The notes under the pieces: generated by a model
Seen by the model: the letters and a program-made list of their open reading frames with translations, nothing else
Database searches by the model: none
What the model was told of the DNA's origin: nothing
Source of the DNA: Polyangiaceae bacterium
GTDB lineage: Bacteria > Myxococcota_A > Polyangia > Polyangiales > Polyangiaceae
Direction of reading: 5' to 3'
Length of the DNA: 64,000 bases
Assembly (NCBI GenBank): GCA_015075635.1
Contig: JABTUA010000003.1
Span: forward strand, 1,674,001 to 1,738,000
Made by a program: the position numbers and the translations under genes
Shown here: in pieces, positions 1 through 64,000 of the stretch
How positions within the stretch are numbered: the stretch's first letter is position 1
How the letters are laid out: every line of letters begins with the position of its first letter

Positions 1-2139
1 GGAGTCGTCGTACACCTTGGCGCGGATCGCGGCGTGCGGGCAGACCAGCGCGCACTTGTTGCACTGGATGCACAAGCCCGCGTCCCACACCGGGATCTCG
101 TGTGCCAGATTCCGCTTCTCGAAGCGCGAGGTCCCCACGGGCCAGGTGCCGTCCACCGGGAAGGCGCTGACCGGGAGCAGGTCGCCCTTGCCGGCCAGGA
201 TCATCGCCGACACGCGCTGTACGAAGTCGGGAGCCTCCGCCGGCACCACCGCCGGGCGCGGTTTGCCGCTGGGCGCCGTCGCCGGCGGCGTGAAGGGGAC
301 CAGGCGATCGACCGCCGTGCGCGCCGCGAGCACGTTGCGGTGCACGAGCTCGTCGCCGCGGGCGCCGTAGCTCTTCTTGATCGAGGCCTCGATGCGGGTC
401 AGCGCCTCCTCGCGCGGCAACGCGCCGGAGAGCACGAAGAACGCCGCCTGCATCACCGTGTTGATGCGCCCGCCCAGGCCGTGCTCGCGGGCCAGACCGT
501 GGGCGTCCACCACGTAGCAGGTGAGCTTCTTGTCCTGGATGGTCGCCTGCACCTCCCGCGGCAGCGACTGCCACAGCGCCTCGCCGGTGGTCGGGGCGTT
601 GAGCAGGAAGATCGAGCCCCCTTTCGCCGTCGCCAGCACGTCGTAGCGCTCGAGCAGCTCGAATTGATGGCAGGCCACGAGCTCTGCCTCCTCGATCAGG
701 TACGGCGCGCGGATGGGGTTCGGGCCGAAGCGCAGGTGCGAGACGGTGACGGCGCCGGACTTCTTGGAGTCGTAGACGAAGTAGCCCTGCGCGTGCCCGT
801 CGGTCTCCTCGGCGATGATCTTGATCGAGCTCTTGTTGGCGCCGACGGTGCCGTCCGAACCGAGGCCCCAGAACACGGCGCTGTAGGTCTTGCTCTCCGG
901 GACGCGGAAGCTCGGGTCGACGTCCAACGAGAGCTTCGTCACGTCGTCCACGATGCCGACGCTGAAGCTCCGCTTCGGGCTCGTCGCGTCGAGCTCCGCG
1001 AACACGGCCTTCACCATCGCAGGGGTGAACTCCTTGCTCGACAGGCCGTAGCGGCCGCCGAGGATGCGCGGCACGGGTCGCTCGCCGTCCCGGCAGGCGG
1101 CGACGACGTCGAGGTAGAGCGGCTCGCCGGGCGCGCCGGGCTCCTTGGTCCGGTCGAGCACGGCGATGCTCTTCACGCTCTTGGGCAGCGCGACGAGGAA
1201 GTGCCGCAGCGAAAAGGGGCGGAATAGCCGCACTTTGAGCACGCCGACGCGCTCGCCGCGCGCGACCAGCGCGTCCACGGTGGCGTGCGCGGTCTCGGCG
1301 CCGGAGCCCATCATCACCACCACCCGCTCCGCCTCGGGGTGACCGTGGTAGTCGAAGAGCCGATAGCGGCGGCCGGTCAGCTCGGCGAAGCGGGCCATCG
1401 TCTCTTCCACCACGTCGGGACAAGCGTCGTAGAAGCCGTTGATGGCCTCTCGGGCCTGGAAGAACGTGTCGGGGTTCTGAGCCGTACCGCGCAGGACGGG
1501 CCTGTCCGGGGTCAGCGCGCGCGCGCGGTGCGCGCTGATCTGGTCCTCCGGCATCAGCTCCGCGAGCTCCGCGTCGTCCACCGGGACGATCTTCGCGATC
1601 TCGTGCGACACCCGGAAGCCGTCGAAGAAATGCAGGAACGGCAGGCGGCTTCGCAACGTGGCGACGTGGGCGATGCACGCGAGATCCTGCGCCTCCTGCA
1701 CGGAGCCCGAGCAGAGCATCGCGAACCCGGTGCTGCGGCAGGCCATGACGTCGGAGTGGTCGCCGAAGATGCTCAGGGCGTGGGTAGCGATGGTGCGGGC
1801 CGCTACGTGCAGCACGAACGGCGTGAGCTCGCCGGCGATCTTGAACATGTTGGGGATCATGAGCAGGAGCCCCTGGGACGACGTGAACGTGGTGGCCAGG
1901 CTTCCGGCCTGGAGCGCGCCGTGCACCGCGCCCGCTGCGCCGCCTTCGGACTGCATCTCCATCACGCTGGGGACTCGGCCCCACAGGTTCTTGTCACCGT
2001 GCGCCGCCCAGGCGTCGGCCAGCTCGCCCATGGCCGAGGCCGGGGTGATGGGATAGATGGCGATCACCTCGCTCGCGCGATAGGCCACGGATGCGACGGC
2101 TTCGTTGCCGTCCACGGCAATGTGCTTGGCTGAGCTCAT
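1..2139 (-). CDS. nifJ: Pyruvate:ferredoxin (flavodoxin) oxidoreductase, N-terminal 713 residues, cut by window start
   Basis: Oxidatively decarboxylates pyruvate to acetyl-CoA while reducing ferredoxin or flavodoxin in the cytoplasm. The frame is open from an ATG at 2139 to base 1. It begins MSSAKHIAVDGNEAVASVAY and continues with IAVYPITP-like residues (AIYPITPASAMGEL), typical of domain I of the single-chain enzyme. Near the left edge is a 4Fe-4S ferredoxin motif, CIQCNKCALVCPHAAIR. The family is about 1,190 residues, so the last third (rest of the clusters and the TPP domain) lies outside the window. It sits 36 bases after a Usp gene, downstream of the NtrC-like regulator. It is probably cotranscribed from the sigma-54-like promoter at 3973-3988. 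It fits the hydrogenase and acetate genes nearby as an anaerobic pyruvate route. Family assignment is very secure. Confidence 0.95.
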   Translation of the reverse strand, partial: MSSAKHIAVDGNEAVASVAYRASEVIAIYPITPASAMGELADAWAAHGDKNLWGRVPSVMEMQSEGGAAGAVHGALQAGSLATTFTSSQGLLLMIPNMFKIAGELTPFVLHVAARTIATHALSIFGDHSDVMACRSTGFAMLCSGSVQEAQDLACIAHVATLRSRLPFLHFFDGFRVSHEIAKIVPVDDAELAELMPEDQISAHRARALTPDRPVLRGTAQNPDTFFQAREAINGFYDACPDVVEETMARFAELTGRRYRLFDYHGHPEAERVVVMMGSGAETAHATVDALVARGERVGVLKVRLFRPFSLRHFLVALPKSVKSIAVLDRTKEPGAPGEPLYLDVVAACRDGERPVPRILGGRYGLSSKEFTPAMVKAVFAELDATSPKRSFSVGIVDDVTKLSLDVDPSFRVPESKTYSAVFWGLGSDGTVGANKSSIKIIAEETDGHAQGYFVYDSKKSGAVTVSHLRFGPNPIRAPYLIEEAELVACHQFELLERYDVLATAKGGSIFLLNAPTTGEALWQSLPREVQATIQDKKLTCYVVDAHGLAREHGLGGRINTVMQAAFFVLSGALPREEALTRIEASIKKSYGARGDELVHRNVLAARTAVDRLVPFTPPATAPSGKPRPAVVPAEAPDFVQRVSAMILAGKGDLLPVSAFPVDGTWPVGTSRFEKRNLAHEIPVWDAGLCIQCNKCALVCPHAAIRAKVYDDS

Positions 2140-2175
2140 CTTGGCTCCAGAGTGTCTCGGGGATGGAGGAGGAGG

Positions 2176-2646
2176 CTACGCCCGCTTCGAGCGCGAGCGA
2201 AGCGCGGGTTCTGCGGGGGAACGCAGCGTGAGGACCGGACAGGGCGCCGAGTCCAGTACGCGCCGTGTCACGCTGCCCACGCGGCTCGGATTTCCGCCCG
2301 CCCCGGCGGCCCCCATCACGATCAGATCGAAGCGCTCGCTGGCGGCCAGGGTCACGATGACCTCGTGGGGCACGCCGACCTCCACGCGCGGCGCGGGGCC
2401 CGCATGCCCGCCGTCGTAGATGAAGTGGCGCAATCTTCGCGCGGCTTCGTGGCGAGCGAGGTCGCTCAGCGTCTTACCGCCGGGGTGCGACTTCGTCTTG
2501 AGCGGCATGCCGTGCGGGGGCTGCCAAACGTAGATCACCTCCAGCTGGGCGGAGGTCCCCTTGGCGATGGATCGGGCTCCCTCCAGCGCGGTTCGTGCGT
2601 CGTTCGAGAAGTCGGTGGCGACGAGGATCCTGTGGACTCGGGACAT
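2176..2646 (-). CDS. Universal stress protein, single UspA domain
   Basis: A 156-residue cytoplasmic UspA-fold protein. It starts MSRVHRILVATDFS, the usual first beta strand with the Asp that contacts nucleotide. It ends with an ATP-binding-type loop, VMGAAGAGG followed by RVGSVTRRVL. The loop is one residue shorter than the usual G-2X-G-9X-G(S/T), so ATP binding is plausible but not certain. It lies 9 bases after the NtrC-like regulator and 36 bases before nifJ. Usp genes next to pyruvate:ferredoxin oxidoreductase fit an energy-stress or low-oxygen operon. No specific partner can be named from the sequence. Confidence 0.9.
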   Translation of the reverse strand: MSRVHRILVATDFSNDARTALEGARSIAKGTSAQLEVIYVWQPPHGMPLKTKSHPGGKTLSDLARHEAARRLRHFIYDGGHAGPAPRVEVGVPHEVIVTLAASERFDLIVMGAAGAGGNPSRVGSVTRRVLDSAPCPVLTLRSPAEPALRSRSKRA

Positions 2647-2655
2647 CCGCCCCGC

Positions 2656-3945
2656 TCAGCTCTCTCCAGCTCGTTGGTCCGGCCCTTTGCGCGACGCGCC
2701 GTATTCGTGGAGCTTGTACTGGATCTTCCGCACGCTGATGCCGAGCACGCGGGCCGCGCGTGACGTGCTGCCGCCCTGCGCCGCAAGGGTCTGAAGGATC
2801 GCGTAACGCTCGATCTCTTCGAGCCGAGCACCGGGGATCGCAGGTCGCTGCCGCTCGCTGCGCGCGGGGATGCTCAGGTGCTCCGCGCGGATCACGCTGG
2901 AGTCGCTGCGGCTCTGGGCTTGGGTGAGGATCTGGCGCAGCTCGGGCAGGTTGTTCGGCCAGTCGTGGCGCCGGAGGCGATTCACCACCTCGGCGCTGAG
3001 CCCGGGGCAGCGCGGGCCCATCAGCGAGCGAGCCAGCGGGATCAGATCTTCCGGGCGCTCCCGCAGCGACGGCACGCGGAGCTCGACCACGGAAAGCAGA
3101 CGGCCCAGGTCTTCGCGGAACGCCGTGGCAGCCAGGTGACGCAGCTCGAAGACACCCGAAGAAACCACCCGAACCTGCGCCTCGCCGCTCGCGGGCGACG
3201 GTAGCGCGTCGAGCAAGGCCCCTTGGGTCTCGAACGGGAGCTCCGCGACGTCAGCGAGGTAGAGCGTGCCCCCGCGAGCCTCGGCGGCGGCGTTGCGCAC
3301 CTCATCGCGGGAGAGATCCAGCGCGCCGAGCGCGCGCTCGGCGACGTCCCGGCAGCGCAACACCACGAACGGGCCGTCCGAGCGCCGGGAGAGGGAGTGC
3401 AGCGCCCGAGCCAGCCGCGTTCGGCCCGTGCCGGGCTCGCCGCGCAGAAAGACGTTCGCGCGAGTGGGCGCCAAGCGGACCAGGCGCCGCACGACCTCGC
3501 GCATCTCGTGCGACTGGGCGACGATGCCCGGGACCTCCGGCTCCACCGGCTCCGCGATCGACTCGCCGTTCTTGCGACCGTGCTCCAGAGCCTGCGCGAT
3601 GACGGCCAGGAGTCGATCGGTGTCCAGCGGCTTCACCACGAAGTCGAACGCACCCTCGCGCATCGAGTCGAGGGCGATGTCCACTCCGCCGAACGCCGTC
3701 ATCACCACGACCGGCGCGGTGATGTCCGCGCGGCGCAGCCGGCGGATGAGCTCGAGGCCGTCCATGCTCGGCATGCGCAGATCCGTCAGGACCAGGTCCG
3801 GACGCACCTCTTCGGCTCGGGCCACGGCCTTGAAGCCGTCTCCTGCGGTGTCGGCGAGGTAGCCCTCGTCGCGCAACAGCTCGGCGAGGGCCATGCGAGC
3901 AGGTCCTTCGTCATCGACCACCAGGATTCGCGCCGGTCGTTCCAT
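2656..3945 (-). CDS. NtrC-family response regulator with degenerate AAA+ domain (no GAFTGA)
   Basis: A 429-residue regulator in three parts. The receiver (1-120) has D55 in LTDLRMP and K105 in VVKPL. A central AAA+ region spans about 140-360, and a Fis-type helix-turn-helix (EIERYAILQTL... SRAARVLGISVRKIQYKL) ends the protein. The central domain is damaged in all the places that matter. Walker A reads GEPGTGRT, with Arg for Lys. Walker B reads LYLAD instead of LFLDE. The segment that should carry ELFGHEKGAFTGA is missing. Established knowledge says GAFTGA is the sigma-54 contact, so this protein probably does not open sigma-54 complexes. HupR-like regulators of hydrogenase genes are a precedent. 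ATG 3945 is chosen over an upstream start because a GGAAAGGGACGGAA ribosome site precedes it. A sigma-54-like promoter lies at 3973-3988. Confidence 0.9.
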   Translation of the reverse strand: MERPARILVVDDEGPARMALAELLRDEGYLADTAGDGFKAVARAEEVRPDLVLTDLRMPSMDGLELIRRLRRADITAPVVVMTAFGGVDIALDSMREGAFDFVVKPLDTDRLLAVIAQALEHGRKNGESIAEPVEPEVPGIVAQSHEMREVVRRLVRLAPTRANVFLRGEPGTGRTRLARALHSLSRRSDGPFVVLRCRDVAERALGALDLSRDEVRNAAAEARGGTLYLADVAELPFETQGALLDALPSPASGEAQVRVVSSGVFELRHLAATAFREDLGRLLSVVELRVPSLRERPEDLIPLARSLMGPRCPGLSAEVVNRLRRHDWPNNLPELRQILTQAQSRSDSSVIRAEHLSIPARSERQRPAIPGARLEEIERYAILQTLAAQGGSTSRAARVLGISVRKIQYKLHEYGASRKGPDQRAGES

Positions 3946-3972
3946 TTCCGTCCCTTTCCGGAACAGGGCCAA

Positions 3973-3988
3973 TGCACGCCTCGTGCCG
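3973..3988 (-). promoter_or_regulatory. Sigma-54-type promoter for the NtrC-like regulator-usp-nifJ operon
   Basis: Minus-strand sequence CGGCACGAGGCGTGCA has GG and GC separated by exactly 10 bases. It matches 10 of 12 informative positions of TGGCACG-N4-TTGCW. It lies in the 145-base gap between the receiver-PAS kinase and the regulator, 27 bases before the ATG. Confidence 0.65.
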
Positions 3989-4090
3989 CCGGGTTTTTCA
4001 GCGAAAGTCGGGCAGCCGGGGCCTGATGCACGCGGTCCCTGCGGCACTTTGGGTGCCCCGGCGAAAGTTCTGCGCACGAGCCTGGCGGGG

Positions 4091-5515
4091 TCAGGCCGGC
4101 GCGCCCAGGGCGGGGAAGCGGAGGGTGAAGCAGGTCCGGCCGGCTCGGGACTCGAACTGAATCGTCCCGCCGTGCTCGTGCACGATGCGGTGCACGATGG
4201 CCAGGCCGAGGCCGGTGCCGGCCTCCTTGGTCGTGTAAAAGGCGTCGAAGATCGGCGCGTCCTCCGCGATGCCTGGGCCGGTGTCCTCGACCAGCGCCTC
4301 GACGAACCCTTCGCTGTCGCCTCGCACGCCCACCGTCAGGACACCGCCCGTGGCCGCCATCGCCTCGACGGCGTTTCGCATCAGGTTGATCAGCACCTGC
4401 CGCAAGCGCTCCCGATCCCCCTCGATCAGGCCCCGGTCGCCGTCCAAGCGGGACTCGACGCGGACGCCCGCGGCCTGAACCTCCGGGCGGAGCTGCGCCA
4501 GGACGGACTGAGCGAGCTCGGCGAGCTCCATCGGGCTCAGGGTGAGGGGGTTGGGGCGCGCGAAGGCGAGGAAGTCCGAGACCAGGCGATCGAGCCTCCG
4601 GATCTCGTCGTGCACGATTTCGACCACGGGCAGCAGCTTCTCGGGGGTGTTCTGCCCGCGTTCCAGGCGCCGCCGGAGGACCTGGAGCTGGAGCGTGGCC
4701 GAGTTGAGGGGGTTGCGCACTTCGTGCGCCAGGCCGGCGGCCAGCGTGCCCACGGCCGCCAGGCGCTCCGCCACCGCGGTGCGTCGCTGCATGGCGCGCT
4801 CCGCGGTCACGTCGATGCCCACCGCGAACGTCATCGCGGCGCCGCGCGGCGCCGGGACCTGGGCCAGCTGCCAGCGGATCAGGCGGTGTCCCCCCGACTT
4901 CAGCGCGAGCCTGCGCTCGCCGCCGGAGCCCACCATCTCGCGTCCGGATCTGCCCAGCATCTCCTCCCGGTAGAAGCCCGTGACCTCCTCCAGGCGACGA
5001 TTCCAGAGCTGGATCTCGCCACCTGGACCCAGCGCCGTCACGAACGCCGGGACCGCCTCCACTACCTCGCGGTAGCGCTGCTCCGACTCCTCCAGCCGCG
5101 AGCGCAGCGTCTCCCGCTCGCGGACCAGCGCGTAGCGGGTCAGCGCGGTCTGAACCTTGGCCAAGAGCTCTGCGGGCTCGAACGGCTTCAAGAGGTAGGC
5201 CGACACGCCCTGGCCCACCGCGGCGGCGACGCTCTCGACCTTGGCGTCGCCGGTGATGATGATGGCCTCCGCGTTCGGGCAGTGTCGCCTGAGCTTCGAC
5301 ACCAGGTCGAGACCATCGGCATCCGGCAACCTGCGATCCACCAGCAGCAGCTCGAGCGCGTCGCCGAGCTCTCCAGCGAGCCCCTCGGCTTCGGCGCCGC
5401 TCCGCGCGATCCGGCACGTGACCTTGGCGTCGTCGTCGCCGCTCAGGATTTCGGCGACGTTCTCCGCCAGATCGGCGTTGTCATCGACGATCAGGACTGG
5501 GCTCTTCGTGCGCAT
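4091..5515 (-). CDS. Receiver-PAS-histidine kinase
   Basis: A 474-residue cytoplasmic hybrid with no membrane segment. The receiver comes first (1-125; D60 in LLVDRRLP, K110 in LLKPF). A PAS domain (about 142-240; VVEAVPAFVTALG, WNRRLEEVTG) follows, then a HisKA helix with H264 in GLAHEVRNPLNS. The HATPase domain has N box LMRNAVEAM, G1 DTGPGI and G2 GTGLGLAI. An N-terminal receiver implies that its kinase activity is set by a partner kinase, probably the globin-coupled kinase upstream. It starts 10 bases after the double receiver gene. The next gene is an NtrC-like regulator, the likely recipient of its phosphate. No ligand-binding residues in the PAS domain allow a ligand to be named. Confidence 0.92.
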   Translation of the reverse strand: MRTKSPVLIVDDNADLAENVAEILSGDDDAKVTCRIARSGAEAEGLAGELGDALELLLVDRRLPDADGLDLVSKLRRHCPNAEAIIITGDAKVESVAAAVGQGVSAYLLKPFEPAELLAKVQTALTRYALVRERETLRSRLEESEQRYREVVEAVPAFVTALGPGGEIQLWNRRLEEVTGFYREEMLGRSGREMVGSGGERRLALKSGGHRLIRWQLAQVPAPRGAAMTFAVGIDVTAERAMQRRTAVAERLAAVGTLAAGLAHEVRNPLNSATLQLQVLRRRLERGQNTPEKLLPVVEIVHDEIRRLDRLVSDFLAFARPNPLTLSPMELAELAQSVLAQLRPEVQAAGVRVESRLDGDRGLIEGDRERLRQVLINLMRNAVEAMAATGGVLTVGVRGDSEGFVEALVEDTGPGIAEDAPIFDAFYTTKEAGTGLGLAIVHRIVHEHGGTIQFESRAGRTCFTLRFPALGAPA

Positions 5516-5525
5516 CGAGATCGGC

Positions 5526-6269
5526 TCAGCGAAGCCCGGCAGCGACCTGCACGCGGTGGATCAGCTCGCCGAGGTCGCAGGGCTTCTCGATGCAGGGCTC
5601 GCGCGGGTCGAGTCCCGGCACGGCCTCGGCGAGCGCTCGCACCTGCTCCAGGTGGCCTTCGGCGAAGCCGGTGATGAACAGCACGCGGACTCCGGGGTCG
5701 CGGGCGGCCAGGCGCCGGGCCACCTCGAGCCCGCTGGCGTCGGGCAGGCAGATGTCGAGCACGGCCACGCGGGGCAAGCCGTGTTGAGCCAGGGCTTCCT
5801 CCGCGGAGTGTGCGACGATGGCGTCGAGGCCCAGCTCGTGGAGCGCGGTGGCGACGTTGTCCGCCAGCTCGCGCGAGTCCTCCACCACCAGCACCTGAAC
5901 GCGGGTGCGCGCGAAGGTGTCGAGCAGATCGCGGAGGCGGTCGATCCGGAGCGGCTTGGCCAGGACCTCGAGGGCGCCGGCCTCCTCGGCGGACAGCTCC
6001 GTCTGCGGGTCGACGTAGCCGCTCAGCAGCACGACCGGGGTGTGCACGCCCTGCTGGCGCATCTCGCGAATCAGCTCGACCCCCGCGCGGCCGGGCAGGC
6101 GCTGGTCGGTGATGATCCCCGCGTAGCTCCGCGCGGCCAGGCACTCGAGCGCGCGCTCGGCGCTCGCCGCAACGTCGGCCTCCGCACCGAGCTCCGCCAG
6201 CACCTCGACGAGGTTCTCGGCCATCTCGGGCTCGTCTTCGACGATGAGCAAGCGAGCGAGCGACGCCAC
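5526..6269 (-). CDS. Double receiver-domain protein
   Basis: About 247 residues forming two CheY-like receivers in tandem and nothing else. Receiver 1 has EDE at 11-13, D55 in IITDQRLP and K105 in LAKPL. Receiver 2 has VVEDS near 128-132, D172 in VLDICLP and a late Lys in EKPCDLGEL. Both domains keep the phosphate-accepting Asp, so both could be phosphorylated. GTG 6269 is chosen because it starts just before the first receiver strand and lies downstream of the kinase stop at 6316. An ATG far upstream would overlap the kinase in another frame. No strong ribosome site is visible, so the start is uncertain. It may act as a phosphate sink or relay between the globin-coupled kinase and the receiver-PAS kinase. 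Confidence 0.85.
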   Translation of the reverse strand: MASLARLLIVEDEPEMAENLVEVLAELGAEADVAASAERALECLAARSYAGIITDQRLPGRAGVELIREMRQQGVHTPVVLLSGYVDPQTELSAEEAGALEVLAKPLRIDRLRDLLDTFARTRVQVLVVEDSRELADNVATALHELGLDAIVAHSAEEALAQHGLPRVAVLDICLPDASGLEVARRLAARDPGVRVLFITGFAEGHLEQVRALAEAVPGLDPREPCIEKPCDLGELIHRVQVAAGLR

Positions 6270-6315
6270 GACCCGGGCTACGTAGTCGCGAGCGCCGGGT
6301 GGCGCAAGCAGGCCT

Positions 6316-7488
6316 TCAAGAGGACCCGGGTTCCTCGGCCGGGAGCGGAATGTCCGGGAACCACACCCGAAAGCAGGCTCCGCGGTCGGATGGCACCAGC
6401 TCGAGCTCCCCCCCGTGGGCGCGCACGATGCGGTTGCACAGGGCCAGGCCGAGGCCGGTGCCACGGGCCTTGGTGGTGAAGAGCGCGTCGAAGATTCGGT
6501 CGCGGATCTCGGGTGACACGCCGGGCCCGTAGTCCTGGACGAAGAGCTCCGTGCCCCCCTGACGTCTGCCCGCCCGGATGCTGACCGCGCCAGCGCCGTC
6601 CATCGCCTCGCTGGCGTTTCCGATCAGGTTGCCGAGCACGTGCCCCAAGTCGTCGGCGTCCACGTCGATCTGGAGCTCGGCGTCCACGTCGAGCTCGATC
6701 GTGGTGCCGGAAGCGTGCTCCTCCAGAGTCCTCTCGACCAGCGGGCGGAGCAGCTGCGTGCGCCGGCGTGGCGGGCGGTCGCGGGCCAAGTCCATCAGGT
6801 TCTTGATGATGGCGCTGCACTGCGTGACCTGCTTCTGCATCCGCTGCACGTGCTTCTCCAGCGGAGCGTCGTCGATGGCTAGTTTCGTCACGCGCTGGCG
6901 CGCCAAGAACAGAGACGATTCGATGATTCCGAGCGGGTTCCTGAGCTCGTGGCCCACGCTGGCGGCGAGCTGACCGATGGTCGCGAGGCGCTCGTTCGAG
7001 CGGATACTGCTCGACAGGTAGTCGTGGTACGAGTCCAGCATCACGGCGAGCTCGAGGTCGAGGAGCTGGTGCACGGCCAGCTCGGCAGCGGCGCGGCGCT
7101 CCGTATCGGCGGCGTAGACACGCTGGACGGAGCGAACGAGCCCGGTGCGGACGCGATTCATGGCCGTCAGCATGAAGCGCTGCTGGAGCCCCACCCGCAC
7201 GTGAACCAGGCCGATGCGCCGGCGGGCCGCCATCCACTCGAGGTCGTGCGGGCCGCGCAGCGAGCTCGCCAGCCACTCCTCCAGGGTGCACTTGAGGCGA
7301 TCGATCTGCTCGCGTCCGCCCGTGATGACGCGGTAGGCGTCCGGGTCGCGCACGATGGCCGCGTAGAAATCGTCGATCAGCGGCGGGATGTCCGCGGCCA
7401 CGAGTGGTGCCAGCTCGCCGAGGAGCGCGCTCGCGCGGTCGTCGAAGCCGACGTAGCGCTTGACCCCGTCGAACTGCGCCGGGTCCAT
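6316..7488 (-). CDS. Globin-coupled histidine kinase (probable heme gas sensor)
   Basis: A 390-residue soluble kinase. Residues 1-155 resemble the protoglobin domain of globin-coupled sensors: a helical stretch (LIDDFYAAIVRDPDAYRVI) is followed by ARRRIGLVHVRVGLQQRFM. The pattern IGxxHxRxGL carries the expected proximal heme ligand, H96. The kinase core has H180 in ASVGHELRNPLG, N box NLIGNASEAM, DYGPGV and GTGLGLAL. ATG 7488 has an AAGGTCGAGG-type ribosome site. It is first in the signalling operon. Known globin-coupled sensors bind O2, CO or NO, so an oxygen-sensing role for the hydrogenase/pyruvate gene set is the natural inference. Heme binding itself is not shown by sequence alone. Confidence 0.88.
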   Translation of the reverse strand: MDPAQFDGVKRYVGFDDRASALLGELAPLVAADIPPLIDDFYAAIVRDPDAYRVITGGREQIDRLKCTLEEWLASSLRGPHDLEWMAARRRIGLVHVRVGLQQRFMLTAMNRVRTGLVRSVQRVYAADTERRAAAELAVHQLLDLELAVMLDSYHDYLSSSIRSNERLATIGQLAASVGHELRNPLGIIESSLFLARQRVTKLAIDDAPLEKHVQRMQKQVTQCSAIIKNLMDLARDRPPRRRTQLLRPLVERTLEEHASGTTIELDVDAELQIDVDADDLGHVLGNLIGNASEAMDGAGAVSIRAGRRQGGTELFVQDYGPGVSPEIRDRIFDALFTTKARGTGLGLALCNRIVRAHGGELELVPSDRGACFRVWFPDIPLPAEEPGSS

Positions 7489-7687
7489 CAGCCTCGACCT
7501 TCGCCGTCTTGGCACGAGCAGATCGCGATCCGCCACCGAGACCAAGACCCAGGAGAACACTGGCGAGGCCGGCGCACTCCCTCCGTCAAGTGGGAGTTAC
7601 GCCTGGCGTTTCCCGAGTGCATCTCGACGACAACCTCGACGATGGCAGGGCGTGGCGGCAAACACGGGCACGAAAGCAACCGCCGCC
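7489..7687. other. Intergenic region upstream of the globin-coupled kinase
   Basis: A 199-base gap between the Usp pair and the kinase operon. I find only a weak GG-N10-GC candidate (minus strand, 7517-7532, CGGATCGCGATCTGCT; about 8 of 12 informative positions). The sensor operon may therefore use another sigma factor. No open frame or hairpin stands out. Confidence 0.4.
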
Positions 7688-8152
7688 CTAGCGTTCGCCT
7701 TCGGCGGTCCGCACCGTGAGGACCGGGCGTGTGGAGCGGCGCACGACCTTCTCCGCGACGCTGCCGAGGAGCAGGTGAGCGAAGCCGCTGCGACCGTGGG
7801 TGCCCATGGCCACCAGGTCGTAGCCCTCGCGCTCGGCCAAGGTCACGATGGTGTGAGCGGGGTCACCCTGCTCCACCCGGGTGTTGGCGATCTCGATGCC
7901 GTCCTCGCGAGCCTGGGCGGCGAACTCGCGCATCGCAGCCTGGGCCTGGTCACTGGCGAGTTGCGCCAGCGTCTGCGTCGTGCCCGCGGCGCCGACCATG
8001 GCCTCCGGCGCGACGAACGCCGGCGCCTCCCAGACGTACAAGAGGTCGATGCTGGCGTTGAAGCTCTTCGCCAACATGGCCGCGTGCTCCAGCGCGGCCC
8101 GCGAGCACGCGGAGTAATCGACTGGAACCAGGATTCGACGCAGGTAGTTCAT
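7688..8152 (-). CDS. Universal stress protein
   Basis: A 154-residue UspA-domain protein starting MNYLRRILVPVDYSACS. It ends with a fully canonical ATP-binding loop, MGTHGRSGFAHLLLGSVAEKVVRR, so it probably binds ATP. Its start overlaps the stop of the Usp gene before it by four bases (ATGA), showing translational coupling. The two are a co-expressed pair of different Usp proteins. The gap after its stop (7489-7687) separates it from the globin-coupled kinase, which probably has its own promoter. Confidence 0.92.
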   Translation of the reverse strand: MNYLRRILVPVDYSACSRAALEHAAMLAKSFNASIDLLYVWEAPAFVAPEAMVGAAGTTQTLAQLASDQAQAAMREFAAQAREDGIEIANTRVEQGDPAHTIVTLAEREGYDLVAMGTHGRSGFAHLLLGSVAEKVVRRSTRPVLTVRTAEGER

Positions 8153-8655
8153 CTCGACGCTCCTTTGGACCCGACCGGACTCTCTTCGGCGCCCGACGCG
8201 TGCTCTGCCATCGGTACCACCAGCACGGGGCAGGGGGCGAGCCTGACCACGCGTTCCGCCACGCTGCCCAGCACGACGCGGCGCGCGCCCGTTCGGCCGT
8301 GCGTGCCCATCACCACCAGATCGGCGTGCTTCTGTCTGGCCCGCTCCACGATGGTGGTCGCGGCGTCGCCCACCTCGAGCGACACTTCGACCAGAGCGCG
8401 GTCCTCGGCCGACAGGCTGGCCAAGAAGCGTTCCACTTCCGTCTTGGCCTGCTCCTCCGCGAGCTCCCAGAGCGGACGCGGGCCGACTGCCGCCCAAACC
8501 AGCACGCTGGGCTGGACGTAGGCGGGGACGTGGTAGACGTGGAGCAGCTCGACCGTCGAGCCGAAGCGCCGCCCGAGGGAGAGCGCCGTCACGAGCGCCA
8601 GCCGAGAGCACTCGGAGGCGTCGACGGGGCAGAGGATTCGGCGGTATTCGGTCAC
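8149..8655 (-). CDS. Universal stress protein
   Basis: A 168-residue UspA-domain protein, GTG start at 8655, beginning (V)TEYRRILCPVDASECS. The canonical nucleotide loop MGTHGRTGARRVVLGSVAERVVR is intact. A C-terminal tail of about 20 residues rich in Ala/Ser/Glu extends past the fold. It is the first gene of a two-Usp operon and overlaps the next gene by ATGA. The sigma-54-like promoter at 8672-8687 lies only about 16 bases upstream of the start codon, so the transcript would have an extremely short leader. Confidence 0.92.
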   Translation of the reverse strand: MTEYRRILCPVDASECSRLALVTALSLGRRFGSTVELLHVYHVPAYVQPSVLVWAAVGPRPLWELAEEQAKTEVERFLASLSAEDRALVEVSLEVGDAATTIVERARQKHADLVVMGTHGRTGARRVVLGSVAERVVRLAPCPVLVVPMAEHASGAEESPVGSKGASR

Positions 8656-8671
8656 GTTGGGCCCTCAGGGT

Positions 8672-8687
8672 CGCAATTGTCGTGCCG
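8672..8687 (-). promoter_or_regulatory. Sigma-54-type promoter for the two-Usp operon
   Basis: Minus-strand CGGCACGACAATTGCG has GG-N10-GC and matches 10 of 12 informative positions of TGGCACG-N4-TTGCW. It sits in the 35-base gap before the GTG at 8655. Confidence 0.68.
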
Positions 8688-8690
8688 CTG

Positions 8691-9257
8691 TCAATGCCGG
8701 GGGGTTGGCACCGTGTACCCCTCGCGCAACGCCAACCAGCGCAGCACGTCGAGCGCGCTCAGGATCCCCACGACCTTGCCGTTCGGGGCTACGACCGGCA
8801 CGCGGTGTACTCCCTCCAGGGCCATCAACGCCGAGGCGCGCGCTATCGAGGCCGACTCCGGCAACGTGAACGCGAGCGGGGTCATCACGTCCCGCACCGT
8901 GGCGTCGCGCAGCTCCTGGACGTGCATGCCGCGGTCGAGCTGGGCGCGAATGCCTCCGCTCTGGAGCTCCGGCTTTCCGACCTCGCCGGTCTCACCGCGG
9001 TCGGCGTAGTCCCGGAGGACGTCCGTCTTGGACACGATCCCGAGGGTGCGACCGCTGGAGTCGACCACCGGCGCGCCACTGATGCCGCGCTCCAGGAACA
9101 GATCGGTCAAGGCTTCGATGCCCAGGTCCGGCGGCACGCACACGACGTGCTTGGTCATCACCTCGCCGACCGGAGTGGTCTCTGCTGGGCCCGCAGGTTC
9201 ACCGCCCGAGCGATGTGGCCCGATGGCGGCGTGAGTGGATTCTCTGTTGGAGCTCAT
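8691..9257 (-). CDS. CBS-domain pair protein
   Basis: A 188-residue protein with two CBS motifs. The first runs PVGEVMTKHVVCVPPDLGIEAL to GISGAPVVDSSGRTLGIVSKTDVL. The second runs ATVRDVMTPLAFTLPESASIARA to GVHRVPVVAPNGKVVGILSALDVL. A Bateman module like this usually binds an adenosine nucleotide. There is no fused enzyme. A 30-residue N-terminal tail is low in complexity. It is transcribed from the sigma-54-like promoter at 9352-9367 and has a GAGAGGTGAG ribosome site. A second CBS gene is transcribed divergently. Stand-alone CBS proteins beside Usp genes recall hypoxia-induced proteins of actinobacteria, which is an analogy only. Confidence 0.9.
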   Translation of the reverse strand: MSSNRESTHAAIGPHRSGGEPAGPAETTPVGEVMTKHVVCVPPDLGIEALTDLFLERGISGAPVVDSSGRTLGIVSKTDVLRDYADRGETGEVGKPELQSGGIRAQLDRGMHVQELRDATVRDVMTPLAFTLPESASIARASALMALEGVHRVPVVAPNGKVVGILSALDVLRWLALREGYTVPTPRH

Positions 9258-9351
9258 GGTGACTCACCTCTCGCGCACTGCCTGCGCCGGTTGGGGTTCT
9301 TGCGCACGCATTGCGCAGGTCGGGTCCGACGTCGTCGGCGAACAACGGGTT

Positions 9352-9367
9352 TGCAAGTGTCGAACCA
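9352..9367 (-). promoter_or_regulatory. Sigma-54-type promoter for the leftward CBS gene
   Basis: Minus-strand TGGTTCGACACTTGCA has GG-N10-GC, a perfect TTGCA, and 10 of 12 informative matches. It lies about 95 bases before the ATG at 9257 and one base from the divergent promoter at 9369-9384. Confidence 0.68.
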
Positions 9368-9368
9368 G

Positions 9369-9384
9369 GGGCATGCACGTTGCA
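9369..9384 (+). promoter_or_regulatory. Sigma-54-type promoter for the rightward CBS gene
   Basis: GGGCATGCACGTTGCA has GG-N10-GC, a perfect TTGCA, and 10 of 12 informative matches. It lies 45 bases before the ATG at 9430 and back-to-back with the leftward promoter. Confidence 0.66.
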
Positions 9385-9429
9385 TCGCGTCAGGGCAGGA
9401 AGATAGCGCGAAAGCGAGGAGCTCGAGCA

Positions 9430-9846
9430 ATGGTTGTCGAAGACGTCATGACCGAGGCCCCGATCACCGTGTCGTCCAGCACTTCCATTCGGAAGGTCAT
9501 CATGACGCTCTTCGAGAGTGACTTCCGGCACCTACCCATCGTCGATGGCGGTCAGCTCGTCGGCATCGTCAGCGATCGCGACCTGCGCGCGTTCATGACA
9601 CCGAGCATGATCGAGCTCGAGAAGCCCGAGGAGGTCCAGCGCCGTCTGGCCCAGCCCGTGTCGACCGTGATGAACGCCGACGTCGTCAGCGTGACTCCCG
9701 AGACCGACCTCGCCGACGTGATTGAGATGATGCTCGATCAGAAGGTCGGCGCCATTCCGGTGGTTCGTCCCGACACCCAGGAGCTGGTCGGCATCGTCAG
9801 CTACGTGGACGTGCTGCGAGCCGCACAAGAGCTCTTCGAGGATTGA
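9430..9846 (+). CDS. CBS-domain pair protein
   Basis: A 138-residue protein that is almost entirely a CBS pair: VEDVMTEAPITVSSSTSIRKV to FRHLPIVDGGQLVGIVSDRDL, then PVSTVMNADVVSVTPETDLADV to VGAIPVVRPDTQELVGIVSYVDVL. ATG 9430 is chosen because GAGGAG lies eight bases upstream and the CBS fold starts directly after it. An earlier in-frame start would run through the sigma-54-like promoter. It is monocistronic and converges with the epimerase gene. It probably senses an adenylate ligand, but its effector target cannot be seen. Confidence 0.92.
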   Translation: MVVEDVMTEAPITVSSSTSIRKVIMTLFESDFRHLPIVDGGQLVGIVSDRDLRAFMTPSMIELEKPEEVQRRLAQPVSTVMNADVVSVTPETDLADVIEMMLDQKVGAIPVVRPDTQELVGIVSYVDVLRAAQELFED

Positions 9847-9859
9847 GTAGCGCGCGCCT

Positions 9860-10810
9860 CTACTCCGCCGGCCAGGCGATGCGGTGCTTCGGCTCGTAGC
9901 CCAGGCGCTCGCGCGCGCGCCGGCCGTCGAGCACCGCGCTGAAATGGAAGCGCCGGTGGTTCAGATCGTAGCGGAAGTCCATCCCGAGCGCGCTCGCGCG
10001 CAGGCGGTAGAGCGGGGCCAGGAGCGGTCCGGGGACCGGAACGCCGACTCGACCCCAGAGCTCGATGGCCCGCGAGAGGGGGAGCACGTCGGCGCCCGGA
10101 ATGTTGAACACACCGCTGTCCTGGCTGTCGATGGCGAGCACCAGCGCGCGGGTCAGGTCTTCGAGCGACAGGAGGTGCAGCATCGGATCGAAGCCGAGGG
10201 GCCGGAGGCACAGGCTCGACGAGAGGTAGTCGTGGAGCTGGCTCCCGATGTCAGCCGTCAGGATCTCCGAGCAACGCAAGACCACGATCTGGAGGCGTGA
10301 CATGCCCATGCGCGTGCATACGGTCAGATCTGCCTCGACCCGGTCCCGAACTTTCTGCGGTGCATCCGGCGAGAGCTCGAGCGGGTCGTCCTCGGAGAGC
10401 AAGGTCGAGCGACCAGGATCGAGGTGGTAGACGGCGCTCGCGCTGCGGAAGACGAAGCGCCGGATGGTAGGGTGGCGTTCACACAGCGAGAGCAGCTCGC
10501 GCGTGCTCTCGACGTTCAGCGCGTGGACGCGAGGCCCCTCGTCGTGGGCGCGGCGGTGAAGCGCGTTGTGCACCACTACCTCGACGCCCAGCTCGCGGGC
10601 GTCGGCGAAGAGCAGGTCGTGCAGCTCTCGGCCTCGGGTCAGGTCCACTTGCCGGTAGCGATAACGGTCCGGCTCGTGCGCACCGAGCGGGATGGGGTCG
10701 GCCTCTGCACCGACGGCCAGCACGAGCCCCGTGCTCGGTTCGCCGAGCAGCGCCTCGACCAGCGCGCGCCCGATGGGCGTCGTCGCGCCGATGACGAGCA
10801 CACGCCTCAT
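9860..10810 (-). CDS. NAD-dependent epimerase/dehydratase-type (extended SDR) protein
   Basis: A 316-residue Rossmann-fold protein. MRRVLVIGATTPIGRALVEAL is the nucleotide-binding loop (a GATTPIGR variant of GxxGxxG). VFRSASAVY stands where extended SDRs carry the catalytic Ser. The usual YxxxK is not obvious; the equivalent region reads PDAPQKVRDRVEADL, so enzymatic activity is uncertain. It overlaps the acyltransferase upstream by ATGA and is the last gene of a Usp-acyltransferase-epimerase operon under a sigma-54-like promoter. An epimerase-like gene paired with this acyltransferase family also occurs in actinobacteria as far as I recall. That suggests a shared lipid or sugar-lipid pathway. 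Confidence 0.82.
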   Translation of the reverse strand: MRRVLVIGATTPIGRALVEALLGEPSTGLVLAVGAEADPIPLGAHEPDRYRYRQVDLTRGRELHDLLFADARELGVEVVVHNALHRRAHDEGPRVHALNVESTRELLSLCERHPTIRRFVFRSASAVYHLDPGRSTLLSEDDPLELSPDAPQKVRDRVEADLTVCTRMGMSRLQIVVLRCSEILTADIGSQLHDYLSSSLCLRPLGFDPMLHLLSLEDLTRALVLAIDSQDSGVFNIPGADVLPLSRAIELWGRVGVPVPGPLLAPLYRLRASALGMDFRYDLNHRRFHFSAVLDGRRARERLGYEPKHRIAWPAE

Positions 10811-11646
10811 CGAAACAGCCCCTTTCGCTCCGAGAGGCCCCGCGCGATCAGTGCCTCGACGGCCTCCTTCACCGCGTGGGCGGCGTCGCGGACCGCCGAG
10901 GGGTCGTCCGGATCGGCGAAGCGGTCGTGAAGCTGGAGCGGCTCGCCGTAGTACACGTGGAAGCGCACCGGCAGGGGCAGCGGGGTGGCGGGGATGGGCA
11001 GGAATGGAGCTCCAAAGACGTGGAACGAGTCGATGCGACCGAGCTCCGGCCAGGCCTCCTCCGCTCCCACCACGGCTACGGGGATCACGGCGACGCGGTG
11101 TCGAAGCGCGAGCTCGGCGTGCCCCACCCGCCAATCCTGGAGCTGGTAGCGCTTGTCCCAGCCCTTGCCGATGCCCGGCGCGCCCTCGGGAAAGACCAAC
11201 ACCAGCTCGCCCGTCTCGAGCAGGTGGCGGAAGTTGCCCTGACTGCCCGCGACGACCCCGATGCGGCTGAAAACCGTGCCCACCCAGGGCATGAGGGGGA
11301 TGAACACGTCCCCGATCACCCGCGCCACCCGCGGCGGCGAGGTGTGACGCACCACGTCCGCGACGATCATGGCGCCGTCGATGGGGAGCAGCCCGCTGTG
11401 GTTGGACGCGAGGATGGCCGCGCCGGAGCGCGGCAGGTGCTCCGCGCCGTGGCTCTCGACGCGGAAGTAGCGATCGTAGGCGAAGCGACACACGCCCATC
11501 GCAACGGCGAATGCCTCCGGTTGGAACCCCAGCACGTCGAAGCCGTGGCCCGCGTCGCGAAACGCGAGCTGACGCGCCACCTCGCGCTCGGCCGGACCGA
11601 GGAGCGCGTCGGCGAGTGAGCGCACGATGCGACGCCTGAGAGACAT
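10807..11646 (-). CDS. PlsC-like lysophospholipid acyltransferase family protein
   Basis: A 279-residue glycerophospholipid-type acyltransferase. The first catalytic block is SNHSGLLPIDGAM; His and Asp are six residues apart instead of the usual four, a variant seen in a subgroup of the family. A second block, LVFPEGAPG, fits acceptor binding. The protein likely works at the inner face of the cytoplasmic membrane and transfers an acyl group from ACP or CoA. It starts 5 bases after the tandem Usp gene and overlaps the epimerase gene by four bases. The acyl carrier protein gene heading the hydrogenase operon is another lipid-linked member of the same putative regulon. Confidence 0.85.
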   Translation of the reverse strand: MSLRRRIVRSLADALLGPAEREVARQLAFRDAGHGFDVLGFQPEAFAVAMGVCRFAYDRYFRVESHGAEHLPRSGAAILASNHSGLLPIDGAMIVADVVRHTSPPRVARVIGDVFIPLMPWVGTVFSRIGVVAGSQGNFRHLLETGELVLVFPEGAPGIGKGWDKRYQLQDWRVGHAELALRHRVAVIPVAVVGAEEAWPELGRIDSFHVFGAPFLPIPATPLPLPVRFHVYYGEPLQLHDRFADPDDPSAVRDAAHAVKEAVEALIARGLSERKGLFR

Positions 11647-11651
11647 GAGCC

Positions 11652-12485
11652 TCAGGTTGGCCCGGCAGGGCTGGTCAGGAGGAGGGAGCAGGTGGCCGCG
11701 CGCAACAGCCGCTCCGCGGTTCCGCCGAGGAAGACCCGGCGCAGACCACCCAGCCCTGCGCGTCCCATCACCAAGAGATCGCTCTTCTCCTGGCGCGCGA
11801 TGCGGTCGAGGACCTCGTGCGGTCGTCCCCACTCGTAGCGCACGGTCGGCCCGAGCTCCGGAGTGACGAAGTCGAGCAGCGCTGCCTTGGCGCGCGCCGC
11901 GTGCTCGGACAGCTCCCCGGCGCTGGTATCGGCACCCGCCACGAAGTCCGGGTGCTCGAGCACGTGAGCGATGGTCAGGGTGCCCGCGCAGAGGTCGCAC
12001 AGCGCTCTCGCGAACGACAGCGCCTCGCGCGACGCCGGCGAGCAATCCACGGCTGCGAGCACCCGCGCGAGGCCGGGCTCGCTCCGCGGGCGGCTGATCC
12101 AGACCGGCTGCCGCGCGAAGCGCGCGACGGTCTCCGCCGTTGCCCCGGTGTCGTGGGCGCGGTCGCCGGCGCCGAGCACGATCACGCTGGAGTCCAGCGC
12201 TTCGGCGGTGTGGAGCACGGCCTCGGCCGCGCTGCCCCGGGTCGAGCGCTCTTCTCCGAGGCGTGCGCCGTCTGCGAGCAGGGCCTCACGGCACTCCGCC
12301 AGGTGCTCTCGGGTGCGGGCGTCGCGCGCGGCTTCGCTGGCCCGGGTCCTGGGCTCGGACGCGTGCACGTGAACGACGTCCACGGGAACTTGGTACAGAC
12401 GAGAGAGCAACGCCGCATCCGCGCGTGCCAAGGCGGCGGCCCGTCCGAAGTCGGTCGCGAGCAGGATGCGAAGTAGACCGGCCAT
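11652..12485 (-). CDS. Tandem universal stress protein (two Usp domains)
   Basis: A 277-residue protein with two UspA repeats. The N-terminal copy (LLRILLATDFGRAA, IVLGAGDRAHDTGATAETV) has lost the canonical nucleotide loop. The C-terminal copy (LARVLAAVDCSPASREAL, LLVMGRAGLGGLRRVFLGGTAERLLR) keeps a G-2X-G-9X-G-like loop ending GG instead of GS. One active and one degenerate half is common for two-domain Usp proteins. It is the first gene of a three-gene operon. The sigma-54-like promoter at 12500-12515 lies only 14 bases from the ATG. Confidence 0.9.
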   Translation of the reverse strand: MAGLLRILLATDFGRAAALARADAALLSRLYQVPVDVVHVHASEPRTRASEAARDARTREHLAECREALLADGARLGEERSTRGSAAEAVLHTAEALDSSVIVLGAGDRAHDTGATAETVARFARQPVWISRPRSEPGLARVLAAVDCSPASREALSFARALCDLCAGTLTIAHVLEHPDFVAGADTSAGELSEHAARAKAALLDFVTPELGPTVRYEWGRPHEVLDRIARQEKSDLLVMGRAGLGGLRRVFLGGTAERLLRAATCSLLLTSPAGPT

Positions 12486-12499
12486 TTCCCCGCTGTCGA

Positions 12500-12515
12500 A
12501 GCAAGGCGTGCGCCA
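12500..12515 (-). promoter_or_regulatory. Sigma-54-type promoter for the Usp-acyltransferase-epimerase operon
   Basis: Minus-strand TGGCGCACGCCTTGCT has GG-N10-GC, perfect TGGC and TTGCT, and 10 of 12 informative matches. Confidence 0.68.
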
Positions 12516-12652
12516 CGAAGGCCAAACCGGAATCCTGCCCGGGTCCGAGGCGTGCTGCGCACGGATTGCCGCAGCAGCCGGCGGTCGCCGCAAAAGTTTC
12601 CGCCGGAGCGGGCGCGAGCCCCTGCTTGGGCGGTGAGCAAGCACTCCGCGGG

Positions 12653-12668
12653 TGGCACGTCTCTCGCA
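12653..12668 (+). promoter_or_regulatory. Sigma-54-type promoter for the His-rich lipoprotein gene
   Basis: TGGCACGTCTCTCGCA has a perfect TGGCACG half, GG-N10-GC, and 11 of 12 informative matches. It is one of the two best sites in the window and lies 51 bases before the ATG. Confidence 0.75.
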
Positions 12669-12719
12669 ACGGATTCGGCTGTCCCACCGGGCGATCCGGC
12701 GGACGCTGCGGAGGCTCAC

Positions 12720-13058
12720 ATGTCGAAGTGGATTCGGGTTTCTCTGGTGCTCTGGTCGGTCGCCGTCGCTGCTCTCGTGTCGGGGTGTGACAAGGGTGGA
12801 GGTGCTGCCGCGAGCAAGTGCGTGCAGAACGGCACGCAAGTCGAGCTGAGCGGCAACCACGGGCACGCCGTGGACATCCCCGCCGATCACGTGAAGCGCG
12901 GAATGGGTGGAGGCTACGCCGTGAAAGGCGGGGATCACGAGCACGCGATCGTGCTCAAGGACGAGGAGATGAAGAAGCTGCAGGCGGGGGAGAGCGTGAC
13001 CACCCGGACCAGTAGCGTGAACGGTCACCTGCACGAGGCGAGCATCAGCTGCAAGTAG
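12720..13058 (+). CDS. Small His-rich lipoprotein
   Basis: A 112-residue exported lipoprotein. A signal peptide with lipobox LVSGC places it on the periplasmic side of a membrane. The mature part has two cysteines plus the lipid Cys and repeated His pairs: GNHGHAVDIPADHV, GGDHEHAIVL and NGHLHEASISC. The HxH/HGH spacing looks like a metal or heme ligand set, but I do not recognise the family. ATG 12720 is preceded by GCGGAGG. Its strong sigma-54-like promoter and its place between the Usp operon and the hydrogenase maturation genes suggest a role in the same response. It converges on hypF. Confidence 0.85.
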   Translation: MSKWIRVSLVLWSVAVAALVSGCDKGGGAAASKCVQNGTQVELSGNHGHAVDIPADHVKRGMGGGYAVKGGDHEHAIVLKDEEMKKLQAGESVTTRTSSVNGHLHEASISCK

Positions 13059-13065
13059 GCGCGCT

Positions 13066-15308
13066 TCAGCTCTTCCCCATGACGCTCGCGGCGACGAAGG
13101 CTTGTCCCACCGAGACGCCGCCGTCGTTCACCGGGACGAGCTCGGGCGAGAGCACGCGAAACCCACGGCCCTCGAGCAGCGCGCGGGCGCCGTCGGCGAG
13201 CAGCCGATTCTGGAAGCAGCCGCCGGCGAGCACCACGTCCTTCAGGGCCACGCGCTCCGCGACGAGCGCGGTGACCCCGACCAGCGTCGCGTGGAAGCGC
13301 GCCGCTGCCAGGTGTGGATCGCCTTCGCCGAGCACGGCGCGCACTGCGGGTTCCCAGTCGATGACTGCCGGTGACGCGTCGCCGAGCGGGATTGGATAAG
13401 GCGCCTCGGGCGCAGCGCGCTCCGCTGCCAGCTCGAGCTCGAGCGCGGCCTGCCCCTCGAAGCTCGAGCGCTCCGAGAGCCCGAGCAGGGCGGAGACCGC
13501 GTCGAACAGCCGGCCCAGGCTGCTGGTAGGGCGGGAGTGGTCGGCGCTCTCCAGCATGCCGAGCAGCACCTTGGCGTGGGCCGCCGGGTACCAGCGGTTC
13601 GCGTAGCGCTCCGCCAGCGCGGGATCGATCGCGTGCAGCACCCCGAGCGCCGCGCGCCGCGGGTCGCGCGCTGCCGCGTCGCCACCCGGCAGGCGGAACG
13701 GCCGGAGGTGAGCCACGCGCTCGGCGTGGGCGCCGTCGGCCACCAGCGCCTCGCCACCCCAGATGGTGCCGTCGGTGCCGAGGCCGCTGCCGTCCCAGGC
13801 GAAGCCGAGCACTCGGTGCCCGACGTCGTGCTCGGCCAGGGCCGAGGCGACGTGCGCGTGATGGTGTTGCACCCGCAAGAGCGGCACGCCGAGCTCCTGC
13901 GCCAGGCGCGCGGCCAGCTCGCTCGAGGCATAGTCGGGGTGAAGATCGCAGCACACCACGTCGGGCTTGGCGTCGAAGAAGCGACACAGGTCGCCGACGG
14001 TGCGCTCGAGCCCAGCGATGGCCGCGCTGCTCTCCAGATCGCCCAGGTGGTGGCTGGGGACGAGCTGGCCGCGGTGGAGCAGCGTGACCGTGCTCTTCAG
14101 GTTCGCGCCCAGCGCCAGCACGGTGAGCGCCGTGTCCAGGCTGGCCACCGGGCGTGGCGCGAAGCCTCGCGCGCGCCGCACGAGGCACAGGCCGCTCGGA
14201 CCGACTCGCGCCACGGAGTCGTCGACGGGCCGCACGATCTCGCGGTTGTGCACCAGGAGCTCGTCCGCGATTTCCCCGAGCTCCTTCACCGCGTCCGCGA
14301 CGGCAGTGCACATCGGCTCCTCGGCGCGGTTCCCGCTGGTGCAGACCAGCGGGCGGCCCACGGCCTTGGCCAGGATGCGGTGGAGCGGCGTGTACGGCAG
14401 CATCGCGCCGAGCCTGGAGTTGCCCGGGGCCACCGAGCCGCCGACGTTCGACTCTGCGCGCCGCTGCACGAGCAATATTGGGGCCTCAGCGCTGGTGAGC
14501 CAGCGCTCCTCCCGATCCGAGAGCTCCGCGTGCGAGCGGAGGCTCGCGAGCGACTCGAACAGCACTGCCAAGGGCTTCTCCTCGCGATGCTTGCGCGAGC
14601 GCAGGCGGCGCACCGCCTCGTCGTCCGTGGCGTCGGTCAGGAGCTGAAAGCCGCCGAGCCCGCGCAGCGCGAGGATGCCCCCTTGCCGGAGCAACGCGGC
14701 GGCACGCTGCAGCGCCTCTCTTCTCGTGTCGCGAGGCGCTTGCCGCCAGAGTCCAGGAGCTCGAGGACAGGGCCGCAGGCGGGGCAAGCCATCGCCTCGG
14801 CGTGGAAGCGGCGGTCTCCCTCCGTGCCATACTCGGCCGAGCAGTCCGCGCACAGCTCGAAGCGCTTCATGCTGGTGCGGCCGCGATCGTAGGGCAGCGC
14901 CTCGACGATGCTGAAGCGCGGGCCGCAGCGCGTGCAGTTGGTGAAAGGGTAGCGGAAGCGGCGGGCCTTCGCGTCCTCGATCTCGGCCGCGCACTCCGCG
15001 CAGGTGGCGAGGTCGGCGGGGAGCGCAGCCTCCACGGCGGCGCTGGCGTCGCTCTGGGCGATGACGAAGTCAGACTCCGCGCGCTCCGCCAGCGTCTCCT
15101 GCTCCAGCTTCTCGACCCGGATCGGGGGCGGCAGCGCGCGCAGGGCATCGGCCAACTCGAGCGCGCGCTCGCCTTGCACCTCGATGCGCACCGAGCCGCG
15201 CTCGTTCCTCACGAAGCCGCTCAGGCCGAGCGCGTGGGCGAGCCGCGCCACGCTCGGCCGAAAGCCGACGCCCTGCACGACTCCCCGCACCGTGAGCCCA
15301 ATGCGCAC
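13066..15308 (-). pseudogene. hypF: Carbamoyltransferase HypF, apparent single-base frameshift
   Basis: HypF makes the thiocarboxamide on HypE that becomes the cyanide ligands of [NiFe] hydrogenase. The N-terminal part (15308 to about 14720) has the acylphosphatase motif VRGVVQGVGFRPSVARL and zinc-finger cysteines (CATCAAEIEDAK, NCTRCGPRF, CADCSAEY, CPACGPVL). The rest (about 14720 to 13066) is in the next frame: a YrdC-like domain (GLGGF, RSRKHREEKPLAVLF) and a Kae1-like domain (VQHHHAHVASALAEH, GGCFQN). The switch needs a minus-one step near 14717-14728, in a purine-rich run. Joined, the two parts give about 747 residues, the normal length. It is either a one-base deletion or a sequence error. 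Last gene of the hydrogenase operon. Confidence 0.88.
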
Positions 15309-15327
15309 GAGGCCTACTTTCGCACAA

Positions 15328-15669
15328 TTACTCGACGTCCAGGCTGTCGATTCGAAGGCCCGGTGTGCCCATGACGTCGGCGTCCGTGCTGCCGCAGGCC
15401 GGGCAGAGCGTGAGGTGGTGCTCCGGACGGTAGCTGGTCGCGCAGGCCCGGCAGCGAGCCTCCAAGTGTGTCAACGCCAGCTCGAGCGCCGCGTCTTCGG
15501 CCGCGGTACCGCGGGCGTGGGCCGCGAAGTGGAAGCCGATGGCGTCCGCGTGGAGGTGCTCGGTCTCGGCCAGCTCGCCGACGACCCGGCGCACGCGCCT
15601 GGCGCCTCGCTCCTGGGCGAGCTGGAGCACGGCTTCGAGCAGGCCGCGGGCCAGGGCGGATTCGTGCAT
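15328..15669 (-). CDS. hypA: Hydrogenase nickel-insertion protein HypA
   Basis: A 113-residue cytoplasmic metallochaperone that helps insert nickel into the hydrogenase large subunit. It starts MHESALARGLLEAV; the N-terminal Met-His-Glu is the nickel site of the family. The zinc site is two CxxC pairs, CRACATSYRPEHHLTLCPACGS. It lies 7 bases after the maturation protease gene and 19 before hypF. HypB, C, D and E are not in the window and must be elsewhere if the enzyme is matured. Confidence 0.95.
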   Translation of the reverse strand: MHESALARGLLEAVLQLAQERGARRVRRVVGELAETEHLHADAIGFHFAAHARGTAAEDAALELALTHLEARCRACATSYRPEHHLTLCPACGSTDADVMGTPGLRIDSLDVE

Positions 15670-15676
15670 GTCTTCC

Positions 15677-16126
15677 TCACTTGGCGAGCAGCTCGCGGAC
15701 CTTCGCCGCCGCGACGGGCACCGCCGCGGCGACCGGTCCAGACAGCTCCGTGCCATGGGCGGTCGGCGGCTCGATGGCTACGGCCAAGAGCAGAACCTCG
15801 GGCAGCGCCCCGCCCGCGAGCACCCGGGCCAGCTCCAAGGCCTGCCTGACGCTGATGCCGTGGGTCGAGACCGGTGAGAGCGGCGCCTCCGCGAGCTCGG
15901 AGAGCCCGAGCGCGAGCACGCCCCCTGCTGGCCCCGCACCGACCGCCGCATCCACAAGCACCACGCGCTCGGCGCCCTGGAGCAGCTCCACCAGCCGGGC
16001 GGGATCCGCTACCTGGTGGAGCTCCGCGCCGTTTGGAGGGTTCGCCGCCAGCGCGTCGAGCACGCAGAGGCCCACGCCGTCGTCGCCAGCTGCGCGCTGG
16101 CCGAGCCCGATCACCCGGACCGCCAC
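15677..16126 (-). CDS. Hydrogenase maturation protease
   Basis: A 149-residue protease of the HyaD/HycI/HoxW family. It removes the C-terminal peptide of the large subunit after nickel insertion. It starts MAVRVIGLGQRAAGDDGVGL, with the GDDG-type nickel-coordinating acidic residue, then VVLVDAAVGAG and a STHGISVRQAL segment typical of the group-3 proteases. It begins on the base next to the large subunit stop, consistent with acting on that product. The large subunit has the expected cleavable tail after DPCISCSTH. Confidence 0.93.
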   Translation of the reverse strand: MAVRVIGLGQRAAGDDGVGLCVLDALAANPPNGAELHQVADPARLVELLQGAERVVLVDAAVGAGPAGGVLALGLSELAEAPLSPVSTHGISVRQALELARVLAGGALPEVLLLAVAIEPPTAHGTELSGPVAAAVPVAAAKVRELLAK

Positions 16127-17425
16127 TCAGTCCTCCTGCTCCAGACGGAGCCGGAGGAAGTGGGTGGAGCACGAGATGCAGGGGTCGTAGTTGCGCACGG
16201 TCTGCTCGGCGAGCCGGGTCGCCTCCTCGTGGGGCAGCTCCGCGAGCCGAGTCGCGATCGAGAACAGATCGTCCTCGATGGACTTCTGGTTCTGGGACGT
16301 AGGTGGGGTGATCTTGGCCTCCTCGATCAGGCCTTCGGCGTCGACGCGATAGCGATGGTAGAGCGTCCCTCGCGGCGCCTCGGTGGCGGCCCGGCCCACT
16401 CCGGCGCGGCTGGGCACCGGGACGCGCGAGCGCGCGGGCGGTTGGTAGGCCTCGATCAGCGCGATGGCCTCGTCCAGCGCTTGCAGCGTCTCGACGCCGC
16501 GCACCAGCAGCGTCTTGAACGGATTGAGCAGCGGTGGCCGGAGGCCCAACGACTCCGCGACTTCCCGGGCGAAGGGCCGTAGCTCGGTGAAGCACAGGTT
16601 GAAGCGTGCCAGCGGGCCAACCACGTACGGGCCGTGTCCGACGCGCACCGAGTGCAAGGCCGTCGAGTGGGCGACGTGCTGCTCCTCGAAGTGCGCCTCG
16701 TAGTCGTGGACGTCGATGTCCAGCCCCCGGCTCGAGACGATGCGGCCCTCGCAGAACGGGTACTCGTCGGGGTGCTTCAGGCTGACCAACTCGACCGGGC
16801 GCTCGAAGTCCGGGAACGGCAGCCCGGCGAGGGTGGGCATCGCCGCCGCCAGCGCCTGCTTCGACCAACTGAGCTCGGGATGGAGCGCGCGGAGCTCGGC
16901 CACGGTCGGTGCGCGGTAGAAGCCGCCCACGCAGACGTTGATGGGGTGGATCTCGCGCCCACCCAGCACGTTCACGATGGCGTTGCCGGCCTTCTTCATG
17001 CGCAGCGACGCCTTGACCAGCTCGCCGTGGTCCTTGGCCATGTGGATGGCGTCGGGGTAGCCGAGGAAGTCCGGGGCGTGCAGCATGAACATGTGGAGGA
17101 CGTGGCTCTCGATCCACTCCCCGCAGTAGAGCAGGCGCCGGAGCGCGCGGAGCTCTGGCCCGAGCTCCACACCGGCCGCATCCTCGATGGCGTGGCAGGC
17201 GCTCATCTGGTAGGCGACGGGGCAAATGCCGCAGATGCGCGCGGTGACGTCCGGCGCCTCGAGCTGAGAACGGCCGCGCAGAAACCCTTCGAAGAAGCGC
17301 GGCGGCTCGAAGATGCGGAGCTCGACACTCTTGGGCTCCTTGCCCTTGAAGCGGATGGTCAGGGCGCCTTCGCCCTCGACGCGGGTCAAGAAGTCGACCT
17401 TGATGGTGCGGGTGTTCGTGCTCAC
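16127..17425 (-). CDS. hyhL: [NiFe] hydrogenase large (alpha) subunit, group 3b type
   Basis: A 432-residue catalytic subunit that binds the NiFe(CN)2CO centre. The N-terminal CxxC is in ARICGICPV (C65, C68). The C-terminal CxxC is in DPCISCSTH (C416, C419), followed by a ten-residue tail, [10 protein letters not shown], for removal by the protease encoded next. Start is a GTG at 17425 that overlaps the small subunit stop. Operon content (FAD/NAD-binding gamma subunit and Fe-S beta subunit) places it with soluble NAD(P)-linked group 3b enzymes, also called sulfhydrogenases. These can oxidise or evolve H2 and may reduce sulfur. Related classes 3a/3c/3d are less likely because no F420 or HoxFU-type genes are present. 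Confidence 0.94.
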
Positions 17426-18219
17426 GGCCCGCGCTCCTTCTCGCCTGCGAGCTGAAGGTGCTCTGCCGCGAACTTCGGTGCGGCGGCGTTGAAAGTCGCG
17501 TACAGCCGCGCGACCTCCGGGCCCGTGAGGCCGAGCTTCGCGAGCGCCGGTCTCAGCCCTTCGGGGTTGGCGCTCTCCGCCGGGCCGAAGCAGGCGAAGC
17601 AGCCCCGCGTGTAGCTCGGGCAGAGGGCGTTGCAGCCGCTGTGGGTCACCGGCCCGAGACAGGGTGTGCCCTGCGCCACCATGACGCACACGGTGCCGCG
17701 TCGCTTGCAGTCGAGGCACACCGAGTGGTTGCCGATGCGGGGCGGACGGGCGTTGAGGAAGGCGTTCAGCACCTCGAGCAGCTGCCGCTTGTCGATCGGG
17801 CAGCCCCTGAGCTCGAAGTCCACCGGTACGTGCTCCGCCACGGCCGTCGACCTGGCCAGCGTCCGGATGTACTCGGGCCTCGCGTACACGACCCGGAGGT
17901 AGTCGTTCACGTCGGCGTAGTTCCTCAGCGCCTGGATGCCGCCGGCGGTCGCGCAGGCGCCGATGGTCACGAGCTTCTTGCTGAGTTTGCGGATTTCGCG
18001 CAGACGCTCCGCGTCGTGTTCGGTGGTGACGGAGCCCTCGACCAGCGTCAGGTCGTAGGGGCCCTTCACGATGCGGCTGGATGCCTCCAGGAAGTAGGCG
18101 ATCTCCACGGCGCCGGCCACCGCCAGGAGCTCGTCTTCGCAGTCCAGCAAGCTGAGCTGGCAGCCGTCGCAGGAGGCCAGCTTGAACACCGCGAGCTTGG
18201 GCTTCTTGGGCGCTTTCAC
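17422..18219 (-). CDS. hyhS: [NiFe] hydrogenase small (delta) subunit
   Basis: A 265-residue Fe-S subunit. The proximal cluster residues are in [21 protein letters not shown] and GCPID. A second cysteine-rich block ([40 protein letters not shown]) provides the other clusters. It lacks a twin-arginine signal, so the enzyme is cytoplasmic. GTG 18219 is chosen with GGAGCT upstream, inside the end of the gamma-subunit gene. It overlaps the large subunit start by four bases. Confidence 0.94.
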
Positions 18220-18221
18220 GG

Positions 18222-19046
18222 CTAGAGCTCCTTGACGCTCATGAGCGGCGCCATCTTCGTCAGCGGGTAGACCGGGCCGTCCTTGCAGATGAAGGTCGGG
18301 CCCAGCTGGCAGTGCCCGCAGGAGCCGACCGCGCACTTCATGTTCCGCTCCATGGACAGGTAGACGCGGCTCGCCGGCACGCCCAGGCCCTCGAGCTCGC
18401 GCGACGCGAAGCGCATCATCACCTCCGGTCCGCACAGCATGGCCACGGTGCTCTCGGGCGCGAGGTCGAAGCGCCGAAGCAGCTTGGTGACCACGCCGGT
18501 ATGCCCGCGCCAGTCGGGGTCGCCACGGTCCACGGTGACCTCCAGATCCACGTCGATGCGGCCCCGCCACTTCTCGAGCTCCTTCACGAACAGGAGCTCG
18601 GCGGGCGTGCGCGCGCCGTAGGCGATGTGGACCTTGCCGAACACCTTGCGACGCGAGAGCACGCTGTAGATGGTGGGTCGCAGCGGGGCCAGGCCGATGC
18701 CGCCGGCCACGAGCATCACGTCCTTGCCCTGCGCCTCGTCCACCGGCCAGGGCGTGCCGAACGGACCGCGCACCCCGACGCTGTCTCCTTTGCGGAGCTT
18801 CTCCAGCGCCCGCGTGGTGGGACCCACGGCGCGGATGGTGTGGGTCAAGACGGCAGGCCTCAGCGGGTCACCGCTGATCGAGATGGGCACCTCGCCGAGA
18901 CCGAAGGCGTAGAGCATGTTGAACTGTCCCGGAGCGAAGCGAAAGCCGCCGCGCGGGCGGGCGTCCAGATCGAAGCTGAACGTGTCGTCCGTCTCGCGCC
19001 GGACGCGCAGCACCTCCATCGGCTCGGGGAACAGCGGATCGCTCAT
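18222..19046 (-). CDS. hyhG: Hydrogenase gamma subunit, FAD/NAD(P)-binding with 2Fe-2S site
   Basis: A 274-residue flavoprotein of the ferredoxin-NADP reductase fold. It has an FAD region ([21 protein letters not shown]), a dinucleotide-binding stretch ([15 protein letters not shown]) and a terminal 2Fe-2S site, [14 protein letters not shown] followed by FIC. It is the electron gateway between NAD(P)H and the hydrogenase clusters. Its start overlaps the cNMP-domain gene by four bases and its stop lies two bases before the small subunit start. Confidence 0.93.
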
Positions 19047-19513
19047 CGAAGCTCCGCTTTGTAGACGTCCAGCTGCTGCAAACGCGCCTGCATCAGGCGC
19101 TGGGAGGCTGCCGCCAAGAGGCGCAGCGTGAAGGCGTAGCCGAAGCCGTGGTCGGCCTGCACCTTGCCGCGGACGCAGTTGGCATCGAGGGCGAACGCCA
19201 ACGTCGGCTCGAGAGCGCGCGCGTCCAGGTGCCAGCGGAACGGCGGCAAGAGCACGGACCAGCCCAGAATGTCCCCTGGGTTCAGCGTGTCCACCTTGAC
19301 CGAGCCCTTGCCGGGGACGTAGCTCTCGACCGCGATGCGCCCGCTGCGGATCAAGAACAGGGCGTCCGCGAGGGAGCCCTCGCGGACCACGTAGTCTCCG
19401 GCCTCGAAGCGCGCGTTCCGGGCGCAGCCCGCCAGGAACTCGACCTGGGCCTGGGTGAGCTCCTTGCAGAAGGGCTGATCAGCGAGCGAACGTGCGAGCG
19501 ATTCGACTTCCAT
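19043..19513 (-). CDS. Stand-alone cyclic-nucleotide-binding-domain protein in the hydrogenase operon
   Basis: A 156-residue protein consisting of one Crp-like cNMP-binding domain ([68 protein letters not shown]) followed by helices. It has no DNA-binding helix-turn-helix, so it is not a Crp regulator. The phosphate-binding cassette reads [17 protein letters not shown]; it keeps the Gly but not a clear RTA, so the ligand is uncertain. It sits between the beta and gamma subunit genes, overlapping the latter by ATGA. That tight placement suggests a regulatory or structural part of the hydrogenase complex. Confidence 0.88.
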
Positions 19514-19518
19514 GGGGC

Positions 19519-20643
19519 TCACTCCGATTTGCGGGCGCCTTTGCCCGTGCTGCCGACGGCAGCGGCTTCTTCGGTGATGTCGATGCCTACCGGGCACCAG
19601 GTGATGCAGCGGCCGCAGCCGACGCAGCCGGACGAGCCGAACTGTTCGTGCCAGGTCGAGAGCTTGTGGGTGATCCACTGCCGGTAGCGCGCGGCCGTGC
19701 TCGGCCGCACCGCGCCGCCGTGGATGTAGGAGAAGTCGCTGGTGAAGCACGAGTCCCAGCGCCGGCGGCGCTCGGCACTGCTCCCGTCGAGCTCGGTGAA
19801 GTCCTCGATGGTGGTGCAGAAGCAGGTCGGACACACCAACGTGCAGTTGGCACAGGCGAGGCAGCGCTCGGCGACCTGGGCGAAGCGCGGGTGGTCGGGG
19901 TTGTCGGCCAGGCGCTCGCGCAGGCCCACCGTCTCCAGGCGGCGGGTGATGCGCTCCGCCGAGCTCACCGGCACCTTCGCGGCGCGCACCCGGTCGAGCA
20001 CGCTCGCCGGCCGGAGCCCGAGCTCGCGCACGAGCGTCACGCCGATGGCGCTACCCGTCTCGACGATGAAGCGGTGATCGCCCTCCAGGAGCTCGGTCAG
20101 CGCCAGATCCCACGGGCCTGCTGCGCGCGGCCCCGTGCCCATGGACGTGCAGAAGCAGCTCGCCGAAGGCGCGCCACAGTGCACGGCGACCACGATCACG
20201 TCGGAGCGCCGGGCGGCGTAGCGCTCGTCGTGGTACCGGTCGTGCTTCAGCACCCGATCCTGGATCGCGAGCGCGGCCAGGTCACAGCCGCGCGCGCCGA
20301 GCAGCGCCAGCTTCTTCTTCTCGACCGGCTCGGGGGTGAAGCGCAGCGACTTGCCCTCGCGGTGGACTCGATACAGGCGCTCCTCCGGCACGTGGAACTG
20401 CTGCTTGAAGGAGCCCGCGCCCACCGCGAAGCCGAACACGGCCTGGTCCTGTCTCTGCTCGACGCGGTAGCGCCCGGGCTCCTGGGCGTCGGTGAGGCCG
20501 ATGGGCAGCTCGGCGTCGCTCTGGATGGAGTCGTAGACGATGGCGCCTTCCCGGAGCGTGGGCCCGATCACGTCGTAGCCCTGGGCGCCGAGCGCGCTCA
20601 GCAGCTCACCGAGCCGTTGCCGGGGCAGGAGCCAGGCGTCCAT
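19519..20643 (-). CDS. hyhB: Hydrogenase beta subunit, 4Fe-4S protein
   Basis: A 374-residue iron-sulfur subunit of group 3b hydrogenases (anaerobic sulfite reductase A-like). The N-terminal half contains conserved residues of the family ([38 protein letters not shown]). Two 4Fe-4S motifs follow: [16 protein letters not shown] and [16 protein letters not shown]. It passes electrons between the flavin subunit and the catalytic dimer. Its start overlaps the acyl carrier protein stop by a single base, and five bases separate it from the cNMP-domain gene. Confidence 0.92.
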
Positions 20644-20897
20644 CAGGTGTCCCCCATCGCCCCCGCAAGATAGCTCACCGCGCCGTCGAGACTGAAGAGC
20701 TTCGGGTAATCAGCCTCCGGGATGTCGACGCCCAGGTCCTTGTGTAGGGCGGTGACGAAGCTCAAGAAGTCCATCGAGTCGATGTCGAGCTCCTCGCGCA
20801 GGTCGGCGTCGGGCGCGAGGCCAGCGGTGTCGGCCTCCGGGGCGACGCGATGGAGCGCGCGGAGCACGCTGTCACGGAGCTGACTTCGGTCCGGCAT
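20643..20897 (-). CDS. Acyl carrier protein heading the hydrogenase operon
   Basis: An 84-residue ACP-fold protein. The phosphopantetheine attachment Ser is in REELDIDSMDFLSF (the DSxD/E-type motif), followed by the helix LHKDLGVDIPEADY. It is the first gene of the nine-gene hydrogenase operon and overlaps hyhB. No fatty acid or polyketide synthase gene is adjacent. The sigma-54-like promoter at 20910-20925 predicts a transcript start only a few bases before the ATG, so the mRNA may be leaderless. Why an ACP heads a hydrogenase operon is not explained; the PlsC-like acyltransferase in the same putative regulon is a possible partner. Confidence 0.88.
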   Translation of the reverse strand: MPDRSQLRDSVLRALHRVAPEADTAGLAPDADLREELDIDSMDFLSFVTALHKDLGVDIPEADYPKLFSLDGAVSYLAGAMGDT

Positions 20898-20909
20898 GCG
20901 CCAGGGGAT

Positions 20910-20925
20910 TGCAGAACACGTGCCA
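20910..20925 (-). promoter_or_regulatory. Sigma-54-type promoter for the hydrogenase operon
   Basis: Minus-strand TGGCACGTGTTCTGCA has a perfect TGGCACG half, GG-N10-GC, and 11 of 12 informative matches. It lies 12 bases before the ACP start codon. Confidence 0.76.
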
Positions 20926-21032
20926 GCGCGTTCCGCGCATGCGAAGCCCGATCCATTCCGCCTGGGTTGCGCTTCGAAGCGAGACGCGCGCAACACCTGC
21001 GCGAAGCGTGCGCCCGTCCCGAGCGCTCGCGC

Positions 21033-21048
21033 GGGCACCGCTCTTGCT
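21033..21048 (+). promoter_or_regulatory. Sigma-54-type promoter for the secreted lipoprotein gene
   Basis: GGGCACCGCTCTTGCT has GG-N10-GC, GGCAC and TTGCT intact, and 10 of 12 informative matches. It lies 30 bases before the ATG at 21079 and is divergent from the hydrogenase promoter. Confidence 0.66.
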
Positions 21049-21078
21049 TCGGCGCTAGGGCACGAAAGGCAGGTGCCC

Positions 21079-21813
21079 ATGCTTCGCCAGGTCGTCTCGA
21101 CGGTCGCGGTGCTCTCGTTCTTCTTCGCGGCGTGCAGCAGCAGCGGTGGCGACGGCGGAGGGAGCGGCAGCTGCGACTCCATCGCCGGGCAGTACAGCAT
21201 CAGCGGCAACTGTTCGGACTCGAGCTGCTACATCTCGCAGCAAGGATGCCAGATCGCGCTGAGCTGCGACGTGACCGGCTCGCTCTCCGGGAGCATCAGC
21301 GGCAACAAGCTGAGCTTCGGCGACTCCGAGACGCACTGCAGCGGCACCTTCAGCGGGAAGACCGGCAGCGGCAGCTGTTCGTACTCCGGCGGTTCGTGCA
21401 CCTTCAGCGCGGCCTGCGTGAGTGGCGCGTGCCTCGAGGCGGGCTTCGGCGGCTCGGGCGGCGGATCGGGAGGCTCCGGGGGATACGGCGCGACCGGCGG
21501 CGGCGGCTCCGGCGGTAGCGGCGGCGCGAGCTGCGGCGTGGAGCTCTCGGGAATGAGCGCTGCCTGCAACAGCTGCGCCGCGCAGAACTGCTGCAGCCTG
21601 CTCGAGTCGTGCTGGCTCGGGAGCAACGACTGCGTCGCTTTCGACACCTGCTTGGCGGAGAACGACGCCGCGTCCTCGGCCTGCTTCCAGGGTGGCTCGA
21701 GCGAGCTGAAGGCCTGCCTGAAGGCCATCTGTCCGGTCAACGACGTGGCCTATTCGCTCTGGTACTCCGCGCTCATGTGCGTCGTCGACAAGTGCCCGAA
21801 CCAGTGCAGCTGA
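21079..21813 (+). CDS. Lipoprotein with Gly/Ser spacer and CC-rich C-terminal domain
   Basis: A 244-residue exported lipoprotein with lipobox FFAAC. The first region (about 30-115) is Ser/Gly/Cys-rich (GQYSISGNCSDSSCYIS). A Gly-rich linker (about 118-150) follows. The C-terminal domain has the pattern CNSCAAQNCCSLLESC ... CVVDKCPNQC. The same C-terminal pattern occurs in the lipoprotein at 58753-59409. Such architecture is common in Polyangia surface proteins of unknown function. ATG 21079 is preceded by AAAGGCAGG. It is divergent from the hydrogenase operon and has its own sigma-54-like promoter. Confidence 0.85.
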   Translation: MLRQVVSTVAVLSFFFAACSSSGGDGGGSGSCDSIAGQYSISGNCSDSSCYISQQGCQIALSCDVTGSLSGSISGNKLSFGDSETHCSGTFSGKTGSGSCSYSGGSCTFSAACVSGACLEAGFGGSGGGSGGSGGYGATGGGGSGGSGGASCGVELSGMSAACNSCAAQNCCSLLESCWLGSNDCVAFDTCLAENDAASSACFQGGSSELKACLKAICPVNDVAYSLWYSALMCVVDKCPNQCS

Positions 21814-21839
21814 GCGCGGTCCCGTGTAGGCTCCCGGGG

Positions 21840-22640
21840 ATGAGCGTAGCGGAGGCGCTTTCCCTGGAGCCCTGGGTGGTCGCGACACCGGGCCTGCGCG
21901 CGCGGCTCGCGGAGCGGCCGCTCGGGTTCGCGCGCGAGTCGTTGCGTTGGTACGACCCGACGCGACTGTCCAGCAAGGACCTGCTCGACCGGCTCGAGCG
22001 GCTGGACGAGCTCACCTTCGGTCCCCACGGCCTGCGCATGCCGCGCTGGGCGTTCTACGACTGCGCGGAGCTGCCCGGAGCCCTGTTCGGCTTCGGCGGG
22101 TCGCCGCGGCGTTTCCCGGCGAGCGTGCGCGCCGCGCTGCCGGACGACGACGAGTTCACGCCGCTCAGCATGTGCATGGCAACCCCGATGGTGCAGCCGG
22201 GAGAGTGGCTCGTGTTCTCGATCTCGTCCCTGCTCGCCCTCGAGCCCGGGCCCGACGACCTGCACCTCTGCGTCGAGACACTGGCGTTCAGCCTAGCGGC
22301 GCTCGCGCCCCGCCGGGTGCACGGCACCATGCAGTGGTCCTCTCCGAGCCTGGCGGTCCACGCCTGCTTCGCGCCGCTCGAGGTGCGGGCTGCCTGGGTT
22401 CCGGCGCACACCCACGCAGCCACCTGCGTGTTCGCCCTCGACGCGGCGCCGGAGCGGCTCGAGCGCGCGCTCCGCCAGCCGCTCGCGACGAAAGGGCCTG
22501 GCGTCGTGGTCGCGCCTGAGGACGAACCCGCGTTGCGTGCCATGCAGCAACGCATCGAGGCGGGTGAGAAGTTGCGGTTGGTGGGCGCGACCGACACCAC
22601 GCACGACGCCCGCGCCCGCGTCCGATGGGGGGCGGAATGA
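21840..22640 (+). CDS. Unrecognised protein, first of a paralogous pair
   Basis: A 266-residue protein of unknown family, without signal peptide or membrane segment. It shares blocks with the next gene: FGPHGLRMPRWAFYDCAELPGALFGFG here against FGPEGMPMPRWVFFDGAELPGG there, then FTPLSMCMATP against LVPLSMFIAIP. Both also share a Trp-Ser and VHACF/IHTRL stretch and the ending IEAGEKLRLVG. The pair arose by duplication, and the two are translationally coupled (ATGA overlap at 22637-22640). I cannot assign a function. Confidence 0.75.
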   Translation: MSVAEALSLEPWVVATPGLRARLAERPLGFARESLRWYDPTRLSSKDLLDRLERLDELTFGPHGLRMPRWAFYDCAELPGALFGFGGSPRRFPASVRAALPDDDEFTPLSMCMATPMVQPGEWLVFSISSLLALEPGPDDLHLCVETLAFSLAALAPRRVHGTMQWSSPSLAVHACFAPLEVRAAWVPAHTHAATCVFALDAAPERLERALRQPLATKGPGVVVAPEDEPALRAMQQRIEAGEKLRLVGATDTTHDARARVRWGAE

Positions 22641-23485
22641 GGCAGCTCGAGCCGAAGAACCGGGCGCTGCTCGCGCGCCTGCGCCCGTTCGTGGTCGCCA
22701 TCACCGAGCACCAGTCCGCCTTCGACTGCGCGGCCTTCGGTCTCGAGATCCAGGAGCGCGACCGCATGGATCCGCTGCGGGTCGCCTCGGCGCCATTTCT
22801 GGAGCTGCTCCGGCGCCTGGACGCGGCGACGTTCGGGCCGGAGGGCATGCCCATGCCGCGCTGGGTGTTCTTCGACGGCGCCGAGTTGCCGGGTGGCATC
22901 GTCGGCTTCGGCGCCGACGTCGCCGAGCTCCAGCCGAACACGCGCGAGCTGCTGCGCGTGGAAGCGGGCTACCACGGCCTGGTCCCGCTCTCGATGTTCA
23001 TCGCCATTCCGACGCACGAGCGCGGCGTCTGGATGGCGCACAACCTGGCCAGCATGGCGCCGCAGGTCCCGAGCGAAGGGCTCGACGGTTTGGGCGGCTT
23101 GACCAAGGCCTACGGTCTGGGCGTCTACCGCGCCGCACGTCAGATCGGCGCGACGCAGTGGAACTCGAGCGCGCTGAGCATCCACACGCGTCTCGGTCCG
23201 CTCGAGCTCCTGAGCGCCTGGACTCCGGCGCACAGCGAACCCTGGACCTTGACCTACGGCGTGGACGTCGCCGAAGCGCGGCTCTTGAACCTCGCCCGCG
23301 ACCCCGCGGGTGCGGTGGAGACGCCACCGCCCGACCTGTGGGTGGACTCGGAGGACCACGCGCTCCAGCGCGAGCTTCAGGCGCGCATCGAGGCTGGCGA
23401 GCGCTTCCAGATCGTGGGCAAGCCGGAGGTGGCCGGGCACGAGCGCCTGCGCGTGCCGGTCGCGAAGCTCCGCGCCGACGCTTGA
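22637..23485 (+). CDS. Unrecognised protein, second of a paralogous pair
   Basis: A 282-residue soluble protein, paralogue of the preceding gene. Conserved blocks are PMPRWVFFDGAELPGGIVGFG, VPLSMFIAIP, GATQWNSSALSIHTRLGPLELLSAWTPAH and IEAGERFQIVGKPEVAG. ATG 22637 is chosen because it overlaps the stop of the first copy (ATGA) and is preceded by GGGGGGCGGA. A second in-frame ATG at 22625 is possible. Residues shared by both copies (Asp, Glu, Trp, His in these blocks) might mark an active site or ligand site, but no enzymatic family is recognised. Confidence 0.75.
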   Translation: MRQLEPKNRALLARLRPFVVAITEHQSAFDCAAFGLEIQERDRMDPLRVASAPFLELLRRLDAATFGPEGMPMPRWVFFDGAELPGGIVGFGADVAELQPNTRELLRVEAGYHGLVPLSMFIAIPTHERGVWMAHNLASMAPQVPSEGLDGLGGLTKAYGLGVYRAARQIGATQWNSSALSIHTRLGPLELLSAWTPAHSEPWTLTYGVDVAEARLLNLARDPAGAVETPPPDLWVDSEDHALQRELQARIEAGERFQIVGKPEVAGHERLRVPVAKLRADA

Positions 23486-23533
23486 CTCACTGCCAGAGCT
23501 TCGCGACGTAGAGATCGCGCCCGTCCTGCTCCG

Positions 23534-24160
23534 TCATCGACGATCCCGGACCGGTGCCGAGGTCGTACTCGATGCTCGGGCCAGAGATGTGAAGAGGGTC
23601 TCGGCCACCAAGGCGTCGAGCTCACGGGGCGGCGGCTTCCCCGCCTGGAGGTATGGCTTCACTCCGCCGAGCGGCGCGTCGAGGAGGGCATAACGCACGC
23701 GCACCATCGCGTTGGCGTCTGCGCGCCCGAGCGCGCGCCGCGCGAAGGCCCGCAACGCCTCGCCGAGGGCGGGCTCGAGCGCCGCCGCGCGCGCCACCAG
23801 GCTCGGCGGCCAGGCTCCGGGCACGAAGTCTTGCCGGCGGTGGAGCAGGAGGAGCCTCGCTTCGCGCACGTGGCGGCGGGTCCAGTCCAGTGTTCTCCGC
23901 ACGGCCGCGATCGCACCCTGCGCGTCGTCTGCCCGGGCGAGCGCCGCGATGAAGTCGCTCTGGAAGCCCTCGACGGTCTGCATCCACAGCTCCGCCAGGA
24001 TCTGCTCTCGGCCGTCGAAGCGGTGGTAAATGCTCCCGGTGGGGGCTCCCAGCTCTGCGGCCAACGACGCAATCGTCAGCGCGTGGGGCCCGGCGTCCGC
24101 CGCCAGCTCGAGCGCCGCGCGCAGCATGTCGTGACGGCTGAACTTCGGGCTCCGCCCCAT
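23534..24160 (-). CDS. TetR-family transcriptional regulator
   Basis: A 208-residue regulator. The N-terminal helix-turn-helix (ALTIASLAAELGAPTGSIYHRFDGREQIL) is typical of TetR proteins; the C-terminal ligand domain is variable. It starts 3 bases after the stop of the SRPBCC gene, so both are one operon. The palindrome at 24594-24619 upstream of that operon is a good candidate for its own operator, giving negative autoregulation. The effector is not predictable, but a hydrophobic ligand handled by the SRPBCC partner is plausible. Confidence 0.9.
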   Translation of the reverse strand: MGRSPKFSRHDMLRAALELAADAGPHALTIASLAAELGAPTGSIYHRFDGREQILAELWMQTVEGFQSDFIAALARADDAQGAIAAVRRTLDWTRRHVREARLLLLHRRQDFVPGAWPPSLVARAAALEPALGEALRAFARRALGRADANAMVRVRYALLDAPLGGVKPYLQAGKPPPRELDALVAETLFTSLARASSTTSAPVRDRR

Positions 24161-24163
24161 GCT

Positions 24164-24583
24164 TCAGCCCCGCGCCGTTGCGCGCCGCCGGAGCCGCCGG
24201 AAGCCGAGGGCCCAGATGGCGCGAAAGCGCTTCTCCAGATACAGGCGCTCGGCCAAGGGAGCGAGCAGGCCGAGCCCTCGGGGCCGGATGCGCTCGTAAC
24301 CGTCGACGACCACGCCGTCGCCTTTCGGCTCCAGCTCGACCTCCCCTTCACCCTCCCAGAAGCCACGGAAGCTCCAGCGCACGCGCTGGTTCGGTTGGTC
24401 GAGGGTGATCTTGGCGACGAGGGGGAAGGGGAAGCCTCTCAGGCGCACGACGCGCCACCCATCGTCGAGCGCTTCGACATCTCCGAACGCGCCGTAGAGC
24501 CGCACCCAATCCTCCGGTGTGCGGAAGTAGGCGTACACGTCCGCCGCGGACAGCGGGAGCTCCTCGTGGAATCGCAGCAGCAT
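24164..24583 (-). CDS. SRPBCC-family (START/Bet v1-like) protein
   Basis: A 139-residue protein of the polyketide-cyclase/START-like fold. It begins MLLRFHEELPLSAADVYAYFRTPEDWVRLYG, the usual first strand and helix, and continues with GWRVVRLRGFPFPLVAKI and WEGEGEVELEP. The fold makes a hydrophobic ligand cavity. ATG 24583 is chosen because the fold begins there. An upstream in-frame start would place the operator palindrome inside the coding region. First gene of the SRPBCC-TetR operon. Confidence 0.82.
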   Translation of the reverse strand: MLLRFHEELPLSAADVYAYFRTPEDWVRLYGAFGDVEALDDGWRVVRLRGFPFPLVAKITLDQPNQRVRWSFRGFWEGEGEVELEPKGDGVVVDGYERIRPRGLGLLAPLAERLYLEKRFRAIWALGFRRLRRRATARG

Positions 24584-24593
24584 GGCGGCGTCA

Positions 24594-24631
24594 GATATTG
24601 GAATAGTAGTTCTAATATCGGAGGCGGTCAA
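24594..24631 (-). promoter_or_regulatory. Sigma-70-type promoter with overlapping TetR operator
   Basis: A near-perfect inverted repeat, GATATTGGAA (24594-24603) and TTCTAATATC (24610-24619), matches at nine of ten positions across a 6-base centre. On the minus strand TTGACC (24626-24631) and TACTAT (24603-24608) are separated by 17 bases, so the repeat covers the spacer and -10 region. This is the classic layout for TetR repression. Confidence 0.75.
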
Positions 24632-24652
24632 GCTGATAGGCTCCGTCGCGGC

Positions 24653-25225
24653 ATGCGCCTCGCCCTCGGGCTCGTCGTCATCGCGCTCGGCTGCGGGCCG
24701 AAGCAGCGCGCTGGCTCACCCGGCCAGGCCGACGATCTGCCGGTGCGCGCGGTGTCCGTCCCCATGCCCGCGCCGGAGGAGGACTCCGGCGGCCCGGCCG
24801 GCGAGACCGTTCCGGATGCCGCCGCGGAGGACACCGGCGACGCGGGGCCGCTTGGTCTGGGCGCCGCGCCGGAACCGAAGCTCTCGCCGCCGCTGCCGGT
24901 GAAGTTCGGCGCGGTGTTTCGGGATCCGGGGGACCCGGTGTTCGGGGCGGAGATCGTCTTGTTCAGCCGCCGCGTCAGCTGCACCGACGCGGCTCGACCG
25001 GACCATCCCGACCGCGTGTTCAAGCTGACCGCCGACTGGGCCGTGCCTTTCAACAGCGTCAACATGGTCGTCTCCCTCACGAACGGCCAGATGACCAGCT
25101 ACCGCGCGAAGGTCGAGGTGCTCTCCGCGCCACCGCGCGTCGGTGCGCTGGGCAAGATCGAGCTGGCGCAGGGCGCGGAGTACAACGTCGGCGGAGGCGT
25201 CGTCGACGTTGTCGTTTGCAGGTAG
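24653..25225 (+). CDS. Lipoprotein with Ala/Pro/Asp-rich spacer
   Basis: A 190-residue exported lipoprotein. The signal peptide ends in VIALGC. An acidic, Pro/Ala-rich linker (about 15-80) leads to a folded C-terminal part with two cysteines (RRVSCTDAARPDHP ... DVVVC) that could form a disulfide. Stretches such as WAVPFNSVNMVVSLTNGQMTSYRAKVEVL suggest a beta-rich domain. It is divergent from the SRPBCC-TetR operon and converges with the E2 gene three bases away. I do not recognise the family. Confidence 0.8.
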   Translation: MRLALGLVVIALGCGPKQRAGSPGQADDLPVRAVSVPMPAPEEDSGGPAGETVPDAAAEDTGDAGPLGLGAAPEPKLSPPLPVKFGAVFRDPGDPVFGAEIVLFSRRVSCTDAARPDHPDRVFKLTADWAVPFNSVNMVVSLTNGQMTSYRAKVEVLSAPPRVGALGKIELAQGAEYNVGGGVVDVVVCR

Positions 25226-25228
25226 GCA

Positions 25229-26401
25229 TCAGAGCTTTCCAGGCTCGGAGAGGAGCTTCTCCAGCTTCGCCAGGAACAGCGCGCCGCGGTGCCCGTCGCT
25301 CGCGCGGTGATCGCCGGCGAGCGTCATGTGCAAGACCGGGCGCGGGACGACCTGACCGTCCACGACCCAGGGTCGGGGCGCCGGCGTGCCGAAGCCCAAG
25401 ATGGCGGTCTGGGGCGGGTAGATCACGCCGGCCACGCTCTCGACCCCGCGCTCGCCCAGGCTGGTCACGGTGATGGTCCCGAGCGACAGCTCGCTCGAGC
25501 GCAGCTGCCCGCGGCGCGCGCGCTCGACCAGATCTCGGAGGCGCTGCATCAGTGCGTCGAGCGAGAGCTGGTCGGCGTCCACGATCGCCGGGATCACCAG
25601 CCCGCCTTCCCGGAGCGAGATGGCCATGCCGATGTGGATCGCGGGGCTCACGACCAGCGCGTCGTTCTCCCACCTGGCGTTCAGCTCGGGGAAATCGTGC
25701 AGGCAGAGCGCGATCGCGCGCAGCAAGAGGACGCCGTAGACGAGCCGCTCCGGCGGGGGGCGCTCGGCGTTCACGCGCTCCAAGAACCCCAGCGCCGCCC
25801 CGAAGCTCATGCTGTGGCTGACGTAGTAGTGGGGGATCTCACGGTTCGAGCGCGCCATGGCCCGGGCGATGGCCTGACGCATGCGCGCGCGGGCGTCGTC
25901 GGCCGGCGCGGCGGGCGCGGCCCCCGGGGGCTCCGTCGCTGCCCGCTTCACGTCTTCGCGGTTGATGGCGCCGCCGGGGCCGGTGCCGGTGAGCCGGCTA
26001 GGGTCCACGCCGAGCTCGCGCGCCAGCCGGCGCGCGGAGGGCGAGATGCGCAGGCGCGGCGGCGCGACGGCGAGCGGCGTGTGCAGCGAGCGCGGAGCGG
26101 CGACCGGTGGCGCGGCGACCGGCGGAGCGGCGACCGGCGGTGGCGCGGGCGGCGCTGCTGGCGCGCCGTCCTCCGCGATCAGCGCCAGCGGCGTCCCCAC
26201 CGGGACCTTGGCGCCTTCGCTCACCAGGAGCTTCTCGACCCGGCCGCTCGTGAACACCTCGACCTCGATCACGCCCTTGTCCGTGTCCACCTCCGCGACG
26301 ATGTCGCCACGCTGCACGAGCTGCCCGGGTTCGACGCGCCAGAGCACCAGCGTGCCCGCCGTCATGTCGGAGCCCAGGGAGGGCATCACGAACTCAGCCA
26401 T
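25229..26401 (-). CDS. pdhC: Dihydrolipoamide acetyltransferase (E2) of a pyruvate dehydrogenase-type complex
   Basis: A 390-residue E2 that transfers acetyl groups from lipoyl to CoA. It has one lipoyl domain (1-75) with the lipoylated Lys in [11 protein letters not shown] (K42), an Ala/Pro-rich linker with short repeats, and an E3-binding domain ([32 protein letters not shown]). The catalytic domain carries [17 protein letters not shown] with the active His and Asp. It overlaps the E1-beta gene by eight bases and is the last gene of the operon. No E3 (dihydrolipoamide dehydrogenase) gene is present, so the complex must borrow one. An acetoin dehydrogenase E2 is the main alternative. Confidence 0.9.
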
Positions 26402-27374
26402 GACCCAGGAGCTCCTTGGCGGCGGCGGCGATGGTCTCCGCTCGCGGCAGCGCCGCGTCTTCCAGGTGCTTGGCGTAGGGCATGGGAACCTCGGCGCTGC
26501 ACACGCGAGCGATGGGCGCGTCGAGCTCGTAGAAGATGCGCTCCGCGCACACCGCCGCGAGCTCGGCGGCGAAGCTGCCGGTCTTCCAGCCTTCGTCCAC
26601 GAAGACGACGCGATGGGTCTTCGCCACGCTCGCGCACACGGCGTCCACGTCGAGGGGGCGCAGGGTCCGGAGGTCCAGCACCTCCGCGTTGACGCCCGCG
26701 GATTCCAGCTCCTTGGCGGCGTCCAGGGCCTTGAACAGCGAGCCTCCGTAGGTGACGAGGCTCACGTCCGTGCCGGGCCTCCGCACCTCCGCGACGCCGA
26801 TCTTCGCGGGCGGGGCGCCGAGGTCCACTTCGCCCTCGCTCGCGTACAGGAGCTGGTGCTCGAAGATGAACACCGGATCGGGGTCGGCCAGGGCTGCGGG
26901 CAGCATGTCGTGGGCGTCCTGCGCCGTCGCTGGGGTCAGCACCTTGATGCCGGGGACGTGGGCGTACCAGCCCTCCAGGCTGTGGGAGTGCTGGGCGGCG
27001 AGCTGGCGCCCGCCACCGGTGGCCATGCGCACCACCAGCGGCACGCTGAGCTGACCGCCCGACATGTGGCGCAGCGTGGCCGCGTTGTTCACCACCTGAT
27101 CCAGCGCCAGCAGGCTGAAGTTGACCGTCATGATCTCGACGATGGGGCGCATGCCGCCGAGCGCCGCGCCGATGCCCATGCCCAGAAACCCGCTCTCCGA
27201 CAGCGGCGTGTCTCGGATGCGCTCGGGGCCGAACTCCTCGAGCAGACCCTTGCTGACGGCGTAGGCGCCGCCGTAGCGGCCCACGTCCTCGCCCATCAGG
27301 AACACTCGTGGATCGGCCCGCAGCGCGTCGCGCAGGGCAGCGCGGATCGCCTCGCGGTAGCTCAGCGTGGTCAT
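26394..27374 (-). CDS. pdhB: Pyruvate dehydrogenase-type E1 component, beta subunit
   Basis: A 326-residue transketolase-like subunit. Family blocks include [55 protein letters not shown] and [18 protein letters not shown], where the His takes part in substrate handling. Paired with E1-alpha it decarboxylates a 2-oxoacid and acetylates the E2 lipoyl group. It overlaps the E1-alpha stop by ATGA. Length and motifs fit PdhB; AcoB of acetoin dehydrogenase is close in sequence and cannot be fully excluded. Confidence 0.9.
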
Positions 27375-28345
27375 CGCGCCTCCGGCGTGTACACGTCGCG
27401 CGTCAGATCGGCGACGGGCTCGAGCGGTCCGGCTTCGGCGGCTTCGCAGGCCAGAGCCACCTCGGCAGCGACGCGCGCTTCGATGTCCGCGTGCGCCGCA
27501 TCGTCGAGCCAGCTCCGTCCTCGAAGCTCTGCCCCCGCCAGCTCGATCGGATCGTGCTTTCCCGCCCACTCGTTCACCTCGTCGCGGGTCCGGTAGGCCT
27601 CCGCGTCGTACATCGAGTGCGCGCGGAAGCGGTAGGTCCTGGCCTCGAGGAAGAACGGGCTCCGGTGCCGGCGGACCTCGCTCACGGCGTGGCGCATCGC
27701 CGCCTCCACCGCGAACAGATCCATGCCGTCGACGTTCTCGGCGGGGATGCCGTAGGCGCGGGGCTTGACGCACAAATCGGTGACCGATTCGTGCCGCTCG
27801 AGCGCAGTGCCCATGGCGTACAGGTTGTTCTCGCACACGAACAGCACCGGCACGCGCCAGAGCGCCGCCAGGTTCATCGACTCGTGGAACTCGCCCTCGT
27901 CCACCGCGCCGTCGCCGAAGAAGCACGCGGTGACGCGCTCTTCGCCCAGCATCGAAGCGGCCAGGGCGAGTCCCACGGCCACCGGCAGCCCTGCGCCGAC
28001 GATGGCGTGGCCACCGTAGAAGCGGTGAGGGAGAGAGAACAGGTGCATGGAGCCGCCGCGCCCCCGGCTGCAGCCGTTCGTCTTGCCGAACATCTCCGCC
28101 ATGACCGAGCTCGCCGAGAGCCCTCGGCAGAGCGCGTGCCCGTGCTCGCGGTAGGTGGCGACGACGTTGTCGTCGGGCGAGAGCGCGGCCATCCCCCCGA
28201 CCGCCACGGCCTCTTCGCCGATGTACAGGTGCAAGAAGCCGCGGATCTTCCCGGCGCTGTAGACCTCCGCGCACTTCTCCTCGAAGCGCCGGATCAGGAG
28301 CATCTGCTCGAACAGCTCGAGCGCTCGCTCGCGCGTCTCGATCAC
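27371..28345 (-). CDS. pdhA: Pyruvate dehydrogenase-type E1 component, alpha subunit
   Basis: A 324-residue subunit binding thiamine diphosphate. The TPP motif runs from [19 protein letters not shown] to [34 protein letters not shown] and [15 protein letters not shown] are characteristic of pyruvate dehydrogenase E1-alpha rather than branched-chain enzymes. It overlaps the acetyl-CoA synthetase stop by ATGA and the E1-beta start by ATGA, so the four-gene operon is tightly coupled. AcoA-type acetoin dehydrogenase is the closest alternative. Confidence 0.9.
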
Positions 28346-30102
28346 GACTCGCTCCTCTCCAACGTGGACAAATCGCCTTCGGGCAGGCCGAGCTCGCGCG
28401 CCTTGAGCAAGCGCCGCATGATCTTGCCGCTCTTCGTCTTGGGCAGATCGGCCGTGCAGGCGAGCTCCTTGGGCGCCACCGCCGGACCCAAGCGCTTGCG
28501 GGCGTGACCCAGGATCCCGAGCGACAGCTCTTCGCTCCAGGTGAAGCCCGGCCGCAGCGAGACGAACGCCTTGATGATCTCCCCAGCGACCGGATCGGGC
28601 TTGCCGATCACCCCAGCCTCCGCCACCGCCGGGTGCTCTACCAGCACGCTCTCGACCTCGAACGGGCCGATTAGGTGCCCCGCCGTCTTGATCACGTCGT
28701 CCGCCCGCCCCACGAACCAGAAGTAGCCGTCGGGGTCCTGCTTCGCCAGATCACCGGTCAGGTACCAACCGCCCGCGAAGCACTTCTCGTAGCGCTCCGG
28801 CGCGTTCAGGTAGGCGCGGAACATGCTGGGCCAGCCGGGCCGGAGCGCGAGCTCGCCCTGCTCACCTGGGGTCTCCACGACCTCCACGCCGTTGGCGGTT
28901 CTGCGCACGATGGCAGCCTCCACGCCCGGCAGCGGCCGCCCCATCGAGCCCGGGCGGATGTCCATCGAGGCGAAGTTCGAGATCATGATCCCGCCCGTCT
29001 CGGTCTGCCACCAGTTGTCGTGGAACGGCAGGCCGAGCGTGTCGGCGCCCCAGAGCACGGCCTCGGGATTCAGCGGCTCGCCCACGCTCGCCGCCAGGCG
29101 CACGCGGGACAAATCGTACTTCTTCGGCAGCTCGCTGCCGGCCTTCATCAACATGCGGATCGCGGTGGGCGCCGTGTACCAGACGGTCACCCGCTGCTCC
29201 TCCAGCGTGCGGTACCAGCGCTCGGCTTCGAACTCCGCCTCGTCCACCAGCATCGTCACGCCGTTGGTGAGCGGCGCGATGATGCCGTAGGACGTCCCGG
29301 TGACCCAGCCGGGATCTGCGGTACACCAGAACACGTCGTCGTCGTGCAGGTCGAGCGCGAGGCGCCCGGTCACGTGGTGCATGAGCACAGCCTTGTGCAC
29401 GTGCAGCGCGCCCTTCGGCGTCCCGGTGGTTCCGCTGGTGAAGTGCAGGAGCGCCGGCGCCTCGGCGCTGGTCGGCTCGATCTCGTAGCGGGCGCTGGAG
29501 CTGTCCACCAGCTCGTGGAAGCCGAGCGTTCCTTCCGGCGGCAGGCCCTCGTCGGTCACGATGATCACGTGCTCGAGGGACGGCAACGCCGCGCGGATGC
29601 TCGCGACCTTCTTCTTGTAGAGCGACGTGGTCGTCACCAGCACTCGGGCGCCTCCCAGCTCGAGACGCTGCCGGATCGGCTCGGGGCCGAAGGCCGAGAA
29701 CATCGGGCAGAAGACCGCGCGGTGCTTGAGCGTGCCGAGCGCCGTCACGTACAGCTCCGGAATGCGGCCGAGCAGCGCGAAGACGCGATCTCCCGGCGCG
29801 ACGCCGAGCTTGGCGAGGGCATTCGCGAAGCGGTTCGTGCGCCGATGGAGGTCTTCGTAGCTGAGCTCGACGGGCTCGCCGTGCTTGGGCAACCACCGCA
29901 GCGCGACGTGGCCGCCGCGGCCGCGGACGACGTGACGGTCGATCGCCTCGTACGCCATGTTGAGCCCGCGCCCGCCGGGCAATCCGTCCAAGAGCGAGCG
30001 CGCCTTGTCCCAACGGAAGACCGATCGGGCTCGCTCGTAATCATCGAGGTTGGGCCGCGCCCCGCGCGCGGGCCTCGGTTTGACGATCACCCGTGGGCTC
30101 AT
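28342..30102 (-). CDS. acsA: Acetyl-CoA synthetase (AMP-forming)
   Basis: A 586-residue adenylate-forming enzyme that activates acetate (or a similar short acid) to acetyl-CoA. Motifs are [17 protein letters not shown] (phosphate-binding), [56 protein letters not shown], and the C-terminal [11 protein letters not shown] whose Lys is the usual acetylation target. It is shorter than the E. coli enzyme and resembles the AcsA type. ATG 30102 is chosen over a TTG 18 bases upstream. The sigma-54-like promoter at 30116-30131 lies directly before it. With the E1/E2 genes it forms an acetyl-CoA-generating operon. Confidence 0.93.
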
Positions 30103-30115
30103 GCGTCGGATCCGA

Positions 30116-30131
30116 GGCAATTGGCGTACCG
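30116..30131 (-). promoter_or_regulatory. Sigma-54-type promoter for the acs-pdh operon
   Basis: Minus-strand CGGTACGCCAATTGCC has GG-N10-GC with TACG and TTGC, and 9 of 12 informative matches. It is the weakest of the set, but its 13-base distance to the start codon resembles the hydrogenase and Usp promoters. Confidence 0.52.
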
Positions 30132-30261
30132 GTCGCCGACACCGCGGGTCGGCCGCGCTCCCCCTCCGACCTCACGCACGGGTTGCCGCGGGCGCATGCC
30201 TGCCCGCAGTCCTTGCGTACTCGAGCTCCAGCTGGCCACCGGAATCAGCGGGCTATCTTGC

Positions 30262-30277
30262 TGGAACGGAGCTTGCC
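30262..30277 (+). promoter_or_regulatory. Sigma-54-type promoter for the coiled-coil/CBS operon
   Basis: TGGAACGGAGCTTGCC has TGG, ACG and TTGC intact, GG-N10-GC, and 10 of 12 informative matches. It lies 18 bases before the ATG at 30296 and is divergent from the acs-pdh operon. Confidence 0.66.
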
Positions 30278-30295
30278 CGTTTCATCGAAATCGCC

Positions 30296-30550
30296 ATGAC
30301 CACTACAGAAAACCTCAAGCGGAATCTCAACCAGGATCTCACCGAGCTCCTGCGCTTGCGCGACGAGATTCGGGTCAAAGTCCACCTGGCGGGGCTCGAC
30401 GCGAAGAGCGCGTGGAAGGCGCTCGAGCCGCGCCTCGACCAGCTCGAGCGCGAGGCGCGTGAGGACGGCGTGCTCGTCAAAGATGCCAGCGTCGCGCTGG
30501 CGAAGGATCTCAAGAAGGCCCTCGAGCAGTTCCGCGCTCGCCTGGTGTGA
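30296..30550 (+). CDS. Small helical protein, first gene of CBS operon
   Basis: An 84-residue charged protein, predicted almost wholly helical with a heptad-like pattern (NLNQDLTELLRLRDEIRVKV, LEPRLDQLEREAREDGVLV, LAKDLKKALEQFRARLV). This suggests a coiled coil or helical hairpin. There is no signal peptide. No family is recognised. It is followed after 19 bases by the first CBS gene and preceded by a sigma-54-like promoter with no visible ribosome site, so it may be translated from a very short leader. Confidence 0.8.
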   Translation: MTTTENLKRNLNQDLTELLRLRDEIRVKVHLAGLDAKSAWKALEPRLDQLEREAREDGVLVKDASVALAKDLKKALEQFRARLV

Positions 30551-30569
30551 GGCGAGAAGGGAGCGCGTC

Positions 30570-31307
30570 ATGCCAAGAACGGTCAAGGAGATCATGAACG
30601 GCGAGCTCTTCAGCTTGCGCACTCACGACGGAACCGACGACGCGCTCGGGTACATCCTCGGGCTCGGCATCACGGCTGCGCCCGTCTTGGACGAGGCGAA
30701 GAAGCCCATCGGGCTGGCGTCCTTCCGTGACCTCTTGCGCGCGCCATCGCCCGCCACGGTGGCGGAGCGGATGACGGTGCCGGCCGTCACCGTGCGCTCC
30801 GACGCCAGCGTCGAGGAGGCCGCCCGGGTGATCGCGGACAAGGGCGTTCACCGCGCCGTGGTGGTGGACGCCGAGGGACGCGCGGTGGGCGTGGCCTCGT
30901 CGATCGACGTGATCCGGGGGCTCCTCGGCCTACCGGCGGCGCATCCGTCGGCGTTCCCGCACTGGGACAGGGCCCGCGGAGTCTCCTGGACCGACGACAC
31001 GCTGCTCGACCTCGAGCGGCTGGACGTGGCGCCGGACGAGGCGGGCGTGCTCGCGCTCATCCGGGGCGGCAAGGATCTGGAGGAGCGGGTGGTGTGGGCG
31101 GAGTCCGCTCACAACGTGCGCACGCGCCTCTACGACATCTTGTCCCGCCCGCAGGACGAGCAGCCGATGCTGAAGCGCATCCTCGCCAGCTACTCCGGGC
31201 TGCGCTTCAGGGCGGCGGCCATCCACATGGCCGACCAGCGCGAGGCCGTGTCCGAGTCCCTGATGGCCGAAGCACTCTCGGCGCTCGCCCCCGCCAGCGC
31301 CGAGTGA
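30570..31307 (+). CDS. CBS-domain protein with helical C-terminal extension
   Basis: A 245-residue protein. A CBS pair fills residues 1-120 (TVKEIMNGELFSLRTHDGTDDAL, GITAAPVLDEAKKPIGLASFRDLL, VAERMTVPAVTVRSDASVEEA, VHRAVVVDAEGRAVGVASSIDVI). The remaining 125 residues are unlike CBS domains. They contain conserved-looking LRFRAAAIHMADQREAVSESLMAEAL and could be an effector or dimerisation region. GAAGGGAG lies just before ATG 30570. Middle gene of a three-gene operon with a second CBS protein. Confidence 0.88.
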   Translation: MPRTVKEIMNGELFSLRTHDGTDDALGYILGLGITAAPVLDEAKKPIGLASFRDLLRAPSPATVAERMTVPAVTVRSDASVEEAARVIADKGVHRAVVVDAEGRAVGVASSIDVIRGLLGLPAAHPSAFPHWDRARGVSWTDDTLLDLERLDVAPDEAGVLALIRGGKDLEERVVWAESAHNVRTRLYDILSRPQDEQPMLKRILASYSGLRFRAAAIHMADQREAVSESLMAEALSALAPASAE

Positions 31308-31322
31308 TGGAGGAGGAGACGC

Positions 31323-31835
31323 ATGGCGACAGGACTGACCCCCGTTCGCGAGATCATGAGCAAGGCAGTGCTGGGCGTGGAGCCGGGCATGCGCGTCGCG
31401 GACGCGCTGGACTTCGCCCGCGAGCACGCCATCACCCACCTGCCCGTCGTGGTAGCTGGGCGCGCGGTGGGGGTCGTCTGCACCTGCGACCTGGAGGATG
31501 CGAAGCTCGACAGCGACGTGTCGTCCATCATGCACGCGCCGCCGGTCAGCATCGGCAGCGAGTGTCTGATGGCCGAGGCGGCGGCGACGATGGCCGAGAA
31601 GGGCGTGGGCTCGGTGCTGGTCCTGACCGGTGGGCGACTGACCGGCATCGTGACCCGCTCGGACTTCGAGCGGGTCGGTATGGCGGAGGCTGCGTTCGGC
31701 GACCAACGCTGCTCGGTGTGCAAGAGCTACCAGCACGTGCACATCGATCCGCGCTGCGGCTACCTCCTGTGCGCCGCTTGCCGCGCCGGCGCGCGCTGCG
31801 CCAAGGAGGGCTCCGAGCTGGGGGGCGGCGACTGA
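31323..31835 (+). CDS. CBS-domain pair fused to a Cys-rich zinc-ribbon-like tail
   Basis: A 170-residue protein. The CBS pair (VREIMSKAVLGVEPGMRVADAL, ITHLPVVVAGRAVGVVCTCDL, VSSIMHAPPVSIGSECLMAEAA, GSVLVLTGGRLTGIVTRSDF) is followed by a tail with CSVCKSYQHVHIDPRCGYLLCAACRAGARC. Five or six cysteines and two histidines there suggest a bound Zn or Fe-S centre, which could make adenylate sensing redox- or metal-dependent. It is preceded by GGAGGAG. Last gene of the operon; the divergent-facing lipoprotein gene converges 9 bases later. Confidence 0.88.
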   Translation: MATGLTPVREIMSKAVLGVEPGMRVADALDFAREHAITHLPVVVAGRAVGVVCTCDLEDAKLDSDVSSIMHAPPVSIGSECLMAEAAATMAEKGVGSVLVLTGGRLTGIVTRSDFERVGMAEAAFGDQRCSVCKSYQHVHIDPRCGYLLCAACRAGARCAKEGSELGGGD

Positions 31836-31844
31836 GGGGTGTCC

Positions 31845-32573
31845 CTAGTCGAAGCCATTCAGGTGCACCAGGTACCACTCGCCGCGCCAGGAGATCAGGC
31901 TGGTGAGCTCCAGTGACGCCGGCTTGCCCTGGGCGGTCTCGTAGCGCAGGCGATTGCGCGTGACTCGGTAGTAGCCGAGCTTGTTGCCCTCGCTCCTCGG
32001 CTTCATCCACTTCAAGCGCTCCTTGGCCAGCTCGACGCCGACGAAGCGGGCGCTCTTGGCGTCCGGGCCCAGGCGCTCGTGGTAGTCGTGGACGTCTCGG
32101 CGGAAGTTCGCCATCAGGCGCCGCTCCCAGTCGCGCTTCGGGTCCTTCACGTCCTTGACTTGCTCGTAGGCGACGAGGGGGAAGAAGAAGCCCTCCGCCA
32201 TCGACGGGTCGTCGGCCTGGATGGCCCGGAACAGCGCGCGCGCGCCGGCCTCGAACCAGGGCGAGCTGGAGCTGGGCTCGGCCTCGGTCTGCGGCAGGGG
32301 CGTGCCGTCCGCGTCGCGCAGCTCGGGCGGCGTGAGAGCAGTCGGACCGGCGTCCCTCGCTGGCGCCGCCTCACCAGCGTCGCTCGGTGCCGGGCTGGCA
32401 TCCGGCGGCGCCGCGGCGTCCGCGCGCGCCAGCTCCCGATTGGGCTTCGATGAGCGGCGCTCTCGCTGCGGCGAGCTCTGGGCCGAGTTGACGGACGACG
32501 GCGACGTGGGCGGCTCGGCTCGGTCGCAAGCCGCCCCGCACAAGGCGAGGGCGACCAAGGCACGGTACGACAT
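31845..32573 (-). CDS. Lipoprotein of unknown function
   Basis: A 242-residue exported lipoprotein with a short signal peptide ending LCGAAC. A long disordered Ser/Pro/Asp-rich region (about 20-85) precedes a folded C-terminal domain (about 95-242): FEAGARALFRAIQADDPSMAEGFFFPLVAYEQVKDVKDP to LISWRGEWYLVHLNGF. The fold pattern (a helix pair followed by strands with terminal WRGEWYLVHL) is reminiscent of NTF2-like domains, but this is only an impression. Divergent from the rpiB-like gene. Confidence 0.78.
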   Translation of the reverse strand: MSYRALVALALCGAACDRAEPPTSPSSVNSAQSSPQRERRSSKPNRELARADAAAPPDASPAPSDAGEAAPARDAGPTALTPPELRDADGTPLPQTEAEPSSSSPWFEAGARALFRAIQADDPSMAEGFFFPLVAYEQVKDVKDPKRDWERRLMANFRRDVHDYHERLGPDAKSARFVGVELAKERLKWMKPRSEGNKLGYYRVTRNRLRYETAQGKPASLELTSLISWRGEWYLVHLNGFD

Positions 32574-32612
32574 GGCGCGACGAGGTTAGTACGCCTGCTA
32601 TCATCCGGCGCG

Positions 32613-33044
32613 ATGAAGATCGCGCTGGGAGCGGACGAAGACACGCACTTGGTGGGGAGCATCCGTGGCTGGCTGGAGCAGCAGGGACACGAGGTGGTGC
32701 CTCACGGTGCCGCCGTGGGCGTGAGCGAGCCCTGGGCCAAGACCGCCCTCGACGTGGCCGAGGGGGTGGCCGCCAGGCGCTTCGACCTTGGCGTGGTTTG
32801 TTGCTGGACCGGCACCGGCGTCTCCATCGCGGCCAACAAGGTGCCCGGTGTCCGCGCCGCCCTCTGCGCCGACGCCGAGACGGCGCGCGGGGCCCGCAAG
32901 TGGAACGACGCCAACGTGCTCGCGCTCAGCCTGCGCAGCACGAGCGAGCAGGTGGCGAGGGAGATCCTCGCAGCCTTCGTCGCGGAACCCTATGCAGGGA
33001 CCGAAGACGCGAGCCTCGGCGCCATCCGCGAGCGCGAAGCCTGA
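32613..33044 (+). CDS. rpiB: RpiB/LacA/LacB-family sugar-phosphate isomerase
   Basis: A 143-residue protein beginning MKIALGADEDTHLVGSIRGWLEQQGHEV, with the GxD of the substrate loop. It continues VVCCWTGTGVSIAANKVPGVRAALCAD, whose GTGxSIAANK is the anion-binding signature and whose Cys matches the catalytic base of RpiB. ARKWNDANVLALSLR is also typical. It probably interconverts ribose-5-phosphate and ribulose-5-phosphate. LacAB-type substrates are possible. The stop lies only 3 bases from the converging tolC-like gene. Confidence 0.9.
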   Translation: MKIALGADEDTHLVGSIRGWLEQQGHEVVPHGAAVGVSEPWAKTALDVAEGVAARRFDLGVVCCWTGTGVSIAANKVPGVRAALCADAETARGARKWNDANVLALSLRSTSEQVAREILAAFVAEPYAGTEDASLGAIREREA

Positions 33045-33047
33045 CCT

Positions 33048-34547
33048 TCACTTGGCGTCGCGGCCCAGCGCGTGGTCGAGCTTGACGCGCGCGATGCGCA
33101 CGCCCACTCGCGCGTTGATCACCTCGAGCCGAGCACGGAGCAGGTCGGCCTCCGCGTCGGTCAGCTCGACGCTGCTGGCGCGGCCGAGCCGGTACTGCTC
33201 CGCGCGGGCGCGGTAGGCCTCTTCGGCCGCCGTGGCGCCCCGCTCCGCAGTCTTGACCCCAACGCTCGCTTCGCGCAGCGCCTGCGAGGCGTCGAAGACC
33301 TCGGTGCGCAGCGCGTCGCGGAGCTGCTCGCGTTGGGCCTCCAGCTTCGCCCGCTGCGCCTCCAGGCCGGCGGAGGTGGCGTTCGACGTGAGCACGTCGT
33401 TGGGCGTCCAGCTCACCTGGAGCCCGACGTCCCAGGTCGCCTTCCACTCCTTGGTCTGGGGTACGTAGCGCTGGTTCGGGTTCGCGTAGTAGGCGTTGCC
33501 GAAGGCGTCCAGGCGCGGGTAGCTCACGCTCTTCACGGCGCGCCGCTGCTCGGAGAGGGAGAGCCCGGCCTTCTCCAGCGCGCGGAGCTCGAGGCGCTGG
33601 CGCTGCGCCTCGGCGTACAGGGGCGCGAAGTCGAGGCGCTCGCCTTGGCCGGGCGCTGGGCCCAGCAGATCCTCACCAATTTCGTAGCGCGTCCCCGGCG
33701 GATCCCTGAGCACGGTGCGCAGGCGGTCCTGCGCCAGCTCGGTCAGGTTCGAGGAGCGCTCGACCAGCAGCTCGGCGCCGGCAACGGCCGACTCGGCGCG
33801 GAGCACGTCGGCCTTGGCCGCGCGGTCCACCTCGAACAGGATCTTCGCCGCCTCGTGGTGCGACTTGGCCTGGACGAGGCTCTGCTTGGCGACCTCGTGG
33901 GAGAGCTTCGCTCGCGCCCAGCCGTAGTAGACGAGCTTGGCGTCAGCGGCCGCGCTCAGCTTGGCGGCGCGATGGGTGAGATCGGCGGCGCCCTTGCCGT
34001 GCTGCGCGGCGGTGTGTGACTGGCTGATGCGCAGGAAATAGTCGCTCACGGGCAACAGCAGCCCCGCCTGGAGCGCGTACTGGTCGAGCACGACCGGGAA
34101 CGACAGCGCCGAGCCGGGAATGGCGACGAGCGGCGGGTTCGGCGGCAGCGGACCGGCGGGGGCTGGGGTCGCGACCAGGTTGGCGTTCCCGGGCCCGAAG
34201 CTCGGGGTGTCGATGGGGGAGAGGCGCGTGTAGCGCGCCGTCAGCGTCAGCTTGGGGAACCAGCCGGCGAAGGCCTTGTCCACCTCGGCGCTGGCGGCCG
34301 CGATCTCCGCCTGCTTCGCGCGCACGTCCTGGCTGTTCTTCACGGCGCGCCGGCCGACGTCGGCGGAGGTGAGCCCGGCCGGTCGCGCCATCATCGAACG
34401 CAGCCGCGCCGACAGATCGTCGGCGGCCGTGGGTGCGGCCTTCTCCTCGATGGGCGGAGGCGGGGCGGGCTCCTGGGCCGAGCCGAGGCTGGCGGAGAAG
34501 ACACAGGCGCTGAAGGCGGCGAACGAGAGCTTGCGAAGGGACTTCAT
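33048..34547 (-). CDS. TolC-family outer membrane efflux protein
   Basis: A 499-residue outer-membrane channel subunit. The signal peptide ends in ASLGSAQE. Two repeated helical halves are visible (TSADVGRRAVKNSQDVRAKQAEIAAASAEVDKA; then LELRALEKAGLSLSEQRRAVKS), with the typical end RASSVELTDAEADLLRARLEVINARV. It overlaps the TetR gene by ATGA and is the last gene of a HlyD-ABC-TetR-TolC operon. It would supply the outer-membrane exit duct for the ABC exporter. Confidence 0.9.
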   Translation of the reverse strand: MKSLRKLSFAAFSACVFSASLGSAQEPAPPPPIEEKAAPTAADDLSARLRSMMARPAGLTSADVGRRAVKNSQDVRAKQAEIAAASAEVDKAFAGWFPKLTLTARYTRLSPIDTPSFGPGNANLVATPAPAGPLPPNPPLVAIPGSALSFPVVLDQYALQAGLLLPVSDYFLRISQSHTAAQHGKGAADLTHRAAKLSAAADAKLVYYGWARAKLSHEVAKQSLVQAKSHHEAAKILFEVDRAAKADVLRAESAVAGAELLVERSSNLTELAQDRLRTVLRDPPGTRYEIGEDLLGPAPGQGERLDFAPLYAEAQRQRLELRALEKAGLSLSEQRRAVKSVSYPRLDAFGNAYYANPNQRYVPQTKEWKATWDVGLQVSWTPNDVLTSNATSAGLEAQRAKLEAQREQLRDALRTEVFDASQALREASVGVKTAERGATAAEEAYRARAEQYRLGRASSVELTDAEADLLRARLEVINARVGVRIARVKLDHALGRDAK

Positions 34548-35164
34548 CGGTTTTTCTCCGGGAGCTTGGCGATGCCGTGGAGCAGCACGTCCACGAGCTG
34601 ATTGGCGAAGGCCGGGCCGGCCGGCAGATCCAGCCAGCTCATGCGCTCGGCGGCGATGCGGCGGATCATCTGCGGAGCGATCCCCAGCGCGAACGTGGAC
34701 ATAACCATCACCGCCGGGTGGAAGCGGAGATCGAGCTCTCCGGCGCCGAGCCCGTCGGCGGCTGCCTTGAGCATCAGGCCGATGTGGCCGCGCTTGAAGC
34801 GCTCGATCAGGCGCTCGAGGCGATCGGAAGACACCATCGCTTCGCGCACGACCAGACGCAGCACGTCCACCTCGTCGTGACCCAGGTCACCGATGCGCGC
34901 GTAGATGGCCCGGACCCGTGCTTCGAACGTGCTCTCTTGCGCGATGGCTTCCTCCATCTGCGCCAGCAGCTTGGCGTAGATCTCCTCGACCACCGCCAGG
35001 AACAGATCGTCCTTGCTGGGGAAGTAGTAGTAGATCATGCCGATGCTGGTGCCGGCGTCGCGGGCTATGTTGCGCAGAGAGGCGCCGTCCACGCCGTCCT
35101 CCAGGAAGCGCTGGCGCGCGGCGTGCACGATGCGGGGTTCGATGTCGCTCTTGGGACGTGCCAT
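34544..35164 (-). CDS. TetR-family regulator inside the export operon
   Basis: A 206-residue regulator. The N-terminal helix-turn-helix is clear (GASLRNIARDAGTSIGMIYYYFPSKDDLFL) and the C-terminal domain resembles multidrug-type TetR proteins. It lies 2 bases after the permease gene and overlaps the tolC-like gene by four bases, so it is produced with the exporter and probably represses its own operon. The first gene of the operon starts at 38431. An inverted repeat, CGACCA...TGGTCG, lies upstream of it as a possible operator. Confidence 0.9.
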   Translation of the reverse strand: MARPKSDIEPRIVHAARQRFLEDGVDGASLRNIARDAGTSIGMIYYYFPSKDDLFLAVVEEIYAKLLAQMEEAIAQESTFEARVRAIYARIGDLGHDEVDVLRLVVREAMVSSDRLERLIERFKRGHIGLMLKAAADGLGAGELDLRFHPAVMVMSTFALGIAPQMIRRIAAERMSWLDLPAGPAFANQLVDVLLHGIAKLPEKNR

Positions 35165-35166
35165 GT

Positions 35167-36294
35167 TCAGGCCAGTTTCTTGGTGAAGCGCAGCGAAGCC
35201 ACGGTGACCAGCGCCGCCAGGATGACGGTCATCGCCAGGAGCTCCGCCGCGAGGTCGGAGAAGCTCGCGCCGCGCAGTGTGATCCCCCGGACGATGCGCA
35301 AGAAGTGGGTGAGGGGCAGCGCCTGCGACAGCCACTGAGCCGGCTCCGGCATGGCCTCGAACGGGAACATGAAGCCCGAGAGCAGGATGTTCGGCAGCAT
35401 GAAGAAGAAGGACATCTGCATGGCCTGCTGCTGCGTCTTGGCCAGGGTCGAGAAGAACAGGCCGAGCGCCAGGTTCGCGGCGATGAACACGAACGCCAGC
35501 GCGTAGAGCATGCCCAACGAGCCGACCAGCGGGACGTCGAACACCACGCGTCCGGCGCCCAGGATCAGCGTCATCTGCACGTAGCCGATGGCGATGTACG
35601 GCACGATCTTGCCGACCACCAGCTCGAGCTTCTTCACGGGCGAGACGATCAGCTGCTCGAGCGTGCCGCGCTCGCGCTCGCGCGCGATGGCCATCGCCGT
35701 GAGCATCACCATGGTCATGGTCAGAATCACCCCGACCAGGCCAGGCACGATGTACACCGCCGTGCGAAGATCGGGGTTGTACCAGGTGTTGGGCTCGAGC
35801 TCGATGGGCATCACGGCAGCGGTGCCACCCTGGCGGGTCACGCGCTTCACCATCAGCTGACTCGAGCGCGCCGCCACCAGCGAGGCCGCGGTGTTGGTGG
35901 CGCTGGCCACGGTCTGCGGATCCGAGCCGTCGATGATCAGCTGCACCGACGTCGGCTGCCCCCGGGTGAGGTCGCTCGAGTAGCGCGTCGGGATGACCAG
36001 CGCCACGCGGGCGCGGCCGGCCCGCAGGGCGTGCTCGATCTCGGCATAGTCGCGGGCTTCGCCCACCAGATCGTAGAAACCCGTGGCGCGCAAGCTCTGG
36101 GCGAGATCCCGGGACGCCGCGCTCTTGTCCTGGTCGTAGACGACCGTGGGGATGTGCCGCACGTCGGTGTTGATGGCGTACCCGAACAACAAGAGCTGCA
36201 TCACGGGCAGGATCAGCATCATCGCCATGGTCAGGCGGTCTCGCCGCAGCTGGAGCAGCTCCTTCTTGGCGATGACCCAGGGTCGGAGGTTCAC
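35167..36294 (-). CDS. ABC-2-type transporter permease
   Basis: A 375-residue membrane protein of the YhhJ/YbhR type. One N-terminal segment (MAMMLILPVMQLLLFGYAI) is followed by a large periplasmic region (about 40-170: VVYDQDKSAASRDLAQSL, VALVIPTRYSSDL, LIIDGSDPQTVASA). A cluster of five C-terminal membrane segments ends the protein, with the ABC-2 signature IARERERGTLEQLIVSPVKKLELVVGKI. It overlaps the ATPase gene by four bases. Only one permease is present, so it probably forms a homodimer. Confidence 0.9.
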   Translation of the reverse strand: MNLRPWVIAKKELLQLRRDRLTMAMMLILPVMQLLLFGYAINTDVRHIPTVVYDQDKSAASRDLAQSLRATGFYDLVGEARDYAEIEHALRAGRARVALVIPTRYSSDLTRGQPTSVQLIIDGSDPQTVASATNTAASLVAARSSQLMVKRVTRQGGTAAVMPIELEPNTWYNPDLRTAVYIVPGLVGVILTMTMVMLTAMAIARERERGTLEQLIVSPVKKLELVVGKIVPYIAIGYVQMTLILGAGRVVFDVPLVGSLGMLYALAFVFIAANLALGLFFSTLAKTQQQAMQMSFFFMLPNILLSGFMFPFEAMPEPAQWLSQALPLTHFLRIVRGITLRGASFSDLAAELLAMTVILAALVTVASLRFTKKLA

Positions 36295-37241
36295 GCCGCG
36301 CTCCTCTGGTCGGCGCGCTCGGCCTCGTCCCGGACCATGCTGACGAAGGCGTCCTCGACCGTGACGCGCGCCGGTCGCGCCTTGGCGATGACCAGATCGA
36401 TGGCGCCGAGCACTTGCTCGGCGAGGGCGACCGGGTCGGCGCCGTTCTTGGTCGCGAGCCGGAGCAGGTGACCGTAGTGCGCCACCTCGTCCACGTCTTC
36501 GTGCTCGCGCAGCGCCGCTGCCGCCGTGCGCGCGTGCTGCTCGACCTCGAGCTCGGCGACGCGAAGCTGGCGGCGGTCCACCACCTCGTCCGGAGTGCCC
36601 GTGTCGAGCACCTCACCGCCGAAGATGAAGGCCAAGCGGTGGCAGCGCTCCGCCTCGTCCATGTAGTGCGTGGTCAGGAGCACCGTGGTGCCTTCGTGGG
36701 CGATACGGTGGATCTGCTCCCAAAACTCGCGCCGGCTCACCGGGTCCACGCCGGCGGTTGGCTCGTCCAGGAAGAGCAGCGGCGGCTGGTGGATGGTGGC
36801 GCTGGCCAACGCCACGCGCTGCTTCCAGCCGCCCGACAGCGTGCCAGCCAGTTGCTTCCTGCGGCCCAGGAGCCCGGAGGTCTCGAGCACCTCGTGGATG
36901 CGCTCCCGGCGGCGCCGCAGCCCCACGCCGTAGATGCCGGCGTAGAAGGCCAGGTTCTCCTCGACGCTCAGGTCTTCGTACAGGCTGAAGCGCTGAGTCA
37001 TGTAGCCGATGCGTTCTTTGATGCGCTCGGCTTCCTTGCGGATGTCGAGGCCGACGACGCTGCCTTCACCACCGCTCGGGTCCAGGATGCCGCACAACAT
37101 GCGGATGGTGGTGCTCTTGCCGGCGCCGTTCGGCCCGAGCACGCCGAAGATCTCGCCGCTCTCGACCTCCAGGTTCAGGTCCTTGACCGCGACCAGCGAG
37201 CCGAAGTGACGGGAGAGGTGCCGAGTCTGGATGATGGGCAT
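36291..37241 (-). CDS. ABC transporter ATP-binding protein
   Basis: A 316-residue ATPase. Walker A is GPNGAGKST, the signature is LSGGWKQRVALASA, Walker B is LLFLDEPTAGVDP, and the switch His is in LLTTHYMDEAE. A C-terminal extension (about 225-316) resembles the regulatory tail of YbhF-like subunits. It energises the ABC-2 permease encoded next. The HlyD gene lies 224 bases upstream across a region with two strong hairpins, so expression of this gene may differ from that of HlyD. Confidence 0.92.
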   Translation of the reverse strand: MPIIQTRHLSRHFGSLVAVKDLNLEVESGEIFGVLGPNGAGKSTTIRMLCGILDPSGGEGSVVGLDIRKEAERIKERIGYMTQRFSLYEDLSVEENLAFYAGIYGVGLRRRRERIHEVLETSGLLGRRKQLAGTLSGGWKQRVALASATIHQPPLLFLDEPTAGVDPVSRREFWEQIHRIAHEGTTVLLTTHYMDEAERCHRLAFIFGGEVLDTGTPDEVVDRRQLRVAELEVEQHARTAAAALREHEDVDEVAHYGHLLRLATKNGADPVALAEQVLGAIDLVIAKARPARVTVEDAFVSMVRDEAERADQRSAA

Positions 37242-37271
37242 GGGCGTTCCTTTCTCTAGCCTCGACTTGCG

Positions 37272-37299
37272 GCGCGCTCTTGTGCCGCCAAGAGCGCGC
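37272..37299. repeat. Inverted repeat (hairpin 1) between hlyD-like and ABC genes
   Basis: GCGCGCTCTTG (37272-37282) is the exact reverse complement of CAAGAGCGCGC (37289-37299), an 11-base-pair stem with a 6-base loop. No T-rich run follows on either strand. Confidence 0.8.
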
Positions 37300-37310
37300 T
37301 ACGGAGGCGG

Positions 37311-37347
37311 TTCTTGCAGGTCACCTTCCGAGGGTGACCTGCAAGAA
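37311..37347. repeat. Inverted repeat (hairpin 2) between hlyD-like and ABC genes
   Basis: TTCTTGCAGGTCACC (37311-37325) is the exact reverse complement of GGTGACCTGCAAGAA (37333-37347), a 15-base-pair stem with a 7-base loop. It could act as an RNA stability element, attenuator or terminator-like stem between the first and second genes of the export operon. Confidence 0.85.
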
Positions 37348-37465
37348 AGTCGCGACTCATCCCGAGGCACGAGGATGCATCCGCCGGCCTCGCCGGCAGT
37401 TTCCGTGGGTTTTCGTCGCTCATGATGATCGTGGTCTGATCATGGCAAGACAGCTCGAGTCGGGC

Positions 37466-38431
37466 CTAGCGGGCGAACTTGGCGAAGGCCGGTACCCCGG
37501 CATGCAGGCGCTGCTCCGGGTCCTCGATGCGCAGGCGCACGCGGATCACCAGGTTGGGTCGCTCGCGCTCGCTGAACAGGTAGCGCGGTGTGAACTCGGT
37601 AGCGCGGGCGATGTGCTCCACCTTCGCGGGGAACGCAGCGCTGGTCGAGTCGACGCGCACCGCCGCCGCAGTGCCGAGCTTGATGCCGTCGAGCTTGCCG
37701 ATGGGCACGAACACGTCCGCGTAAGGGTGGCTCGTGTCACCCAGCGTCACGACCGGTGCCCCGGGGGCTACGACCTCCCCCGGCTCGACGTGGACGTCGA
37801 GCACCACCGCCTCCTTGGGAGCCTTGAGCACGTGACGATCCACGCGCTCGGCCTGGACGCTGAGGGTCTTGTCAGCCGCTTGCGCGCGCGAGGTGGCCCC
37901 GGCGATCTCCTGGGAGCGGGCGCCGCGCTTCAGCGCCTTGAGCTGCTGCTCGAGGGCCTGGCGGTCCGCGATGGTCGCGCCGAGCTTCGTCTCGATCTCG
38001 TCGATCGCCGCGCGTGAGCTGACGCCGCGCTTTTCGAGCTCGCGCTCGCGAGCGAGGTTCTTCGTGAGCAGCGCCTCCGTGGTCTTGACGGCGCGGATCC
38101 GGGCGTCCATCGCGCGGATCTCCTCCGGGCGCGCGCCGGCCTTGAGCAGCGCCACCTGCGCCTTGGCGGCGTCCACCTCCGCTGCGCGGGCCTCTGCCGC
38201 CGTCTTCTCCAAGCTCGAGTCGAGGGCTGCGAGCTGCGCGGAACCCTTCACCGCGTCACCGCGCCGGACCTCGACGCGCTCCACGCGCCCGCCCACTTCG
38301 AAGCCGAGCACCCGCTCGTCGAGCTCGATCACCCCCTGATAGGCCTCGTCGGGCTCGGCGGTCGCGTGATTGCAGCCGCCCCCGAAGAGCGGCGCGACGA
38401 GCAGCGCCAGTCGCAGGCAATTCTTTATCAT
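37466..38431 (-). CDS. HlyD-family membrane fusion lipoprotein
   Basis: A 321-residue periplasmic adaptor. The signal peptide ends with FGGGC, so it is probably lipid-anchored. Barrel-sandwich/lipoyl halves (VIELDERVLGFEVGGRVERVEVRRGDAVKG; VLKAPKEAVVLDVHVEPGEVVAPGAPVVTL) flank a long alpha-helical hairpin (about 75-200). A beta-barrel region (ADVFVPIGKLDGIKLGTAAAVRVD) and a membrane-proximal end follow. First gene of the export operon. Downstream genes supply ATPase, permease, TetR regulator and TolC channel, a complete YbhGFSR-like exporter. Confidence 0.9.
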   Translation of the reverse strand: MIKNCLRLALLVAPLFGGGCNHATAEPDEAYQGVIELDERVLGFEVGGRVERVEVRRGDAVKGSAQLAALDSSLEKTAAEARAAEVDAAKAQVALLKAGARPEEIRAMDARIRAVKTTEALLTKNLARERELEKRGVSSRAAIDEIETKLGATIADRQALEQQLKALKRGARSQEIAGATSRAQAADKTLSVQAERVDRHVLKAPKEAVVLDVHVEPGEVVAPGAPVVTLGDTSHPYADVFVPIGKLDGIKLGTAAAVRVDSTSAAFPAKVEHIARATEFTPRYLFSERERPNLVIRVRLRIEDPEQRLHAGVPAFAKFAR

Positions 38432-38432
38432 A

Positions 38433-38459
38433 CGACCAGTAATAATCCCATGTGGTCGG
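38433..38459. promoter_or_regulatory. Candidate operator upstream of the export operon
   Basis: CGACCA and TGGTCG form a 6-base inverted repeat around an AT-rich 15-base centre just before the hlyD-like ATG. It is AT-rich for this genome and well placed for the TetR protein of the operon. Short arms make this tentative. Confidence 0.35.
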
Positions 38460-38544
38460 AGCGCAAGCGATTTTTTTGCCGGCGGCCCGCTCCCGAGGAA
38501 AAGGCCTGGGGTCGCGCGAGACTTCGCAGGGGTAGGCTGGGGAG

Positions 38545-39396
38545 GTGACGGCACTCCTGCGCCTGCTCGAGCTGGTCCGCCGCGATCTCGGCGCGGAGGA
38601 CGCCCGCGCCGAGATCGGTGGCGCCGAGCCCGCCGACCCGCGCCTGGTGTCTGCCCCGCACCGCGGCGGCTTCCGCGTCGTCGCGGTGTTCGCGGAGGCG
38701 CCGGCCGAGCCGGAGCGTGTGCGTGCACGGCTCTGCGAGCTCCTCGACTCGTTCGCCGGCGTGACTGCCGATGTCGAGCTCGGGGAGGTACGCGTCGATG
38801 TGTCCATCGCACGGCGCCTGGATTCGGAGCTCGAGCTCTTGGCCGAGCGCATCCCCGCTGCCCGAGCGTTCGTGGTGGACAAGGACTCGCCCGTGATCTG
38901 GGGCAGCTCGGGCAAGCGTCAGCTGGACGAAGGTGTCGATGTGATCGTGCGCCTGACGGACGTGCTCTTTCGCGCCCGGAGGGCCGGCCTCGACGCCGAG
39001 GCACTGAGCGCGCTCGAAGCCGAGTCGGCGGAGCGTTCGCTCGCCGCGCGCGGCCTCGACCCGTGGAGCGCGCGCTTCCTGGCCAAGGAGCTCGCGCGCT
39101 GCCGCGACACCGGGGAATTTCGCCGCGAGCTCGCTGCCAGCATGGCGCTCGCTCGGCTGCGAGCGGATTGGCCGTCGCGAGCAGTGTTCCGCGAAGGCAG
39201 CTTCGGCGCGCTCACCCGGGGCTTCGCCGGGATCTACGCGCTCGTGCTGGCCTTCGACGGCACGTTCTCGGAGCTCCACGCCGAAGGCCTGATGCTCCGC
39301 GCGCTGCCGCTCATCGAGCGCTTGGTGCTGTCGCTGCCGCCCGTCGAGCCGCCGGACAAACCCGGCAAGGTCGTGCGCCTGCGCGCTCCGCGCTGA
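38545..39396 (+). CDS. Unrecognised protein with possible roadblock-like repeats
   Basis: A 283-residue soluble protein starting at GTG 38545 with GGGGAG upstream. It seems to have two related halves. The segments AARAFVVDKDSPVIWGSSGK and FAGIYALVLAFDGTFSELHAEG each look like the central strands of a roadblock/LC7 domain, followed by helices (ALPLIERLVLSLPP). Roadblock proteins usually bind small Ras-like GTPases, and myxobacteria have many. This is a weak structural impression, and no GTPase gene lies next to it. It is isolated between the export operon and the VWA genes. Confidence 0.7.
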   Translation: MTALLRLLELVRRDLGAEDARAEIGGAEPADPRLVSAPHRGGFRVVAVFAEAPAEPERVRARLCELLDSFAGVTADVELGEVRVDVSIARRLDSELELLAERIPAARAFVVDKDSPVIWGSSGKRQLDEGVDVIVRLTDVLFRARRAGLDAEALSALEAESAERSLAARGLDPWSARFLAKELARCRDTGEFRRELAASMALARLRADWPSRAVFREGSFGALTRGFAGIYALVLAFDGTFSELHAEGLMLRALPLIERLVLSLPPVEPPDKPGKVVRLRAPR

Positions 39397-39399
39397 GGT

Positions 39400-40920
39400 T
39401 CACGGCTTCGTCGGGTAGGCGTCGAGCAGGTTCCACATTTCGTCAAAGGCGTTGTCAGGCTGCCTCAGCGGGTTGAGCAGCTCGAAGGCGTCGGCGAAGC
39501 GCGCCTTGGTCGGCGCTCGGAGCGCGGCGACGTAGGCCTGTGCGGCCAGGTACTCTTCCAGCGCAGTGCTCTGCATGTTCAAGAAGTCGGCGGCCTTCGA
39601 GACCTCGGTGACGCTGCCGATCGACTGATCCGAGGGCTTGACCCAGCTGGTCGTGACCGAGAGCGGGTAGGAGGTGCCGTACTTGGTCATGGCTTGGTCG
39701 GCGCAGCTCTGCACCTGGAACAGGAAACTCAGCGTCGCCCCTGGCGCCATCGCTCGGGGGTCCGCGTCCCCCTGCGGCGGGCCCGCGGTGCTGCCGTCGT
39801 CCAAGAGCTTCAAGAACCAGGGCAAATCCAGCGTGACCTGCACCGCGTCGTAGAGCACGCCGAAGACCTCGTCGAAGCGCGCCTTCAGCATCGCTTCGGC
39901 CTCGCTCGGGGAGTCGATGTACACGTAGCTGCCCCGGCCAGCCTGAGCAGCTCGATACAGAAGGGCGTCGCCGATCACGTAGCTCCCGCCCACGCCCACG
40001 CTCCCGAGCCGGATCCCCGCGGACGTCGCGGCGGCGATGTCGTCCAACGGCAGCATGTCGGGATCCCCCTGCCCGTCGCTGATCAGGACGACGCGATTCC
40101 ACTGCTCGGTGCCCAGCAGGCTGGACGCCTTCTCCAGCGCGGTCTGGACGGGAACGCGGAGCGTCGTGTCGGCCCCGATGGCGAGCTGGAGCTCGAGATC
40201 CTTGGTGTTCGCGAGGGGATCCACCAGCGCCTGATCGAACAGCAGCTCGTGCTGGGTCGTCATCACCACCAGGTGGTCGTTCGGGGCGAGGGCGTCGGCC
40301 AGCGCGCGCAGCGACTTCTTCGCGCGCTCGAGCGGCTCGCCGGCCATCGACGGCGTAGTGTCCACCAGCACGGTGAGGGCGACGGGAGGACGCGCCGAGA
40401 TCGGGCCGGCTTCCAGGCCCACGAAGAGCTGGTAGCGCAAGGGGACGACGGTCCCGCCGATCTGCAGCGGCCTGAGGATCACGGTCGGCACCAGCGCGTC
40501 CGCCGGCGCCACCCCGGCGCCGATGCGGTAGTAGCTCAGGTGGTCCTCGGTGCGCAGGCTGACCGAGATCGGCGCCTGCTTGCGCATGAGCATCTCTCTG
40601 GAGCGGGTGGCGGAGGCGCGGCTCTGAGCCGGGATCGGGAAGACCTCCACCTTCTCGATGGAGGTGGTGTCCAGCGACCCGCAGATCGTGTTGACGGGTG
40701 CGGCGGCCGCCGAGGCTTGCGTTCCGAGCCCAGCCTCGCTCTCGGAGGCGTAGCCGAACTCGTTCAGCGACTCCACCGGGACTCCGCCGCTGCCGCCACC
40801 TCCCCCGCTGCCGGGGATCCCTCCGCCCGGGCCGCGGTCCTCCGCATCGGACGACGACGAACCGCAGGCGACCGCGGCCAGCGCGGAGAGCGTGACGGCC
40901 AGGAGCGCGGCGTGCCTCAT
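39400..40920 (-). CDS. VWA-domain lipoprotein, second of a tandem pair
   Basis: A 506-residue exported lipoprotein (lipobox LAAVAC) with a Gly-rich spacer. A VIT-like N-terminal part (about 60-185) precedes a von Willebrand factor A domain with MIDAS VDTTPSMAG. This differs from DxSxS by Thr at the third position, so metal binding may be altered. NRVVLISDGQGDPDMLPLDDI supplies the later strand. A C-terminal region follows with FEL/ALRAPTKARFADAFELL. It lies 5 bases after a paralogue. Likely a surface-attached adhesion or assembly protein; the ligand is unknown. Confidence 0.87.
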   Translation of the reverse strand: MRHAALLAVTLSALAAVACGSSSSDAEDRGPGGGIPGSGGGGGSGGVPVESLNEFGYASESEAGLGTQASAAAAPVNTICGSLDTTSIEKVEVFPIPAQSRASATRSREMLMRKQAPISVSLRTEDHLSYYRIGAGVAPADALVPTVILRPLQIGGTVVPLRYQLFVGLEAGPISARPPVALTVLVDTTPSMAGEPLERAKKSLRALADALAPNDHLVVMTTQHELLFDQALVDPLANTKDLELQLAIGADTTLRVPVQTALEKASSLLGTEQWNRVVLISDGQGDPDMLPLDDIAAATSAGIRLGSVGVGGSYVIGDALLYRAAQAGRGSYVYIDSPSEAEAMLKARFDEVFGVLYDAVQVTLDLPWFLKLLDDGSTAGPPQGDADPRAMAPGATLSFLFQVQSCADQAMTKYGTSYPLSVTTSWVKPSDQSIGSVTEVSKAADFLNMQSTALEEYLAAQAYVAALRAPTKARFADAFELLNPLRQPDNAFDEMWNLLDAYPTKP

Positions 40921-40925
40921 CGCGT

Positions 40926-42476
40926 TCAGTCCTTGGGGAAGCCCGGGTGCTTCGCCAGCAGGGCGAGCAGCTCGGGGCCGGGGCTGGCGTTGGCCGAGAG
41001 CTGGGCCTTGGCCTCGGCGAAGCGGGTCGCCTCGGGGTACTTCAGCGCGTCGACGAACGAGCGAATGGCCGCCAGCTTGTCGAGACCGGGGTGGGCGGTC
41101 AGCGCGAGGTACTTCTTCACGGGCAGCGCTCCGAGCTTCAGCTCCGGCGCCGCCGTCGTCCCGTCTGCGAGCGTCGAGGTCACCGTCGCGGTGAGCGGCT
41201 CCGGCCCGGTGGTGCCGTCGTGGATGGCCTCCCCGCTGCAGACGGTGACGTGGAACACGAAGTGAGCCCACTCCCCTGGGGCCAGATACTTGTCGCGCGG
41301 CGCGCCGTTGCCGCCGACCGGCTCGGGATCGATCGCGTGCATGTAGCTCGGGAGATCGACGCGGATGCGCACCTTGTCCCGCGCGAGGCCGAACACCTCG
41401 TCGAAGCGGGCTGCGAACACCGCCGCCGGCTCGCTGACGCTGTCCATGTACAGGTAGCGTCCGCGTCCCTGACGAGCCAAGCGGTGGAGGCCGGCGTCGC
41501 CGTAGCCGCCCTGACCGCTCACGCCCAGGACGGTGAGGAAGATGCTGGCGTTTGCAGCCTCCGACTCGATCCGCGAGTAGTCCACCTCGTCCACGCTCTC
41601 TTCGCCGTCGCCGATCACGACGACCCGGTTCCAGCTCCCGGGCGGGTAGGACTTGGCTCTGTCGTAGGCCGCCGGCAGCCGAGCGCCGACCGTGCCGCCG
41701 GAGCCGAGCGTGAGCTGACTCGCCAGCTGGGCGAGCTCGGCGGCGGGCTCCTTGGTCTCGAGCAAGGGGACGCTCGGATCGGCGGACATCAGCGTGACGT
41801 GGTCGCCGGACTTCAGCGCGCTGGCCAGCGCCTCGAGCGTCGCCTTGGTGCGCGCGAGTGCTTCCGTCGATTGGCTCGAGTCGATGACCACCGTCAGCGC
41901 GACGGGCGGCCGACTCACCTTGCCCGCGACGACACCGACGTACAGCTCGAACTGGTTCGGGATCTCCACGCCGGCGACCTTGCGCGGCCGGAGCTCGAGC
42001 GAGCCGCCCAGCTGGCCGTCGGCCACGTTCGCAGGCGGAGCCCAGCCGAAGTAGTTGACGAAGTCGGCGGGCCGCACGAAGCCGGGCACCGGCGTCTCGC
42101 CTCGCAACAGCACCTCGCGAGCGCGGGTCGCGGCCGCGAGGTTGCCCGGATCGACCGCGCTCGCGGTCAGCGTGTGGGAGTACGCACCGGTGGAGTAGCC
42201 AGGGCAGAGCGTTCCCAGCGGGTCGGCCGCTTGCGCGCCGCCGGCGCCACCGAAGCTGCCAGGACCGCTTCCTGCAGCGCCGCCGCTGCCGAGGGACTTG
42301 GCGGAGCCCTCCTCGGTCGTCGCGAAGACGTTGTCGGGATCGCCGTGGAGCCAGGGTGGCTCGGTGTCTGGCTTGTTGCCGGGGCCTCCTGAATCGGACG
42401 CCGCCGACGACCCGCAGCCCGCCGTCCAACCGAGCGCTGCCAACACGACCCAGGGGAGACCGATCCACGTCCGCAT
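40926..42476 (-). CDS. VWA-domain lipoprotein, first of a tandem pair
   Basis: A 516-residue exported lipoprotein (lipobox GWTAGC) with a spacer and a VIT-like region (VLLRGETPVPGFVRPADFVNYFGW). Its von Willebrand A domain has the full MIDAS motif VIDSSQST (DxSxS). NRVVVIGDGEESVDEVDYSRIESE and RQGRGRYLYMDSVSEP follow, both matched in the next gene. The C-terminal end (LRSFVDALKYPEATRFAEAKAQL) also matches the paralogue. The two arose by duplication and are probably cotranscribed from the region 42477-42626. Confidence 0.88.
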   Translation of the reverse strand: MRTWIGLPWVVLAALGWTAGCGSSAASDSGGPGNKPDTEPPWLHGDPDNVFATTEEGSAKSLGSGGAAGSGPGSFGGAGGAQAADPLGTLCPGYSTGAYSHTLTASAVDPGNLAAATRAREVLLRGETPVPGFVRPADFVNYFGWAPPANVADGQLGGSLELRPRKVAGVEIPNQFELYVGVVAGKVSRPPVALTVVIDSSQSTEALARTKATLEALASALKSGDHVTLMSADPSVPLLETKEPAAELAQLASQLTLGSGGTVGARLPAAYDRAKSYPPGSWNRVVVIGDGEESVDEVDYSRIESEAANASIFLTVLGVSGQGGYGDAGLHRLARQGRGRYLYMDSVSEPAAVFAARFDEVFGLARDKVRIRVDLPSYMHAIDPEPVGGNGAPRDKYLAPGEWAHFVFHVTVCSGEAIHDGTTGPEPLTATVTSTLADGTTAAPELKLGALPVKKYLALTAHPGLDKLAAIRSFVDALKYPEATRFAEAKAQLSANASPGPELLALLAKHPGFPKD

Positions 42477-42626
42477 CTCGTCGCCTCCGACACCCGCGCC
42501 CAGACAAACCTCCGGGAGCGTGCCCTCAGGCTAGCACGCTTCGTGCCGGACCCCCGCTCCACGAATCGGCGGGAATTCGCCGCCCCGGTGTGCTGCCCCT
42601 GGCACAGCTGTGCCAGGGGGACCGCA
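42477..42626. other. Intergenic region with palindromes upstream of the VWA genes
   Basis: A 150-base gap. It holds a perfect 24-base palindrome at 42596-42619 (CCCCTGGCACAG with its reverse complement, no loop), just after the Cys-rich gene stop, and a smaller CGGCG-GGAATT-CGCCG repeat near 42570. The large palindrome may end the upstream transcript or bind a dimeric regulator. No run of T follows. Confidence 0.55.
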
Positions 42627-43925
42627 TCAATTGCAGGCCGCGACCCCGCAGCTCGGGTGCTGGATGACCTGCTTCACGCAGGTCGCGTCCCACTCCACGC
42701 AGCAGCAGAAGGGGTCCGCCGCGCAGATCTGGGACAGACAGTTCGGATCGACCTGCTTGCAGCTCGATATGTCCTGCTCGAGCAGCGCGGGGCCCGGGAC
42801 GCATTCGTCGTGGCAGACCGTGCTGCTCGCGCAGGCCGCCGTGCACACCCCGCCGACGCAGATCCCCGAGCAGCAGTCGCCGCTGCCCTCGACCTCGCAA
42901 TAGATCTGCGCACACGCGCACTTGGGGCCCTCGGGGCCGAGCTCGCACTTTCCACTACAGCAGTCACCATTGTCGGCGCAGACCGTGCCTACCGGCTCGC
43001 ACGGCGGCTTGCACTCGCCGTTGCGACAGGTGAGCGGCACGCCGGTGTCCTGGCAGCACGGGGTCTTGGTGCAGTCGTACCCCTTGGGCATGCAGACCTC
43101 GTTCGGCTGGCACAGTCCGTCCCAGAGCTCCGAGGTCGGGTGCTTGTTGATCGCGGGCAGGCAGGTCAGGCCCTGGCAACACTGCGTCTGTGTGATGTCG
43201 CAGGGCGCGCGGACGGTGCGGCACTCCTCCGGGAAACCGCACACGCCCGTGGTGGCCAGACATTGGGCCCCGTCGCAGCACTTGTCGCTCGGCGAGCAAG
43301 GCGTGGCGAGCGGCAGGCACTGCTCTTCGGAGCACTTGCCCCCGTCGCAGCGCTGCGAGCAGCACTGAAGATCGTCGGTACAGTCCGAGCTCTCAGGGCG
43401 GCACACGTTCTGGCCGCAGGCCTTGATCTTCGGGTTGTAGACGCCCGAGCAGCAGCTCGACGGATCCGAAGTCTGAACGCCGTCGGGGCGGCAGCAACGC
43501 TTCGCCGCGATCGGACCGGCGTCGGGATCGGAGGCCGCGCCGACCGGCGCCTGACAGCGCGCCCTGCCGGACAGGAAGTCGCAGCACTGCTCCTCGCGGT
43601 CGCAGGGCTCATGGGGCGCGTTGCAGACCGGGGCCATGGTCAGGCACTTGCGGCTCTTGGCGCAGTTCGCCAGGCAGTCCTTGGTCGGGATGGCGGCGAG
43701 CCACTCGGAGCGCGCGTCCGCGGAGGCGCCGTCGAGCTTCGGGCCGATGTGGCTCTCGCAGGCCGAGAAGTCGTAGCACTTCTGCGCCAGATCGCAGAGG
43801 TCGTCGGTCGAGTCGGTGTAGTCGTCCAGGCCGAAGAGCGAGCTGCAGCTGGGCAGCAGCGCCAAGCCGGCGCCGAGCGCGAGCAGCGTGCCCCGGCGAG
43901 CGATGCGGAGGAGGAGCGCCGTCAT
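42627..43925 (-). CDS. Large Cys-rich lipoprotein
   Basis: A 432-residue exported lipoprotein (lipobox LLPSC, followed by SSLFGLDD). More than fifty cysteines occur in repeated small modules of the pattern C-x5-7-CC-x4-C (DREEQCCDFLSGRARC, DLQCCSQRCDGGKC, SDKCCDGAQC, KTPCCQDTG, NGDCCSGKC, SGDCCSGIC). This resembles disulfide-rich extracellular repeats. The C-terminal block, CVEWDATCVKQVIQHPSCGVAAC, is of another type. It overlaps the smaller Cys-rich gene by ATGA and is the last gene of the kinase operon. The function is unknown; a rigid surface protein is a reasonable guess. Confidence 0.88.
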   Translation of the reverse strand: MTALLLRIARRGTLLALGAGLALLPSCSSLFGLDDYTDSTDDLCDLAQKCYDFSACESHIGPKLDGASADARSEWLAAIPTKDCLANCAKSRKCLTMAPVCNAPHEPCDREEQCCDFLSGRARCQAPVGAASDPDAGPIAAKRCCRPDGVQTSDPSSCCSGVYNPKIKACGQNVCRPESSDCTDDLQCCSQRCDGGKCSEEQCLPLATPCSPSDKCCDGAQCLATTGVCGFPEECRTVRAPCDITQTQCCQGLTCLPAINKHPTSELWDGLCQPNEVCMPKGYDCTKTPCCQDTGVPLTCRNGECKPPCEPVGTVCADNGDCCSGKCELGPEGPKCACAQIYCEVEGSGDCCSGICVGGVCTAACASSTVCHDECVPGPALLEQDISSCKQVDPNCLSQICAADPFCCCVEWDATCVKQVIQHPSCGVAACN

Positions 43926-44302
43926 GGCGCCCCCGCGCAAACGGTGTTCCCCGCGGTGGTTTGGCAGCACTCCGAGCAATCGCCGTCCTCGCACTCTTCG
44001 TCGGCGTCCTTGCACACCGGGCGCGCAGCGAACATCGTATTCCAGCAGGTGTTGTCGTTGCAGCTCTCGCGGCAGGCCTGGTCGAACGTCTTCATCCAGG
44101 CGGCCCGCGTCGCGGGGGGAGCGATATCGAGCCGGTGCGTCACGTACTCTTTGCAGGACACCTCGTCGATCGTCGGCCGGGCGCCGTTACAGCCGCAGAC
44201 CGTCTGCACGACGTCCTCCTGCTCGTCGTCGATGCCCAAGAGACCCGAGCAGCCGAGCGCGGCGAAGGCGCCGAGGGTCGCAGCAGCCCGCGGGGCCAGC
44301 AT
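43922..44302 (-). CDS. Small Cys-rich lipoprotein
   Basis: A 126-residue exported lipoprotein. The signal peptide ends FAALGC, followed by SGLLGIDD, nearly the same as SSLFGLDD after the lipobox of the next gene. Cysteines are CGCNGARP, CRESCNDNTC, VCKDADEECEDGDCSECCQTTAGNTVC. Start overlaps the stop of the TPR gene by one base (TGATG) and its stop overlaps the next gene by four. The shared post-lipobox motif suggests that both lipoproteins work or localise together. Confidence 0.85.
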   Translation of the reverse strand: MLAPRAAATLGAFAALGCSGLLGIDDEQEDVVQTVCGCNGARPTIDEVSCKEYVTHRLDIAPPATRAAWMKTFDQACRESCNDNTCWNTMFAARPVCKDADEECEDGDCSECCQTTAGNTVCAGAP

Positions 44303-45360
44303 CACATGGCCCCCGACAGCACGAGCCCGCCGCCGCCAGGTCCGACGTAGGGCGCGAGCGCCGCGCGCGGGCGCGCCGGGCGGGCGCGCGCCGCGGGCCT
44401 GCCCGCCGTCTCGGGAGCGGATGGGGCCGTCAGGATCAGCGTCGCGCCGACGGCCGTGAACAGCACTCCGCCGATGCCCACCCACTGGCCGATGGTGGCG
44501 TAGCTCTTGGCGCTGTCGATGGTCTCGAACCCGTTCGGGCTGCAGTAGCCGTTCAGGCACTGATCGGGCTCGTCGGCCTGCGACTTCTTGTTCAGCGCCA
44601 CGTACTCGAGCACGCCCGCCGTCAGCAACGCGGCCACGCCCACGCCGCCGACGACGTAGCCGATGGTCTTCTGGCTGCTCGAAGGAGGAGGCGGCGGTGG
44701 CGGCGGTGCGGCGGTCGGAGGCGGGGCCGCCGTTGCCGTGGGTACTGGAGGTGGCTTCTCCTCCGGGAACTCCTGATCGATGGCGGCGAGATCCAGGCTC
44801 ACGCTGGAGGTCTCGGCCTCCTTCGCCGTCACCGTCTCGGTCTTCAGCACCTGCTCGCCGCGGCGTACCGTGACCGTCACCTCGCCGGGATCGACCGGCA
44901 ACCCGACGCCGAAGCTGCCCGGCTCGAGCTTCACGTCGCCGCGGTACACACCCAGCGTCGCCACCGGGTTCGACACCTCGACCTTCACCTTCGGCAGCTT
45001 GGGCTCGAGCTTGTCGCGGCGGCCGGCGGCGAACTTCTCGCGCTCGTCCTTGTCCCGGCGCGCGAGATCCGCCGCCTCGTTCCACTGCGCCCAGGCCGTC
45101 GCGATCTTGCCAATGCGCTCGTTGCAGTCCGCCAGGTTGACCAGCGTGCCGAGGCCCTTGTCGAGCTTGTAGCTGGCGTCGAACTTCGGGCAGGCCTCGG
45201 TGTACTTGCCCTTCTTCGCCAGGGCCTTGCCTTCCTTGTAGAGCTGCTCGGCAGCCGCCGCGTCGCCCTGGGCGAGCGCCGAGCTCGCCGCGAGGGAGAC
45301 GAGCAGGAGGGCGATCGTTGCGCCCCGACGGGGCCCGGTCACTCGGTTCGATCGGGTCAT
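44302..45360 (-). CDS. TPR-containing exported membrane protein with PEGA-like domain
   Basis: A 352-residue protein. A signal peptide (ASSALAQG) is followed by TPR-like helices (AEQLYKEGKALAKKGKYTEACPKFDASYKLDKGLGTLVNLADCNERIGK). A beta-rich region similar to PEGA domains comes next (VSNPVATLGVYRGDVKL, GLPVDPGEVTVTVRRG), then a Pro-rich hinge and a transmembrane pair (TIGYVVGGVGVAALLTAGVLEY; IGQWVGIGGVLFTAVGATLIL). It overlaps the Ser/Thr kinase gene by ATGA. This TPR-PEGA arrangement next to a kinase is frequent in Polyangia. The protein probably links the kinase to surface lipoproteins. Confidence 0.85.
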   Translation of the reverse strand: MTRSNRVTGPRRGATIALLLVSLAASSALAQGDAAAAEQLYKEGKALAKKGKYTEACPKFDASYKLDKGLGTLVNLADCNERIGKIATAWAQWNEAADLARRDKDEREKFAAGRRDKLEPKLPKVKVEVSNPVATLGVYRGDVKLEPGSFGVGLPVDPGEVTVTVRRGEQVLKTETVTAKEAETSSVSLDLAAIDQEFPEEKPPPVPTATAAPPPTAAPPPPPPPPSSSQKTIGYVVGGVGVAALLTAGVLEYVALNKKSQADEPDQCLNGYCSPNGFETIDSAKSYATIGQWVGIGGVLFTAVGATLILTAPSAPETAGRPAARARPARPRAALAPYVGPGGGGLVLSGAM

Positions 45361-46730
45361 TTACGTCCCATGTCCAAGGGGTCTTTGGCGCCGCCGGTGG
45401 AGGTCGTCGTGGGGGGGGGCTTCGGTCCGCTCCCAACGACTGGCTTCACGGGTGGCTTCGAGCTCTGCGTGGGCGCGACGCTGGCGGTGGGGAGCACCTC
45501 GGGGCTCGTGGTGGGCTCGACCTGGGGCTTCGTCGCGCTCGGCTCCGCCGGCGCCGAGACGGTCGGCTCCCGGGTGGCCGCCGGCGCCGGGCCCGCCGCT
45601 TCGCCCTTGGCTCCCGTGCCTTGGACGAGCATCCAGATCCCACCGAGGACCAAGCCCGCGAGCAGCGCGCCGCCCGCGACGACCAGCTTGTTCGGGCCCT
45701 TCTTGGTGGTGACCTGCGCCGAGAGTGTGTCGGAGCCGATGGCGGAGTGCGCGCCCGCGACCGCGGTGGCGGCGAAGGCGTCCTTCGTGGAGCCGCGCCG
45801 GGAGCTGATGCGCGGCGCGGAGGTGCCGAGGTCCGCCCCGGAGCTCACCATTGGCGCCTCTTCTCCCAGCGCCAGAGCTAGCGCGCTGACTGCCTCGGAC
45901 GCGGTCGCGAAGCGGTCCTCGGGTCGCCGTGCGCAGCAGCGCGCGAACCAGCGATCGAACTCGCCGCCGAGGCGGGAGCCGCGCTCGCTCGGTACCGGCA
46001 GCGGCTCGTAGGCGATCTGCGCGACCAAGTGCGGCAGCGTCTCCGCCGTCCAGGGCTCGATCCCGACGAGCATGCGGTGCGCCATGATGCCCAGCGCCCA
46101 GATGTCGGTCTGCGCGCAGATCTTCTCGGGCTGACCGAGGATCTGCTCCGGCGCCATGTACAGCGGCGTGCCGAAGATGGCGCCGGTCGCCGTCTTGGAG
46201 GCGACGCTCTCGGAGCCTTGAGTCAGCTTGGCGATGCCGAAGTCGAGGAGCTTCACGCAGGGCGTGCCGTCTTCGCGCCGCGTCAGGATCAGGTTCTCCG
46301 GCTTGATGTCGCGATGGACGATGCCGAGGCTCGCCGCCTTGTCGAGAGCGCGCGCCATCTGCTGGAGGTAGAGCAGCGCCTCGACCTGGGGCATGCGGTG
46401 CTCGAGGAGCTGATCGAAGCTCTGCCCGCGCAGGAGCTCCATGACCAGGAACGGCACGCCGCCCAGCTCCGGCGCGACGTCCGCGTCGGTCACCTGCACC
46501 ACGTGGTCGCTCTGGATGCGGGCAGGCGCCCGGGCCTCGCGCCGGAAGCGCTCGAGGGCGATCTGGTCACGGACCATCTTCGGGTTCAGGACCTTCAGCG
46601 CCAGCTCTTGGCCCGTGTGGACGTGCTCGACCGCGTAGACGGAGCCCATTCCGCCCTCGCCCAGGCGGTGTTGGACGCGGTAGCGCCCCGCCACCACCGT
46701 GCCCAGGGGGATGCCATCCGTCTCTTTCAT
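45357..46730 (-). CDS. Membrane Ser/Thr protein kinase
   Basis: A 457-residue eukaryotic-like (Pkn) kinase. It has a Gly loop GEGGMG at 24-29, K46 in LALKVL, catalytic HRDIKPEN at 139-146, DFG at 163-165 and APE at 193-195, so all key residues are present. After a juxtamembrane linker, one membrane segment (about 348-368: KLVVAGGALLAGLVLGGIWMLV) leads to a Pro/Ala/Thr-rich extracytoplasmic tail of about 85 residues without a recognisable sensor domain. First gene of a four-gene operon with a TPR protein and two Cys-rich lipoproteins, with every junction overlapping. Confidence 0.93.
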   Translation of the reverse strand: MKETDGIPLGTVVAGRYRVQHRLGEGGMGSVYAVEHVHTGQELALKVLNPKMVRDQIALERFRREARAPARIQSDHVVQVTDADVAPELGGVPFLVMELLRGQSFDQLLEHRMPQVEALLYLQQMARALDKAASLGIVHRDIKPENLILTRREDGTPCVKLLDFGIAKLTQGSESVASKTATGAIFGTPLYMAPEQILGQPEKICAQTDIWALGIMAHRMLVGIEPWTAETLPHLVAQIAYEPLPVPSERGSRLGGEFDRWFARCCARRPEDRFATASEAVSALALALGEEAPMVSSGADLGTSAPRISSRRGSTKDAFAATAVAGAHSAIGSDTLSAQVTTKKGPNKLVVAGGALLAGLVLGGIWMLVQGTGAKGEAAGPAPAATREPTVSAPAEPSATKPQVEPTTSPEVLPTASVAPTQSSKPPVKPVVGSGPKPPPTTTSTGGAKDPLDMGRK

Positions 46731-46836
46731 CGCGAAGCCAAGACGAGCCAGAGCTTGGCAAAGGCTAACACGCCGCTCCGAGACCGGGCCAGGCAGCGGC
46801 CTCGAACGTCAGCCCGCAATTATTACTCGGCGGGTG

Positions 46837-49389
46837 CTACTCGGCCGAAGGGGTTCGTTCCGCGGCGGCGGCCGGCGGCTCGTCGCTCGGGGCAGAGGCG
46901 TCCGGTGGAGCCTTCGCCGCCGGTTCGGCCTTGGGCGGTGCGTCCGCCGGCTCGGGCTCCGCCGTTTCGGCGGCGCTCGGCTCGGCTGGCTCGGCGGCGA
47001 TGGGCTCCTCGGCGGGAGGCGTTCGTCCTCCCGGGTCCGGCTCCGCCGTCCCACTCGCGGGGGCGACGCCACCGCCGGCGAGCGCACCGGCGGGCACCAG
47101 CTGGCGCACCAGGTCGAAGTCCTTCGCGATCGTCACCAGGAGCAGCGCCGCCGTGCCCAGGATGATCAGCGCGCTCGAGTAATAGAAGTGCAGACCCAGA
47201 TCCTTCTCGATGGCGACGAAGTACTGCGCGGCGCAAAGACCGAGCAGCGTGATCCAGAGGCCCGCGTCGGCGGGCTTCATCGGCCAGAGCTCGCCGCCCT
47301 TCTTGGTGTCCTGGAGCTCCGCCGCCAGCATCGGCAACACGAAGATGAAGTGGATGTAGTAGTTCGCCGGGTGGAACGCGATGGGGATCATCAGCGTGCC
47401 CAAGGTGGCGGCGAACGCCAGGTTCTTGCGCCGGGCGCCGAGCGCGACCATCACCGAGAACATGGCGATGCCCGCGGCGTACAGGTTGGTGCGCGCGACC
47501 AGCACTCGGGTGTGGATGCCGTCCGGACCGCCGATCAACGCGCGCAAGCTCACGTGGTTCACGTGGGGGTCGCGCTGAAGCATCGAGACCTTGTGCAACC
47601 ACTCCGACCAGGAGTGGAAGCCGAACAAGAGCGAAGACGCCAGGAAGAGCACCAGGCCGGTGACGGTGGCGCCCAGCGCCACTTTCAGGATCGGCATCTG
47701 CTCCTGCTTGATCAGCGCCAGGGACGGCAGGCGGCGGTTCTCGCGTACGTGGTCGATCAGCCACCAGATGGCGGGCAGCGCGGCGCCGACCAGCGCGAAG
47801 AACGGGAAGGCGCGGATCAGCCCGGACAGCATCAGGAGCGCGCCCGCCCAGGTCCAGCGCTCGAGCTTGAGCAGCGCGATGCCCATCGCGAGGTAGGCGA
47901 GCCAGTCGTGTCTGAGCGTCGCGCCCGCCCAGCAGGTGCCGAACATGTAGAAATCGTTGGCGCCGAAGACGATGGCCGACACCAGCGCCGTGCGCACGCC
48001 GAAGGCGCGCCATATCATGGCCAGCGCGATGACCAGCAGGATGGGGTCGAGCATCGCGGTGATGGTCAGCGTCTGGTTCGACGCCCACGCGTTCTTGAAC
48101 ATCGCGTGCCCGAACAGGAACCACACCGGCGTGGCGTTGCCCCCGTGGTCGCTCATGCTCCCCAGGTAGTCGCGCACCCCCATGTTCTCGCGGAAGTAGC
48201 GCATGTCGCGCTTGAAGTCCTCCCAGCGTTGGGGCGAGAAACGGCTCTGCACTTCCTTGATGTCGGCCATGGAGTCGCCGACGCTCTGCATGCGGTGGGT
48301 CCTGAGGCTCCGCAGCTGTTGGCTGCGTAGCGACTCGAGCGTGACGCTCTTGTCGTCATCGACATACGCCGCCACGCTGCCCAGGTACAAACCGTCGAAG
48401 CGCAGCTCCTTGAAGTACTTCGCGATGGGGAAGTACACCCGCATGTCGAAGTTGTGCACGAAGCCGGGGCGGCCGTTCTTGTAGTCGTGGAACTGCGGGT
48501 GCCCCAGGTTGTAGAAGGCCGCGATGGCCAGGCCCGCGCACACGCCGAACACGCCGACGGTCACGCGCCGGTTCGCCAAGAGCTTCGCGGGAGCGAACAC
48601 CTCGCGCACGACGATCAGGGCGCCGACGGCGGCCACCACCCCGCGAACCAGGGCCACCTCCCGCGTGCTGGGGGGCCAGGCCACGGACAGCGCGCGCCAG
48701 GCGTCGAAGGCGGCAGCGCAGGGCACCAGCAGCACCAGCAGCGTCCACCAGAAGGGAGCGCCCTTCCAGGTGAAGATGACCAGGATCGACAAGGCCAGGC
48801 CGAACGCCAGGATCTTGTTGCGGAACACCTCGTCCGGCGGGATGGCGTCCTTCACCACGGGCTTGGGCGGCCAGGTCCCGGGCTTCTGCGAGAAGACCTG
48901 GATCTCCGAGAGCGCGAAGGAGCCGTCGCCCCCCGACGCGGTCACCCGCACGTAGCGAGCATTTCCGCCGAGCCCGTCGGCGGAGCGGGGTTGCAGCCCT
49001 CCGCCGCCCACCGGTCGTCCCTCCCAGAGCGGACGAAAATCCTTCCCGTCATCGGAGACGGTCACCGTGTAGGTGTCGTTGTCGTCCCCCTGCAAGTAGA
49101 TCGCGGTGATCGGGGTCGGTGCGCCGAGATCCCACTCCGCGAACGACTCCGCGGACGAGAAGATGGTGGTCAGCTCGCTCTTCCAGAAGTCGCCCCGCGG
49201 CGCGATCACGTTGTCGGTGAGGCGCACCTCACGCCGCAGCCCGGAGTGCTTCGACGGGAGCTTGCCGTGGATCAGACTCTCGCTCGCGCCGCCGAACCCG
49301 AACGTGCTGGCCGCGCGCGAGCACGCCGGGAGCACCGCCGCGGCGAGGACCAGCAGCAGGCCCAAGAGCAAGATCGCCTTCTTCTTCAC
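46837..49389 (-). CDS. Discoidin-like domain fused to a GT-C-type integral membrane glycosyltransferase
   Basis: About 850 residues. GTG 49389 is chosen because it starts the signal-like KKKAILLLGLLLVLAAAVLPAC and GGGA lies upstream; LPAC resembles a lipobox. Residues about 40-185 look like an F5/8 type C (discoidin) domain (FAEWDLGAPTPITAIYLQGDDNDTYTVTVSDDGKDF; ARYVRVTASGG; ALSEIQVFS). The central part has around ten membrane segments with loops such as VHNFDMRVYFPIAKYFKEL, resembling the GT87/DUF2029 group of polyprenyl-phosphate-dependent mannosyltransferases. A Glu/Pro/Ala-rich tail of about 90 residues ends the protein. The substrate is unknown, and the fusion to a carbohydrate-binding-like domain is uncommon. 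Confidence 0.8.
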   Translation of the reverse strand: MKKKAILLLGLLLVLAAAVLPACSRAASTFGFGGASESLIHGKLPSKHSGLRREVRLTDNVIAPRGDFWKSELTTIFSSAESFAEWDLGAPTPITAIYLQGDDNDTYTVTVSDDGKDFRPLWEGRPVGGGGLQPRSADGLGGNARYVRVTASGGDGSFALSEIQVFSQKPGTWPPKPVVKDAIPPDEVFRNKILAFGLALSILVIFTWKGAPFWWTLLVLLVPCAAAFDAWRALSVAWPPSTREVALVRGVVAAVGALIVVREVFAPAKLLANRRVTVGVFGVCAGLAIAAFYNLGHPQFHDYKNGRPGFVHNFDMRVYFPIAKYFKELRFDGLYLGSVAAYVDDDKSVTLESLRSQQLRSLRTHRMQSVGDSMADIKEVQSRFSPQRWEDFKRDMRYFRENMGVRDYLGSMSDHGGNATPVWFLFGHAMFKNAWASNQTLTITAMLDPILLVIALAMIWRAFGVRTALVSAIVFGANDFYMFGTCWAGATLRHDWLAYLAMGIALLKLERWTWAGALLMLSGLIRAFPFFALVGAALPAIWWLIDHVRENRRLPSLALIKQEQMPILKVALGATVTGLVLFLASSLLFGFHSWSEWLHKVSMLQRDPHVNHVSLRALIGGPDGIHTRVLVARTNLYAAGIAMFSVMVALGARRKNLAFAATLGTLMIPIAFHPANYYIHFIFVLPMLAAELQDTKKGGELWPMKPADAGLWITLLGLCAAQYFVAIEKDLGLHFYYSSALIILGTAALLLVTIAKDFDLVRQLVPAGALAGGGVAPASGTAEPDPGGRTPPAEEPIAAEPAEPSAAETAEPEPADAPPKAEPAAKAPPDASAPSDEPPAAAAERTPSAE

Positions 49390-49535
49390 GTCGAGATTCC
49401 CGTCCGTTGGCTGCCTCGGGGGCGCCCCGCCCGCGTCGAGGACGCGGGAGGATAGCAGCGACCCCGGTCCCGCCAAGCTTTACCGGCAGGCCAGACCACG
49501 TGGGCCCAAGCCCGGCGGTTTGTCGCGGATTTGCC

Positions 49536-50564
49536 TCAGTCCGCGTAGCTGCCGCCGGGGATCTTCGCGCCCTTGTGGACCAGGACGCCGTTGACCAACG
49601 GGAAGCTCGCGATGCTGCCGCCGCCGAGCCACACGCCGCCCTTCGGGTCGATCCACACCGAGTGGAAGTCCGCGAACACGTCGAAGCCGAGCGGCTCGTC
49701 CACCCAGACGCCGTCCTTGCGCCGCATCACGCTGCCGCCGGTGCCGGCGGCGTAGCCGTCGTCGCCGGCGGTACGAATGCCGATCATGGCGTGCGTCGGC
49801 GGAGCGGGGCTGACGTCCTTCCAAGTGCCGCCGACGTCCTCGAGGATCACCGCCTGGCTCATGCCGCCGACGGCGGTGTAGCGACCGCCGGGCTCGGCGA
49901 ACAGGGTGAGCAAGCGGCGATCGGTGGGCGACGCGATCTGCTCGAAGCCCTTACCGTCGAAGTGGACGATGGCGCCGTCCATTCCGACGAAGCGCACGTC
50001 GTCCGCCGCGCGCCCCCAGACCTTGAACCAGGCGGCGACGGGCACGCTCGGGAAGCCCTGAGCCGCGCTCCAGGTGCTGCCGTCGAAGCGCCACACGAAC
50101 GCCGTGCCCGACTTGGCCGGGTCGCCGCCGACTGCCCAGAGCTGGTCCGGCGTCGCGCCCCAGATGCCGAACACCGTGGCGCTGCCGGGCGTCGGCAGCT
50201 TCTCGAAGCTCTGGTTCTGGTAACGCAGGATGGTGCCGCCGCTGCCGCCGAAGAAGACGGGGCCGCCGGCGAAGGCGTGAACCCACCACAGATCCACCTG
50301 GTGGCCGGTGAGCTTGCGCGTCCACTGCCCGTCGAAGTGCAGCACGAACGCGCCGCTGCCGTCGCCCGGGTTGCCCCCGACCGCCCACACGTCCTCCTCG
50401 CTCGTTCCCGAAACCCCGATCAGCGCGCCCGGCAGGCCGTCGAAGGTCTGCACGTAGGCGTTCGGATCGTGGGGGTCGTCGCTGTAGTCGTCGCCGCCGC
50501 AGGCGGGGAGCGCGAGCGCGGCAAACACCAGGATCGACCAAACGTGCGATGAATCGCGCTTCAC
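49536..50564 (-). CDS. Lipoprotein with beta-propeller-like repeats
   Basis: A 342-residue exported lipoprotein (lipobox ALPAC). It has about six repeats of the form GVSGTSEEDVWAVGGN / GIWGATPDQLWAVGGD / KVWGRAADDVRFVGMD, each followed by a FDGxxW strand. This is the pattern of BNR/Kelch-like propellers frequent in myxobacterial lipoproteins with a DVWAVG signature. Propellers bind ligands or partner proteins; which one cannot be read from sequence. It stands alone between the glycosyltransferase and the helix-hairpin-helix gene. Confidence 0.85.
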   Translation of the reverse strand: MKRDSSHVWSILVFAALALPACGGDDYSDDPHDPNAYVQTFDGLPGALIGVSGTSEEDVWAVGGNPGDGSGAFVLHFDGQWTRKLTGHQVDLWWVHAFAGGPVFFGGSGGTILRYQNQSFEKLPTPGSATVFGIWGATPDQLWAVGGDPAKSGTAFVWRFDGSTWSAAQGFPSVPVAAWFKVWGRAADDVRFVGMDGAIVHFDGKGFEQIASPTDRRLLTLFAEPGGRYTAVGGMSQAVILEDVGGTWKDVSPAPPTHAMIGIRTAGDDGYAAGTGGSVMRRKDGVWVDEPLGFDVFADFHSVWIDPKGGVWLGGGSIASFPLVNGVLVHKGAKIPGGSYAD

Positions 50565-50627
50565 GCCCGACCTCGAAGCGAAAGCGCGGCCTCGAGACCC
50601 AGGGGTGGCTCACGCATGGCCGTGACG

Positions 50628-51503
50628 TTAGCTCCGGCGATCGCCCGAGTCGACCCGCGCACACTCGGCCTCCCTGCCGCGCACCACGCGCTTCCCCGCG
50701 AGTGGACCGCGGTGCTCGGTGACCACCGTGCACTGCCCTTCGTGGCCGTCCTGCTCGAAGTACAGGATCACCCAATCGCGCGTCGTCCCGAGCTCGTGGG
50801 CGCGGGCGGTGTTGGAGTAGAGCGCGGTGAAGTGCCAGCCGTCGCGGTCGGTGTGGAGGATGGGCAGCCAGGCCGCGCCTTCGGGGTTGAAGCGCCGCGG
50901 CGCGATCTTCGGCAGCTCGTCCGCGGCCGCACGCGCTCGATACTCGGCGTCAACCCCGAGGAGCACGTCCACGCTGGGCGCGGCGGCTGGTTGGTCGGTC
51001 GCGGGCACGAGCCGAGCTCGGCGGCGGGTCGAGCGCGAGAGCCGGACGTCGAGCAGATCCCGCAGCGCCTGCGCTCTGCGCCGGCCGAAGCCCGGCAGGC
51101 CCTCGAGCCGGCCGTCGTGGGCCGCGAGCTCGAGCTCCTCCAGCGTCTCGACCCCGAGCTCCCGGTGCAGGCGCGTGGCCAAGGCCTCTCCGATGCCCGG
51201 CAACGTGGTGAACAGATCCTCCGGCGAGACCTGGCCCCGCAGGCGCTCGAGCAGCGGGACGCGCCCGCTGTGACAGAGCTCGGAGATCAGCGCGGCGATG
51301 CTCTTGCCGATCGCGGGTAGCTCGGCGAGCGCGGCGACGCCTCCCTCTCGGTCGAGCTCCGCGAGCGCGCGCGGGCACTTGCGGACGGAGTCGCCTGCCG
51401 CGCGATAGGCGCGCACTCGAAACGCGTCGCCATCCTGCGCCGCGAGCAGATCGGCGATCTGCTCCAGCGCGTCGGCGATGTCGCGGTTGTCCGGCGCCGT
51501 CAC
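50628..51503 (-). CDS. Helix-hairpin-helix protein related to the N-terminal part of PolX
   Basis: A 291-residue protein. Residues 1-150 match the 8-kDa and helix-hairpin-helix region of family X DNA polymerases (IADALEQIADLLAAQDGDAFRVRAYRAA, LAELPAIGKSIAALISEL, FTTLPGIGEALATRLHRELGVETLEELE, LEGLPGFGRRRAQALRDLL). No polymerase palm or PHP nuclease follows. Instead a 120-residue C-terminal domain of unknown type (WLPILHTDRDGWHFTALYSNTARAHEL) ends the protein. It probably binds DNA. It overlaps the basic protein gene upstream by ATGA. Confidence 0.87.
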   Translation of the reverse strand: MTAPDNRDIADALEQIADLLAAQDGDAFRVRAYRAAGDSVRKCPRALAELDREGGVAALAELPAIGKSIAALISELCHSGRVPLLERLRGQVSPEDLFTTLPGIGEALATRLHRELGVETLEELELAAHDGRLEGLPGFGRRRAQALRDLLDVRLSRSTRRRARLVPATDQPAAAPSVDVLLGVDAEYRARAAADELPKIAPRRFNPEGAAWLPILHTDRDGWHFTALYSNTARAHELGTTRDWVILYFEQDGHEGQCTVVTEHRGPLAGKRVVRGREAECARVDSGDRRS

Positions 51504-51835
51504 TTGCCGCGACGGGCGCGGGCCTTGGGCGAGGTGGCCTTGCGCGTCTGGCGCTGCTTCAGGTTCGAGTCGGGCTTGGCGCGATTCGAGCTGCCTCGAG
51601 TGGACTTGCGCGAGGGCCGACCGGAGGCCGAGTCCTCGAGCTTGAAAGCTGCCTTCTTGTCTGCCCGCGCCGCCGCGTTACGGGGCTCGGTGTGCCCTTG
51701 CCCCTTCTTCTTGTCGGAGGCGCTCACACCGGGGAGCGCAGTGTCGACGCTGGCGAGCTTTGGCTTTTCGGTCTTGCCCGTCTTGGCTTTGGGGCGAACG
51801 GCGTCACGGTGGAACTTGGCGGCCTTCCTCAGCAT
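51500..51835 (-). CDS. Small highly basic protein
   Basis: A 111-residue protein with a very high Lys/Arg content and low complexity (RRGK end, KSTRGSSNRAKPDSNLKQRQTRKATSPKARARRGK-like tail). It has no signal peptide and is probably disordered. The composition resembles histone H1-like or nucleic-acid-binding tails. It overlaps the helix-hairpin-helix gene by ATGA, so the two are translated together, which supports a DNA-related role. No family is recognised. Confidence 0.72.
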   Translation of the reverse strand: MLRKAAKFHRDAVRPKAKTGKTEKPKLASVDTALPGVSASDKKKGQGHTEPRNAAARADKKAAFKLEDSASGRPSRKSTRGSSNRAKPDSNLKQRQTRKATSPKARARRGK

Positions 51836-51904
51836 GCGGCCAGCGTAGACCGGCCGGCGCGAGCCCGGAAGTGTGGACGCAGGTTTTTCGCTGGGCGGGC
51901 GGGG

Positions 51905-54148
51905 TCAGTTCGGACGAGCGTCGTCGTGTGCGGCGAGCCGTAGCGTGAACTCCGCGCCTCCGCTGTCGAGGGCGCGCGCCAGAAGGCGCCCGCCGTGCTG
52001 GCGCGCGATCTGCTGGGAGATGGCCAGGCCCATGCCGGTGCCGCTGGTCTTGGTGGTGTAGCCTGGTGCAAAGATGGCGACCGGGTCGGCGATACCCGGG
52101 CCCGTGTCGCGCACCGACAGCTCGTAGTCACCGTCGCGCCGCCGGATCGACAGCGTCGCAACCCTGATTTCCGCGCTCGCCATGGCCTCGATGGCGTTGC
52201 CGATCAGGTTGTGGACGAGCTGCTTGAGCTTGTCGGGGTGGCCGAGCACGATGGCCGGCTCCGGGCCGAGCTCGTCCACCAGGTGAATGCCTCGGTCCGC
52301 CATGCTCGCCGCGTGCGTGCGAGCGACGCTGGCGACCACCTCGTTCAGGTCCAAAGGCCTCACCTCGAGCGCGCCCGACTTCGGGCTCATCGACAGGTAC
52401 TCGTTGGCCAGGCTCGTCAGCCGAGCGAGCTCGCTCTTGACCACCTGCACCGAAGACGCGACGCGCTCCAGGTCGGACGGCGCCAAGGGCAGCTTCGCGA
52501 CGCGACGCTCGAGCAGCTGGAGCTCGAGGCCCAGGCTGTTCAGGGGGTTCTTGATCTCATGGGCCAACAGGCGGCCGAAGGCGCCGAGCGTGCTCCACTG
52601 CTCGGCGAAGCGCAGGCGCGCTTCGAGCTGCACGCGAGCGAGGGCGCTGGCCGCCACCGGCGCGAGCGCTTCGGCCGCCTGGACGTCCTGGGTCGAGAAC
52701 TCGCCGCTCGCCCGAGCCAGGTGCAAGGCGCCGATCAGGGTCTCGTCCACCTTGAGCGGCACGGCGAGCTGCGCGCCGGCGCAGCGCTGGGCGAGCGCCG
52801 GGCAGCCCGCGGCGGAGTCCTTCGGGATGGCCGTGACCTCGGCGGGGGTCACCCCGTCGCAGAGCGCCGGCAGGCGCTCCAGACGGCTCTCGTGCACCGC
52901 CCACATGTCCTCCACGCGCAGCGTGGAGTCGAACAGCTCGAGCACCGCGGCGTCGTGAGGGACGAGCTGGCGGAGGCTCTCGCCGAGCTCGGCGGCGTCC
53001 GGGCGGCTGGACAAGCCGCCCAGCGCGATGGCCAATCGTCCCTGGGTGGTCTTCTCGGCCAGCAGGCGATCGGCCAGGCAGGCGATGGCGAAGACCTGGG
53101 ACAAGGTGTCGAGCAAGACCTCGTCGGAGGCGGGCCGCTCCTTGGCCGATCCGCCCAGCCGCAGCGTGCCGAGCTGTTTGCCGCCCCACTCGAGCTGCTT
53201 GTTGCGCCAAGCGTCCGGGGCGCCGTGCTCCAGCGCGAGCTCGGCGCGCTCGTGGCCGGTGGCCCGGGCGACCTCGGCCAGGGCCCTGTCCAGCGACCCG
53301 TCCCCCGCGATCCACGCGCTGAGCGAGTCGGCGACGCTGTGGGTGGCGAGTTGCTGCAGTTGCAGCTCTTCGGCTCGGCGCGCCTCCGCATCGCGGCGCT
53401 TGCGCTCCGCGGCGATGCCGCGGCCGAGGGCGCCGGCCAGGGCGTCGAGCTCGTCCGTCCCGCGGATCTCGGCGCTCAGGCCGCGTTCGTCCGCTGCTCC
53501 GACCAGCGCGCTGAGCTTGCGGATGCGCCCGAAGACCTGCCAGACGCCGATGGCTACCAGCCCGACCAAGAGCATCGACGCGGCGCTGGCCCAGAATCCG
53601 AGGTTGGCGTTCTTCTCCGTGCGGGATTGGATCGCGCGCGCCGCGGCTCGGACCGTGATGTCGAGCTCGTTCACCTCGAGCAGGACGTCGCTCGTCAAGG
53701 CATCGGTGCGCCCGTCGCTCCTGGCCAAGGCGGAACGGAATCGCGGCTCGAGCTCCGAGTCCCAACGCGTGAGGTGAGTGCGCAACCGCGAGCAGACCTC
53801 GTCGGTGGGGCAGGGCGCCAGGCGCGCGGCTGGATCTCCGGACACGGCGGCGCGGAGCACGTCCCGCTGCTCGTGCATCAGCACCTCGACCCGCTGGCGC
53901 GTGCCTTCGTCGCGCTGCGCGCGCGGCAGCTCGAGGTGGATCTGGAGCAAGCGAAAGCGCAACGAGCCCGCCTCTTGGAGCGCCACCGCGAAGCCGTCGG
54001 TGCTCCGGCGCAGCTCCTCGGTCACGATCCAGGGCGCGAGCATCAGCGCGGTGAGGCCGGCCAGGAGCAGGTAGAAGCGGGCGCGCAGTGACGGCAGGGC
54101 ACGCTCCGCCCAGGCCGCGGGCCTCCTCCTCGACTCTGCCTGGGCCAT
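51905..54148 (-). CDS. Membrane sensor histidine kinase with PilJ-like sensor, HAMP and GAF domains
   Basis: A 747-residue kinase. The first membrane segment (FYLLLAGLTALMLAPWIV) precedes a periplasmic helical domain (about 50-170). Its AGSLRFRLLQIHLEL resembles the AGrqRmLsQ start of PilJ/NarX-type sensors. The second membrane segment (FWASAASMLLVGLVAIGVWQVF) leads to a HAMP region (RKLSALVGAADERGLSAEIRGTDELDAL), a GAF-like region (about 390-515) and HisKA with LLAHEIKNPLNSLG. HATPase has NLIGNAIEAM, DTGPGI and GTGMGLAI. No response regulator gene is adjacent, so it is an orphan kinase, as is common in myxobacteria. Confidence 0.9.
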   Translation of the reverse strand: MAQAESRRRPAAWAERALPSLRARFYLLLAGLTALMLAPWIVTEELRRSTDGFAVALQEAGSLRFRLLQIHLELPRAQRDEGTRQRVEVLMHEQRDVLRAAVSGDPAARLAPCPTDEVCSRLRTHLTRWDSELEPRFRSALARSDGRTDALTSDVLLEVNELDITVRAAARAIQSRTEKNANLGFWASAASMLLVGLVAIGVWQVFGRIRKLSALVGAADERGLSAEIRGTDELDALAGALGRGIAAERKRRDAEARRAEELQLQQLATHSVADSLSAWIAGDGSLDRALAEVARATGHERAELALEHGAPDAWRNKQLEWGGKQLGTLRLGGSAKERPASDEVLLDTLSQVFAIACLADRLLAEKTTQGRLAIALGGLSSRPDAAELGESLRQLVPHDAAVLELFDSTLRVEDMWAVHESRLERLPALCDGVTPAEVTAIPKDSAAGCPALAQRCAGAQLAVPLKVDETLIGALHLARASGEFSTQDVQAAEALAPVAASALARVQLEARLRFAEQWSTLGAFGRLLAHEIKNPLNSLGLELQLLERRVAKLPLAPSDLERVASSVQVVKSELARLTSLANEYLSMSPKSGALEVRPLDLNEVVASVARTHAASMADRGIHLVDELGPEPAIVLGHPDKLKQLVHNLIGNAIEAMASAEIRVATLSIRRRDGDYELSVRDTGPGIADPVAIFAPGYTTKTSGTGMGLAISQQIARQHGGRLLARALDSGGAEFTLRLAAHDDARPN

Positions 54149-54198
54149 CTCGGCACAGCGTTGCGCGCCCGCGGCGCCAAGGGCATGACGGGTGTCAA

Positions 54199-54786
54199 AT
54201 GGGAGCGCCGCTCGGACCGCAGCTCGGCCGGCTGGCGGACGCCCTGGGCGCCCGCGCGCCGAGGCAGTTCTCCCGCCGGAGTTGGCTGGCGCGGGCCGCA
54301 GTCGCGGTGGTTCTCCGAGAGCAGGCCGACGGGGTGGAGTTGCTGCTCGGGCGGCGGGCCCACGCAGCGGGCGACCGCTGGTCCGGGCACCTGGCGTTCC
54401 CCGGTGGGTTGGAGCAACCCGGCGACGCGGATGCCCGGGCGACCGCGGTCCGGGAGACGTTGGAGGAGGCCGGACTCGACCTCGGCCGGCATGCCCAGCA
54501 CCTCGGCGCGCTGTCGCAGCTGATCACGGCCCGGCACGGCTCGGTCGCGCCGCTGGTGGTCGCGCCGCAGGTGTTCGCGTTGGTCGACCCGGTCGAGCCG
54601 ACTTTGGGCCCGGAGCTGGTTTCCGCCAGCTGGATCCCGCTGGACGCCCTGCGCCGGTGTCGCGCCGCGCGGTCGCGGCTCGGCCGAGCCCTCGGCTGGT
54701 TCTCCCGGGCACATGGGGAGCGCCTCGGCGAGACCTCCCTCTGGGGGCTGACCCTGGCGTTCGTGGACGAGCTGGTGGAGGTGTGA
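54199..54786 (+). CDS. NUDIX hydrolase, CoA pyrophosphatase-like
   Basis: A 195-residue NUDIX enzyme. The box reads GHLAFPGGLEQPGDADARATAVRETLEEAGLD. It has Asp where the classic box has the first Glu and one extra residue before RE, the form found in NudL-type CoA diphosphatases. The metal-binding RETLEEAG core is intact. It would cleave CoA or a similar dinucleotide at the pyrophosphate. ATG 54199 is chosen as the start just before the fold. A GntR-type gene follows 84 bases downstream behind its own promoter. Confidence 0.87.
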   Translation: MGAPLGPQLGRLADALGARAPRQFSRRSWLARAAVAVVLREQADGVELLLGRRAHAAGDRWSGHLAFPGGLEQPGDADARATAVRETLEEAGLDLGRHAQHLGALSQLITARHGSVAPLVVAPQVFALVDPVEPTLGPELVSASWIPLDALRRCRAARSRLGRALGWFSRAHGERLGETSLWGLTLAFVDELVEV

Positions 54787-54819
54787 CTCGGGCTCGGGAC
54801 CGCGCGGCTCGAGAGCAAT

Positions 54820-54859
54820 AAGTCGGACTTTTCCCTTGACCCAGCAATAAGTAAGACTT
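54820..54859 (+). promoter_or_regulatory. Promoter with duplicated operator-like sites upstream of the GntR gene
   Basis: GCAATAAGTCGGACTT and GCAATAAGTAAGACTT form a direct repeat, and each contains an inverted repeat (AAGTCGGACTT at 54820-54830; AAGTAAGACTT at 54849-54859). Centres are 29 bases apart. TTGACC at 54836-54841 can be a -35 box with TAATGG at 54859-54864 as a poor -10. The GntR start codon (54871) lies very close behind. Confidence 0.65.
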
Positions 54860-54870
54860 AATGGGATCGC

Positions 54871-55608
54871 GTGAGCCCGCCCAGCGCGCGCAAGGCCGAC
54901 GAGGTCGCCGACGATCTGCTCCGACGCATCGTCTCCGGCGACATCGCCGTCGGCTCGCTCTTGCCCCGGGAGAGTGACCTGGCGGAGAGCTACGGCGTCG
55001 GTCGCAGCGTGGTGCGCGAGGCCAACAAGCTGCTCGAGGTGCACCGGCTGGTGCGCCCGACCCGCCGCCGCGGCACTGAGGTGCTCGACCCGCTGTGCTC
55101 GGTGACGCCTGCGGTGCTGCGCGCGATGCTCCTCGACGCCGAAGGCCGGGTGGACCGCGCCATGCTCGCCGAGTTCCTGGAGATCCGCGCGGAGCTCGAC
55201 GAGAAGATGACGCGGCTCGCGGCCGAGCGGCGCACCCGCAGCGACCTGGTGGCCATCGAGCACGCCATCTTGCGCATCGAGCAGAGCCCGCCGGGCTCCG
55301 CAGAGCGTTCCGCCGCCTCGAGCGACCTGGGCACCGCGCTGGCGCGGGCCACGAAGAACCGCATCTACGTGATGCTGGCTCACTGGCACGCCGAGATCGC
55401 CGAGGACCTCGAGCCCTTGCTCGTCAAGGTGCGCGAGCCGGTGGCCGAGGCGCGCGGGCAGCGCTTGTTGCTAGACGCCATCACGGCGCGCGACTCGGAT
55501 CTTGCCGGCCGCCTGGTGGCCGAGTTCCACCGCTGGGCGAACCAGCGCCTGTTGGACGCTGCGCGAAACCAGCACCGCCACAGCCAGAGACACCGAACCG
55601 AGAGCTGA
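54871..55608 (+). CDS. GntR/FadR-type transcriptional regulator
   Basis: A 245-residue regulator with GTG start. The winged helix-turn-helix (KADEVADDLLRRIVSGDIAVGSLLPRESDLAESYGVGRSVVREANKLLEVHRLV) is typical of GntR, followed by a helical FCD-like effector domain (EFLEIRAELDEKMTRLAAERR, HRWANQRLL) as in FadR. FCD domains often bind a carboxylic acid and a metal. It lies 3 bases before the C45-type hydrolase gene, and the two operator-like repeats upstream suggest autoregulation. The likely effector is a substrate or product of the hydrolase. Confidence 0.9.
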   Translation: MSPPSARKADEVADDLLRRIVSGDIAVGSLLPRESDLAESYGVGRSVVREANKLLEVHRLVRPTRRRGTEVLDPLCSVTPAVLRAMLLDAEGRVDRAMLAEFLEIRAELDEKMTRLAAERRTRSDLVAIEHAILRIEQSPPGSAERSAASSDLGTALARATKNRIYVMLAHWHAEIAEDLEPLLVKVREPVAEARGQRLLLDAITARDSDLAGRLVAEFHRWANQRLLDAARNQHRHSQRHRTES

Positions 55609-55611
55609 CCC

Positions 55612-57315
55612 ATGCAGACCGACACCCTGACCTCGACCCGAGCCCAGAGCCGCGCCGCTTCGCGTCCGGCCTACGAGACCCACGCCGGCCTCCACGTCTT
55701 GCGCCTGTCCGGCGACGACTACGAGATGGGTTACCAGCACGGGCGCCTGCTCGGCGAGGCCGTGCACCGCGGGCCCATTCCCTACTTCGAGCGCTACGTG
55801 GAGAGCATGCTCGGCGCTGGCCTGGGCCCCCGCGCGGGTCGCCTGATCGGCGCGGCGCTGCGTCACACCGTGGGGCGCAAGATCGCCCGCGGCTTTCCGG
55901 CGCACGTCCGCGCCGCGCTCGACGGTCTCGCGGACGGCTCGGGCATCGACCGCCGGCGCCTGCTCGGCGCGGTCACCATGCCCGAGACGTACCTGTGGGT
56001 GCTCGGCCGCGTGCTGGCGGTCCGGCGACCGCGCCTCGCGCCCCGCTCCGGCGTGCCGCTGCTCGGCTGCACCAGCGCGCTGGCTTGGGGTGACGCGACG
56101 CGGGACGGCCGCCTGCTGCACGGGCGCAACTTCGACTACCAGGGCGTGGGCGCCTGGGACACGGAGCAAGCCGTGGTCTTCCACCGTCCCAAGGACGGCC
56201 AGCCGTACGTCTCGGTGTCGAGCGCCGGTGTGCTCTTCGGCGGCTTCACCGCCATGAACGCCTCGGGGCTGTCGCTGGTCGTCCACCAGCACATGGCCAG
56301 TGACGCGCTCGAGATCGGCGGGGTCCCCATCGGCGTGGCGGGCGACGAGATCATGCGCCACGCCAAGACGCTGGACGACGCGCGCCGCATCCTGGATCGG
56401 GACGTGCCGAACGGCTGCTGGACGTACCTGATCGCGTCGGGCCGCGAGCAGGCGGTGCTCTGCTACGAGACGACGCCCAAGGCCCGCGCGCACCGAATCG
56501 CCAGTGACGGCGGCATCTTCGCCTACGCCAACGTGTTCCTGGACCGCGAGCTCGGCCGCACCGAGCGCCACCTGTACCCCTCTCACTGGCGCAACAACCT
56601 GTCGCGGCTGTCGCGGGCGGACGCGCTGCTCTCCGCGCAGAAGGGGCGCATCGACGGCGACGTCATCGCCGGCATCCTGGGCGATCCGGGCGCTGACGGC
56701 TGCCGCTTCGAGAGCGCGATCTCGATGCTGCTCACGGTCGGCTCGGTGGTGTTCCGCCCCGAGGACGGCCTGGTCTGGGTCGCCACCGAGCGCGCGCCGG
56801 TGTCGAACCGCGACTACGTCGCCTTCGAGCTCGCGTCCGAGGGCCCGCGCGAGGATCTGCCGCCGCTCACCGGCGGCCGCCAGCGCGACGCGGCGGCGGT
56901 GCTGGCGTTCGACGCCTACCGCGAGGCGTATTCGGCGTACTTCGACCGCGGGGACGTGAGCGAGGCGCGCCGGCAGCTCGTCCGGGCCATCGAGGCCAAG
57001 CCGAACGAGGCGCTCTATCACTTCGTCGCGGCGCTCCTGGCGCTGCTCGCAGGGGACGCGGCGCTGGCCGAGTCCGAGCTCGACCGGGCTCTGGCCATCG
57101 GTCACGCCTCGGGCGCCCGCCGAGCCAGCTTCCACCTCTGGCGCGGCCGGGCGCGGGACGTGAGCGGCAAGCGCAGCCAAGCCGTGGCCGACTATCGCGC
57201 CGCGCGCGACGGTGACGAATACGTCCGCGCCGCCGCCGACAAGGGCGTGAGCCGCGCTTGGAAGCAGCGTCGCTTCGGCGTGGAGTTCGCCCTGGCCGAC
57301 GCGCCCCTCCCGTGA
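55612..57315 (+). CDS. C45/NAAA-like Ntn hydrolase or acyltransferase with C-terminal TPR-like region
   Basis: A 567-residue protein. Residues about 25-400 resemble the C45 (isopenicillin N acyltransferase-like) group of N-terminal nucleophile hydrolases: GYQHGRLLGEAVHRG near the start, then VPLLGCTSALAWGDATRDGRLLHGRNFDYQG, where the Cys after LLG is the likely nucleophile exposed by self-cleavage, and FTAMNASGLSLVVHQH. After it come two or three TPR-like repeats (RRQLVRAIEAKPNEALYHFVAALLALLAGD). No signal peptide is seen. Substrate may be an acylated amine or amide. Cotranscribed with the GntR regulator. Confidence 0.82.
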   Translation: MQTDTLTSTRAQSRAASRPAYETHAGLHVLRLSGDDYEMGYQHGRLLGEAVHRGPIPYFERYVESMLGAGLGPRAGRLIGAALRHTVGRKIARGFPAHVRAALDGLADGSGIDRRRLLGAVTMPETYLWVLGRVLAVRRPRLAPRSGVPLLGCTSALAWGDATRDGRLLHGRNFDYQGVGAWDTEQAVVFHRPKDGQPYVSVSSAGVLFGGFTAMNASGLSLVVHQHMASDALEIGGVPIGVAGDEIMRHAKTLDDARRILDRDVPNGCWTYLIASGREQAVLCYETTPKARAHRIASDGGIFAYANVFLDRELGRTERHLYPSHWRNNLSRLSRADALLSAQKGRIDGDVIAGILGDPGADGCRFESAISMLLTVGSVVFRPEDGLVWVATERAPVSNRDYVAFELASEGPREDLPPLTGGRQRDAAAVLAFDAYREAYSAYFDRGDVSEARRQLVRAIEAKPNEALYHFVAALLALLAGDAALAESELDRALAIGHASGARRASFHLWRGRARDVSGKRSQAVADYRAARDGDEYVRAAADKGVSRAWKQRRFGVEFALADAPLP

Positions 57316-57349
57316 CGAGAAGGCCGAGAGCCGCGCTCCAGTGCCCGGA

Positions 57350-57730
57350 TCAGTCGCCGAAAGTGGCCACGCCCACGTAGTGCAGCGTGCGCGTGCAGTA
57401 GCCCGAGCCCAGCGTGCCGCGGCAGGAGTCTTCGCCCTCGAAGCGGGTCTCCCCGCCCCGGAGCGCGCGCATCACCGGCTCGGTGATGTCGTGCCCGCCG
57501 TCTCGACAGCTGGAGTCGCCGCAGGAGAGGAGGAACATGGCCGGAGCGCTCTCGACGGGGATCCTGCGGATGTGGGACGAGGCGGCGACGCCGGACGCCG
57601 AGGTGCGCTCGTCGATCTCCAGGCGCAGGCTCGTCAGCTTGGGCAAGACCGCTTGAATGCGAGGGGCAGAGTCCTCTCGGACGCGTCGCTCGGCGGCGCG
57701 TTGCGCGGCCTCGCTCATCGGACGGTTCAT
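57350..57730 (-). CDS. Small Cys-containing protein of unknown function
   Basis: A 126-residue soluble protein. The N-terminal half is charged and helical (MSEAAQRAAERRVREDSAPRIQAVL). The C-terminal half carries LLSCGDSSCRDGGHDITEPVMRALRGG and a later pair, DSCRGTLGSGYC. Four cysteines, a His and several Asp could bind metal. ATG 57730 is preferred over a TTG 15 bases upstream; a further ATG lies at 57718. It lies between the C45-type gene (converging) and the cNMP-binding gene, 37 bases after the latter's start-distal end. I do not recognise the family. Confidence 0.7.
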   Translation of the reverse strand: MNRPMSEAAQRAAERRVREDSAPRIQAVLPKLTSLRLEIDERTSASGVAASSHIRRIPVESAPAMFLLSCGDSSCRDGGHDITEPVMRALRGGETRFEGEDSCRGTLGSGYCTRTLHYVGVATFGD

Positions 57731-57767
57731 TCTTCGGGCGGCCAATCGGACTCCTATGTCATCGCGC

Positions 57768-58634
57768 TCAGAGCACGAAATCGAGCATTTGCAGCCGCGT
57801 GAGGTGGTCTTCGACGGCGCGGTTGTAGTCGTCTATTAGCATGTCCAGGCGGATGTGCATGCCGTCGTCGTCGCTCCCGTCGACGGTGCCGCTCACGGCG
57901 ATCTCGCGCTCCGGCAAGAGCAACACGCCGCTCCAGAACGCGCCGTGCTTGGGCGTCCCCGCGTTCGAGGGCAGGTGCAGCCAGTCTTTGCTCATCGCGT
58001 GCACCGGCACGACGCTGCCGTCGTCGAGGCGCACCGAGGTGGGCAGCGCCTCCGCCGGCTCCACCAGGTAGTGCCCCTTCTTGTTCTGCTCGATCAAGAC
58101 CTCGAGCTCTTCGTACAGCTGCTTGTTGAGCGGAGTGTCCTCGCCCTCGAGCAGGGCGTCGCGCATGCGTTTCATGGCCTTCTGAGTGGTCATGAGGTTC
58201 TTGCGCATCTCCTCGGTGCGCCGCGTGTCGCGCCGGATCTTGTCGGCGACGACGCGGATCAGGTTGTAGTGGAAGGGGAAGGCCACATCGCCGTGGTCTT
58301 CGAAGAACTGCATCAGGTCCTTCACGGAGATCTCGAGCACCTCGGCCGCTGTGGCGGACACCGCCGTGGTGCGGCGCTCGAGCTTGGCGAGCGCGCCGAG
58401 CTCGCCCACGGGCGCGATCGGCTTCAGTCGAAAGCTCTCCTCTGCGCCTTCGCGCAGCGAGATCTCGCCCTCCGTCAAGATCAAGAAGTGATCGGAGACG
58501 GACCCCGCCTCGAACAGCACCGTGCCGCTCGGGACCTTTCGCAGCTTGCAGGCCGCGACGAGCTGGCCCAGGTGCTCGTCCGTGATGTTGGCGAACAGGG
58601 GGATCTTGCGCAGCGCGGACGGGGCGACGGACAT
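57768..58634 (-). CDS. cNMP-binding-domain protein with C-terminal PilZ-like region
   Basis: A 288-residue protein. Residues 1-115 form a Crp-type cyclic-nucleotide-binding domain (IPLFANITDEHLGQLVAACKLRKVPSGTVLFEAGSVSDHFLILTEGEISL; APVGELGALAKLERRTTAVSATA, which matches the phosphate cassette GELAxL....RTA fairly well). A helical segment (KIRRDTRRTEEMRKNLMTTQKAMKRMRDALL) follows. The C-terminal domain (LPTSVRLDDGSVVPVHAMSKDWLHL) has strands resembling PilZ but no clear RxxxR motif. There is no helix-turn-helix, so it is not a DNA-binding Crp protein. It probably couples cAMP or c-di-GMP to another process. Confidence 0.82.
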   Translation of the reverse strand: MSVAPSALRKIPLFANITDEHLGQLVAACKLRKVPSGTVLFEAGSVSDHFLILTEGEISLREGAEESFRLKPIAPVGELGALAKLERRTTAVSATAAEVLEISVKDLMQFFEDHGDVAFPFHYNLIRVVADKIRRDTRRTEEMRKNLMTTQKAMKRMRDALLEGEDTPLNKQLYEELEVLIEQNKKGHYLVEPAEALPTSVRLDDGSVVPVHAMSKDWLHLPSNAGTPKHGAFWSGVLLLPEREIAVSGTVDGSDDDGMHIRLDMLIDDYNRAVEDHLTRLQMLDFVL

Positions 58635-58752
58635 GCTGACCTCTCGGAGCCGACGGGAAACGGGGCCGGAGTCTACATGAGATCCTCGGTCCTGCGAGAT
58701 AAGGAGCTGGCGCCCGAACGCTGCTCGGATATTCTAGCTGCGAGGTGCGCAC

Positions 58753-59409
58753 ATGACTGGGCGATGGATTGCTTTGTCTTTGGCCGTGGCTTGCCTGAGC
58801 GGCTGCGGTGGGTCGGACGACGACGCCAACATGCCGCAGAGCGGCGGCTCGGGCGGCGGTGGTGGCTCGAGCGGCAGCGGCGGCTCGAGCAGCGGCGGCT
58901 CGAGCAGCGGCGGAGCGAGCTCCGGCGGAGCGAGCTCCGGCGGCAGCTCCTCCGGCGGTTCCGCGGGCATGGCGAGCGGCGGGTCCGCGGGCACGGCGAG
59001 CGGCGGGTCCGCGGGCATGGCGAGCGGCGGTGGCGGCGGCAGCGGCGGCTCCGGGACTGGTGGCGCGGGGACCGGCGGCGCGGGGACCGGCGGCTCCGGG
59101 ACCGGCGGCGCGGGAACCGGCGGGTCCGGAACCGGTGGCACGAGCTCCGGCGCTTGCTCCAACATCACGACCGGCCTGCCGCCGGCCTGCGACACCTGCA
59201 TGAAGGGGGCGTGCTGCTCGCAGATGCAGGCCTGTCAGGCCAGCACGGCGTGCACGAACCTGGTCACGTGCTTGCAGCAGAAGTGCGCCAACGCGCCGAA
59301 CCTCACGACCTGCGCGTTGCAGAACTGCGGCTCGTTCCTGAGCGGCGCCAGCCTGGCCACGCCGATCCAGACCTGCCAGCAGCAGAACTGCGCGACCCAG
59401 TGCCAGTGA
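58753..59409 (+). CDS. Lipoprotein with Gly/Ser tandem repeats and CC-rich domain
   Basis: A 218-residue exported lipoprotein (lipobox CLSGC). Residues about 25-135 are Gly/Ser/Ala/Thr repeats encoded by 24-base and 15-base tandem repeats. The C-terminal domain (CDTCMKGACCSQMQACQAST ... CLQQKC ... QNCATQC) has the same CxxCxxxxCCxxxxxC start and CxxxxC-xx-QC end as the lipoprotein at 21079-21813. It is divergent from the cNMP-binding gene. Function unknown; probably outer-surface exposed. Confidence 0.85.
   Translation: MTGRWIALSLAVACLSGCGGSDDDANMPQSGGSGGGGGSSGSGGSSSGGSSSGGASSGGASSGGSSSGGSAGMASGGSAGTASGGSAGMASGGGGGSGGSGTGGAGTGGAGTGGSGTGGAGTGGSGTGGTSSGACSNITTGLPPACDTCMKGACCSQMQACQASTACTNLVTCLQQKCANAPNLTTCALQNCGSFLSGASLATPIQTCQQQNCATQCQ
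58957..59136. repeat. Tandem repeats inside the Gly/Ser-rich lipoprotein gene
   Basis: Three 24-base units (GGGTCCGCGGGCAYGGCGAG-type, 58957-58980, 58981-59004, 59005-59028) encode GSAG(M/T)ASG. Six 15-base units (59047-59136) encode G(S/A)GTG. The units are close to identical, so the copy number may vary between strains. Confidence 0.85.
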
Positions 59410-59477
59410 GCTGGGGTGTTCACGAGCTCAGCGAGAGCTGATTGAGACTCGGTAGCGAGCCCGACTATCCTGGCGGG

Positions 59478-60141
59478 ATGTCCGTTTCGAGGATGCACAT
59501 CCTGGGGCTCGCTGCGCTCGTCATCGTGGCACTGCTGGCGTGTCGTCAGAGCTCGAACAAGAGTGGCGCGAGCGCGAGCGCGAGCGCTCCGCCGGCAGCT
59601 GCCGACCCCGTGGACGCTGCTGCCACGCCTCCCACCGATCTCGGCGAAGCGAACGCTGAAGGCCGCGCCCCCGAAGCCGACGCTGGACGGCTTCGTGAAC
59701 TCGCCCAATGCCGCCCTGGCGAGCCTAGAACAGCTCGCCGAGCTGCGTGTAGACAAGCAACTGCCGTCGTTCGTCACCACCTCGCTCAGCTGGTGCGGCG
59801 CGTGGATTAGCGGCAAGAAGGCGAGCATCGACGAGCGGTACATTCGAGAGTGCGACGGATTCAGGTACGTGGTGGTGCTGCGCTTTTCGCGCCTGATCAA
59901 GCCGAAGATGACCGGCGCCTCGACGTATCGACCGGGCAACTGCGCCGGTGATGCGACCGTGTTCGACATCGAGACAGGCGAGCGGCTCGGTTCGGTCCCG
60001 TTTTCGGCGGCGAACGCCGGCGAGCTCGAGGCGATGCAGGGCGTGGAGCAGGGGCGCGTCGAGAGCGATCTCAATCGACGCTGCGCGTGGGCCGCACAGG
60101 TCGAAATCGACGAGATCTTCGGCGATCCGACGCCCAAGTGA
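59478..60141 (+). pseudogene. Lipoprotein gene with apparent frameshift
   Basis: The start at 59478 (MSVSRMHILGLAALVIVALLAC, a signal peptide with lipobox) is in one frame. After an Ala/Pro/Asp-rich spacer, the folded part is in the next frame, ending at 60141 (TLDGFVNSPNAALASLEQLAEL ... RPGNCAGDATVFDIETGERLGSVPFSA ... EIFGDP). The change is a plus-one step somewhere in about 59620-59700, where both frames look plausible. A one-base insertion or sequence error would explain it. Joined, it is a roughly 220-residue exported lipoprotein with three cysteines in the mature part and no recognised family. Confidence 0.72.
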
Positions 60142-60168
60142 CGCTTCACATGCCGCGCGCTCGCGCGC

Positions 60169-60762
60169 TCACGGGTCGATCAGCTCGCCGTACACCATGT
60201 CCTTCGTGAAGGCGTCGTCCAGGCCGCACTCGTCCTTGATTTGGTCCGCAGACACCGTCGCGAGGGTCTCACCGAAGCCGCTGGCAAATCCATACGACGT
60301 GAGCTTGGTCGCGACGGGCAGCACGCACGGCGTGCCGGTCAGGTCCTTGGTTTGGAAGAATGTGGCGTCGTGGAGCAACACCATGCTGCCCCAGCCGCTG
60401 AGCTTGTCGCCGGTGGCGCACGAAGCGGAGAAGTGCTGGTCCCGCACGAGGCCGGTGTCATGGTCCGAAGAGAGCTTCCAGGGTGTGCCGTCCTCGCCGA
60501 CCACGTAGCCCTCCCACTTGTTCCAGTCGGAAGCGACCAGGAAGGCCGTTCCGGCGGACACCTCGGGAAACGTGCTGCTGAAGTGCCAGGCACCCGGCCC
60601 CATCGACTCCCCGACGCGGATGTCCTGCTTCAGCGTACCGACGCAGTAGCTGCTGAACGCCTCGAGGCCCCCGGTCCGAAAGGACTCGCCCGAGTCGGAG
60701 CCGGAACACCCCGAGATGATGGTCGATAGTGCAAGCGCGCCGAGACACGCCGAGGGACGCAT
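60169..60762 (-). CDS. Lipoprotein of unknown function
   Basis: A 197-residue exported lipoprotein (signal peptide ends TIISGC). The mature region is soluble with four cysteines (SSYCVGTL, SASCATGDKL, GTPCVLPV, DECGLDD) and hydrophobic strands (GTAFLVASDWNKWEGYVVGEDGTPWKL; MVLLHDATFFQTKDL). ATG 60762 is chosen because the hydrophobic signal follows at once. It converges with the frameshifted lipoprotein gene and is divergent from the di-heme peroxidase gene. No family recognised. Confidence 0.8.
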   Translation of the reverse strand: MRPSACLGALALSTIISGCSGSDSGESFRTGGLEAFSSYCVGTLKQDIRVGESMGPGAWHFSSTFPEVSAGTAFLVASDWNKWEGYVVGEDGTPWKLSSDHDTGLVRDQHFSASCATGDKLSGWGSMVLLHDATFFQTKDLTGTPCVLPVATKLTSYGFASGFGETLATVSADQIKDECGLDDAFTKDMVYGELIDP

Positions 60763-60991
60763 GCTCCTGATACGCGGGGAAAGCACAGCTCCTCCCCGAG
60801 CGGCCGCGCGCAACGGACGAGCTCGGTCAGCGTGCGCCCGGCCCGAGAGCGTGCGGATGTGCGGCAGTCCGACCGCCGCTACCGGGTAAGGCGCGCCCTC
60901 GGCGGGCTCGGCATCGCACGCAACTCGATCGCGGTGGCGGCGGCTTGCCGAACAGTTTTCGCGAGTTGCTGCCGGGAAGGGGCCAGGACGG

Positions 60992-61007
60992 TGGCACAGC
61001 GGATGCA
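60992..61007 (+). promoter_or_regulatory. Sigma-54-type promoter for the di-heme peroxidase gene
   Basis: TGGCACAGCGGATGCA has GG-N10-GC with TGGCAC and TGCA, and 10 of 12 informative matches. It lies 31 bases before the GTG start and overlaps an in-frame ATG at 61003 that is therefore unlikely to be used. Confidence 0.68.
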
Positions 61008-61038
61008 GCACTCGGGCGTCCCCAAGAGGAGGCCTCTA

Positions 61039-62130
61039 GTGCCATCACGCATCGCCCTCGCATCGTCCTTCGCGCTCGTGTTCGTCGTCGCCTGCAAGGA
61101 GGAGCGGCCTGCGCCCGCAACGACCGCCCCACCGGCGCCGAGCGCCGCGCCCGCCGCGGCCGAGGTCACGCTCGAGCCCGCGCAGCTCGGTATGTTCGCG
61201 CCGCTGCCAAAGGAGATGCCCTCTCCCCTCAACGCCATCACCGAGGCCAAGGTCACACTCGGACGCATGCTGTACTTCGAGAAGCGGATCTCGAAGAACC
61301 AGGACATCTCGTGCAACAGCTGCCACGACCTGGCGAATTTCGGCGTCGACGGGCACGCGTTCTCGGACGGGCACAAGAAGCAGAAGGGCGGCCGCAACTC
61401 ACCGTCCGTCTACAACGCAGCCGGTCACGTGGCGCAGTTCTGGGACGGGCGCGCGGCGGACGTGGAGAAGCAGGCCCAAGGCCCGGTGCTCAATCCGGTC
61501 GAGATGGCCATGCCGAACGAGAAGCAAGTGCTCGCGGTGCTCGAGTCTATGCCGGAGTACGTCGATGCCTTCGAGAAGGCGTTCCCGGGCGAGAAGCAGC
61601 CGATCACCTACGACAACTTCGGCAAGGCGATCGGGGCGTTCGAGCGCAAGCTCGTGACACTGGCCCGCTGGGACAAATTCCTGGGCGGCGACAAGTCGGC
61701 GCTGACGCCCGCCGAGAAGAAGGGTGTCTCGCTGTTCGTCAGCACGGGCTGCACCGCCTGTCACAGCGGAGCGTACGTGGGCGGCGCCTCGTTCCAGAAG
61801 GTGGGTGCGGTGAAGCCCTGGCCGAACCAGAAAGACCTGGGGCGCTTCGACGTCACCAAGCAGGAGGCCGACAAGCTCAGCTTCAAGGTCGCCTCCTTGC
61901 GCAACGTCGCGAAGACGGCGCCCTATTTCCACGATGCCTCGGCCAATACGCTGCCGGAGGCGGTGAGCTCGATGGCCGAGCATCAGCTCGGCAAGAAGCT
62001 GTCGGCCGAGGACGTGGCGTCGATCGTGACGTTCCTGGAGGCGCTCACCGGAGAGGTCCCGGAGGACTACATCAGGCCGCCGGAGCTGCCCAAGAGCACC
62101 GCGCGCACGCCCAAGCCCGACCCGAGCTGA
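61039..62130 (+). CDS. Di-heme cytochrome c peroxidase / MauG-family lipoprotein
   Basis: A 363-residue exported protein with lipobox FVVAC. GTG 61039 is chosen because AGAGGAGG sits six bases upstream and the signal peptide starts there; an earlier ATG at 61003 would lie inside the promoter-like site. Two c-type heme sites are CNSCH and CTACH. Other peroxidase residues are LGRMLYFEKRISKNQDISC, NSPSVYNAA, FWDGRA, NPVEMAM, LRNVAKTAPYFHDASANTL. It reduces H2O2 with electrons from cytochrome c in the periplasm. Its sigma-54-like promoter links it to the hydrogenase gene set. Confidence 0.93.
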   Translation: MPSRIALASSFALVFVVACKEERPAPATTAPPAPSAAPAAAEVTLEPAQLGMFAPLPKEMPSPLNAITEAKVTLGRMLYFEKRISKNQDISCNSCHDLANFGVDGHAFSDGHKKQKGGRNSPSVYNAAGHVAQFWDGRAADVEKQAQGPVLNPVEMAMPNEKQVLAVLESMPEYVDAFEKAFPGEKQPITYDNFGKAIGAFERKLVTLARWDKFLGGDKSALTPAEKKGVSLFVSTGCTACHSGAYVGGASFQKVGAVKPWPNQKDLGRFDVTKQEADKLSFKVASLRNVAKTAPYFHDASANTLPEAVSSMAEHQLGKKLSAEDVASIVTFLEALTGEVPEDYIRPPELPKSTARTPKPDPS

Positions 62131-62136
62131 ACCCGC

Positions 62137-62205
62137 ACGGGCGAGCGGATTCGAACCGCTCCTCGTTCCGGACGTCAGGGGGTGGCGCCGCAACCGCTCG
62201 CCCGT
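62137..62205. repeat. 12-base-pair inverted repeat with tRNA T-arm-like hairpin between convergent genes
   Basis: ACGGGCGAGCGG (62137-62148) is the exact reverse complement of CCGCTCGCCCGT (62194-62205). Within it, minus-strand AGCGGTTCGAATCCGCT is identical in form to a tRNA T arm. The rest does not fold as a tRNA. It may be a transcription end for the two convergent genes or a tRNA remnant. Confidence 0.6.
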
Positions 62206-63617
62206 CACTGATACTGGAACGTCGCGTCGTACGAGGGTGCGGTCCAGGCTCCGTTCACCAGCGCTCGAACGCGCCAGCGATAGGTGGTCTGGTGAAGCTG
62301 GGGGTAGAACGTGCGCGAGGGGCCGGTGGTCGTGTACTTCACGTAGGGTGCCCAGCTGCCGGACTTCGAGGTCTCGATCGTGAACTCGTAGCTCGAGGCG
62401 CTCGTCACGGCAGCGCAGCTCAGGGTCACCGACGGGCTCGAGTGCGTCGTGCCGTTGGGTGACAGGGTGCCGAAGTCGCCGCCGCCGGTGGGCGGCGGTG
62501 GAGGCGGCGGCTGCTCCGGCGTCCCGGACGGGGGCGCCGTGATCGACTTGCCGAATTCGAACACGGAGTAACCCGACCAGGCGCCCCAGCCGTGGACATT
62601 CTGGGCGCGGGCGCGGAAGCGATAGAAGCGGTTCTCGAGCTGCGGCGTCACCTTCTGGAAGCCGTCCACTCGGGTCCACGTGTAGTACGGCTTGAACGCC
62701 GCTCCGTCCCAGCTCTCGAGCGCGAGCTGATACTGCGTCGCATGTGGGACGAGCCCCGTCATCAGCTTGACGTAGTCGAGCGAGACCCGTGAGCCGTCAG
62801 CGGGGTAGAGCCCGGTCGGAGCTGGCGGCGGCTGCGACGGCGCAGGCGGCAGGCTGCGATCGACCACGGTGGGCTCGGTCACCACCTGCATCGTGTCCTT
62901 GTCGACGCCCACGCTGCAGAGCACCTCTTCGGCCCACTGCTTGGCGACGGGCTCGGTCCAGCCCCCGAAGCTCTCCGTCGACCAGTGCGAGAGCTCCTTC
63001 TTGAGGTTGTAGTGGGCGTACCAGAGCGGGAGCGTCGCGAACTGGGTCGTGTCCGCCATCTCACCGGTCCAGAAGCCGCGTCCGGTGTAGATGCCGCACT
63101 CGGCGCCTGCCTCGGCCAGACACGCGTCCGCCGCAGCCTTCACCCGGATCGCGAGCTCCGTCGCGCCGAGCCCACCCGGATCCTGCTCCACGTCGAGCCA
63201 CATGCGGCCGATGGGGAAGCCCGCCGTGCGCTTGAACGCCTCCTTCACCTGCCCGGCGATGTCGTCGGTCCAGTAGAGGTAGACGTAGGCGTCTACGGTC
63301 ATGCCACGGCTGACGGCCATCGCGAGCTGCTGGCGCGTGACCTCCTCGACCTGGGTCCCGGAGACGACGTGACGCACCCCCGAGTCCCAGAAGCAGTCCA
63401 TCTCGGCCTGCGCCATCGGACCTTCCCAGTGCGAGATGTCCACGCCGAAGACGGCATCGTGGGCGGGATCCCCGTAGAAGGGCGGCGATGCCTTGATGGG
63501 CTCGACGACCTCGCCGCCCTCGAGTGGGGGATCGAGGGCGCCGCTCGCGGGCGCACCACAGGACGAGAGGGCGAGCAGACCGGCGCAGGAGAGCGCCTCG
63601 ACGACGCGGAGCTTCAT
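62205..63617 (-). CDS. GH25/DUF1906-like lysozyme-type lipoprotein with Ig-like C-terminal domains
   Basis: A 470-residue exported lipoprotein (lipobox LALSSC). The catalytic-type domain (about 55-260) has FGVDISHWEGPM and RMWLDVEQD, the Asp and DxE positions of GH25 muramidases, with YVYLYWTDDIAGQV and GIYTGRGFWTG between. Two fibronectin-III-like domains follow (about 275-365 and 385-470; TQYQLALESWDG, YRFRARAQNV; YEFTIETSKSGSW, YRWRVRAL), separated by a Pro-rich hinge. It could cut peptidoglycan of prey or of the cell itself. Cys pairs may form disulfides. Preceded by the small MYXO-CTERM-like gene, 19 bases upstream. Confidence 0.85.
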   Translation of the reverse strand: MKLRVVEALSCAGLLALSSCGAPASGALDPPLEGGEVVEPIKASPPFYGDPAHDAVFGVDISHWEGPMAQAEMDCFWDSGVRHVVSGTQVEEVTRQQLAMAVSRGMTVDAYVYLYWTDDIAGQVKEAFKRTAGFPIGRMWLDVEQDPGGLGATELAIRVKAAADACLAEAGAECGIYTGRGFWTGEMADTTQFATLPLWYAHYNLKKELSHWSTESFGGWTEPVAKQWAEEVLCSVGVDKDTMQVVTEPTVVDRSLPPAPSQPPPAPTGLYPADGSRVSLDYVKLMTGLVPHATQYQLALESWDGAAFKPYYTWTRVDGFQKVTPQLENRFYRFRARAQNVHGWGAWSGYSVFEFGKSITAPPSGTPEQPPPPPPPTGGGDFGTLSPNGTTHSSPSVTLSCAAVTSASSYEFTIETSKSGSWAPYVKYTTTGPSRTFYPQLHQTTYRWRVRALVNGAWTAPSYDATFQYQ

Positions 63618-63636
63618 CTGAGAGGGCTCCCTCGAG

Positions 63637-63864
63637 TCAGCGGGTCAACCGGCGGCGAGCGACCAGCGCGGCCGCGGCGGCGAGAGCGACGGCTCCCATG
63701 CCGAGAGACACGTCGGCCGGCAGGCTGCTCACGCTGCAGCCGCCGCCCTGGTTGCAGGCGGGGTTGTCCACGCACTCGGGCCAGGGGGTTTCCGCGAAAG
63801 CGCTCGCGCTGCCGAGTCCGAGGGTCACCAGGGTCGCCGCGAAGACCAGAGATTTCTGCGTCAT
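63637..63864 (-). CDS. Small exported protein with MYXO-CTERM-like tail
   Basis: A 75-residue protein. Signal peptide SLVFAATLVTLGLGSASAFAE is followed by a short Cys-rich stretch (WPECVDNPACNQGGGCSVSS), one hydrophobic segment (LGMGAVALAAAAALVA) and a terminal RRRLTR. Cys, membrane segment and Arg cluster in this order match the MYXO-CTERM sorting pattern of Myxococcota. ATG 63864 is chosen because GGAGG lies 8 bases upstream. It is so short that almost nothing but the sorting signal remains. Cotranscribed with the lysozyme-like gene. Confidence 0.8.
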   Translation of the reverse strand: MTQKSLVFAATLVTLGLGSASAFAETPWPECVDNPACNQGGGCSVSSLPADVSLGMGAVALAAAAALVARRRLTR

Positions 63865-64000
63865 TTGCCGAACCTCCACGGTCTTCATCCTGCCTTTCGG
63901 GGGCCCCTCCGATCAGTGACCGCTCCGGCCAATCCGATGGACGAATCGGCCAATCGGGCGCGAGGTCGCCAGGCGCTCGGCGTCGGGCTCATGCGATCTC

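Follow-up and report, generated by a model that had tools for sequence, protein, structure and literature searches.

The DNA analysed here (the window) is a 64,000-nucleotide stretch of a Polyangiaceae genome. Three consecutive genes on its minus strand, nmpU, nmpT and nmpS, together occupy positions 4091-7488 and have a fourth regulatory gene, nmpR*, beside them. The features of the locus are listed below by position.

1..2139, minus strand: a gene which we take from its sequence to be pyruvate:ferredoxin oxidoreductase (PFOR)-like; an open frame cut by the window edge that closes the same-strand run
2176..2646, minus strand: universal stress protein (USP) gene (Pfam)
2656..3945, minus strand: nmpR*, NtrC-like regulator lacking the GAFTGA loop and the Walker B acid, with receiver (D55) and HTH kept
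4091..5515, minus strand: nmpS, receiver-PAS-histidine kinase (D60, H264; Pfam, residues)
5526..6269, minus strand: nmpT, double receiver (D55, D172; two Response_reg domains, residues), a likely phosphate sink (role from PMC6211767)
6316..7488, minus strand: nmpU, protoglobin-coupled histidine kinase (Pfam, 5ohe match, residues H96, Y42 and H180)
7688..8152, minus strand: USP gene (Pfam)
8149..8655, minus strand: USP gene (Pfam)
8691..9257, minus strand: double CBS-domain protein gene (Pfam), which opens the minus-strand run containing nmpUTSR*
9273..9316, no strand assigned: paired NmpR operator, GCGCA-N5-TGCGC boxes at 9273-9287 and 9302-9316 with a gap of 14 bp
9352..9367, minus strand: candidate sigma54 promoter TGGTTCGACACTTGCA, two mismatches to consensus, facing the minus-strand gene run
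9369..9384, plus strand: candidate sigma54 promoter GGGCATGCACGTTGCA, two mismatches to consensus, preceding the plus-strand CBS gene
9421..9846, plus strand: divergent double CBS-domain protein gene (Pfam), a likely NmpR target given the operator position

According to Pfam, the nmpU product carries a protoglobin domain (PF11563, aa 4-157, E = 5e-30) followed by HisKA and HATPase_c, and the AfGcHK globin structure 5ohe matched it over aa 5-156 (1e-25). The key residues H96, Y42 and the phospho-His H180 are present, and the heme-ligand position H96 is His in all 58 related globins aligned. This protoglobin is the sole one in the 9.47 Mb of genome searched; a search of the genome contigs with NmpU alone matched nothing but an unrelated kinase. 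Both NmpT receivers are intact (D55 with K105, D172 with K229). The NmpS domain order is Response_reg, PAS (a moderate match, E = 2e-5), HisKA and HATPase_c, with D60, K110 and H264 in place, and the genome has no other kinase of the NmpS type at E ≤ 1e-40. The first helix is alike in the NmpT and NmpS receivers and differs in NmpR and NmpR*, the same pattern as in Myxococcus xanthus.

Domain searches and residues thus bear out the sequence-only reading of positions 4091-7488 as three consecutive genes with a protoglobin (H96), three receivers with intact Asp and two kinases. It had also proposed a check of gene-neighbourhood conservation, and the protoglobin kinase, double receiver and receiver-kinase are indeed encoded together in relatives. 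Three related clusters (L036, L070 and L032) have no neighbouring nmpR, the intact NmpR being on other contigs or distant, and many relatives (L033, L034, L041, L074 and others) encode just one receiver where the window has the double receiver NmpT. Orthologues of the PFOR-like gene occur at the equivalent place in L036, L143 and L144. A hydrogenase island (13066-20643), with genes for HypF, HypA and a maturation protease and for a [NiFe] hydrogenase and its Fe-S, NAD-binding and cNMP-binding partners, adjoins the relay in the window and lies beside it in L036 too.

The NmpRSTU oxygen relay is known from M. xanthus (PMC6211767, PMC11841059). There, oxygen-bound NmpU passes phosphate to two receivers, the first of NmpT and that of NmpS, and this phosphorylation is proposed to hold NmpS off; under oxygen limitation, NmpS phosphorylates NmpR. 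The sites bound by NmpR are pairs of GCGCA-N5-TGCGC boxes at sigma54 promoters, including that of a hypoxia-induced CBS gene (PMC6211767, PMC11841059). The double receiver NmpT is thought to act as a phosphate sink (PMC6211767). AfGcHK is the Anaeromyxobacter NmpU, and M. xanthus NmpU is its homologue (PMC6211767, PMC11841059).

The window locus resembles the M. xanthus system (mxan_4240, 4244-4246) in its four protein types (protoglobin kinase, double receiver, receiver-kinase and NtrC-like regulator), in the order nmpU-nmpT-nmpS, in the CBS and USP genes that are its neighbours or targets, and in the paired operator, whose boxes are 14-15 bp apart (14 bp here, at the CBS gene). It differs in that its local NmpR copy is degenerate, the intact one being encoded on another contig, in the PAS match of NmpS, and in the setting of the cluster among USP, CBS, PFOR-like and [NiFe] hydrogenase genes. 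As in AfGcHK of Anaeromyxobacter sp. Fw109-5, a globin with proximal His and distal Tyr is fused to a kinase with a response regulator adjacent; AfGcHK is known biochemically, whereas the window protein is known from its sequence and the likeness rests on the globin alignment. Orthology of the window genes was assigned on architecture, order, the AfGcHK-type globin, H96 and the operator, and membership of the locus in the NmpRSTU system is well supported on these sequence features. The circuit had been proposed to be an unusual oxygen-response circuit; it is not a new one, since architecture, order and operator are those of the NmpRSTU system already described (PMC6211767, PMC11841059).

Both operator boxes at 9273-9316 are perfect and lie between the divergent CBS genes. 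The 9.47-Mb genome contains a single exact pair (gap 10-19) and the reversed control gave none, and the pair is retained at the same place in the sister species with at most one mismatch. Measurements in M. xanthus gave the same consensus and 14-bp spacing. Of the two candidate sigma54 sites, the minus-strand one (9352..9367) is invariant across three species of the genus, and the position of the plus-strand one (9369..9384) is largely conserved within the genus. A looser core pair was found at seven places in the genome (control, 0), three of them immediately upstream of CBS or USP genes, classes that also occur in the M. xanthus regulon. One looser pair, before a USP gene, has a -24/-12 match with no mismatches to the pattern used. 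Two likely NmpR targets elsewhere in the window genome both have paired boxes: a USP gene (L153, 1443-1542), which has a sigma54 site too, and a CBS gene (L151, 1501-1590).

The 1.18 Mb of related loci contained 25 near-perfect pairs, versus 0-2 in first-order Markov shuffles. Single boxes with at most one mismatch numbered 21 against 19.5 expected; as single boxes are uninformative at 70% GC, pairs alone were used. A three-mismatch variant of the pair gave fewer matches than its control and was dropped. No NmpR boxes lie directly upstream of nmpU, in contrast to M. xanthus. The divergent CBS promoters of two further genomes (G022 and G284) have no matching operator pair; consequently, the operator position is not family-wide.

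The unusual part of the locus is the degenerate NtrC-like gene nmpR*. Pfam and alignment identified a Response_reg domain, a sigma54-type AAA+ domain with damaged motifs and a Fis-type HTH at 3945-2656, in agreement with the earlier description of a degenerate NtrC-like gene next to the trio. In the window protein, the Walker A Lys is replaced by Arg and the Walker B Asp by Ala. The GAFTGA loop is deleted in NmpR* of all three genus members; the Walker A position is Arg in two of the three species and the Walker B position is Ala or Ser in all three. Among 108 family genomes, NmpR* is confined to three species of the genus, a fourth match being an intact NmpR. In another family member, G028, NmpR (L038, 6270-7607) has an altered GAFTGA motif (DEREAAAGV) but retains its Walker motifs, and may be a second case in which contact with sigma54 was lost.

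Contig C1 of the genome encodes an intact NmpR as well: it carries GAYTGA, its Walker motifs are undamaged, and it is 46% identical to NmpR*. The features of a sigma54-activating NmpR are thus absent from the window copy and present in the contig C1 copy, which, judged by its sequence, has everything needed to act on sigma54. Sigma54 itself is present in all eight genomes tested. The two other genus species likewise carry both NmpR* (69% identical) and intact NmpR (93%), and the recognition segment GISVRKIQYKLHEYG is common to the two proteins in all three genomes. Given that NmpS is the sole kinase of its type, NmpR and NmpR* probably share it.

Oxygen control and the direction of phosphotransfer are taken here from the homologues and joined to the parts, residues, operator and NmpR* selection read from the DNA. 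Oxygen on the NmpU heme would promote autophosphorylation, with phosphate passing to NmpT as a sink and to the NmpS receiver, and the phosphorylated receiver would keep NmpS off. A drop in oxygen would leave NmpS active to phosphorylate NmpR-type regulators, which would then bind the paired boxes and drive the sigma54 promoters of CBS and USP genes. The proposed flow of phosphate from the heme kinase to the double receiver and the receiver-kinase therefore stands in so far as it was shown biochemically in the M. xanthus homologues (PMC6211767), where phosphorylation is proposed to switch the second kinase off. Phosphate itself moving linearly from NmpU through NmpT and NmpS to NmpR, which gene order alone would permit, is highly improbable: no HPt domain was found by Pfam in any of the four proteins, M. 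xanthus NmpS phosphorylates NmpR only and not its own receiver or NmpT (PMC6211767), and its D59A variant has raised autokinase activity, indicating that the NmpU input inhibits NmpS (PMC6211767).

In this genus, two NmpR proteins accompany one NmpS: the intact NmpR, and NmpR*, which has neither the loop that contacts sigma54 nor normal ATPase motifs. Judging from its anatomy, NmpR* may occupy the same operators, take NmpS phosphate, or both, damping or reshaping the low-oxygen response. That nmpR* is merely a decaying duplicate without function is hardly credible. NmpR* has lost several catalytic motifs, and its AAA+ domain changes more quickly than that of the intact copy (overall dN/dS of intact NmpR 0.03-0.07, below that of the NmpR* AAA+ domain), but three species retain NmpR* as a full-length open reading frame (68-69% identity), the operator is kept, and dN/dS is well below 1 in every domain (HTH 0.08-0.15, receiver 0.14-0.19, AAA+ 0.25-0.33). 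These values indicate selection on NmpR*, more relaxed in the AAA+ domain, and a pseudogene was rejected on dN/dS and conservation.

A more serious contender, though still rather doubtful, is that NmpR*, once phosphorylated by NmpS, acts as a sigma70-type regulator that activates or represses housekeeping promoters independently of the sigma54 mechanism, so that the relay would have two outputs relying on different sigma factors. Rhodobacter capsulatus NtrC, Caulobacter NtrC and VpsR are GAFTGA-less precedents acting at sigma70 promoters (PMC10274813); like them, NmpR* lacks the loop and keeps its receiver and DNA-binding domains, which are well conserved among the three genus species (receiver 80-89% identity, HTH 88-98%), and its AAA+ core is predicted still to fold (mean pLDDT 79). 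Unlike them, it has lost the Walker B acid as well and coexists with an intact paralogue sharing its DNA-recognition segment. This paralogue fits competition at least as well, and the operator adjoins sigma54-type sites. We consider it highly probable, for the explanation as a whole, that the locus is the Myxococcota NmpRSTU oxygen relay, with NmpR* likeliest modulating intact NmpR at shared operators. As to its precise role, competition with or damping of NmpR is plausible from the sequence but falls a little short of probable; a pure phosphate sink or another role takes the small remaining share. A wider proposal is tentative: NmpR* would be a conserved, built-in antagonist of intact NmpR, phospho-switchable but sigma54-blind, that uses the same operator and kinase and sets the hypoxia threshold, and the four-part relay would in parallel have been rewired repeatedly into a single globin-kinase, with linker-register shifts that would invert the oxygen sign.

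Sequence comparison indicates that direct fusion of the globin to an NmpS-type kinase has collapsed the relay on about five occasions within the phylum, one of them in a sister species. In that species (G001), the globin leads straight into the NmpS PAS-kinase (75% identical), with no kinase of the NmpU type, no NmpT and no receiver on NmpS. In G002, the first eight residues, resembling the NmpU start, are all that remain ahead of the PAS-kinase. Fused forms fall inside the NmpS clade at about five places in the kinase tree (six changes were forced, one of them from a misclassified row), and their globins lie near local NmpU globins in a globin tree with several weak branches. By locus, in relatives of the window genome, straight fusions of globin to NmpS-type PAS-kinase were seen at L143 (8277-9746) and L145 (11242-12738), and at L144 (10736-11743) the globin is deleted altogether. 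One locus classed as fused by score (L106) was rejected because its kinase is NmpU-type.

In 38 of 39 NmpU proteins, a linker of 26 residues separates the last globin helix from the phospho-His; in three fused lineages this linker has 21, 27 or 32 residues, none of these equal to 26 modulo 7. Such lengths would fit a changed helical register and an inverted sign, with little statistical weight; the chance that three independent shifts all avoid 0 modulo 7 is ~63%.

The circuit itself is the known NmpRSTU; its variant output and repeated collapse are new within the open-access literature searched. These observations place an oxygen relay that was solved recently in one more lineage. NmpR* represents a natural experiment in which an output protein was selectively kept after loss of its motor, with the switch and DNA-binding parts retained. 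The repeated collapse of the relay into one fused sensor kinase is likewise a natural experiment on signalling evolution: if the low-oxygen response is unchanged, control by the globin must be inverted in the fused forms.
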